Positions 1 to 31,920 of a stretch of DNA of 31,920 bases are shown here, one piece after another. The stretch covers positions 1 through 31,920 of IMG/VR virus record IMGVR_UViG_3300025652_000302, one strand, 5' to 3'. This DNA is from a virus. The translations under genes were made by a program, and so were the position numbers. Below the pieces are notes generated by a model. It did no database searches and was not told where the DNA came from. It was given only the letters and a program-made list of their open reading frames with translations. Numbering within the stretch: the first letter of the stretch is position 1; the number at the start of each line of letters is the position of its first letter.

Positions 1-1
1 A

Positions 2-142
2 AAGGTGGTCAGATTTGGAGATCCAAATATGAAGATAAGGAAGTCCAATCCATCTGCACGGAAGTCTTTCAGAGCAAGGCATAACTGTGCTAATCCCGGT
101 CCTAAGACAAAGGCCCGTTACTGGAGTTGCAAGAACTGGTGA
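2..142 (+). CDS. C-terminal end of a phage virion-type protein with SFRARHNC / ARYWSC motif (5' truncated)
   Basis: The frame is open from the window edge and ends in TGA at 140-142, so only the last 46 residues are seen. They contain a distinctive phage C-terminal signature: RFGDPNM, then SFRARHNC, PGPKTKARYWSC and a terminal W. The conserved His and Cys residues would suit a small metal-binding module, but that is inference. I know this signature from tailed-phage proteins encoded close to the portal gene, and the portal gene follows here after one small gene. The stop overlaps the next start (TGATG), indicating translational coupling. The rest of the protein, and hence its main function, lies outside the window. 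Confidence 0.7.
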   Translation, partial: KVVRFGDPNMKIRKSNPSARKSFRARHNCANPGPKTKARYWSCKNW

Positions 143-363
143 TGTTTAATAAAGAAGAAAAAATAATCTTGAGAGATGAAATGAACTTGAGGGAGATCAG
201 AGAGATGATCACATTCCTCAAGGATTCAAATGTAAGAACTTTTGAAGGTATGGGTATTTCAGTCGAGTTCAATGTAGAAATGGATGAACAACCACAGGAA
301 GTTCCTCAGTTCAGAGACCCTGTGGAACAAGACACAATGGTTAACTCTCATTTTAGAAGCTGA
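142..363 (+). CDS. small hypothetical protein upstream of portal
   Basis: A 73-residue acidic protein that I do not recognise. The N-terminal half (about residues 10-30) looks helical and charged, and the C-terminal third is rich in Pro, Gln and Glu. I chose ATG at 142 because it overlaps the upstream TGA as TGATG, the junction type used throughout this head operon; an in-frame TTG at 127 would lie inside the upstream gene. Its own stop overlaps the portal start in the same TGATG way. Position between a virion-type gene and the portal suggests a head-assembly or connector accessory role, which is inference only. Confidence 0.65.
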   Translation: MFNKEEKIILRDEMNLREIREMITFLKDSNVRTFEGMGISVEFNVEMDEQPQEVPQFRDPVEQDTMVNSHFRS

Positions 364-2207
364 TGTTTTGGTGGGAATCAGATCTTGATAATTGTCATGA
401 GGAGTTGATGGGTGTAATCAACCAACTCAATGACACCCATTATGATCGGATGATGGCAAATCTGGACTTTCTCAGAGTTTATTCTCAGAGAAGGTATGAT
501 CTGCAGGATTTCAAGCAGGGTTTGGTCAAGACTGCGAGTTATTCATTAGACAAACGTGATGACATGAGGATGAGAATGAATGTCACACAGTCGATGATAG
601 ACACAATTTCATCCAAGATTGGTAAAAATAGACCCAGACCAATGTATTTGACAGAAGGAGGTGATTATTCTCTGAAGAATAAGGCCAAGATGATGGGAAG
701 AATGATGGAGGGAATGTTCATGCAGACAAAACTGTATGAGTTGATGCCCAAAATCTTTCAGGATTCCTGCATTTTTGACCTTGGAGTACTCAAAATCTAC
801 TCAGAAAACGATAAAATTGAGGTAGAGAGGGTATTTGCAAACGAAATCCTCTGGGATATGAATGATGGGTTGTATGGAGACCCTCAATCACTCTATCAGG
901 TCAAAAAAGTACATAAATCGTATCTTTTGGACCGTTTTTCAGGGTTTTCAACACAAATAGACCGTTTAGGATCAGAAAATCAGGAAGAAACACCAGATTC
1001 AGACTTAGTTGAGGTTGTAGAAGCATGGCATTTGCCTGTAAACAAAGATTCACAAGATGGAAGACATGTTATCTGTGTAGAAGGAGCCACACTCTTGGAT
1101 GAGGAGTACCGCAGGGATAAATTCCCGTTTCTGTTCCTCAAATGGAGTGATTCCGTTGTAGGTTTTGGTGGAATCTCCTTAGCAGAGCAACTTTACCCTG
1201 TTCAGAGAGAAATCAATGCATTGTGCATCAGGATTCAACAATCCATGCACTTATTGAGTGTTCCAATGGTATTTCTTCAAGCAGGAAGCAAAGTTGCCCC
1301 GTCACACATCAGAAATCAACCCGGAACGATCATTCACTACAATGGTCAACCTCCAGTTGTTTACACTCCCTCTGCAATGCATCCAGAGGTGTATAACCAT
1401 CTGGACAGACTCTATCAGAGGGCATACGAGATCTCAGGGATCTCAGAATTGTCTGCCACAGGAAAGAAACCTGCAGGGTTGGAATCAGGAGCAGCATTAA
1501 GAATTTATCATGATATTGAAACGGAAAGATTCATCCTTATAGGAAGACGATACGAACAGGCATTTATGAATGCTGCAGAGCACTATTTTGACTTGGCAGA
1601 AGATGTGGTTGAGGAAAAAGGTTCCTATCCTGTTCAAACTACTTACCGCAGAGAGATGTCCAAGGTTGATTTTGAGAAGATACGATTGGCACGGGATGAG
1701 TTCATCTTGGAACCGTATCCTGTTTCAATCCTTCCCTCCCTACCTGCAGGAAAGTTGCAGACCGTTCAGGAACTGATCAATTTGAAGGTCATTGACAAAA
1801 GAGAGCAGATCACAAGACTGCTAGACTTCCCAGACCTCAATTCAGTTACACAGGTTTATGAAGCAGCAGAAGCAGATGTGGAGTGGAGGATCAGCAAGAT
1901 ATTGGATGAAGGAGAGTACATTGGTCCAGAACCTTACATGGATCTCAACTTAGCCAAACAGAGGTTTCAGTTAGCGTACTTGGAAGCAAGACAGAAGGGT
2001 GTGGATGCAGACAAGATTGCACTCTTGGATGAGTTCATAGTCCAGACTCAGACCATGCTTAATCAGGCACAAGCACAAGCACAATTACAGCAGGGACTTC
2101 CTGAATCACCTGCTCAATCCCCTGCAGGGGAGGTTCCTGCACCACAGAATCTGATGCCAGAAATGCCACAGACTCCAGAGACACCTGAATCGCCATTACC
2201 AATATGA
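363..2207 (+). CDS. portal protein (head-tail connector)
   Basis: At 614 residues this fits the podovirus-type portal, the dodecameric ring at one capsid vertex through which DNA is packaged and ejected. The N-terminal third is helical (about residues 15-130, many Met, Arg and Lys), followed by a mixed core (about 150-330) containing the segment REINALCIRIQQSMHLLSVP near 280-300. A long helical region follows around 395-560, and the tail (about 565-614) is a Gln/Ala then Pro/Glu low-complexity stretch of the kind seen at portal C-termini. It starts by TGATG overlap with the preceding gene and its TGA overlaps the scaffold start (ATGA), so portal, scaffold and capsid form one head operon. The call rests on overall sequence character plus gene order. 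Confidence 0.85.
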   Translation: MFWWESDLDNCHEELMGVINQLNDTHYDRMMANLDFLRVYSQRRYDLQDFKQGLVKTASYSLDKRDDMRMRMNVTQSMIDTISSKIGKNRPRPMYLTEGGDYSLKNKAKMMGRMMEGMFMQTKLYELMPKIFQDSCIFDLGVLKIYSENDKIEVERVFANEILWDMNDGLYGDPQSLYQVKKVHKSYLLDRFSGFSTQIDRLGSENQEETPDSDLVEVVEAWHLPVNKDSQDGRHVICVEGATLLDEEYRRDKFPFLFLKWSDSVVGFGGISLAEQLYPVQREINALCIRIQQSMHLLSVPMVFLQAGSKVAPSHIRNQPGTIIHYNGQPPVVYTPSAMHPEVYNHLDRLYQRAYEISGISELSATGKKPAGLESGAALRIYHDIETERFILIGRRYEQAFMNAAEHYFDLAEDVVEEKGSYPVQTTYRREMSKVDFEKIRLARDEFILEPYPVSILPSLPAGKLQTVQELINLKVIDKREQITRLLDFPDLNSVTQVYEAAEADVEWRISKILDEGEYIGPEPYMDLNLAKQRFQLAYLEARQKGVDADKIALLDEFIVQTQTMLNQAQAQAQLQQGLPESPAQSPAGEVPAPQNLMPEMPQTPETPESPLPI

Positions 2208-3097
2208 CAGAAGAGACTGCAGTAGTTGAAGAGACTGTGGAGGAAACTCCGCAACTATCAGAACAGGCACAACAATTCTTCAGGGACAAGGGTCTTCTCA
2301 AAGAAGAACCTGTGGAAGAAGTGGTTGAGGAACCTGTAGCAGAAGAGACTGAAGAAGCAGAACCTGAGAAGGAAGAACCCAAGGTTTCCAAAGCATTCCA
2401 AGAGGTTGCACGGAAGAAGAGGGAACTCTTTAAGAAGGAACAGGAGTTAAAGGATCAAAATGATGATCTGGGTAAGCTCAAGGAAGCAAGAAACTTAATT
2501 GAGCAAGGCAAGCATCTGGAAGCATCTGAGGTGTTAGGGTCCAATTATGAGTCCATGACAGATCAGGTACTTGGCAGATCCAGTGAGAAGACTGCACTGC
2601 AGAAGATGCAGGAAGAGATCTCACAATTGAAAAAAGAAAAGTTTGAATCAGATAAACAGAAACAAAAAGATCTTGCATCTCAAGAGGTGCAGTTTTATGT
2701 TTCTGAGTTGAAAAGTGTAGTTGAGGAATCAGAAAAGTATCCGTTGGTTTCAGCCTTTTGGGATGAAGCACAACAAAGCGTTCTGGATATTCAGAAGCAC
2801 TATGCCATGAATGGTGGGGAGACCCTCACCAATGAGGAAGTCTTGGATCAGGTTGAAAAGACTTACAAAGATTTCATGGATAATGCAGTTCAGAATAAAA
2901 AAGTGAGGTCTATCTATAAAATAGGTTCACCCTCCGAAAAGCCATTGGGTGAAGTCCAAAAAAGTCAGTCGAGGACACTTTCTAGTAAAGGAACATCCCG
3001 AATGAGGACTTCTGAAACCAAAACTGGACCTGTTTCCAAACATGAAGCACTGGAAAGAGCAGTTCAGGCATTCAGAGAGACCAAATCGGGAGTATAA
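2204..3097 (+). CDS. capsid scaffolding protein
   Basis: A 297-residue, highly charged protein expected to guide procapsid assembly and then leave the head. Residues 1-60 are dominated by Glu, Val and Pro (repeats such as EEPVEEVVEEPVAEE); residues 60-160 are Lys/Glu/Gln-rich and predicted coiled coil; the C-terminal 60 residues are basic with Ser and Thr, as expected for the capsid-binding end of a scaffold. It sits exactly between portal and major capsid, the usual scaffold slot, and overlaps the portal stop by ATGA. No protease domain is visible. Confidence 0.85.
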   Translation: MTEETAVVEETVEETPQLSEQAQQFFRDKGLLKEEPVEEVVEEPVAEETEEAEPEKEEPKVSKAFQEVARKKRELFKKEQELKDQNDDLGKLKEARNLIEQGKHLEASEVLGSNYESMTDQVLGRSSEKTALQKMQEEISQLKKEKFESDKQKQKDLASQEVQFYVSELKSVVEESEKYPLVSAFWDEAQQSVLDIQKHYAMNGGETLTNEEVLDQVEKTYKDFMDNAVQNKKVRSIYKIGSPSEKPLGEVQKSQSRTLSSKGTSRMRTSETKTGPVSKHEALERAVQAFRETKSGV

Positions 3098-3123
3098 AAT
3101 GACTTTCAATTTGGAGTATACCA

Positions 3124-4335
3124 ATGGCATCAGCCACAAATATGACGGCATGGGATAATGCCCTCAAGATTTACTATCAAGATAAACCTGTAATAGACAC
3201 GGTTTATAAGAATCATCCCTTTTTAAGCCTTGTCCCTAAGAATCCTAGATTCAAAGGGAAGTCAATGCCGATTCCTGTAATTTTCGGTAGACCTCAAGGG
3301 GTATCAGCAAACTTTGCAAATGCTCAAAGCAACGCAAGTGCAACTCAGGTAGCAGAATTCCTGCTCACCCGTAAGAAGCACTATGGAGTTGCAACTGTGG
3401 ACGGGGAGACACTCCTTGCATCACAGGGTAATGAGTATGCATTCTTGGATGCTGCAACCACAGAAATTGATCAAACTGCAAAATCTGTTGGAGATGCACT
3501 TTCCCGGCAACTGTACAGAACTTCTGATGCAGCAATCGGAAAGGTCAACAACTCATCCTTTGGTGTGACCACACTGGATCTTGTAACCGATTCTGATGCA
3601 CTCAACTTTGAGATCGGAATGGTTCTGCAAGTTTCTGCGACACAAACTGGAGGTTCTGTTCGTTCAGGAACTTTGGAAGTGTCTGCAGTCTCAAGAGATG
3701 CAACCTCCAACCAAGTAACGATGACAGGCAACCTGTCTGCAGGAATTTCTGCAATTGCTCAGAATGACTTTGTGTATGTTCAGGGCAACTATGATGCAGG
3801 AGTTTCAGGTCTTGCAGATTGGATTCCTGCTTCTGCTCCCGGTGGTACTGCATATTTTGGTCAGGACAGATCCAAAGATCCAAGTCGATTGGGAGGTCAG
3901 AGACAGGCTTTCTCAAGCACCCGTGAAGAGACCATCATTAACGGTCTTGGATTGGCAGCAAGAGAAGGTGGAGCACCTGATCACATCTTTGTTTCTTTCA
4001 CAGATTTCATTGCACTTGAAAAAGAACTTCAGTCTACAGTTCAACGTGAAGTTGATCCTGAAACTGGTTCTGGATACAGGTCACTGGAAATGTATGCACC
4101 TTATGGAATTGCTAAAATTATTCCTGATAAGGACTGCCCTGTGGGAGTTGCATACGCACTTCAGATGGATACATGGCAACTTGCTACCATCAACGAAACT
4201 GTCTCCATCATTGATGTAGATGGAAATCGGATGCTCCGTCAGTCTTCAGACGATGGAGTAGAAATCAGAGTTGGATTCTACGGACAACTTGGTTGTTCCG
4301 CTCCCGGTTTCAATTGCCGAATCGCCTTAGCATAA
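3124..4335 (+). CDS. major capsid protein
   Basis: A 403-residue protein in the size range of HK97-fold major capsid proteins. The N-terminus (MASATNMTAWDNALKIYY) resembles the N-arm of phage capsid proteins of the podovirus/P22-like type, followed by a beta-rich shell segment with the conserved-looking FLLTRKKHYGVATVDGE around residues 79-95. Residues about 150-220 look like an inserted beta domain. The C-terminal part (about 260-403) has alternating short strands and ends GCSAPGFNCRIALA. GGAG lies 7 nt before ATG, and the next gene has a strong AAAGGAG. Position after the scaffold and absence of another candidate support the call. Confidence 0.88.
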   Translation: MASATNMTAWDNALKIYYQDKPVIDTVYKNHPFLSLVPKNPRFKGKSMPIPVIFGRPQGVSANFANAQSNASATQVAEFLLTRKKHYGVATVDGETLLASQGNEYAFLDAATTEIDQTAKSVGDALSRQLYRTSDAAIGKVNNSSFGVTTLDLVTDSDALNFEIGMVLQVSATQTGGSVRSGTLEVSAVSRDATSNQVTMTGNLSAGISAIAQNDFVYVQGNYDAGVSGLADWIPASAPGGTAYFGQDRSKDPSRLGGQRQAFSSTREETIINGLGLAAREGGAPDHIFVSFTDFIALEKELQSTVQREVDPETGSGYRSLEMYAPYGIAKIIPDKDCPVGVAYALQMDTWQLATINETVSIIDVDGNRMLRQSSDDGVEIRVGFYGQLGCSAPGFNCRIALA

Positions 4336-4344
4336 AGGAGAAAA

Positions 4345-4722
4345 ATGGCATCGAGAGTCTTTAGGGACGTTCAGGCTTTAAATCCTGAAGTCAAAATAAT
4401 TGCAGGTTCTTTCAAGACCAACGCAAGTTCTGATCCCGTTGCAGCCGATAACACAGGCAAAGGTTGGTCTGTGGCACGGACTGCTACAGGAACATGGACT
4501 GTGACCTTGGAAGACACCTACATTGAACTCATCAGTGGACAATGTTCGTTAGCACATAATGCAGCAGGAGATCATAAGCTCCAATGGGGAGCAATTGATG
4601 TTGCGAGTGCAAAGACCTTAGTGATCAGAAACATCACAGGGACTTCTGCAGCCGATCTTGCAGTTAATGCTAACAATCGAGTTCACTTTGCTCTGTTCCT
4701 CCGTAATACGGACGTAACCTAA
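4345..4722 (+). CDS. capsid-adjacent structural (decoration-like) protein
   Basis: A 125-residue, Ala/Thr/Val-rich, probably all-beta protein beginning MASRVFRDVQALNPEVKIIAGSF. Short proteins of this kind immediately after the major capsid gene are common in marine and environmental tailed phages and are thought to be virion components, possibly head decoration. The sequence alternates polar and hydrophobic residues (WTVTLEDTYIELISGQ, KTLVIRNITGTSAADL) as in a beta-sandwich. AAGGAG lies 4 nt before ATG, and the gene follows the capsid stop by 9 nt, so high late expression is likely. Decoration versus fibre role cannot be settled from sequence alone. Confidence 0.6.
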   Translation: MASRVFRDVQALNPEVKIIAGSFKTNASSDPVAADNTGKGWSVARTATGTWTVTLEDTYIELISGQCSLAHNAAGDHKLQWGAIDVASAKTLVIRNITGTSAADLAVNANNRVHFALFLRNTDVT

Positions 4723-4731
4723 AGGAGCAAT

Positions 4732-4956
4732 ATGATGGGAAGTGAAGCAGCAACCATCATTCTTGGACCCCTCAAAGGATCAATGGGGGGTTCAGATTCC
4801 TATGATAAGGATTCTGATAAAGAAGAGATGGAAGAAGAGTATTCATACTCTGATGAACAAAAAGAGATGGCAAAAGAACTCGTCAAAGCAGTCAAAGGTG
4901 GAGATGAGGAGACCGTCTTAATGGCAATTCACGGAATCATGATGAGCTATGACTGA
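4732..4956 (+). CDS. small acidic protein of the head operon
   Basis: A 74-residue protein, not recognised. It has a short Gly-rich N-terminus, a very acidic Asp/Glu/Lys/Ser middle (about residues 22-43), and a C-terminal helical segment (EQKEMAKELVKAVKGGDEETVLMAIHGIMMSY). AAAGGAG precedes the tandem ATGATG; initiation at 4732 (spacing 4) or 4735 (spacing 7) is possible. The last codons overlap the next gene by 8 nt. Location between capsid and connector genes suggests a virion or assembly factor. Confidence 0.6.
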   Translation: MMGSEAATIILGPLKGSMGGSDSYDKDSDKEEMEEEYSYSDEQKEMAKELVKAVKGGDEETVLMAIHGIMMSYD

Positions 4957-5815
4957 TCTGGTTAATCTGACAGAGCTTAGACTCCTGACCCGTCAACGTG
5001 CAGATCAGGAAAACAGTCAGTTTGTGAATGATACAGAACTCACTAGGTATCTCAATAACTCATGGGGGGAACTTTACTCCTTGATCAATGAGAACTTCAA
5101 TGAGGACTATTTCACCACAACAAGCACTGTGTCTATGGTCTCTGGTACAGATACTTATGATCTTCCATCAGATTTCTACAAAATGAGAGGAGTGGATCTT
5201 GTGGTTACATCCACAGAATCTGTTCCTCTTAAACGATACAATTGGGCACAGAGAACCCGTAATGCACTCACAGTGTATGCACGAGACTACAAGTACCGTG
5301 TTCAGAAGGGTTCTATTGTGTTCAGTCCAGTTCCATCAACTACGGATTCAGTCAAACTTTACTACATACCATCTCCCAAGAGATTGCTTTCCAAGGATAC
5401 CACTGCAATCACCAGAGGGACATCAACGATGTGGACCACAGGTTCTCATGAGTTTGTAATAGGAGACTTGATTACAGGTCAGAACTTTTTGGCAACCGAT
5501 TACAATGTAGATCAGACCGTGACTGCAGTAGGAGCAAACACAGTGACTACAGATCTTAATTCTGCAGGTCTGTCAGATCCTACAAGTTATGGAAGCATTG
5601 AGTCACGGTTTGATTTCTACTCAGGATGGGATGAGTACATCATTATAGATTCTGCAATCAAGATCATGATCAAGGAAGAAGCAGATGCAACGGCACTTCT
5701 TCTTCAAAAGAATCAGTTGAGAGAGAGAATCATCACAGAATCACAGAACAGGGATGCAGGAGAACCAGAGACCGTTACAGATGTGGTCAGTTATGAAAAG
5801 TTTTATTACGCATGA
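4949..5815 (+). CDS. head-to-tail adaptor (connector) protein
   Basis: A 288-residue protein whose N-terminus (TELRLLTRQRADQENSQFVNDTELTRYLN, residues 8-36) matches the helical start of phage head-tail adaptor proteins that stack under the portal ring. It is followed by the usual beta segment with TYDLPSDFYKMRGVDL around residues 69-84. A Thr/Gly-rich stretch at about 145-215 looks like an extra beta insertion. The C-terminal helix (about 225-265, EYIIIDSAIKIMIKEEADA) is also typical. Start and stop overlap both neighbours, and its place downstream of the capsid genes agrees with a connector role. Confidence 0.7.
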   Translation: MTDLVNLTELRLLTRQRADQENSQFVNDTELTRYLNNSWGELYSLINENFNEDYFTTTSTVSMVSGTDTYDLPSDFYKMRGVDLVVTSTESVPLKRYNWAQRTRNALTVYARDYKYRVQKGSIVFSPVPSTTDSVKLYYIPSPKRLLSKDTTAITRGTSTMWTTGSHEFVIGDLITGQNFLATDYNVDQTVTAVGANTVTTDLNSAGLSDPTSYGSIESRFDFYSGWDEYIIIDSAIKIMIKEEADATALLLQKNQLRERIITESQNRDAGEPETVTDVVSYEKFYYA

Positions 5816-6126
5816 GCAGAGTCAACTTTACGGAGATTCACACAGGTGATGCAAAAATCGATCAGTTACAGAGCAACATCAGGACTGCAATCAGTCCACT
5901 CTTGTCACTCCCCTTTGCAGATGGAGTACATAAGACAGACGTTGCCCTTGGGACATCAGACACTCTTGTGGATCACGGGTTAGGAAGGAAATTTGTGGGA
6001 TACATCGTCACCAAACAGAATGCAGATACCAGTGTTTTTGAGTCTTCCACAACAAACAATTTTCCTGATGTTCAGATGATTCTGAAAGCAGGAGCAACGG
6101 TCACAGTTGACCTTTTCTTTTTCTAA
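5812..6126 (+). CDS. small virion-associated protein with HGLGRKFVGYIV motif
   Basis: A 104-residue protein with an N-terminal helix (GDAKIDQLQSNIRTAISPLL) and a beta-rich second half containing LVDHGLGRKFVGYIVTKQNADTSVFES. Short proteins with a HGLGR-x-P/F-x-G motif are frequent in phages next to tail fibre genes, and I take this as a conserved tail-fibre-associated structural protein. The start overlaps the adaptor stop as ATGA, and the fibre gene begins 4 nt after its stop. No catalytic motif is visible. Confidence 0.55.
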   Translation: MSRVNFTEIHTGDAKIDQLQSNIRTAISPLLSLPFADGVHKTDVALGTSDTLVDHGLGRKFVGYIVTKQNADTSVFESSTTNNFPDVQMILKAGATVTVDLFFF

Positions 6127-6129
6127 GAT

Positions 6130-7413
6130 ATGTCCTCTGGAACGAATATAACCGCTATTGAGAAATCCACAGTTGCAGTAACTCCTGCACCTACTTGGGG
6201 AACAAATCTCAATACATCTCTAGATGCAATAGACAACCATGACCACACCTCTAACAAGGGGGTGAGGATTACTCCAAGTGCCATGAACATCAATGGGACT
6301 CTGGAGTATAATGACAATGCTCTGACAGAGGTAAAACAGACTTCATTTGAGAATCAGGGTTCACAACCCACAGATCTCCTGAGAGCACTGTATTCGTTTG
6401 GAGGAGAACTTTACTACAGAGATGCATCAGGAAATCAGGTCCAGTTGACCACAGGAGGATCTGTCAATGCAGGAGGATCTATCACCAATCTTGCTGCTCC
6501 TGCAGCAGCCAACTATGTATCCAGTTCAGACTTTTTCACATGGCAACATAACTCCACCTATTCGGAGTATGCGAAGATGGCATTCTCCACATTCCAACTC
6601 TACAACTACAGGACTGATGATTCTGGTAGTGGAGTCAATTACTTTGTCACTGTTCAGTACACAGGAACCGGGACTTCAGGGACTCTGACTCTTCCTAATG
6701 AGACAGGGACGGTACTGACTACTGCAACCTCATTTGGAGGTGCAATCAGTATTGGAACATCCTCTGGAAATGCCAACATCACCCTTAGTCCTCATGGAAC
6801 TGGAGAAGTAGATATTTCCAAAGTGGATATTGCAGGAGGGGAGATTGATGCAGTTACGATTGGGACGAACTCGGCGGTTACGGATCTCCGTGTAGATAAT
6901 CTGAGACTCGATGCAAATACGATTTCAAGTACAAACACAAACGGGGATGTCATTTTAGATCCCAATGGTACTGGAACTGTCAAAACTGATGATATTGCTA
7001 CATCCACGACTAATGGTGATCTTTCTTTAAGTGCAAATGGGACAGGTCAGGTAAAAATCAACGGAGATGATTCTTCGAAAAGTTTTACTCTACCAGATGG
7101 CAGAGGATCTAATACTCAAGTCCTTCAGACTAATGGTTCTGGTGATACTTCATGGACATCGATCTCCGCACTTTCAACGGTTGATAATATTGTCGCTACC
7201 TCTGCACAAAACGTGAATGGGACTGTTTCTTCACAAACCGTAAAATTCGGAGACACCTTCACGGTCAACGGCACACTTACAATAAACTCGGATCTCATTT
7301 TATCAAATGTCCTTGCAAAAACAACGGCAATGACTATTACAAACGCTTCTGCTCAAACTGTTACTGGTGATGGAGGAGCAACATTAACCGGGCATCATGC
7401 ACTGTACAACTAA
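6130..7413 (+). CDS. tail fibre protein with repetitive beta-rich shaft
   Basis: A 427-residue protein, Thr/Ser/Gly/Asn-rich and almost free of Cys. Residues 1-60 resemble the N-terminal virion-attachment region of phage fibres (TPAPTWGTNLNTSLDAIDNHDH). Residues about 195-340 are repeats of the form NGDxxLxxNGTGxVxxxxI (for example NGDVILDPNGTGTVKTDD, NGDLSLSANGTGQVKING), the pattern of a beta-helical or triple-spiral fibre shaft. The C-terminus ends GGATLTGHHALYN. The repeats, composition and position upstream of further fibre-like genes support a tail fibre or side-fibre anchor. Confidence 0.7.
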   Translation: MSSGTNITAIEKSTVAVTPAPTWGTNLNTSLDAIDNHDHTSNKGVRITPSAMNINGTLEYNDNALTEVKQTSFENQGSQPTDLLRALYSFGGELYYRDASGNQVQLTTGGSVNAGGSITNLAAPAAANYVSSSDFFTWQHNSTYSEYAKMAFSTFQLYNYRTDDSGSGVNYFVTVQYTGTGTSGTLTLPNETGTVLTTATSFGGAISIGTSSGNANITLSPHGTGEVDISKVDIAGGEIDAVTIGTNSAVTDLRVDNLRLDANTISSTNTNGDVILDPNGTGTVKTDDIATSTTNGDLSLSANGTGQVKINGDDSSKSFTLPDGRGSNTQVLQTNGSGDTSWTSISALSTVDNIVATSAQNVNGTVSSQTVKFGDTFTVNGTLTINSDLILSNVLAKTTAMTITNASAQTVTGDGGATLTGHHALYN

Positions 7414-7421
7414 GGAAAATC

Positions 7422-7964
7422 ATGGCTAATTTTATTATAAAACCAGCGTCCTCAGACGATTTACTCCTACAAAATGATGGAGGGACTACTGTAGTTTCCA
7501 TTCCTGGTTCTGGGAATCCCAGCATCTCAGATGATGCAGGAAACGCAATTGCTACGTTTGAAACAAATACACTAAATTTAACAGATAAAACACTCAAACG
7601 TCCTTGTATTAGGGATTATTCAGAATATTTTAATGCCATTTCGGGAACTCAAACCTCTGCTTTCGATTTTGATTTAGAAAATGGGAATGTACAGTCAGTT
7701 ACTATTGGCAGCATGACTGCGAATGTTGGTATAACGAATGCACTTTCTGGCAAATCAAACTCTCTGACAATTATTATCACTAATGGAGGGACGGCGACGA
7801 TTACTTTTAAAGCAGGGGCGCACGGGGGTGGAGGAAATTCCGTCAAATGGGCAGGAGGATCAGCGCCAACTTTAACAACGTCAGGCGTTGATGTCTTATC
7901 TTTTGTGACATTTGATGGAGGAACAAATTTTTACGGATTTTCAGGTGGACTCAACTTCAGTTAA
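7422..7964 (+). CDS. tail fibre tip / receptor-binding-type protein
   Basis: A 180-residue protein. The N-terminus repeats the shaft style (FIIKPASSDDLLLQNDGGTTVVS), and the C-terminal 60 residues contain KWAGGSAPTLTTSGVDVLSFVTFDGGTNFYGF spread over residues 140-174. That W-x-GG-x-APTLT and DGG-x-xFYGF pattern is common at the ends of phage and prophage tail fibres. AAGGA lies about 6 nt before ATG. Codon use is more varied than in the head genes (GCG, GCC and GCT besides GCA), as in the next three genes, consistent with a separately exchanged host-range module. Confidence 0.65.
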   Translation: MANFIIKPASSDDLLLQNDGGTTVVSIPGSGNPSISDDAGNAIATFETNTLNLTDKTLKRPCIRDYSEYFNAISGTQTSAFDFDLENGNVQSVTIGSMTANVGITNALSGKSNSLTIIITNGGTATITFKAGAHGGGGNSVKWAGGSAPTLTTSGVDVLSFVTFDGGTNFYGFSGGLNFS

Positions 7965-7972
7965 AGGGAAAA

Positions 7973-8908
7973 ATGGCATTTTCTAGTTTGCGAATTTTAA
8001 TTGGTGATGTCGGCGGAGGTGGAGGTGATCGAGGGGTTTTTGGAGGCGGGAACGATGGTCCTTACAATGTAATGGATTACATCACAATTTCCTCAACAGG
8101 AAACGCAACTGATTTTGGAAATCTCACTGTACCTAGAGCCATCCTAGCTGGGACATCAAACGGAGCTACAGGCCGAGGTATTTTTGCTGGCGGAAACGAT
8201 GGATCGGGACAATCAGATGTCATTGACTATATCACAATTTCATCAACAGGTAACACAACTGATTTTGGAAATCTGACTGTGGCACGGCAAGGTTTGGCTG
8301 GGACATCAAACGGAACTACAGGCCGAGGAGTTTTTGGAGGCGGGACTACAGGATCAAATTCAGATGTCATTGACTATATCACAATTTCATCAACGGGAAA
8401 CGCAACTGATTTTGGAAATCTGACTGTGGCTAGAGCGGTACTAGCTGGGTGTTCGAGCGGAACTGCAGATCGAGGGGTTTTTGGAGGCGGGTCTACATCT
8501 ACACAGTCAAATGTTATTGATTACATCACGATTTCCTCAGCAGGTAATGCAACTGATTTTGGAGATCTCACTGTGGCACGTAAGGATTATTTGGGAGCAA
8601 CATCGAACGGAACTGGAGGCCGAGGAGTTTTTGGAGGCGGGTCTACAGGATCAAATTCAAATATTATTGACTACATCACGATTTCCTCAGCAGGTAATGC
8701 GACTGATTTTGGAGATCTCACTGTGGCACGTCGGGCCTTAGCTTCAACGTCCAACGGAACTGCAGGTCGAGGTGTATTTGGAGGCGGATATGTATCAGCG
8801 AATTCAAATGTGATCGACTACATAACGATTTCATCAACAGGAAATGCTACCGATTTTGGAGATCTGACTGTGGCACGATACTATCCAGCTGCTCTCTCAG
8901 ATGGATAA
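7973..8908 (+). CDS. six-repeat, propeller-like tail fibre protein
   Basis: A 311-residue protein made almost wholly of six tandem units of 49-50 residues. Each reads roughly GRGVFGGG, a variable stretch, VIDYITISSTGNATDFG, D/N-LTVAR, then a variable loop ending in SNGT. This resembles Kelch-type blades and predicts a six-bladed beta-propeller displayed on the virion, perhaps binding a sugar or receptor; the fold is inferred. The first 18 residues (to the poly-Gly run) are a short non-repeat head. Variation is concentrated after GGG and after VAR, where loops would project. A strong AAAGGG precedes ATG. The gene stop overlaps the next start region by 8 nt. Confidence 0.7.
   Translation: MAFSSLRILIGDVGGGGGDRGVFGGGNDGPYNVMDYITISSTGNATDFGNLTVPRAILAGTSNGATGRGIFAGGNDGSGQSDVIDYITISSTGNTTDFGNLTVARQGLAGTSNGTTGRGVFGGGTTGSNSDVIDYITISSTGNATDFGNLTVARAVLAGCSSGTADRGVFGGGSTSTQSNVIDYITISSAGNATDFGDLTVARKDYLGATSNGTGGRGVFGGGSTGSNSNIIDYITISSAGNATDFGDLTVARRALASTSNGTAGRGVFGGGYVSANSNVIDYITISSTGNATDFGDLTVARYYPAALSDG
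8111..8880 (+). repeat. tandem coding repeats, period 147-150 bp
   Basis: The marker GATTTTGG(A) recurs at 8111, 8261, 8408, 8555, 8705 and 8852, giving periods of 150, 147, 147, 150 and 147 bp. Conserved blocks encode DYITISS and DFG-x-LTVAR; blocks between them differ. Such near-identical direct repeats could recombine to add or remove blades. Confidence 0.85.
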
Positions 8909-9683
8909 AATGGATTTAATTTTGAAAAATCCGTCTGTTTTAAAGATTGACGTTGATGCTCTAAAAAAAATCGAATCTCGGTTGCCCGAAATCAAACGAG
9001 CTAGAAATTCAGCAGGTCGCAAAAATACGCAAACGACATCACAGTTGATGACACTGAATATTGCAGGTGATGAACCATACCGTCATCTAAGACAAATCCT
9101 AGCACAAATTGAACGAAAGACATCGGCATTGGAAGAGGTATTTTTTAAACTAAAAAAAGATGATGTACGTTTAAAAATAATACAGAAAAAGGAAGATGAA
9201 ATATCTTTGATCCGGGCCGAAGAAATCAATGCTAAAATGGAAAGAGCTAGGTTATATGTAGAAGGTGCGTTGAAAGAAATAGGGATGTACCAGGATGCAT
9301 ATGACGAAATAAGAGACTCACACAATATCCCTGAAAAATGGGATGAAAAAGATTCGGAAAAAGCAGAAATTCGGCATCATATAAAAATGGCTTTTAGAAA
9401 TTCTTTTCAGGAGATGATGTCAACAGGCATGATCGGTAGGGGATCAGCTGAGTATCTGGAGCAATTCGGAGTTCATCCCCAATCTGCAAGAAAATATCTT
9501 CATGATTATATTGTACAAAATGAAAAACTCATGGATTCAGGCAAGGAACCAACTATTGAACATTTTCATAAATTCCTTGATGCAATGGCAGATAAATTTC
9601 AGGAATCACATAAACTCTGCATGAAACGGATTGGGCTTAAAACTCTGGTCAGAGATGAGTGGTGCTATCGTGAAACCGTATAA
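8901..9683 (+). CDS. conserved phage protein of the tail fibre module, unknown function
   Basis: A 260-residue, mostly alpha-helical charged protein. It resembles hypothetical proteins I know from cyanophage and other marine phage tail regions: VDALKKIESRLPEIKRARNS, GRKNTQTTSQLMTL, PYRHLRQILAQIERK, YVEGALKEIGMYQDAYDEIRDSHNIPEKWDE and a C-terminal KRIGLKTLVRDEWCY. No enzymatic motif is seen. Likely roles are fibre assembly or attachment, inferred only from context. Either ATG 8901 (8-nt overlap) or ATG 8910 just after the upstream TAA could start it. Confidence 0.6.
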   Translation: MDKMDLILKNPSVLKIDVDALKKIESRLPEIKRARNSAGRKNTQTTSQLMTLNIAGDEPYRHLRQILAQIERKTSALEEVFFKLKKDDVRLKIIQKKEDEISLIRAEEINAKMERARLYVEGALKEIGMYQDAYDEIRDSHNIPEKWDEKDSEKAEIRHHIKMAFRNSFQEMMSTGMIGRGSAEYLEQFGVHPQSARKYLHDYIVQNEKLMDSGKEPTIEHFHKFLDAMADKFQESHKLCMKRIGLKTLVRDEWCYRETV

Positions 9684-9717
9684 TATAATAACTAGACTTT
9701 TTTAAGAAAGGATAATT

Positions 9718-10185
9718 ATGAGTTATGTAAAATTAGCCAAGAATGGAACTGTAGAACAATGGCCCTACAGGGAGGATGATCTACGAAATCAAAATAGAAA
9801 TACTTCTTTTCCAATACAAGCGATTAAAATTCAATCAGTTCGTGACATTTTTGGTATAAAAGAAATAAAAGCTGTAGAGAAACCTTCGTATACGGAATCG
9901 ACCCAGCGAGTTATTGAACAGATACCTGTTTTAGATAATGGACTTTGGACTCAAGTCTGGGAAGTGAAGGAAAAAACGAGTGCTGAAAAAACAGCAGATA
10001 ATAAATTTCAGTGGGAAAAAGTACGGAACCAACGGAACCAAAAACTACAGGAAACTGATTGGCAGATGACAAAAGCGCTTGAAACTGGAGAGGATGCATC
10101 CAATTTGCGAAATTATCGTCAAAAACTGAGGGATATTCCACAAGACCAGACAGATTCTTTTGCGATCACTTGGCCAGATTTATGA
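9718..10185 (+). CDS. tail fibre assembly chaperone-like protein
   Basis: A 155-residue protein. Its C-terminal part (WEKVRNQRNQKLQETDWQ around residues 99-116, then NLRNYRQKLRDIPQDQ and ITWP) matches the short domain typical of phage tail assembly chaperones found next to tail fibre genes. The N-terminus (VKLAKNGTVEQWPYREDDLRNQN) is a separate small beta module often seen in such proteins. AAGAAAGGA precedes ATG by 8-9 nt. The reading frame stops right after ITWPDL, but coding sense appears to continue in the +1 frame (separate entry), so this may be a frame-broken or frameshifted gene. Confidence 0.65.
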   Translation: MSYVKLAKNGTVEQWPYREDDLRNQNRNTSFPIQAIKIQSVRDIFGIKEIKAVEKPSYTESTQRVIEQIPVLDNGLWTQVWEVKEKTSAEKTADNKFQWEKVRNQRNQKLQETDWQMTKALETGEDASNLRNYRQKLRDIPQDQTDSFAITWPDL

Positions 10186-10249
10186 TCGAGGAATTGATGC
10201 TTTAAAAGCAGAACTAAAAAAGACTAAAGATAAATTTCCCAAGCCATGA
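10160..10249 (+). other. apparent +1-frame continuation of the chaperone-like gene (or tiny separate gene)
   Basis: In the +1 frame relative to the preceding gene, the DNA reads GQIYDRGIDALKAELKKTKDK then FPKP and TGA at 10247-10249. This is a well-behaved amphipathic Lys-rich helix, unlike random out-of-frame translation. The TGA overlaps the ATG of the next small gene as ATGA, the junction used for true gene ends in this genome. A two-base loss near TTATGATCG, a programmed +1 shift, or a separate mini-gene with a TTG start at 10160 would all explain it. Confidence 0.45.
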
Positions 10250-10404
10250 AAACAGTTGAAGAGATAGACCAAGAGTTAGTACAAATCCAAGAAAAGTTAA
10301 ACCAATACTCAGTAGAACAACAACGGTTATTAGGTTACAGACAAGCTCTTTTAGATTTACAGAACTCTCAGAATGCCACTACAGAAAGCCCTAGTTCCAG
10401 TTGA
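10246..10404 (+). CDS. small coiled-coil protein
   Basis: A 52-residue ORF starting ATG 10246 (overlapping TGA as ATGA) and ending TGA 10402-10404. The sequence is helical and heptad-like (VEEIDQELVQIQEKLNQYS, then EQQRLLGYRQALLDLQN) with a Ser/Thr-rich tail. The last 32 nt overlap the start of the large nozzle-like gene. Not recognised; a small tail-assembly or bundling peptide is possible. Support comes from overlap geometry and coherent heptads, not homology. Confidence 0.55.
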   Translation: MKTVEEIDQELVQIQEKLNQYSVEQQRLLGYRQALLDLQNSQNATTESPSSS

Positions 10405-13375
10405 CCTGTCTGGGTCATTAGATACCAAGACAGATGAGAAGTTAGTTCTCTCCTCCAAACTGGTAGAACTGGAGAATGCAGTCTTCACCAAGGGTAAGTC
10501 TGTGGAGAAGAGGTTTGGCTATTCTGCTCTGGGTACAGAGTTGGTGGACGGGTCCACACTTCCCACTGGAGAAGCACTCACTTCTCTTGAGGATGAACTC
10601 CTAGTCTTTGGTTCCAACAAAATTTATTCGTATGCATCAGGTCTGACCAAGTGGGTGGACCGTGGAGGGTTCAGATCGGTGGATGCAACCTCTACAGACC
10701 TCATCAGAAATGAGAATCAACAAAGTGCAGTCGATTGTGCTCTCAGTGAGAACATCATCGTCTATGCTTGGGAGGACACTTCTGGAGGAGTACGTTGCAG
10801 TGTAGTGGATTCAGACAATGGTGTAGTGGTCTTAGAAGATGCACTGGTAGATAACAATGGGAGAAGTCCCAGAGTGGTCTCACAGGGTAAGAATATCACC
10901 ATATTCTTTGCAGACACAGACACAGGTGTAGAGAAACTTGCTGCAAGACAGGTCAATGTGGAGCAACCCACAAGTCTGGGGTCTATAGTCACCATTGCAT
11001 CTGACATCAATACCACCTCATTCTTGTTCGATGTGGTCAAGTATGACACCACTATTGACTCCTGTGTGATGGCTTATGCAGACACATCAAACACAATCAA
11101 AGTCTGCTACATAGACTCTAACGGAGCCAAGGGTTCACTTTCTACAGGGTTCCCAGATCAGGTCACAATCTCTGCACAGGCAGAAGACTCTTTGACCATT
11201 ACTGCAGACAAAACTTTAGACACAGACATATATGTAGCGTTTGGTAAGAGCTCCTCTGGAACAGGTCTCAAGATCTTTCATCTCAATGAGGATCTGACCA
11301 CAGATGGTTCCACCACTTCTGCAGACTCTACCAAGATCAATCGGATCTCCATGATCCTGACCAGTTCTGCAAATCTGGAGGTCTTTTATGAGCATAATGA
11401 CTCCAATACTTATGATCATCTGGTAAACAAAAGGACTTATACTACTTCATCCAATTCAATCACTTCTGCCACAATAGTCATGAGGTCTGTAGGTTTAGTT
11501 TCCAGACCTTTCCAGTTCTCCAGTACCACCTATCTGTGGGTGATTCATGAGAGTGTTCTGCAACCCACATATTTCCTCATAGATTCATCAGGTCTGGTAC
11601 TCGCAAAGTACAAGCAGGGTTTAGCAGGAGCACATCTGACCCGTGGTGTGACCACAAGTATTCTCAATACCACATCAGGCATTTTTGAGGTTCCTGCACA
11701 GGTGCAAACCAGACTGACCAGTACAGGAAATAATGTTTACTCTTTGAAGGGGATTTCCAGACTCAAAGCAGACTTTTCAGGAAACAGAACTTTTTTGACG
11801 AAGCAGTTGGGTAAGTCACTTCTGACAGGTGGAGGATTCACCTCCTTGTATGACACCCAAGAGATTGCAGAGTTAGGATTCCACATCTTTCCTGAGAATG
11901 TGACCTGTGTTACTGCAACATCCAGTGGGTCACTGGCAGCAGGGACATACAGTTATAAGTGCATTTATGTGTTCACAGATGCAAATGGTAGGATACACAG
12001 ATCTGCACCATCCTCTGGTGTGCAACAAGCAACCACAGGGAGCACTTCCAAGAATACTCTGACTATACCCACACTTAGGATCACAGATCACAGTGCAGTG
12101 GATGTTGAGATTTACAGGACTATCGATAACGGGACTCTCTATTTTAAGGTGGGTTCTGTTTCTAATAATGAGTCTGCAGACACAGTGACTTTTGTGGATT
12201 CATCAATTACAGATGCAAACCTAATAGGTCTGGAGTCTCTTTACACCAACGGAGGAGTTCTGGACAACATAGCACCTCCTGCTCAGTCTGTTTTGGGTAC
12301 ATTTAAAAACAGGATGTTTGTGGTCTCCTCAGAGGAACCACAGGTTCTGTATTACTCCAAGCAAAGATTGGGGGATCAGGCTATTGAGTTTAATGACTCA
12401 TTCAAGATCACAGTCAATGAAGCAAAGTCCATTACGGGTATTCAACAAATGGATGAAAAACTCATTCTGTTTGAGGATAACAGGATCTTCTCTCTGACAG
12501 GCAATGGTCCTACACCAACTGGTAATAATAATGATTTCAGTGATGCACAACTCATCACTTCAGATGCAGGATGCACAGACCCCAGATCCATTGTCCTGAT
12601 ACCACAGGGGATTCTGTTTAAGTCTGCCAAGGGGATTTATCTTCTGAACCGTAGTCTGGAGACTGTGTATATAGGAGCACCCGTAGAACGCTATAACTCC
12701 AATACCATCACCTCTGCAGATTTGTTGCAGGATGTGAATCAGGTCAGGTTCCTTTGCTCTGATGGAGATACCATCTGCTATGACTACTATTACAATAAGT
12801 TTTCAGTCTTCACATCTCACAGTGGTAATGGAGCAACGGTCTGGCAGAAGACAGGCAATTATGTGTATCTCAGAACAGATGGGTCTGTGTGGGAGCAGTC
12901 CACAAGCTACACAGATAATGGTGCATTCTACCCTCTTAAACTGACTACCTCATGGCTTAAAACTGATGCAGTGCAGGGTCTCCAGAGGGTCCGTAAAGCA
13001 TTTGTTTTAGGAGAATATGCATCAGACCACATACTGAATGTTCAGGTGGGATATGACTTTGAACCATTCTACAGAGAAACCCACAGTTTTAACTATTCCC
13101 GTGACCTGTCTCTGACAAAATTTGCAGAAGAAAACCCCTTTGCATCCCAGAGATTTGCATCAGGATCTGATGGAGATCTGGCAAACGGAGTCTACCAGTT
13201 CAGGATGCATCTGGGTAAACAGAAATGTGACTGCATCCGATTCACCATCCAAGACAATGAGGATTCTGCAACCTCAAAACCTGAAGTGGGTCAATCCTAC
13301 AGTATCTCAAACCTGATGCTTGAGGTGGGACTCCGTGACACAGGCATGAAACTACCTTCCCAGAAATTAGTATGA
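10373..13375 (+). CDS. large tail nozzle / hub-like structural protein
   Basis: A 1000-residue, beta-rich protein. The N-terminus (VDLSGSLDTKTDEKLVLSSK and LENAVFTKGKSVEKRFGY) is a signature of large podovirus tail proteins that form the nozzle below the adaptor ring. Residues about 60-450 contain repeated short strands like a propeller. Residues about 510-620 look like an inserted immunoglobulin-like domain (LAAGTYSYKCIYVFTDANGR). Residues about 645-800 contain NRMFVVSSEEPQVLYYSK and a beta-propeller-like return. No membrane segment or signal peptide is present. The start overlaps the small gene above and the TGA overlaps the next ATG. Assignment rests on size, N-terminal motif and position. 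Confidence 0.65.
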   Translation: MPLQKALVPVDLSGSLDTKTDEKLVLSSKLVELENAVFTKGKSVEKRFGYSALGTELVDGSTLPTGEALTSLEDELLVFGSNKIYSYASGLTKWVDRGGFRSVDATSTDLIRNENQQSAVDCALSENIIVYAWEDTSGGVRCSVVDSDNGVVVLEDALVDNNGRSPRVVSQGKNITIFFADTDTGVEKLAARQVNVEQPTSLGSIVTIASDINTTSFLFDVVKYDTTIDSCVMAYADTSNTIKVCYIDSNGAKGSLSTGFPDQVTISAQAEDSLTITADKTLDTDIYVAFGKSSSGTGLKIFHLNEDLTTDGSTTSADSTKINRISMILTSSANLEVFYEHNDSNTYDHLVNKRTYTTSSNSITSATIVMRSVGLVSRPFQFSSTTYLWVIHESVLQPTYFLIDSSGLVLAKYKQGLAGAHLTRGVTTSILNTTSGIFEVPAQVQTRLTSTGNNVYSLKGISRLKADFSGNRTFLTKQLGKSLLTGGGFTSLYDTQEIAELGFHIFPENVTCVTATSSGSLAAGTYSYKCIYVFTDANGRIHRSAPSSGVQQATTGSTSKNTLTIPTLRITDHSAVDVEIYRTIDNGTLYFKVGSVSNNESADTVTFVDSSITDANLIGLESLYTNGGVLDNIAPPAQSVLGTFKNRMFVVSSEEPQVLYYSKQRLGDQAIEFNDSFKITVNEAKSITGIQQMDEKLILFEDNRIFSLTGNGPTPTGNNNDFSDAQLITSDAGCTDPRSIVLIPQGILFKSAKGIYLLNRSLETVYIGAPVERYNSNTITSADLLQDVNQVRFLCSDGDTICYDYYYNKFSVFTSHSGNGATVWQKTGNYVYLRTDGSVWEQSTSYTDNGAFYPLKLTTSWLKTDAVQGLQRVRKAFVLGEYASDHILNVQVGYDFEPFYRETHSFNYSRDLSLTKFAEENPFASQRFASGSDGDLANGVYQFRMHLGKQKCDCIRFTIQDNEDSATSKPEVGQSYSISNLMLEVGLRDTGMKLPSQKLV

Positions 13376-15198
13376 TGAATCAAGCAAACCCCGGTGGGTT
13401 GACAGACGATGAATTATTGAGACTTGCAAGACTCCTCCAACAAACGAGAGGTGAGGGTCTGGCATTCATCAATCAGGGTGAAGCAGAGATGCTCAAGGAT
13501 GCAGGAGGTTCAGGGCAACCGATACAGGGAACTCAAGGGTTTGGTGTAGGTGGTGGACCGATTCGGAGTTATGATAAAGAAGTATCAGATTACCAAAGTG
13601 GGTCTGGAGGACCATCAGCTTCATCTCACGATTATTCAAGTACAACAACTGAAGATTTAAGTTCTTTTAGTGAAAATACACCTTCCTATGACAACGATGG
13701 TGGTGGTTCAGACTCACAACCTGTCTACACTCCTCCACCTAAATACTATGACAAACTAGGCAGAGAATACTCCTCTCAAGCAGATGCAGATCTTGCAAAT
13801 GGCAGGATTGATACTCAGAGAACACAACTTAACACTGCATTCACGAAACTGACCACAGATCAAGAGTACGATACCTTAAAACTACAAGATCCAGATAAAT
13901 TTGCCTTTGCAGACCTCCCAGAGGATGAGGTCAGGAAGAAGTTTGATGATCAGAAGATCCTTGCCTACGAAGATTCTAAACTGCAGACCAAGAACTTCTC
14001 TGATGACATTGGTAGATCATTTCAAGAATTAGATCAGACTGCACTCCAGAACCTTACCTACGATCAGATCTCAGAGGGTGTAGGAGACTACAATAGACTC
14101 TCTGAGGATACGAGAAGGGCAATCTTTGGGTCCATGTTGCAGACTGCAGTCAGAGAAGCACGGTTCACACTGACTCCAGAGGAGGTGGATGTCTTTGCCA
14201 GAGATGCAATTACTGCCACTCCAGTAGGAGATGCAACTGCACCCACAGTTGGTGAGGTTGCTCCTGCAGAACAGGTTCAGGTTGGTGAGGTTGCAGAACC
14301 AGACAGAGTGGTTATTGGACAGATTGGAGAACTGAATCGATCTCTCATTGATGATGTAGTCGAGGGAGAAACAGAACTTGCAGAACACCTCAAGCAGAGA
14401 ATCAGAGGTGAAGCAACTTCTCCTGCGGAACTGCAACTTAAACGTGCTACAGAACAGAATCTCAAATCACTTCTTGGAGCATCTGCAGGGACTGCAGACC
14501 CTGCCAAGCTCAGACAGATCAGAAACCTCTATTCAGAAACTGCTCAAGTCCTCTCAGGACAAGCTGCAGAGTTGAGATCCAGAGAACAGATTGATGCAGA
14601 AGGACGTTTAGTTCAGATCTACAAACAACAAGGAGATCGGGAACTGCAGGTTGCAATGGTCAACTTAGAGAACAAGAAGCAGGAAGCATTTAAGCAAGCA
14701 GACTTGGATCAAGTCCGTAACCTCTCCGTTCAACAAGCAAACCTCCAGAGGGTGATCACACAGGTAAATCTGGACAGAGATGTGGAGCTTGCAAACCTTG
14801 ACACCCGGAGACAGAAAGCACTGGCACAGGGCAGGATTGATGTTGCAGTGGCACTTGCCAACTTAGAGAAGGACATCACTCTGTCAAAGTTGAACTCAGA
14901 GTTATCACTGAGGTCCAGAGCACTTGATGATGCTTTAGCCCTTGCCAATTTTCAGGGTGAAATGTCACTTGAGTCTATTGAGGTCAAGATTGATTTGGCA
15001 GAGATGGAGTTGGATGTGAAGACCAAACTTGCAGAGTTGGGATTTGACACACAAGAGAAGATTGCACAGTTAAATGCAGATACTCAGTTGGCAATCTCAA
15101 ACCTGAATGCAAGTGCAGCCAGATATGCTGCAGATTCTAAGGAAAGAGCAGCAATGATTAGTGCAGTTGCAACCATCATCTCAGGGGTATCACTGTAA
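13372..15198 (+). CDS. internal virion / ejection-type protein 1
   Basis: A 608-residue protein. The N-terminal 110 residues are Gly/Ser/Asp-rich and disordered, followed by helical segments. Residues about 390-590 form a long coiled coil with a near 11-residue rhythm of LANLE/LAELG motifs (for example VALANLEKDITLSKLNSEL). The C-terminus is a short Ala-rich hydrophobic stretch (MISAVATIISGVSL). Such proteins are packed in the capsid of podoviruses and ejected with DNA to span the envelope. ATG 13372 overlaps the preceding TGA; ATG 13375 is an alternative. Function is inferred from architecture and the run of three such genes. Confidence 0.55.
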   Translation: MMNQANPGGLTDDELLRLARLLQQTRGEGLAFINQGEAEMLKDAGGSGQPIQGTQGFGVGGGPIRSYDKEVSDYQSGSGGPSASSHDYSSTTTEDLSSFSENTPSYDNDGGGSDSQPVYTPPPKYYDKLGREYSSQADADLANGRIDTQRTQLNTAFTKLTTDQEYDTLKLQDPDKFAFADLPEDEVRKKFDDQKILAYEDSKLQTKNFSDDIGRSFQELDQTALQNLTYDQISEGVGDYNRLSEDTRRAIFGSMLQTAVREARFTLTPEEVDVFARDAITATPVGDATAPTVGEVAPAEQVQVGEVAEPDRVVIGQIGELNRSLIDDVVEGETELAEHLKQRIRGEATSPAELQLKRATEQNLKSLLGASAGTADPAKLRQIRNLYSETAQVLSGQAAELRSREQIDAEGRLVQIYKQQGDRELQVAMVNLENKKQEAFKQADLDQVRNLSVQQANLQRVITQVNLDRDVELANLDTRRQKALAQGRIDVAVALANLEKDITLSKLNSELSLRSRALDDALALANFQGEMSLESIEVKIDLAEMELDVKTKLAELGFDTQEKIAQLNADTQLAISNLNASAARYAADSKERAAMISAVATIISGVSL

Positions 15199-15207
15199 AG
15201 GAAAGAA

Positions 15208-17328
15208 ATGACTCCAGAACAAGAAGCTAAGTTAATGCAGGACCGTATTCAGGAACTGCGTTTTGTTTTAAAGAGATCCCCCACTAATGAAGAGATACAG
15301 GAGTCTATTAGTCGCAACCCTATAAATTACAAGAACGAGGGAGTTGCAGGCCTGACAGATATTGCAGTGAACCCTAACAGAACAGTTCCAAATATAGGTT
15401 TTAGAGAAGATCCGGGGGATGTTAGTAAATATGATCCCATGGAGGATGATCTGAATGATGAGATTATGAATCTTGTCCAACAAGTAGATGGTGGAGAGCA
15501 AAACGGTCTTGCACAGGCACTCAACGCAACTAAAGCAGATGATCCTGTAACAACCTTTTCCAGAAGTCCAGAAGACTTAGCAGATGAGGGTTCAGAGGTT
15601 ATGAAGTTTGACTATCTGGAAAATGGTTATCAAACAATTACACCACTCCGTCAAAATGTTGGACCTTCTGGTTCTCTGACATTTGGACCTAATGATGTCA
15701 TTACTGCAGAGACTCCTGACCAAAAACGGGACAGGATTAATCAGACTAGAAAAACAGTCTTGTCTGACCCCGGATTACCTGAAGAAAACGTCACTGCACC
15801 CAGACCTGTTTCTGAAATCTCTGACACAAGCACTGTATCAGAAAGTTTTGACTACTTATCTGCAGAAGGCATCCCTCCAGAAGATGTCACTGAGACCAAA
15901 GAAGAGGTTGAACGGAAGAACATTGCTCAAGTTATTGCTGAAAATGTTGCAGAAGTGATCACTCCAGACTCAGAAAAACAAGTAGTGGAGCAAGCAGAAG
16001 ATCCTGTGGAGTTGGCACAAAAAACCATTGCTAAGAATGAAGAGATTGCCAAGAAACAAGAGGGTAAAGAAGTCACAGATGATTTAGTGATGCCTGAAGA
16101 GGGTGTAATCACATCAGTGGATGCAGTGTCACCAGAAACTGAACAAATTGAAACACAGGTTGTTGATGGTGCTCCTGCAAAACCATTGGCTCAGACTGCA
16201 CTTAAAACCACATCAAGTCTGCCACAAGATACTGAGATGGTGCAGTTGACAGATTTGATGAATAGCTTGTCTGCAGGAGATCTTAATAAAGATATTATCG
16301 ATGCCGTTCTTGAGTCTCCGGGTTATGACATGATGTTTGAGAAAGGTATTGAGAAAGAAAAAGTTGATCTGATCAATGCAGAGATTACTGCAAACAACAA
16401 AAGACTGAGTGATGTTGCAAGTAAGAAGATCAAACCCTTCTTTGGAGAAAAAGACACAGGACGTAAAATCCTTGCTGCAATAGCTGCAGGTTTGGGTGCT
16501 TATGCATCTGCAATGACAGGGACTAAGAACTTTGCTCTGGACATCATTAATCAAGCAATAGAGACAGATCTCCTGAAACAGAAAGAGCAACTGGAAAGGG
16601 AAAGGTTATCCATCCTTGACCAGAACAAAATATTAGAGAGTAGGAAAGCAGAACTTTACACCGTTGCACAGATACAGATTAAGGATGCAATGGCGAAGGC
16701 AGGAGATGAAAGAGATAAACAGAAATTAGTAGTAGCTTTAGAACAAATTCAACAAAAAAATAAAGAAGCAAAGATTGCTTTGGGTGCAGAGATAGTTAAA
16801 GCAAATGCTACTAAAAAACAGTCTTTAAATAACAGGTATGTTCCGGGTTTTGGAGTAACTCAATACACAGATCCTACTCTTTACAGAGACATTGTAAAGG
16901 AAGCACACAAAGCAGTTAGAAGTGAAACAAAAATTAAAACACACATGGAAACTGCTAGGAATATTTTAAAAGGAAAAGATGGAAGAGGTAAATTCTTTGC
17001 TGCAATCCCATTAAGCACAGAAAGACAAAGATTACAAAGTGCTTTAGCAGAGATTGCTAATCAGTACCGTCAAAAAGAACTAGAACTTGGTACACAGTTT
17101 ACTCAATTTGAGGGTCCGTTCTTAGATAGAATTATTGACAAAGAAGTTAGATGGAAAGATTTAGCTTTTAGTAGAATTGAAAAAATGTTGAACAACTTAG
17201 AAATTGGTTTAAAAGCAAAGAGAAAAGGTCTTATGCAATCTGGTAGATTCATACCTACAAATGCAGAAGAGTCACAAACAGAACCTCAACTTAACCTTAG
17301 TCCCGGCACACAGAAAGTAAGTAACTAA
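15208..17328 (+). CDS. internal virion / ejection-type protein 2
   Basis: A 706-residue protein. The N-terminal 300 residues are acidic and low-complexity (Glu, Pro, Thr, Val). A hydrophobic patch at about residues 427-440 (ILAAIAAGLGAYASAM) could insert in a membrane. Residues about 450-540 are strongly helical and charged (LLKQKEQLERERLSILDQNK), and the C-terminal 150 residues are again helical. This combination of disordered start, hydrophobic patch and coiled coil fits an ejection protein. AAAGGAAAG precedes ATG. Its last base is shared with the next start (TAATG). No lytic transglycosylase motif was found. Confidence 0.55.
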   Translation: MTPEQEAKLMQDRIQELRFVLKRSPTNEEIQESISRNPINYKNEGVAGLTDIAVNPNRTVPNIGFREDPGDVSKYDPMEDDLNDEIMNLVQQVDGGEQNGLAQALNATKADDPVTTFSRSPEDLADEGSEVMKFDYLENGYQTITPLRQNVGPSGSLTFGPNDVITAETPDQKRDRINQTRKTVLSDPGLPEENVTAPRPVSEISDTSTVSESFDYLSAEGIPPEDVTETKEEVERKNIAQVIAENVAEVITPDSEKQVVEQAEDPVELAQKTIAKNEEIAKKQEGKEVTDDLVMPEEGVITSVDAVSPETEQIETQVVDGAPAKPLAQTALKTTSSLPQDTEMVQLTDLMNSLSAGDLNKDIIDAVLESPGYDMMFEKGIEKEKVDLINAEITANNKRLSDVASKKIKPFFGEKDTGRKILAAIAAGLGAYASAMTGTKNFALDIINQAIETDLLKQKEQLERERLSILDQNKILESRKAELYTVAQIQIKDAMAKAGDERDKQKLVVALEQIQQKNKEAKIALGAEIVKANATKKQSLNNRYVPGFGVTQYTDPTLYRDIVKEAHKAVRSETKIKTHMETARNILKGKDGRGKFFAAIPLSTERQRLQSALAEIANQYRQKELELGTQFTQFEGPFLDRIIDKEVRWKDLAFSRIEKMLNNLEIGLKAKRKGLMQSGRFIPTNAEESQTEPQLNLSPGTQKVSN

Positions 17329-19703
17329 TGGCTAATCTTTATGATTACTCTCTTAGGGAAGTAGTTACTGTCCCTGATAGTGAAGTCAACCAAAAGGTTG
17401 GTCAGGGGTCTCACTCTTTTCTCAAGGGTAAAACAGTTCATGTCCTAGACCCAGAGGGTAATATCTTTAACCTCCCTGCAGAACAAGGTCATCTTGCTTT
17501 AGAACAGGGATATAGTTACGCAGGAGCAAAGGATGTTGAACAGGCAAAGGTTAAACAGTTTATTGCTGAAAGACCCACTAATGCTGCCCTGCTTGGTTTT
17601 CTGAGATCCCTGTCATTTGGTTACTCAGACAAACTCCTCACAGATGCAGGGGTAGATCCTAACACTCTCAAGGCATACAGAGATCTTAACCCCATAGCAA
17701 ATGTTGTGGGTGAGGTAGGTGGAGTCCTGACTCCTTATTCACCATTGGGTGCAACTGCAAAATTCCTGACTAAAGCAACGCAGGGTTTTGTAGGCAAAGC
17801 ACTTGCCAAGAAAGGTCTGGAAGGTACTGGCAGGATTGCAGGAGGAGTGGCAGGAGGTGCAGTTGAGGGTACTGTCACTGCTACCCCGTTTGCAGTCTCC
17901 TCAATGGTCTTGGATGAGTCTCCAGAACTTGCTGCAGAACAGATGATTGCAGGGTCACAGTTTGGAACTGTCTTTGGAGGTATTGGGGGGATACTGGCAC
18001 AGTCTCTTAACTTTTCTGCCAAGAAAGGTAAAAACTTAGCAGATCACCTGTTCTACCGTTCTTTTGGTGCAAGAACTCCTGAGTACAACAAGATCACCAA
18101 CTTTGGTAAGAACAGAGATCGAATGGGTGAGATTGGTAGAAGACTGAAAGAATTGAATGATCAGGGTGCTATCAAGAGCATAAGTGATCATGAACAGATC
18201 CTGGAAGAGTTAAGGACTAAACTGATACCAGAAACAGGGTCAGACCTAAATGACCTTATTCTTGGGATGAAGAAACTTACTGATACAGGTTTCTTTGATG
18301 ACGTTCTTCCTAAGACTGATGACATTGCTCAAAAAATGAGGGATGCAGTCAACAAAGAATTTAGTGTTGGGGGTGAGATACCTGACAACCTAATCAACTC
18401 ACCCTATGGGAAAAAGGTCAACCGATTAGCTCAGAAAGAAATAGAAGCATTTGAGAAACTTGGGGGGAAACTAAATTTTTTTGATCTTGAGACACAGAAA
18501 AGGATTTATCAATCCCTTAAGAATTGGGACAAAGCACCACCAACCAATCAGGGGGCAAACATCCATGAGAGAATATTTGGAGTTATGTCTGGTGTGCTTA
18601 GAAAGGAATCAGAAAGAACTCTGGAAGCAATCGAGGATGTCATTAATGCCAAACTATCTCCCAGGTTTACAGGGCAGAATGGCAAAGGAATTTTAGTAGC
18701 ATTCAGAGAACAGAAAAAACTCTACGGGGATCTTAGAGACATGGAGATGCTCCTGAATGCATCTGTCAGGAGGACATCAGTAAACAACTCTTTATCCCTC
18801 ACTGACATCATCTCTGGTGGGTCTATTGGAGGTGGGATGATTGCAACCTCAGACTCATTCCTCACAGGAGGTCTTGGAGGTGCAGCAGGGTTTATTGGAG
18901 GAGCACTGGCAAGAAGGTATCTCAGGGATTCAGGAGAACTCCTTGCTGCCCGTGCAGTAGACTCAATGGCAGACTACGGACTTGCTTTGAACAGGATAGG
19001 CAAGACCCAACAAAGAATTGATCAGGGGGTCAGAGCACTTATGAAGGGTGGGACGGTTAGTGCAGTCAAGATTCTTCCACAGACAGAACCTGTCCAGAAT
19101 CAAGAGAAGACTTTTAAGAAAATTAAGAAAGATCTTGATGAGGTGATGTCTAATGATTCTGTAATCATGGCAAGGCTTGATGAAGCAATACCCAAAGTTG
19201 ATGGGAATGAGGATCTCCAAAGGTCTCTCATGACAACCATGATGAGACAGGCAAACTTCTTACACTCAAAGATCCCTAAGAACCCAACTGCAAATCTTCA
19301 GATTATAAACAATGAGGAATATGTCCCTAGTCCTACAGAGTTATCTAAATTCTTTAGATACAACCAAATTGTTAATGATCCTCTTAAAGTATTAGATCAT
19401 TTAAGAGCAGGGACTTTGACTTCAGAGCACAGGGAAACTTTGGTTTCTGTTTGGCCTGAATTTTATAAAAACATACAAGATAAGATCTTAGAGGGATTGG
19501 CACAGGGTAAACCCAATATGAGTCTCCCTCAGAAGATCCAGTTGTCTGTTCTTCTTGGCAAACCTGTGGACCCCACTATGACTTATCTGGCTAAGTTCCA
19601 AGAGAGTTTTATGCCTGATGAGGAGGGAGGTCTTGCCATAGGAGATAGGAAGATCAAGGGACTAAAAGAACAAGCACAGACAGATATTGAGAGAGTGAGT
19701 TGA
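17328..19703 (+). CDS. internal virion / ejection-type protein 3
   Basis: A 791-residue protein. The N-terminus holds a small module (KGKTVHVLDPEGNIFNLPAE, then EQGYSYA) typical of phage proteins that begin with a linker domain, then ALLGFLRSLSFGYSDKLL and NPIANVVGEVGGVLTPYSPL (about residues 85-145), a pattern I know from large podovirus ejection-type proteins. Gly/Ala-rich hydrophobic stretches lie at about 165-225 and 485-525 (GGSIGGGMIATSDSF, LGGAAGFIGGALARRYL) and could span the bacterial membrane. The C-terminal 170 residues are helical. Position last before the lysis cassette completes the late structural operon. Confidence 0.6.
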   Translation: MANLYDYSLREVVTVPDSEVNQKVGQGSHSFLKGKTVHVLDPEGNIFNLPAEQGHLALEQGYSYAGAKDVEQAKVKQFIAERPTNAALLGFLRSLSFGYSDKLLTDAGVDPNTLKAYRDLNPIANVVGEVGGVLTPYSPLGATAKFLTKATQGFVGKALAKKGLEGTGRIAGGVAGGAVEGTVTATPFAVSSMVLDESPELAAEQMIAGSQFGTVFGGIGGILAQSLNFSAKKGKNLADHLFYRSFGARTPEYNKITNFGKNRDRMGEIGRRLKELNDQGAIKSISDHEQILEELRTKLIPETGSDLNDLILGMKKLTDTGFFDDVLPKTDDIAQKMRDAVNKEFSVGGEIPDNLINSPYGKKVNRLAQKEIEAFEKLGGKLNFFDLETQKRIYQSLKNWDKAPPTNQGANIHERIFGVMSGVLRKESERTLEAIEDVINAKLSPRFTGQNGKGILVAFREQKKLYGDLRDMEMLLNASVRRTSVNNSLSLTDIISGGSIGGGMIATSDSFLTGGLGGAAGFIGGALARRYLRDSGELLAARAVDSMADYGLALNRIGKTQQRIDQGVRALMKGGTVSAVKILPQTEPVQNQEKTFKKIKKDLDEVMSNDSVIMARLDEAIPKVDGNEDLQRSLMTTMMRQANFLHSKIPKNPTANLQIINNEEYVPSPTELSKFFRYNQIVNDPLKVLDHLRAGTLTSEHRETLVSVWPEFYKNIQDKILEGLAQGKPNMSLPQKIQLSVLLGKPVDPTMTYLAKFQESFMPDEEGGLAIGDRKIKGLKEQAQTDIERVS

Positions 19704-19718
19704 GAACCCAAACAATGA

Positions 19719-20204
19719 TTGCTTATAAGAATTCTACTCTTACTAATTCCTCTAATCCTCCTCTGCATGACAGTCATGAGTGCAGTTACTCTGGTGGAGG
19801 AAAGAGATCTGCAATGCCTTGCCCTCAACATCTACCATGAAGCAAGAAATGAGAGCACTGCAGGACAGATTGCAGTCGGACAGGTTGTTCTTAATCGCAT
19901 GGAATCCAATCGATTCCCTGACACAGTATGTGAAGTGGTTCAACAAGGAATATACAAGCAGGGATTTCCTGTTAGGGACCGTTGCCAGTTCAGTTGGATT
20001 TGTGATGGTCTCAGTGACGTTCCTTTTGATCTATCTGCTTACAATCGTTCTGTAGAGCTTGCTCAATGGCTTATTTATACAAATCCTTGGCTGCCAGACT
20101 TAGTGGATGGGAGTCTGTTTTATCATGCTACCTACGTCCAACCCAAGTGGAGCAGGACCAAGAAGGTAACATCCAGAATTGACACACATATATTTTACAA
20201 ATGA
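19719..20204 (+). CDS. SleB/CwlJ-type cell wall hydrolase with N-terminal signal anchor
   Basis: A 161-residue enzyme of the Hydrolase_2 family (SleB/CwlJ), which cuts peptidoglycan glycan strands. Motifs: ALNIYHEARNES with likely catalytic Glu41, GQIAVGQVVLNRM (50-61), CQFSWICDG (89-97) and GSLFYHATYVQPKW near 131-144. The first 22 residues (MLIRILLLLIPLILLCMTVM) are a short basic start plus a hydrophobic helix, so it is exported or tethered as a signal-anchor endolysin, which would make release depend less on a classical holin. The start must be TTG 19719, because TGA lies directly upstream in frame and the next ATG would remove the helix. It begins the lysis cassette; its TGA overlaps the next ATG. 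Confidence 0.85.
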   Translation: MLIRILLLLIPLILLCMTVMSAVTLVEERDLQCLALNIYHEARNESTAGQIAVGQVVLNRMESNRFPDTVCEVVQQGIYKQGFPVRDRCQFSWICDGLSDVPFDLSAYNRSVELAQWLIYTNPWLPDLVDGSLFYHATYVQPKWSRTKKVTSRIDTHIFYK

Positions 20205-20548
20205 GTGGACATCACCCTCCTGCACCAGAGGTATTTATGGAGTTAGAACAAATATTTGTATTAGTAGAAAGAATTGGTCTACCCGGAGTCCTACTGGGAA
20301 TCATGTGTTACTACATCATGAAGACACAACAAGCCCACAGAGAAGAGATCATTAGGTGGGAAGAGAAAGATACTGTAGGAGACTCAAGACTAATCGATGT
20401 GATTAAGGAGCAGAACAAACATAATGCCACTACTGCACAGGCACTCAATGATCTCAATATTAGTAACAAGGATGTGACTAAGAGCAACGAAAGACTTGCT
20501 TCAGAGATTAAGGGAATGGCAGAAGCACTCTTGTCAAGGAGAAGATAA
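20201..20548 (+). CDS. holin-like single-span membrane protein
   Basis: A 115-residue protein with one likely membrane segment (about residues 22-41, VERIGLPGVLLGIMCYYIMK) followed by a charged coiled-coil tail (AHREEIIRWEEKD, then ALNDLNISNKDVTKSNERL) ending in basic RRR. Short proteins with one span and a coiled coil next to an endolysin are often holins or holin-like (BhlA-type architecture). Two starts are possible: ATG 20201 (ATGA overlap, adding a His/Pro-rich 12 residues) or ATG 20237, which has AGAGG 5 nt upstream. The role is inferred from topology and location. Confidence 0.55.
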   Translation: MSGHHPPAPEVFMELEQIFVLVERIGLPGVLLGIMCYYIMKTQQAHREEIIRWEEKDTVGDSRLIDVIKEQNKHNATTAQALNDLNISNKDVTKSNERLASEIKGMAEALLSRRR

Positions 20549-20892
20549 TGGCTAAAGAAATAACAACAACCACAGTAACAAAACCTGATCCTCCTAAACC
20601 GATTAGACAATCTATGTCTGTGAACGAACGGATTCAGGTTTCAAGATTCATTGCAAGATTTGTTGTGGCTTTAGCTGCTTTAGCAATTTTTGCTTACATA
20701 GTTCATGTCATGTTGGGGTCTGCAGATGAGTTGCCAGTTTCCTCAAAAGACCTCTTAAATATTTTGATCGGAGCCTTCATTCCCATCATTTCGGGCATCG
20801 CAAAATACCATTTTGAGAGTGGTGGAGACCTTCATCAAGAGGAAGAAAAGAACCCCATAGCCCCACATCCAGAAAAGGAAGAAAATGAATAA
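20548..20892 (+). CDS. two-span membrane protein, holin candidate
   Basis: A 114-residue protein with a polar Thr/Pro/Lys N-terminus, then two hydrophobic segments: about residues 34-55 (IARFVVALAALAIFAYIVHV) and 68-84 (LLNILIGAFIPIISGIA), and a charged C-terminus rich in Glu and Lys. Two spans and a charged tail in a lysis cassette suggest a class II-like holin, with the preceding single-span protein as partner. The start shares a base with the previous stop (TAATG); the stop overlaps the next start by 8 nt. Confidence 0.6.
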   Translation: MAKEITTTTVTKPDPPKPIRQSMSVNERIQVSRFIARFVVALAALAIFAYIVHVMLGSADELPVSSKDLLNILIGAFIPIISGIAKYHFESGGDLHQEEEKNPIAPHPEKEENE

Positions 20893-21145
20893 ACTGTTTG
20901 AATCAATTGTAACCTGGGTAAATATTAAATTCGGAAAGGAACAACCTATGATACCTCCATTTTTGATGACTTATGCAGCCAACTTTATAAAAGATTTGGT
21001 GATGGATAAAGCACAATCTCTTGCTCAACCTCATATTGAGAAAGCACTGGAAAATGCTCCTAAAGAGTTAAGAGAAGCATTAGACAAAGCAGTGGATGAA
21101 GATTCCACACATGGTCATAAATCTTTATTGGATATGATTAAGTGA
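20885..21145 (+). CDS. small lysis-cassette protein with two good start sites
   Basis: An 86-residue protein, not recognised. Residues 1-21 (ending GKEQP) precede a second in-frame Met at 20948; from there a 65-residue form begins MIPPFLMTYAANFIKDLVMDKAQ and continues as an amphipathic acidic helix to HGHKSLLDMIK. Both ATGs have a good Shine-Dalgarno: AAGGA about 6 nt before 20885 and AAGGA 7 nt before 20948. The stretch between the starts (20908-20949) is almost identical to a segment inside a leftward gene at 28328-28369. Dual starts occur in holin/antiholin genes, but no membrane span is obvious here. The stop overlaps the next GTG. Confidence 0.6.
   Translation: MNKLFESIVTWVNIKFGKEQPMIPPFLMTYAANFIKDLVMDKAQSLAQPHIEKALENAPKELREALDKAVDEDSTHGHKSLLDMIK
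20908..20949 (+). repeat. 42-nt dispersed repeat, copy 1
   Basis: This segment matches 28328-28369 at 40 of 42 positions (differences at 20916 and 20932), in the same DNA orientation. Here it is read sense as part of the 86-residue protein and supplies the ribosome binding site for the internal ATG at 20948. Copy 2 lies antisense inside a leftward gene. Confidence 0.9.
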
Positions 21146-21630
21146 AGATCAGTAAAAACTTTTCTTTGGGTGAGTGTCTGAAGTCTGACACTGCCCAGAG
21201 GTTAGGTCTAAAGAATGAGATCACACAGGAAGGTCTCGTTGCTTTAACCACATTAGTGACCCAGTGTATGCAACCTCTGAGAGAACACTTTAAGAGTTCC
21301 ATCCGTTGCAATTCTGCGTGGAGATCCCCCCTAGTCTCAGAAGCAGTGGGTAGTTCGTCCCGGTCACAACATTGCAGAGGTGAAGCAATGGATTGGGAAA
21401 TTGTTGGTATCGATAACAAAGAATTGGCACAACAAGTCCCAAAGATTCTGGTTGAGTGGGATCAGATGATCCTTGAAATGTATGACGAGTCTGAGAAGAA
21501 TCCTGAGATCCGAATGGAGACAGGTTGGATTCACCTCTCCTACAATCGGATGGGTGAGAATCGTAAACAGATCCTCAGAGCATTCCGCAAGGGGAAAAAG
21601 ATAGTTTACGAACCTTGGGATCTGAGTTAG
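21142..21630 (+). CDS. M15-family peptidase (peptidoglycan endopeptidase)
   Basis: A 162-residue zinc peptidase of the Peptidase_M15_3 type, which cleaves peptidoglycan cross-links or D-Ala termini. Motifs: NFSLGECLKSDTAQRLGL (6-23), CMQPLREHF (42-50), SAWRSP (58-63), SQHCRGEAMDWE with zinc ligands His77 and Asp84, and GWIHLSY with the third ligand His131. There is no signal peptide, so it would need the holin-like proteins to reach the wall, unlike the anchored hydrolase at 19719. Start is GTG 21142, overlapping the TGA of the previous gene. It is the last gene before a strong terminator. Confidence 0.85.
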   Translation: MKISKNFSLGECLKSDTAQRLGLKNEITQEGLVALTTLVTQCMQPLREHFKSSIRCNSAWRSPLVSEAVGSSSRSQHCRGEAMDWEIVGIDNKELAQQVPKILVEWDQMILEMYDESEKNPEIRMETGWIHLSYNRMGENRKQILRAFRKGKKIVYEPWDLS

Positions 21631-21640
21631 TCTGGGACTG

Positions 21641-21679
21641 AATCTGGGACGATCTCAGTCTTAGATTATATTTTTTTTT
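21641..21679 (+). terminator. rho-independent terminator of the late operon
   Basis: AATCTGGGAC (21641-21650) pairs with GTCTTAGATT (21658-21667) over 10 bp with two G-U pairs and a 7-nt loop, followed by ATA and a run of nine T. It lies 10 nt after the peptidase stop and separates late from early transcription. Confidence 0.8.
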
Positions 21680-21712
21680 ATCCTACCATTTAGACCTCCT
21701 TAAAAAAAACTG

Positions 21713-21741
21713 TTGACACGCATTGTACTGATGCGTATTAT
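21713..21741 (+). promoter_or_regulatory. sigma70 promoter of the rightward early operon, with operator-like dyad
   Basis: TTGACA (21713-21718) and TATTAT (21736-21741) are separated by exactly 17 nt. The spacer holds a perfect dyad, ACGCAT (21718-21723) and ATGCGT (21731-21736), placed to let a repressor block polymerase. Downstream, GTATTAT (21735-21741) is mirrored by ATAATAC (21767-21773). It would read the genes from 21808 to 27496. Confidence 0.8.
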
Positions 21742-21807
21742 GCTCATACCAATACATTTGATACGAATAATACAGTTAAGACTACTATAGTTGAAAGGAC
21801 TTACAGT

Positions 21808-21993
21808 TTGCAAGAAGAAAAAATAATTAAATCGTTGGTTGAGCAAATGTCTCGACTTACAGAGGAGGTTCACCAACTGCGTTTGGAATTTACCCCTGCT
21901 CTGAGACACACAGAAACCATGCAGAAGCAGCGATTAAGCGAGGACCAGATCAGATCCAGTATCAGGAAGGTGAGGAGTAAGGTGAATGCGTGA
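21808..21993 (+). CDS. small charged coiled-coil protein, first early gene
   Basis: A 61-residue protein, not recognised. It is helical and charged throughout (IIKSLVEQMSRLTEEVHQL around 6-24; basic end SIRKVRSKV). The start is TTG 21808, supported by AAAGGA with an 8-nt spacer and absence of an upstream ATG in frame. Its TGA overlaps the methyltransferase GTG (GTGA). Being first after the strong early promoter suggests a fast-acting role, for example in host takeover or DNA binding by the basic tail, but this is speculation. Confidence 0.6.
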   Translation: MQEEKIIKSLVEQMSRLTEEVHQLRLEFTPALRHTETMQKQRLSEDQIRSSIRKVRSKVNA

Positions 21994-23024
21994 TCTACAT
22001 TCTGGATCTTTTCAGTGGAATCGGAGGGTTCACACTCGCATCACAGTGGGTGGGTGGATACATGACTCTGGCATTCTGCGAAATCGAGGACTACTGCAGG
22101 AAGGTTCTGTCTCAGAACTTTCCCAACATTCCAATATTTACTGATGTCAGAGAACTCCACCCAACTGATGTTATTCCCAGAGATGGAGTCATCCACCTCA
22201 TCACAGCAGGTTTTCCATGCCAAGACCTGTCAGTTGCAGGAAACCAAAAAGGTATTCAAGCAGACAGGTCAGGTCTCTTCTTCCAGATCCTCAGACTCAG
22301 TGATGAGTTCTATGCCTATAGCAGAGTTAGACCTGCGTTGCTCCTGGAGAACGTCCCAAACCTGCTTACTGGTAACGGGGGAGATTGGGCAAGAACCGTT
22401 TACTCAGAACTGGCCGTCAGAGGGTATCGTTGCGAGTGGAAAATTATATCCGCAAGTGATGTGGGAGCACCTCATCTCCGCAAACGATGGTGGTGTATCG
22501 CATACCTACCCTACTCCAAGAGCTTGCACGGCAATGTCAGCAACAATCACTCCAGAGTCCTCATGGGAGGACAATCAATTCCCGAATCTGGAGACCGTGG
22601 TAGGGAGGATGACATGGCCCACACCAAACGCATGGGATGGAGCAAGGGGTCCGTTGAGCAAGGAGAAGATGGAGGAGGGGGTACACCAGATCACACTGGT
22701 GACTGCAGTGAAGCACTTCCCAACAACTACCGCAAGGGATTGGAAAGACAGTGGTCCCAACACCAATTACCAGAAAGCAAAAGAAAAACACCGTCTGGCA
22801 GGATTCACGGGAGCAGGTCTGTCACCAGATTGGGTGGAGCACTACCTGATGGGCTATCCCCGTGGATGGACGAACCTGCAGACCTCCCCAGAGTGACTCA
22901 TGAGAAGAAGTACCGAAAACAAAGACTCATGTCTCTGGGGAACTCAATTGTGCCAAGGGTTGCAGTGATACCACTCAGACGTTTTAAAGAGATTTATGAA
23001 AGCAATAAACCTGACTGCATCTGA
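21990..23024 (+). CDS. DNA (cytosine-C5) methyltransferase
   Basis: A 344-residue enzyme that transfers a methyl group from SAM to cytosine C5, probably shielding phage DNA from host restriction. Motif I is LDLFSGIGGF (5-14), motif IV GFPCQDLS (74-81, catalytic Cys77), motif VI LENV (119-122), motif VIII-like HLRKRWW (162-168), and motif X LGNSIVPRVA (316-325). Residues about 180-310, the target-recognition region, are unusually hydrophilic and Gly/Arg/Ser-rich, because the same DNA also carries a long ORF in the +1 frame (22144-22896). Start is GTG overlapping the upstream TGA. The end overlaps the nuclease gene by 29 nt. No cognate restriction enzyme is evident, though a VRR-NUC nuclease follows. 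Confidence 0.9.
   Translation: MIYILDLFSGIGGFTLASQWVGGYMTLAFCEIEDYCRKVLSQNFPNIPIFTDVRELHPTDVIPRDGVIHLITAGFPCQDLSVAGNQKGIQADRSGLFFQILRLSDEFYAYSRVRPALLLENVPNLLTGNGGDWARTVYSELAVRGYRCEWKIISASDVGAPHLRKRWWCIAYLPYSKSLHGNVSNNHSRVLMGGQSIPESGDRGREDDMAHTKRMGWSKGSVEQGEDGGGGTPDHTGDCSEALPNNYRKGLERQWSQHQLPESKRKTPSGRIHGSRSVTRLGGALPDGLSPWMDEPADLPRVTHEKKYRKQRLMSLGNSIVPRVAVIPLRRFKEIYESNKPDCI
22144..22896 (+). CDS. overlapping +1-frame ORF nested in the methyltransferase gene (PTPxA protein)
   Basis: A 250-codon ORF wholly inside the cytosine methyltransferase gene. Its translation is not random: FHAKTCQLQE (24-33), SWRTSQTCLL (67-76), NWPSEGIVASGKLYP (89-103), three PTPxA-like blocks (TYPTPRACTA 121-130, TWPTPNAWDGARG 158-168 with flank, HFPTTTARDWKDSG 191-204), and LSPDWVEHYLMGYPRGWTNL (226-245). 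I know these motifs from many phage proteins and from C-terminal regions of phage cytosine methyltransferases. Each maps onto a methyltransferase motif in the other frame: FHAKTCQ lies on GFPCQ, SWRTSQ on LENVPN. No clear Shine-Dalgarno precedes ATG 22144, so translation may use another start, coupling or frameshifting. Function unknown. Confidence 0.55.
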   Translation: MSENSTQLMLFPEMESSTSSQQVFHAKTCQLQETKKVFKQTGQVSSSRSSDSVMSSMPIAELDLRCSWRTSQTCLLVTGEIGQEPFTQNWPSEGIVASGKLYPQVMWEHLISANDGGVSHTYPTPRACTAMSATITPESSWEDNQFPNLETVVGRMTWPTPNAWDGARGPLSKEKMEEGVHQITLVTAVKHFPTTTARDWKDSGPNTNYQKAKEKHRLAGFTGAGLSPDWVEHYLMGYPRGWTNLQTSPE

Positions 23025-23406
23025 AGCAAACATTCAACAATCCATCATGAACTGGGGTGAATGGCAGAAACAGAATGGGATTGGGATGTTCAGAATCAAT
23101 GTCATTGGAGTTCCAGTGGGAGAAGGAAAGTTCAGACCCTCACCTAATGTGGGAATGGCAGACATATATATGAGTGTTCAAACAGAGGGTATCTCCATAG
23201 GTGTGTGGTTAGAAGTCAAGAAGCATGGAGGAAAACAGTCCAAAACACAGAAGGAATTTGAGAAGAAAGTAGTTGAGCAGAGTGGATGGTATTTTATCGT
23301 CAAATCCATTGAGGACGTTGAAGAGGTGATCAAAATAATCCGTGAAGACACTTGGAAGAAGATCAATAAATTACGCAATGAGTTAAACGAATACGAGACA
23401 GGCTAA
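22996..23406 (+). CDS. VRR-NUC domain nuclease
   Basis: A 136-residue PD-(D/E)XK nuclease of the VRR-NUC type. The core is GMADI with Asp56, then WLEVKKHGGKQSKTQKEF with Glu73 and Lys75 of the E-x-K motif and the conserved Gln81/Gln85 region, followed by SGWYFIVKS and a helical tail. Stand-alone phage VRR-NUC proteins are thought to act on branched DNA such as Holliday junctions, or in end processing. AGAG lies 4 nt before ATG, and the start overlaps the methyltransferase end. Pairing with a methyltransferase could also suggest a modification-linked nuclease, but resolvase is more usual for this size. Confidence 0.8.
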   Translation: MKAINLTASEANIQQSIMNWGEWQKQNGIGMFRINVIGVPVGEGKFRPSPNVGMADIYMSVQTEGISIGVWLEVKKHGGKQSKTQKEFEKKVVEQSGWYFIVKSIEDVEEVIKIIREDTWKKINKLRNELNEYETG

Positions 23407-23546
23407 GTGAGATCCTGCACCACCTGTGTCCATACAGGTCTCCTTTTAACAAGCGTGTAGGTCAGAGGTTCTCTTTTAACCTTCATTCACTCACAAAGGT
23501 CAGACACATCATGGAGTCCTGTCTGTCTCAAAACTAAAAGGAAAGC
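23407..23546 (+). other. short non-coding interval within the early operon
   Basis: About 140 nt with no convincing gene. It has small hairpins (CCTGT/ACAGG near 23428-23443, and AGGTT/AACCT at 23466-23482 with a CTCTTTT loop) and two similar segments, each AGGT, a CTCTTTT-like stretch and TAAC, near 23441 and 23467. It ends with the AAAGGAAAG ribosome binding site of the CsrA-like gene. A regulatory leader is possible; no terminator or promoter is clear. Confidence 0.4.
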
Positions 23547-23762
23547 ATGGGTCTGAAGTTAAGCAGAAAGAAGGGAGAGAGGATCTACATCAAACGTGGA
23601 GACAGGATCATTGCAGAGGTGGAAGTGAGCAAGATTCGAGGAAACATGGTGTTCCTCTACATTGATGCAGATCAGGATTTATACATAACCAGAGACAAGG
23701 ATTGGAAGGGTAGTAGACATGATACTAGTGGAGAACGATCAGATAAGAAAGTACCAGTTTGA
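23547..23762 (+). CDS. CsrA/RsmA-like RNA-binding protein
   Basis: A 71-residue protein whose first 52 residues follow the CsrA pattern: LKLSRKKGERIYI (3-15, matching the LxLxRK-GExIxI start), a middle strand AEVEVSKIRGNMVFLYIDA (matching VLxV-GNQVRLGIDAP) and LYITRDK (46-52, matching the V-x-VHR-EE segment with its key Arg). CsrA dimers bind GGA motifs in mRNA leaders and change translation or stability. A phage copy could reprogram host or phage translation. The tail after residue 53 is extra, hydrophilic, and overlaps the next gene. AAAGGAAAG precedes ATG. Call made by motif pattern, not by search; the charged RGDR insertion near residue 18 is atypical. Confidence 0.65.
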   Translation: MGLKLSRKKGERIYIKRGDRIIAEVEVSKIRGNMVFLYIDADQDLYITRDKDWKGSRHDTSGERSDKKVPV

Positions 23763-23931
23763 AGGGTACACAATTAAACACAGCAGTTTCCACCAGATGT
23801 GGGAGGTGGTAAAAAAAAACCACAAAGGAGAGGGAGGGTCTGTGGCTATAAGACCATTCCGTTCAAAGGCTCATGCAGAAGCATGGGTGAATAATCAATT
23901 AAATCCAGTGAAAAGTGAAAGGGATTTATGA
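23719..23931 (+). CDS. small hypothetical early protein
   Basis: A 70-residue protein: short beta-like N-terminal half (RKYQFEGYTIKHSSFHQMWEV around 10-30) and a basic C-terminal half with VAIRPFRSKAHAEAWVNNQ, a pattern seen in small phage proteins of unknown function. AAGGG lies 8 nt before ATG. It overlaps the CsrA-like gene by 44 nt in another frame, so the two are likely coupled. Not recognised. Confidence 0.55.
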   Translation: MILVENDQIRKYQFEGYTIKHSSFHQMWEVVKKNHKGEGGSVAIRPFRSKAHAEAWVNNQLNPVKSERDL

Positions 23932-24139
23932 CAATAACGATAAACGTAAGCAGACCAAATCTGTAATGGAAGACTTTATAGGTACACCAGAGGAGTACAA
24001 CAAAATCAGGTTTGGCATTGAGGAACCCTACTGTTCCATCTGCAACTGCATGATTGAGATGGGAGAGGAGTGGGAGGAAGAATTTGATCTACAGTTCCAT
24101 AGTGAGTGTCTGGATGACAGACAAATGACACAAAAATGA
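23915..24139 (+). CDS. small zinc-finger-like protein
   Basis: A 74-residue protein with a Cys/His cluster Cys40-x2-Cys43-x-Cys45, then an acidic stretch and His62-x2-Cys65 (YCSICNC and FHSECL), suggesting one zinc site. The start is uncertain: GTG 23915 overlaps the preceding gene, while ATG 23966 would keep the zinc site and drop a charged leader. The last codons carry the first copy of a 21-nt direct repeat that recurs before the next gene. Likely a protein- or DNA-interaction factor; function unknown. Confidence 0.55.
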   Translation: MKGIYDNNDKRKQTKSVMEDFIGTPEEYNKIRFGIEEPYCSICNCMIEMGEEWEEEFDLQFHSECLDDRQMTQK

Positions 24140-24176
24140 AACAGATTTGGAAGTGAAATGACACACAAATGAAACA
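24123..24176 (+). repeat. direct repeat of 21 nt around a gene junction
   Basis: 24123-24143 and 24156-24176 match at 20 of 21 positions (AAATGACACAxAAATGAAACA), spaced 33 bp. Both contain an ATGAAAC; the second includes the start of the gene at 24169. It may mark a small duplication or the edge of an inserted gene. Confidence 0.7.
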
Positions 24177-24528
24177 CCCTAAGAACAGACTGAAATTCCT
24201 GCGATTCAGTCACTTCTATCATTACAAGAGACCCTCTGGGTTCACTGAGAAAATTCCATACAACTTATATCAGTGTGAGTGTGGGACCCAGAAAGTTATT
24301 AGAGAGTCAAGTGTGCTCAATCACAGATCTAAGTCTGCATGGAGTTGTGGCTGTCTAAGGAGAGATAACATGAAGGACATTCATTCCAAGGGACTGAACA
24401 GACATGGAGGAAATAAGAACTGTGAGGGTAGAGGTGCAACAAACAAGGGGAAGATCAGGATCAAAGAAAATGGCAGAAACAGGTATGTGACCATGCAGGA
24501 ATTAACAGATATGTATTACGGACTATGA
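24169..24528 (+). CDS. zinc-finger protein related to homing-endonuclease-associated domains
   Basis: A 119-residue basic protein. Residues 34-62 contain YQCECGTQKVIRESSVLNH, then SCGCLRRDNM, the C-x-CG ... SCGC finger found in phage HNH/AP2-type mobile endonucleases and stand-alone relatives. The C-terminal part is Lys/Arg/Asn-rich (RGATNKGKIRIKENGRNRY) and ends with a short helical motif like those that bind DNA in such proteins. No HNH catalytic motif is visible, so it is probably a DNA-binding remnant or accessory. A 21-nt repeat lies at its start. Confidence 0.6.
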   Translation: MKHPKNRLKFLRFSHFYHYKRPSGFTEKIPYNLYQCECGTQKVIRESSVLNHRSKSAWSCGCLRRDNMKDIHSKGLNRHGGNKNCEGRGATNKGKIRIKENGRNRYVTMQELTDMYYGL

Positions 24529-25412
24529 ACATCACCAACGAACTCAACCTGCCAGAACCACTGGTGGATGCAATCAGAAACGATGGGTACACCAAGGGAG
24601 ATGCAGATTTCTCTATCACTGGTCTGATGTCTCCACCCTACCAGAGAAAACTGATGGGGGAGTATGGAGGAAAGATCACTGAGGATGCTGCAGACAGGAT
24701 CTGGAGTCTCTTTGGTCAGGCAATCCATTCCATTCTGGAGAGAGCAGGAGAGTCAGACACAGACTATGAACTGGAGAGAAGATTCTTTTCAGACTGTCTG
24801 GGAAAGAGAATCTCAGGACAGGTGGATGTGTATCACCCACAGGATTCATTGATTCAGGATTACAAGACTACCTCTGTGTGGTCAGTTTTGGATGAAGGAT
24901 ACAAAGCAGATTGGGAGAGACAGTTGAATGGGTATGCGTGGCTGGCAAGATCCAACGGAATCAAAGTCAAACGATTGGAAGTCGTAGCGATTCTAAGGGA
25001 TTGGTCACGGATGGAGAGGATGAGGAGAGGGAATGGATACCCAACTCATCCAGTAGTGATCAGAGAGATCCCGGTGTGGGGTGAGGAGATAGCACAGGAC
25101 TACATTGAGACCCGTGTTCAACTCCACAATAACCCTGATCCTCTTGTCTGCACTCCCAAGGATAAGTGGGAGAAACCCACAACTTATGCAGTGAAAAAGG
25201 AAGGAAGCAAGAGAGCAGTCAGAGTGTACGAGACCATGAGTGAAGCAGAAGCACATATAGAGAAGCATGAGCAGGTCTTGGAGGGACCAAGTGAACACAA
25301 ACTTTTTATTGAGACACGCAAAGGTGAAGCAGTGAGGTGTCTCAGTTACTGTCCTGCCAAATCATTCTGCAATGAAGCAGGAAAGATGGAGCAGGAACCA
25401 ATTCCATTTTGA
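24525..25412 (+). CDS. RecB/Cas4-like PD-(D/E)XK exonuclease
   Basis: A 295-residue nuclease. Features: GQAIHSILE (64-72, the GxxxH helix with His68), ISGQVDVY with Asp101, LIQDYKTTSVW with Asp112 and Lys114 of the D-x-K motif, then WERQLNGYAWL (the QxxxY helix of RecB nucleases). At the C-terminus Cys272-x3-Cys276-x5-Cys282, with Cys91 upstream, has the spacing type of the Fe-S cluster in Cas4/AddB nucleases. It would degrade or resect DNA ends in recombination or replication. ATG 24525 overlaps the preceding TGA. The next gene encodes an SSB-like protein, a natural partner. Confidence 0.8.
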   Translation: MNITNELNLPEPLVDAIRNDGYTKGDADFSITGLMSPPYQRKLMGEYGGKITEDAADRIWSLFGQAIHSILERAGESDTDYELERRFFSDCLGKRISGQVDVYHPQDSLIQDYKTTSVWSVLDEGYKADWERQLNGYAWLARSNGIKVKRLEVVAILRDWSRMERMRRGNGYPTHPVVIREIPVWGEEIAQDYIETRVQLHNNPDPLVCTPKDKWEKPTTYAVKKEGSKRAVRVYETMSEAEAHIEKHEQVLEGPSEHKLFIETRKGEAVRCLSYCPAKSFCNEAGKMEQEPIPF

Positions 25413-25423
25413 AAGGAAGAGTC

Positions 25424-25960
25424 ATGGGATTTTTACCAAAAGATTATCAGGAACCGTCATCTGGGAATAACCGATATCTGAGACTGCAGAAAGACCAGAC
25501 TGCAAAGATCAGGATTTTAGGATCATTTGAGGATAGTTCTGGGATTATGGGATGGCAGGGTTGGGAGACTGACAAGGATGGAAACAGAAAACCTGTCAGG
25601 GGTACACAAGATCAGAAGGGAAGCACACAGGCCAAGAGTGAGGAGAATGTGAAGTTCTTCTGGGGGTTGCCAGTTTATGATTATGAAGCAAAAACGCTAA
25701 AGGTCTGGGAGATCACTCAGAAGACCATCAGAGATCAGATCAGTGCTCTGGCAGGAGATGAGGACTTTGGGAACCCAAACCACTATGACCTCAAAGTTTC
25801 AAGAACAGGGGATGGATTTGAGACTGTATACAAGGTCAATGCACTCCCACCCACAGACATTTCCAAGGAGGTTCAGGAGGTGATTGATAATGAACTGATT
25901 CACATCAAATTGGATGCTCTTTTTACAGGAGGTGATCCCTTTGATGGAATGCCCTTCTAG
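25424..25960 (+). CDS. single-stranded DNA-binding protein (phage type)
   Basis: A 178-residue protein. It resembles a phage SSB family beginning MGFLPKDYQEP, with RYLRLQKDQTAKIRILGS (strand 1), a WE-x-DKDGNRKPVRG loop, VKFFWGLPVYDYEAKTLKVWEITQKTIRDQI and NPNHYDLKVSRTGDG. The C-terminus is an acidic tail ending GGDPFDGMPF, the hallmark that recruits replication partners. I chose ATG 25424 because AAGGA lies 6 nt upstream; the in-frame TTG 25409 has no such site. Placed between the nuclease and replication initiator, it serves phage replication and recombination. Confidence 0.75.
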   Translation: MGFLPKDYQEPSSGNNRYLRLQKDQTAKIRILGSFEDSSGIMGWQGWETDKDGNRKPVRGTQDQKGSTQAKSEENVKFFWGLPVYDYEAKTLKVWEITQKTIRDQISALAGDEDFGNPNHYDLKVSRTGDGFETVYKVNALPPTDISKEVQEVIDNELIHIKLDALFTGGDPFDGMPF

Positions 25961-25969
25961 GAGTTTAAT

Positions 25970-26740
25970 ATGTCCAATCACATGGAAGTGATTAAGACAG
26001 CACTAACAGACCCTGAGTTAACTAAAAACGAACTTAGGGTCTTACTGTGCATCGTCTTTTTCAGCACAAAAGAAAAGAAGAGAATACTAAGAAGTTTCTT
26101 ATCAGATTCACTCAAAATTGATGCTAACCGTATCTCTAAAATCACATCAGATTTGCAGAGAAAAGGTTATATAAACAAGGTCAATGTAAAGGGTGTCATC
26201 GAGTACGAGCAAACTTACCAAAACGGTAATACTTACCAAAACGGTAATACTTACCAAAACGGTAAGCCCAAACCCCTTACCGAATCTGTAAGTACTTACC
26301 AAAACGGTAATATCACGACACTATATAATAAAACTAATACAGTATACTCTATACACAATACAGATAGTCCTGCAGAAGATCCTGCCCCACCCCCCTATGC
26401 TGAGATCATCCGTGATTTGAATCTTGTCACGAAAAAACGATTTTCACATCAGACAGAGAAAACCAGAGTAAGTATCAAAGCAAGGTTCAGTGACGGGTTT
26501 ACTTTAGAAGACTTCAAACATGTTCACCGTGTCAAATCAGAACAGTGGTTAAACAGTGACATGGAAAAATATCTTCGTCCTGCAACTCTGTATGGAAATA
26601 AATTTGAGAATTATTTGAATGAAAGACTTAAATCTGAAATTGAAAAAAGTGCAGAAGAAGCAAAGATAAATGCACCTGAGACTCAGGAAGCAATTGATTA
26701 TCTCAAGGTGCTAACTGGAAACCACAAGCAACTGAACTGA
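25970..26740 (+). CDS. lambda-O-like replication initiator with internal iterons
   Basis: A 256-residue protein in two domains. Residues 10-75 form a winged-helix-like DNA-binding domain (LTKNELRVLLCIVFF, ISKITSDLQRKGYI). Residues about 143-220 match the phage Phg_2220_C domain (IIRDLNLVTKKRFSHQTEK, DFKHVHRVKSEQWLNSDMEKYLRP, LYGNKFENYLNE) found in phage replication proteins. The linker between (residues 82-114) is TYQNGN repeats, produced by DNA iterons. Binding its own iterons to open DNA, as lambda O does, is the natural model. GGAG precedes ATG by about 8 nt. A lambda-P-like gene follows with TGATG overlap. Confidence 0.75.
   Translation: MSNHMEVIKTALTDPELTKNELRVLLCIVFFSTKEKKRILRSFLSDSLKIDANRISKITSDLQRKGYINKVNVKGVIEYEQTYQNGNTYQNGNTYQNGKPKPLTESVSTYQNGNITTLYNKTNTVYSIHNTDSPAEDPAPPPYAEIIRDLNLVTKKRFSHQTEKTRVSIKARFSDGFTLEDFKHVHRVKSEQWLNSDMEKYLRPATLYGNKFENYLNERLKSEIEKSAEEAKINAPETQEAIDYLKVLTGNHKQLN
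26213..26311 (+). repeat. iteron array: probable replication origin inside the initiator gene
   Basis: ACTTACCAAAACGGTAAT occurs at 26213, 26231, 26249 (last base G) and 26294, with a degenerate copy at 26276-26292. Each holds a dyad TTACC-N5-GGTAA. The first three are exactly 18 bp apart. AT-rich DNA follows at about 26311-26365 (for example ACTATATAATAAAACTAAT), suited to unwinding. The arrangement mirrors the lambda origin inside gene O. Confidence 0.8.
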
Positions 26741-27270
26741 TGCACCCAAAGAACCAACTGATCGATCAGATCCTCAAGGGTCTGTCCAGCAATTACAGAA
26801 AACCCAACGGAGATCACATTGAAATCTCTGCAGTGGATAAAGGGAACTGGATGGTGACTTTGCAGGACATCAGTGAGGAAGCACTCACTCTGGGTCTGCA
26901 GAACTGTCTGAAAGAACAGAAGTTCATGCCATCGATAGCACGGTTCAGAGAATGTTGTGAGATGGCAAGAGAACAGAAGGCACAGTGGAATCCTGATCCC
27001 AATCAGAAACTTCTGGATGGACCACAGACTGAACGCTATGTGCCAGAGGAGGGAGAGATGCGGAGGAAACTGGAGGAACTGATGACTGAGGTTCAGGAGA
27101 AAAAAGTCAAACCTCAACCAGTGAGATACCCGTTCACAGTCTCAATGGAGGATGGATCAACCATGAAAGTTTTCTACAAAATGATTGATGGAATCGAATA
27201 CGAATGTGTGGAAGCAGAACAGAACTCAACCGGGGAACTCATCCCCAAACTAAACAGACACACTTGGTGA
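26740..27270 (+). CDS. helicase-loader-like (lambda P-type) replication protein
   Basis: A 176-residue protein directly coupled (TGATG) to the O-like initiator. The N-terminal part (LIDQILKGLSSNYRK; WMVTLQDISEEALTLGLQNC; FMPSIARFRECCEMA) has the pattern of phage P-type helicase loaders, where a short motif like F-x-P-x-x-x-FR-x-xC is common. The middle is charged and helical; the C-terminus is beta-rich (PFTVSMEDGSTMKVFYK). It would bring host DnaB to the origin. Family placement is by pattern and neighbour, so moderate. Confidence 0.55.
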   Translation: MHPKNQLIDQILKGLSSNYRKPNGDHIEISAVDKGNWMVTLQDISEEALTLGLQNCLKEQKFMPSIARFRECCEMAREQKAQWNPDPNQKLLDGPQTERYVPEEGEMRRKLEELMTEVQEKKVKPQPVRYPFTVSMEDGSTMKVFYKMIDGIEYECVEAEQNSTGELIPKLNRHTW

Positions 27271-27280
27271 AAGGAACCCA

Positions 27281-27496
27281 ATGAACGAGAACAGTCAACT
27301 ACTCACACCCAAAGAAGTAATCTACGAAATGGGAGAACGTGGATTCCCTGTCTCCAAAGCCACTGTCTGCAGATGGTGTGCAGAGGGAACACTCAGAGCA
27401 GAGAAGATGGGTGGGAAGTGGTACATCCTCAGAAAACACTTTGAAGAGAAAATGCTTAACGATGCAGACAAAGTGCTCTCCATGTTGGAGGAATGA
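27281..27496 (+). CDS. helix-turn-helix DNA-binding protein (excisionase/MerR-like)
   Basis: A 71-residue protein beginning LLTPKEVIYEMGERGFPVS, then TVCRWCAEGTLRAEKMGGKWYI, the standard small HTH of the excisionase/MerR family (recognition helix around residues 25-35, wing GGKWYI). The rest is a short helix. It has AAGGA upstream and is the last gene of the rightward early operon. It may regulate one of the promoters at 21.7 or 31.0 kb, or act as an accessory DNA-bending factor; no integrase is present to pair it as an excisionase. Confidence 0.7.
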   Translation: MNENSQLLTPKEVIYEMGERGFPVSKATVCRWCAEGTLRAEKMGGKWYILRKHFEEKMLNDADKVLSMLEE

Positions 27497-27500
27497 GAAC

Positions 27501-27580
27501 CCATTGATTTCTCAGATTTGGATTTTCAGACACATGAAATCCATTGATTTCTAAGATTTTGGTTTTCAGACCCTTGGGTT
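27501..27580 (+). repeat. two-copy 40-bp tandem repeat starting CCATTGATT
   Basis: 27501-27540 and 27541-27580 agree at 28 of the first 31 positions. Each starts CCATTGATTTCT and contains TTTTCAGAC. The CCATTGATT box is also the one repeated in the two leftward leader cassettes near 28.7 and 29.3 kb. Confidence 0.75.
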
Positions 27581-27599
27581 CTGGGGTAAATAGTCTAGG

Positions 27600-27699
27600 T
27601 TGTGCTTAAAAGGTGGGTAGGAGAGAAGGAAAGGGTTTAGGGGTAGGTGAGTATGGGGTGAGTGTGGTTTCGTGTGAAAGAGATGCGGTTTAAGCACAA
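27600..27699. repeat. perfect 11-bp inverted repeat bracketing a G-rich segment
   Basis: TTGTGCTTAAA (27600-27610) and TTTAAGCACAA (27689-27699) are exact reverse complements. The 78 nt between contain only two C on the top strand and several G3-G4 runs (for example GGG near 27614, GGG near 27633, GGGG near 27640, GGGG near 27655), a G-quadruplex candidate. Confidence 0.75.
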
Positions 27700-27741
27700 T
27701 TGAGAAAGGGGAGCAGAATGCCCCCCCGGTGAGGTGGGAGT

Positions 27742-27921
27742 CTAATTCGATGGGTCTTGAGATGGAGGAGTGTCCAACATAACCCTTGTCTGAACCATGA
27801 TCTTCCTGCAGTGCTTTATTCTTAACCACATTTCTGGAGGCCAGTTCTCTTCCTGAAACATCTCCCTTTCCAGATATTCATCTATCTCAGAAATTGCTTG
27901 TGCTAAGACATCAGAGATCAT
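27742..27921 (-). CDS. small hypothetical leftward protein
   Basis: A 59-residue protein, last gene of the leftward operon. It starts at ATG (complement of 27919-27921), overlapping the TGA of the gene upstream as ATGA and preceded by GAGGAGG within that gene's end. It reads as a helical acidic N-terminus (MISDVLAQAISEIDEYLERE) and a Trp/Pro/Met-rich middle (ENWPPEMWLRIKH). Not recognised. Unlike the other leftward genes it lacks the GGAGACAGA leader, so its translation is coupled to the upstream gene. Confidence 0.65.
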   Translation of the reverse strand: MISDVLAQAISEIDEYLEREMFQEENWPPEMWLRIKHCRKIMVQTRVMLDTPPSQDPSN

Positions 27922-28121
27922 GCTTCCTCCTCATACATTACCAGTGCATGAAACTGATCAAGACTGAGCAGAACTGCATCCACTCCATCATTGATCATCT
28001 CTTCAAAGTCTGGCACATTACCCCAATCAGTCTTGGGAGGGATCACATGAGTCCTGAGACTGTAAAGTTTCTCTGAGTCTTCAGGGTGTTCAATGTTTAC
28101 TGTGGTTGTGATGTTTAACAT
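27918..28121 (-). CDS. small hypothetical leftward protein
   Basis: A 67-residue acidic protein, not recognised. It begins with a short beta segment (MLNITTTVNIEHPED), then Trp/Pro loop and a helical end (FEEMINDGVDAVLLSLDQFHALVMYEEEA). The start carries the AAGGAGACAGA leader used across the operon. A terminator hairpin (28141-28171) lies just upstream of its leader, so some transcripts would stop before it. Confidence 0.65.
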   Translation of the reverse strand: MLNITTTVNIEHPEDSEKLYSLRTHVIPPKTDWGNVPDFEEMINDGVDAVLLSLDQFHALVMYEEEA

Positions 28122-28140
28122 TCTGTCTCCTTGAAATACG

Positions 28141-28171
28141 AAAAAGGGAATGCTCTCTCAAGCACTCCCTT
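28141..28171 (-). terminator. leftward terminator hairpin
   Basis: On the minus strand AAGGGAGTGCT pairs with AGCATTCCCTT (one mismatch) around a 6-nt loop, and five T follow. It sits between leftward genes and may attenuate expression of the two last genes. Confidence 0.65.
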
Positions 28172-28180
28172 GGTGGTGGG

Positions 28181-28699
28181 TTATATTTGAAATTCTTCCT
28201 TGAAATATTCCAAGTGCCTTTTTTTGTACTCTTGTAAAAATTCTTCCTGCGAACATGGAGCTAATTTCATGTGAATCTCTTCTCGAATTTTATCGTCCAT
28301 CAGTGATACGTAGGCTTCAAATTTATCTGTAACCTTGGTAAATATTAAATTTGGAAAGGAACAACCTATTTTCTCATTTTTCATTCTCCTTGATTTGTCA
28401 TTGATTAATTGTTTTAAACTTCTGATTGATTTCTTTTTATCTCCTAATTGAATATTTAGTGAGTAATAAATATTATTGCAACTCTCTTTGTAGTTAGGAT
28501 TTACTGTCAATAAACCTTCTTTAGTTTCTATTGAATACTCACTAATCGGGAAGTTTTTTTCAGCATATCTTCTGCCACTTGCAGAACTTGAAGGTCTCCA
28601 TAAATAACTGCTTTTGTATTTCTCATGAGTCTCGAGTGTTTTGAGAATTAGTTTTCTCAGTTTGGGTGAAGTTCTCTTAACTGCTTTAAAATGTTCCAT
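28181..28699 (-). CDS. hypothetical leftward protein, basic
   Basis: A 172-residue protein, not recognised, rich in Lys, Glu and Ser. It has a helical basic start (FKAVKRTSPKLRKLILKTLETHEKYK), then YLWRPSSSASGRRYAEKNFPISEY, a middle of short strands, and a helical C-terminus (EEFLQEYKKRHLEYFKEEF). I chose the Met at 28699 rather than 28711, because GGAGTACAGA then sits before it exactly like the GGAGACAGA leader of its neighbours, and the extra MEYR is just that leader translated. Residues encoded by 28328-28369 arise from the antisense copy of the 42-nt repeat, without breaking the frame. Confidence 0.65.
   Translation of the reverse strand: MEHFKAVKRTSPKLRKLILKTLETHEKYKSSYLWRPSSSASGRRYAEKNFPISEYSIETKEGLLTVNPNYKESCNNIYYSLNIQLGDKKKSIRSLKQLINDKSRRMKNEKIGCSFPNLIFTKVTDKFEAYVSLMDDKIREEIHMKLAPCSQEEFLQEYKKRHLEYFKEEFQI
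28328..28369 (+). repeat. 42-nt dispersed repeat, copy 2
   Basis: 40 of 42 positions match 20908-20949 in the same DNA orientation, but here the coding strand is the opposite one: the leftward gene reads KIGCSFPNLIFTKVT through it. Differences are at 28336 and 28352. Confidence 0.9.
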
Positions 28700-28843
28700 T
28701 CTGTACTCCATTGATTGTGATTAACTGGATTTTCAAAACCCATTGATTCCAAACCCATTGATTTTCTGCCAGTGGATTTTCACCCCGGATTCTGAGACAA
28801 AAAAACTCCCAACACTGCACGGGGCAAAGTAGGAGTCTGAAAG
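28697..28843 (-). repeat. leftward leader cassette, copy A (terminator, triple box, leader)
   Basis: About 145 bp closely similar to 29308-29455. Read leftward it holds a terminator hairpin, a CCGGGG-containing spacer, three AATCAATGG boxes (top strand CCATTGATT at 28708, 28740 and 28755) and the ribosome binding site of the next gene. Box spacings of 32 and 15 bp are identical in copy B. Confidence 0.85.
28799..28836 (-). terminator. leftward rho-independent terminator in cassette A
   Basis: On the minus strand ACTCCT pairs with GGGAGT (one G-U pair) around a loop holding GCCCCGTGC, and seven T follow. It lies just after the stop of the gene at 28850-29032. Confidence 0.75.
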
Positions 28844-28849
28844 CAGGAC

Positions 28850-29032
28850 TCAACCTGCTAAGATCATGACTGCTTCACTGATCCTCTCTCTTGAGATCGG
28901 ATCAAACTCATCAAACCAATCGATATTAGTGTCCTGATCTGAAAGGTTTCTAACGTATGGATAACCATTCTGATCTTTGCAGAATTCCAGATCAAAATTG
29001 ATTAATAGTTTTCGTGCTTCGTAAGGTGTCAT
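28850..29032 (-). CDS. small hypothetical leftward protein
   Basis: A 60-residue acidic protein, not recognised (MTPYEARKLLINFDLEF, then NIDWFDEFDPISRERISEA). ATG at 29032 has the GGAGACAGA leader and overlaps the TGA of the upstream gene as ATGA. A terminator follows its stop by about 14 nt, closing a small transcription unit with the gene at 29029. Confidence 0.65.
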   Translation of the reverse strand: MTPYEARKLLINFDLEFCKDQNGYPYVRNLSDQDTNIDWFDEFDPISRERISEAVMILAG

Positions 29033-29310
29033 TCTGTCTCCTGTTCTAATAGTTCTTGATTAACCTCAACTGACCAGTGAGGATACCCTTCTTTTCCTCC
29101 ATCTAAATGCATTGGTTCTGAGTAATTCTGTTCACTTAACCAATTATTGTAATCATTAACAAACTCCTCAGATTCATTCTCAGGAAGATCAAAGTATTCG
29201 GTTACTGTGTCATAGTACACAGTAGCTTTACCCTCAAACTCCTTTCTTACTCTCTCACCGTCTTTACGCTTACCAACATAATAGATTACTGGTAGTGAAT
29301 ATCTCTTCAT
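29029..29310 (-). CDS. small hypothetical leftward protein
   Basis: A 93-residue protein, not recognised: a short basic/beta start (MKRYSLPVIYYVGKRKDGERVRKEFEGKA), then an acidic helical part (YFDLPENESEEFVNDYNNWLSEQNY) and SEPMHLDGGKEGYPHWSVEV. The start is placed at 29310, not the earlier Met at 29322, because GGAGATCAGA then stands before ATG as in all neighbours. Cassette B lies upstream and provides the leader. Confidence 0.65.
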   Translation of the reverse strand: MKRYSLPVIYYVGKRKDGERVRKEFEGKATVYYDTVTEYFDLPENESEEFVNDYNNWLSEQNYSEPMHLDGGKEGYPHWSVEVNQELLEQETE

Positions 29311-29455
29311 TCTGATCTCCATTGATTGTGATGAACTGGACTCTTAAAACCCATTGATTTCAGATCCATTGATTTTCTGCCAGTGGATTTTAACCCCGGA
29401 TTCTGAGACAAAAAAAAACTCCCAAATTGCACGGGGCAGAGTGGGAGTCTGAGAG
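29308..29455 (-). repeat. leftward leader cassette, copy B
   Basis: Second copy of the element at 28697-28843. CCATTGATT boxes lie at 29319, 29351 and 29366 (top strand), again 32 and 15 bp apart. The hairpin arms differ from copy A but keep pairing (ACTCCCA/TGGGAGT here, ACTCCT/GGGAGT there). Confidence 0.85.
29410..29448 (-). terminator. leftward rho-independent terminator in cassette B
   Basis: On the minus strand ACTCCCA pairs with TGGGAGT (7 bp) around a loop with GCCCCGTGC, followed by nine T. It sits 12 nt after the stop of the gene at 29461-29745. Confidence 0.8.
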
Positions 29456-29460
29456 GGATA

Positions 29461-29745
29461 TTAGGCAACGATTTTATCTCTGAGAATATCCCAAGCAAGA
29501 ACAGTTTTATCTTTCTTCCATGGAGTGCATGAAACAAAGTTAATCAACTGATTCACTGCACTTTCATAATCTGTAAACCATTCTGAAATTAAGTTGTCAC
29601 CTCCTGACATCAGATCAACAAAAAACATCCCTTCAAATTCATTGATCTTTTTCAGATGATTGATTTCGTCATCAGTTAATTTACAGACTACACCGCAAAG
29701 ATCATCCTCAAAGTTGTCCATCCTTAACAGTTTGATGTTATCCAT
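29461..29745 (-). CDS. small hypothetical leftward protein
   Basis: A 94-residue acidic protein, not recognised: MDNIKLLRMDNFEDDLCGVVCKLTDDEINHL over the first part, then FEGMFFVDLMSGGDNLISEWFTD and a C-terminal WKKDKTVLAWDILRDKIVA. The start at 29745 is chosen because GGAGACAGA directly precedes this ATG; the longer frame from 29778 would translate the leader itself. A terminator follows the stop. Confidence 0.65.
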   Translation of the reverse strand: MDNIKLLRMDNFEDDLCGVVCKLTDDEINHLKKINEFEGMFFVDLMSGGDNLISEWFTDYESAVNQLINFVSCTPWKKDKTVLAWDILRDKIVA

Positions 29746-29826
29746 TCTGTCTCCTGATTGAGTTAAGCGATGATCCAAAACAGAACATCATCAAGAGCAC
29801 TCAAAAAGAATGCTCTTTGTGATGGT

Positions 29827-29988
29827 CTATTCTGGTTTTTCTAGTGGCACCCAATCCCTGCAATCTTCACAGAAAGCTTTATCATCTCTGCCATCATCAT
29901 ACCAATCAGAAAAATTGCAATTAGCATCACATAAAGCCAAGAAAAGCAGTTTTTCACTTCCACAATTTAAGCATTTATCTTTGATCAT
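29827..29988 (-). CDS. small zinc-ribbon protein
   Basis: A 53-residue protein with two Cys pairs, Cys6-x2-Cys9 (KCLNCG) and Cys40-x2-Cys43 (FCEDCRDW), plus Cys20 and Cys24 between, consistent with a zinc ribbon. The ATG at 29988 has the GAGGAGACAGA leader and overlaps the stop of the upstream gene (29985-29987). Zinc ribbons of this size in phages often contact nucleic acid or polymerase, but the target is unknown. Downstream an AAGAGCA/TGCTCTT hairpin (29793-29817) lacks a T run. Confidence 0.7.
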   Translation of the reverse strand: MIKDKCLNCGSEKLLFLALCDANCNFSDWYDDGRDDKAFCEDCRDWVPLEKPE

Positions 29989-30311
29989 TCTGTCTCCTCT
30001 GTTATTGCGTCAATGATTGTAAAACCATGCCTGTCTGAAAGAGTGAAGTAACACTCACCCTCTGGATTGACAAATCCGATAACAACTCCATTAAAAATAT
30101 ACTCATCATCCTTTTCATGGGGTGGGATTGCATCTCCATGCTTGTTAAGCCTGATTTCTTCCAATCCTTCTACTCCTGCATCATTGTCAGTAATCCAGAT
30201 TTGATTTCCTTTATCATCAAGGTCTTTAACCATAGCCCAACATCCACCACCAGAGTGATAGTGATAAAAACCAATTGATTCTAATAATTTCACTAAATTA
30301 ATTTTTGTCAT
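29985..30311 (-). CDS. hypothetical leftward protein
   Basis: A 108-residue protein, not recognised. It is mixed alpha/beta and acidic: MTKINLVKLLESIGFYHYHSGGGCWAMVKDL at the start, WITDNDAGVEGL in the middle, DDEYIFNGVVIGFVNPEGECYFTLS and GFTIIDAITEETE at the end. The leader before ATG is GGAGACAGAA, one base longer than elsewhere. The C-terminus overlaps the zinc-ribbon gene start by 4 nt. Confidence 0.65.
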   Translation of the reverse strand: MTKINLVKLLESIGFYHYHSGGGCWAMVKDLDDKGNQIWITDNDAGVEGLEEIRLNKHGDAIPPHEKDDEYIFNGVVIGFVNPEGECYFTLSDRHGFTIIDAITEETE

Positions 30312-30404
30312 TTCTGTCTCCTGAAATACTGGATAATTGAGGAGAGAAGACCCCTCTTTTGAAGTCTCCTCATTTTGCGTTTGCGGTTTATGAAGTCAGT
30401 CATG
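30312..30404 (-). other. short intergenic with hairpin
   Basis: About 90 nt between leftward genes. GAGGAGA (30339-30345) and TCTCCTC (30365-30371) form a 7-bp stem, followed on the plus strand by ATTTT; a bidirectional pause or weak terminator is possible. The rest is the leader of the downstream gene. Confidence 0.45.
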
Positions 30405-30713
30405 TTAGAAGTCCTGAATGATTAGACTTTCAGACCCTTCAATCTCTATCACTGTTGTGTAGTCTCTCAGATCATCAATATCTGAGAAGTTATGGGAGCA
30501 TGAATAATATTTTTTCAGTTCTTTGAAGTTTTTATATTCTGAATACTCACAACATATAGCGATTACATCCAATTCAATTGGTTCACCAATGTCTTCTGAT
30601 AAGTCATCAAGATAATCGTAAAGTGCTTTGAGTCCTTCATAGCTAAAATTTTTAGGTCTGACTTGCCTGAATGCTTCTGCGAAACTGTATTCGTTAACTG
30701 TATCTACTATCAT
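30405..30713 (-). CDS. conserved phage protein (FSYEGL / IELDVIAICC family)
   Basis: A 102-residue acidic protein with NFSYEGLKALYDYLDDLSED around residues 22-41 and GEPIELDVIAICCEYSEYKN at about 43-62. I recognise this pattern from many phage small proteins of unknown function, often in early regions. The rest is acidic with a terminal IEGSESLIIQDF. It has the AAGGAGACAGA leader. Host-interaction or anti-defence roles are conceivable but unsupported here. Confidence 0.65.
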   Translation of the reverse strand: MIVDTVNEYSFAEAFRQVRPKNFSYEGLKALYDYLDDLSEDIGEPIELDVIAICCEYSEYKNFKELKKYYSCSHNFSDIDDLRDYTTVIEIEGSESLIIQDF

Positions 30714-30727
30714 TCTGTCTCCTTTGA

Positions 30728-30916
30728 TTAGAAATTTAATGAGTCTTGTTTCAGTTCAATCTCAAAACCTAAATTGCGTTTGATCTGCTTAAGTTTGTGG
30801 TCTGGCAGAGTCACTAAACCCATAAGGTCAGCGAACGCCTTGGCCTTCTCACAAACTGGATAAAATAACTCATTACCGTACTTAGTTTTCTTTTCTATGA
30901 TTATCTTGTCTGTCAT
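30728..30916 (-). CDS. small hypothetical protein, first gene of the leftward operon
   Basis: A 62-residue basic protein: MTDKIIIEKKTKYGNELFYP, then KAKAFADLMGLVTLPDHKLKQIKRNLGFEIEL. Not recognised. It has the AAGGAGACAGA leader and is the first gene after the leftward promoter at 30971-30999, so it is likely expressed early and strongly. Confidence 0.65.
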   Translation of the reverse strand: MTDKIIIEKKTKYGNELFYPVCEKAKAFADLMGLVTLPDHKLKQIKRNLGFEIELKQDSLNF

Positions 30917-30954
30917 TCTGTCTCCTTAATTGAGTGCTTAACGCATCACCGTAA

Positions 30955-30984
30955 TTGATAATGTACTCATATAATACGTTTAAT
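30955..30984 (+). promoter_or_regulatory. possible rightward promoter for the packaging genes
   Basis: TTGATA (30955-30960) and TTTAAT (30979-30984) with an 18-nt spacer. It overlaps the leftward promoter, so the two would interfere. Weaker match than its partner. Confidence 0.4.
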
Positions 30985-30999
30985 ACTCATGAGAATCAA
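30971..30999 (-). promoter_or_regulatory. sigma70 promoter of the leftward early operon
   Basis: Read leftward, TTGATT (complement of 30994-30999) and TATTAT (complement of 30971-30976) are 17 nt apart. The -10 box and the CG before it equal those of the rightward early promoter at 21713. ACGCAT (30941-30946) and a TGTACTxAT string (30962-30970) are also shared with that promoter region. Confidence 0.7.
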
Positions 31000-31050
31000 G
31001 AGAAAAGTGAGAAATATAATACTTTTTTTTATTGACTGAGAAAAAAGTGG

Positions 31051-31623
31051 GTGCTCAAATCTCTCACAGTGAGAAGAAAACCACACAGTCCTTATGATTG
31101 TATAGGTGAGACACTTGAGACAATTGAGAGAGATTTGGAGACAGTAGAGGACATCAGTCCCACAGAAATCATCGAATCAGAGAGAAAACCTGTAAAGATG
31201 GGTAGGAAAGGTTTTCAAATCACTCCTAGCATTCTCAAGCAGGTTGAGAAATTTGCAGGGCAAGGACTGACTCAAGAACAGATCTCACACTGCATCGGCA
31301 TTTCCAGAGACTTATTCTTTAAGAGTAAGAGAAACTCTGAATACTTTCATGACGCTATAAAAAGAGGACAAAGCAAAGCAATCTCTCTTGTCTCAAATGC
31401 TCTGTTTGAAAATGCGATGTCAGGCAACGTGGTTTCGCAGATTTTCTGGTTGAAAAATAGAGCACCTTCAGAGTGGCAGGACACTGTAAACCAAAAGCAC
31501 ACAGTTGAAGCAGTGGGCAAGCTTTCAGATACTCAGTTGCTCGATGAGATCAGGAAAGATGAGTCTATTTCCTCTCAAGTCTCTGGTTTGCTTCCTCTTC
31601 CACAGTCAAAAAACCTAGAGTGA
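31051..31623 (+). CDS. terminase small subunit-like HTH protein
   Basis: A 190-residue protein. The N-terminal 45 residues are variable; residues about 50-150 read MGRKGFQITPSILKQVEKFA, LTQEQISHCIGISRDLFFK (helix-turn-helix), then a helical oligomerisation-type region ending SQIFWLKNRAPSEWQD, the pattern of phage small terminases that recognise the packaging site. The C-terminus is acidic and helical. The start is uncertain: GTG 31051 and GTG 31069 lack a good Shine-Dalgarno and ATG 31198 would keep the HTH. Lying just upstream of the presumed large-terminase region and after the divergent promoters agrees with packaging. Confidence 0.7.
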   Translation: MLKSLTVRRKPHSPYDCIGETLETIERDLETVEDISPTEIIESERKPVKMGRKGFQITPSILKQVEKFAGQGLTQEQISHCIGISRDLFFKSKRNSEYFHDAIKRGQSKAISLVSNALFENAMSGNVVSQIFWLKNRAPSEWQDTVNQKHTVEAVGKLSDTQLLDEIRKDESISSQVSGLLPLPQSKNLE

Positions 31624-31664
31624 TAATTTCTTATGTTCTTTAAGTTACATTATCAAACATATAA

Positions 31665-31920
31665 ATGACACTAGCAGATCAAGCAACTACAACGGATCAG
31701 GAGAGACAAGCACCAGATTCTGAATCTGTTGAGTCCTCAGTCTGGATCAGATCTGAGAAATCAGGAGATCGGAACCTAATTCTTTCATCATGGTTAAGAT
31801 CTTCCCTCCAGTTCCCAATCTGGCATGAAGGGAGGATAGGCTCACCATCGATCAACCTACCCCCCGGTGGGGGGACCCCCCTCCACTCTGTCCATCAGTC
31901 AATCCTAAAAAAAATATTAG
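31665..31920 (+). CDS. 5' part of a protein of the packaging region (GNAT-like start), truncated by the window
   Basis: An ORF open from ATG 31665 to the window end (85 codons). After a polar 25-residue start it reads SVWIRSEKSGDRNLILSSWL then RSS, resembling small acetyltransferase-like phage proteins (I-R-x-A-x-x-x-D ... SWLRSY pattern) that I have seen encoded beside terminase genes. The later part runs through a GC palindrome as LPPGGGTP. The assignment is tentative because only the start is visible. The start has no strong Shine-Dalgarno. Confidence 0.45.
   Translation, partial: MTLADQATTTDQERQAPDSESVESSVWIRSEKSGDRNLILSSWLRSSLQFPIWHEGRIGSPSINLPPGGGTPLHSVHQSILKKIL
31860..31881. repeat. 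GC-rich palindromic stretch C6-GGT-G6-A-C6
   Basis: Six C (31860-31865), GGT, six G (31869-31874), A, six C (31876-31881). It can fold as C6/G6 or G6/C6 hairpins. The first ten bases CCCCCCGGTG also occur at 27722-27731. It lies within the truncated last gene, close to the small terminase. Confidence 0.6.

Follow-up and report, generated by a model that had tools for sequence, protein, structure and literature searches.

A cytosine methyltransferase gene of this virus can be read in two frames, and the locus raises the question of whether the second reading is a gene in its own right and what its product might contribute. Long overlapping genes on the same strand are few in prokaryotes, and those reported are disputed. 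In the window (i.e. the entire viral record, 31,920 bases), the frame-0 gene, here designated alpha, is located at 21990..23024 (+ strand, GTG start, 344 aa), while the nested gene, designated beta, is located at 22144..22896 (+ strand, ATG start, 250 aa), one base ahead of alpha and entirely within it, in a +1 frame that is open from 22066. These re-derived coordinates agree with the original prediction, which had described both frames as long and had placed the +1 peptides FHAKTCQ (22213-22233) and SWRTSQ (22342-22359) exactly over GFPCQDLS (22209-22232) and LENVPNL (22344-22364), respectively; the three PTP-like blocks, ARDWKD and WVEHYLMGYPRGW are all present in the +1 frame as well. The locus probably specifies a two-polypeptide C5-cytosine DNA methyltransferase, in which a catalytic alpha and a nested beta are derived from one stretch of DNA.

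Profile searches assigned alpha to PF00145 (E 1.7e-39), TIGR00675 and PHROG 363 (phrog_363; E 1.2e-55), and the alpha profile matched M.HhaI across motifs I-VIII. Motifs, named according to the established C5-MTase nomenclature and called from the sequence by regular expressions, were identified on the + strand as motif I (LDLFSGIGGF, SAM binding, 22002..22031), motif IV (GFPCQDLS, with the catalytic Cys, 22209..22232), motif VI (LENVPNL, 22344..22364), motif VIII (APHLRKRWW, 22467..22493) and motif X (LGNSIVPRVA, 22935..22964), so that PF00145 membership of alpha is supported by motifs I, IV (PCQ), VI (ENV), VIII and X and by a profile score above the cut-off. At the place of motif X, the alpha C-terminus produced a profile-profile match to a single-chain enzyme that is weak by itself. 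Motif IX was not recognised in the alpha chain of the window, being present instead in beta at 22816-22875.

Other genes in the window encode an SU10-type portal protein (363-2207), a peptidase M15 that is likely an endolysin (21142-21630), a PD-(D/E)XK nuclease (24525-25412) and a member of the phage C-terminus family Phg_2220_C (25970-26740). A small ORF (22996-23406) overlaps the 3' end of alpha; its RINVIGVP..ADI..WLEVKK...Q pattern resembles, by eye, a VRR-NUC-type nuclease, and no Pfam match was obtained for it at 1e-3.

No Pfam or NCBIfam match was found for beta, which matches PHROG 1008 (phrog_1008) across most of its length in a profile search (E 3.1e-16). When both translations were searched, homologues as well as this PHROG 1008 match (E 3e-16) were retrieved for the +1 reading. 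From its N-terminus, beta encompasses QLMLF (22162..22176, +), the counterpart of QLTLF in many relatives, followed by an N-domain consisting of the SWRTSQ block and the WPSEGIVASGKLYPQ hairpin (22342..22455, +), which overlaps alpha motifs VI-VIII. Three PTP cassettes follow on the + strand, i.e. cassette 1 (YPTPRACTAMSATITPESSWEDNQFPNLETVVGRMT, 22507..22614), cassette 2 (WPTPNAWDGARGPLSKEKMEEGVHQITLVTAVKH, 22615..22716) and cassette 3 (FPTTTARDWKDSGPNTNYQKAKEKHRLAGFTG, 22717..22812), and downstream of these three blocks sits motif IX (LSPDWVEHYLMGYPRGWT), assigned at 22816..22875 (+; GLSPDWVEHYLMGYPRGWTN) by a profile match to the motif IX of single-chain enzymes and by a +1 substitution spectrum. 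Beta is accordingly proposed as a putative target-recognition and motif IX subunit. No PDB match was detected for beta by profile search, nor by a structure model of beta alone, which is of low confidence (pLDDT 60) and shows two short strands in the N-domain.

Hundreds of phages and prophages have retained the nested double reading. In tblastn searches with the beta of the window, relatives were found in phages of Acinetobacter, Microcystis, Acidovorax, Gordonia and the human gut, nested over a methyltransferase gene where examined, while a search with a consensus beta matched 513 phage records and 14 plasmids. Beta is not universal among C5-MTases, as alpha matches 1,372 phage records and beta 513 at the thresholds used. 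In the set of loci started from beta, the relative frame was +1 in 97 of 98 viral loci (G+C 0.38 to 0.70), although these and the following loci are related to each other and their counts are therefore not independent events. An alpha-only search, from which the 80 viral loci most similar to the window's own family were kept without regard to beta, returned the beta family in 80/80, with motif IX in +1 in 72, partial in five, in frame 0 in two and in the third frame in one. Among loci from bacterial genomes, motif IX was nested in +1 in 50 and in frame 0 in three, and 17 of 299 genomes drawn from one phylum were shown to contain a match. The SWKTSQ...PTPTA pattern, which had been attributed to many phage proteins when the double reading was proposed as possibly old and widely kept, is real, and these viral, phage-record and bacterial-locus searches bear out both the age and the breadth of the double reading.

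Several of these loci have peculiarities of their own. Five nested-gene matches of equal score occur in one Roseovarius chromosome (OX638333.1; L207-L211), suggesting several near-identical prophages. A tandem pair of beta genes is present within one locus in L087 (737-1933) and L205 (2382-4282), the former consisting of a first nested alpha/beta pair followed by a second such pair. The prophage L325 of E. coli PT62 carries two annotated cytosine methyltransferase genes (43-1029 and 3001-3738) that are 2 kb apart, the second of which underlies the match to a nested gene of Salmonella phage S9-5.

Such a pattern could arise if the +1 ORF were an untranslated shadow, conserved alpha codons forcing a similar +1 reading wherever alpha is conserved. 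FHAKTCQ and SWRTSQ are indeed partly forced by GFPCQDLS and LENVPN, shuffled genes still reach 33-37 bits, and a standalone beta apart from alpha was not recognised among the loci examined, nearly all of which overlap alpha. To separate forced from unforced similarity, synonymous codons were permuted such that the alpha protein was kept identical. For the window, shuffled frame-0 sequences contained a mean of 6.1 stops in +1, and 0 of 100 were stop-free. Over 138 loci, 4.7 stops per beta (649 in total) were predicted and none was observed, a zero that is partly by construction since ORFs were taken from stop to stop; the frequent +1 stops by which the original prediction proposed to recognise a chance shadow were, to that extent, not seen in the homologous loci. 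In loci outside the training set, real betas scored a mean of 127 bits, compared with 33 bits for shuffled ones. The N-part profile of beta scored 71.9 bits against 36.5 (exceeding all 20 shuffles in 114 of 117 loci), and the C-part profile 64.7 bits against 3.1. When whole clusters were held out, the beta score in the VIII-IX region was 67.1 against 7.9 and exceeded all shuffles in 31/31, whereas the converse test gave 34.5 against 19.6 and 14/31 for alpha, indicating that alpha is only weakly constrained there.

The frame under selection was further resolved along the gene with 28 independent pairs of close relatives, in which changes were counted separately for each codon position of frame 0. 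Upstream of beta, values for positions 1, 2 and 3 were 0.11, 0.07 and 0.414 (first/third ratio 0.27), and in the catalytic overlap (IV-VIII) they were 0.16, 0.08 and 0.288 (ratio 0.56). In the PTP blocks, the corresponding values were 0.36, 0.16 and 0.137 (ratio 2.65), and in motif IX 0.21, 0.12 and 0.085 (ratio 2.48), before returning to 0.14, 0.10 and 0.404 (ratio 0.35) downstream of beta. Since the first codon positions of alpha are the third positions of beta, the constrained frame switches to +1 after motif VIII and back before motif X. Both frames are thus under selection, and the excess conservation at synonymous sites that a kept double reading should leave was found both in codon choice and in third positions where beta overlaps. 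The case is weaker for the beta N-domain, because the pattern in the catalytic overlap is mainly that of alpha. The original prediction had listed, as an alternative to the double reading, a target-recognition region that moved frame; a change of frame is what the spectra show, with motif IX and the PTP blocks constrained in +1 and motifs I-VIII and X in frame 0, yet it does not oppose the double reading, the two being halves of one picture. The shadow reading, contradicted by both the shuffles and the VIII-IX substitution spectrum of the +1 type, was rejected as exceedingly improbable; the +1 ORF is a genuine gene.

The PTP cassettes provide a separate view of the +1 frame. Between the hairpin and motif IX, 92 of 93 betas contain one to six PTP blocks, averaging 2.3 against an expected 0.09, with a median spacing of 36 residues. 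Clustering was performed on cassette tails, since single linkage of whole cassettes merged nearly all of them via the shared PTP head, and it grouped 204 of 303 blocks into at least 46 families. These families occur at differing positions and in up to eight alpha clusters, and 100 ordered cassette architectures were observed among 139 loci. Distant copies of cassettes share 53% identity in +1 and 30% in either of the two remaining frames, a difference which a shadow would not be expected to leave. The three cassettes of the window are 48-76% identical to those of distant loci in +1, compared with 14-38% in frame 0. Specifically, cassette 1, whose family is present in 20 loci of eight alpha clusters, is 54-69% identical in +1 and 20-34% in frame 0 to four distant loci; cassette 2 shows 62-68% and 24-38%, respectively, against L015, L081 and L175; and cassette 3 shows 48-76% and 14-31% against L012, L038, L053 and L062, and is not found in the close relative L091. 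The cassette order is 0-9-3 in the window and u-0-9 in L091, its nearest relative, i.e. one cassette gained upstream and one lost downstream. PTP cassettes recombine. They are most likely target-recognition modules, a role suggested by their position and modularity because beta folds with low confidence and the PTP region is predicted to be disordered.

A change of constrained frame exactly after motif VIII would also be produced by a single enzyme made through a programmed frameshift, with ribosomes entering +1 to translate motif IX together with the PTP blocks and, in most loci, returning to frame 0 for motif X. Relatives in which both motif IX and motif X lie in +1 (L004, L074, L083 and L180), or in which all motifs lie in frame 0 (29 single chains), agree with such a scheme. 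However, the N-part of beta precedes the switch and is better conserved than shuffles predict, and the arrangement of the window would require two shifts. Signals for independent initiation are likewise maintained: an open +1 ATG located five or more codons before the motif IV image is present in 131 of 147 loci, compared with 59 in shuffles (maximum 68), Shine-Dalgarno sites of at least five bases precede it in 33 loci against 4.3 (maximum 9), and sites of 6 nt in 18 loci against 0.7 (maximum 4). This enrichment, which a shadow ORF would not display either, favours independent initiation of beta over frameshifting, which we consider unlikely. The frameshifted fusion protein, also raised in the original prediction, is the least likely version of the double reading, given that beta has start codons and Shine-Dalgarno sites of its own that are kept across loci. 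The locus thereby shows the features of a same-strand overlapping pair under dual selection (absence of stops, conservation in both frames and initiation signals), the weakest of these being the Shine-Dalgarno of the window itself, as inspection of the sequence revealed no clear one at the beta ATG (22144).

Even with a start codon of its own, beta could encode a protein of unrelated function, such as a regulator or the partner of a nuclease, whose gene merely overlaps that of the methyltransferase. An N-domain (SWxTSQ and hairpin) without a known fold and a QLTLF peptide suggestive of another interaction would suit such a protein. Against this, the most conserved stretch of beta, GGxLNPxWVEWLMGFPxGWTDL, is motif IX, which is not recognised in the alpha of the window and which, in natural single chains, lies in frame with alpha. 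In a profile match, beta motif IX corresponds to residues 313-333 of a single-chain actinophage enzyme (97.4%, E 1.2e-11), of which the alpha profile covers residues 1-182 (100%, E 2e-61), with a weak second alpha-profile match at motif X. The model of this single chain (pLDDT 71) is confident save for the PTP region, which is predicted to be disordered; its top match among solved structures is M.HhaI (E 2.8e-14), and motif IX is in place in this M.HhaI-like model. A separate job for beta is, on this evidence, very unlikely.

The whole motif set is conserved among relatives but is apportioned differently between the frames, which would be expected of parts that come together in a single enzyme. 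Ritam007 and 29 relatives carry motifs IX and X in frame 0 as a single chain, Geodirt carries both in +1, and L116, L136 and L222 have PTP blocks in +1 with IX and X in frame 0. Eagle-type phages (L180) divide the enzyme between two overlapping ORFs, the first with motifs I-VIII and the second with IX and X; both are annotated as DNA methylase. In four single chains of the actinophage type (L271, L287, L268 and L301), a +1 ORF that includes the SW block and the hairpin is retained over ~130-190 codons although motif IX is in frame 0, and a short beta may still be made. In the prophage copies L226 and L246, alpha runs in frame into motif IX and lacks X; these may be deletions or decaying copies.

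From this anatomy and from precedent, we infer that alpha and beta assemble into one active enzyme. Alpha, read in frame 0, would supply motifs I-VIII and X, and beta, initiated at its own start codon within alpha, would add its N-terminal domain, an array of ~36-residue PTP cassettes and motif IX, thereby completing the small domain. Beta would determine which DNA sequences are methylated, and methylation would probably shield the phage DNA from host restriction.

The beta N-terminus, which often starts M-(x)n-EQLTLF-xxD, provides a further lead. QL[SD]LF is a bacterial sliding-clamp-binding motif, a pentapeptide that QLMLF and QLTLF of beta presumably resemble. QLxLF was detected in 24 of 147 loci (QLMLF in the window), compared with 0.53 expected from synonymous shuffles (maximum 3 in 200), and these 24 loci represent 16 clusters at 60% and seven clusters at 50% alpha identity. 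A clamp-binding role for QLxLF, suggested by the peptide itself, is a lead rather than a finding. More speculatively, and with considerable doubt on our part, beta may be a widespread modular specificity subunit in the +1 frame of a phage catalytic gene, its ~36-residue cassettes being swapped while alpha stays open and its QLTLF docking the enzyme on the host replication clamp, such that new phage DNA would be methylated during copying. DNMT1, acting via PCNA, is a precedent for methylation during copying. If real, the motif would tie phage methylation to replication.

The overlap is common to very distant phages and prophages, and the frame of selection can be measured along the gene. By implication, many annotated phage cytosine methyltransferases may be half enzymes whose specificity part was missed, which would account for cases in which heterologous expression failed or specificity was wrongly assigned. 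The cassettes, in turn, may offer a readable recognition code that could be matched to methylomes.

Among characterised systems, M.EcoHK31I has a similar layout, its small ORF lying within the large one and being read in a different frame. Its large polypeptide carries motifs I-VIII and X, and motif IX is in the small polypeptide only (PMC3404938, citing Lee et al. 1995), which is the same split as that between alpha and beta. In contrast, the predicted TRD of M.EcoHK31I was placed in its large subunit (PMC3404938), whereas the VIII-IX region of the window is constrained in beta (+1); moreover, M.EcoHK31I is a bacterial R-M enzyme rather than a phage family, and is likened here by motif layout, not by sequence. 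A DNA search of E. coli for an M.EcoHK31I-like locus yielded prophage copies only, in four genomes. M.AquI is a two-polypeptide C5-MTase divided between motifs VIII and IX (PMC3404938), and this division is also that of the Eagle-type phages (L180), whereas the window keeps X in alpha and its beta is fully nested. PHROG 1008, of which the beta of the window is a member by profile, is labelled 'DNA methyltransferase' with no role, frame or nesting given. The same nested ORF was annotated by the depositors of Paenibacillus phage Shelly as 'g55 internal gene' (SHELLY_56, KP296795), as hypothetical only and with no function or breadth given. In the literature searched, no account of a gene nested within a phage methyltransferase gene was found, an absence that is not proof of its being unknown. 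Two-polypeptide C5-MTases are already known; new here, as far as that search goes, are how widespread and how old the nesting is in phages, and the exchangeable cassette array in an alternative frame. In the M.SPRI-type phage C5-MTases, several adjacent target-recognition modules reportedly lie between motifs VIII and IX, and the window family similarly carries an array of a variable number of adjacent exchangeable modules in this position. Modules and catalytic motifs occur together in one chain only in the actinophage-type relatives and not in the window; the multispecific M.SPRI-type enzymes are single chains in one frame, whereas the array described here resides in a nested +1 gene.
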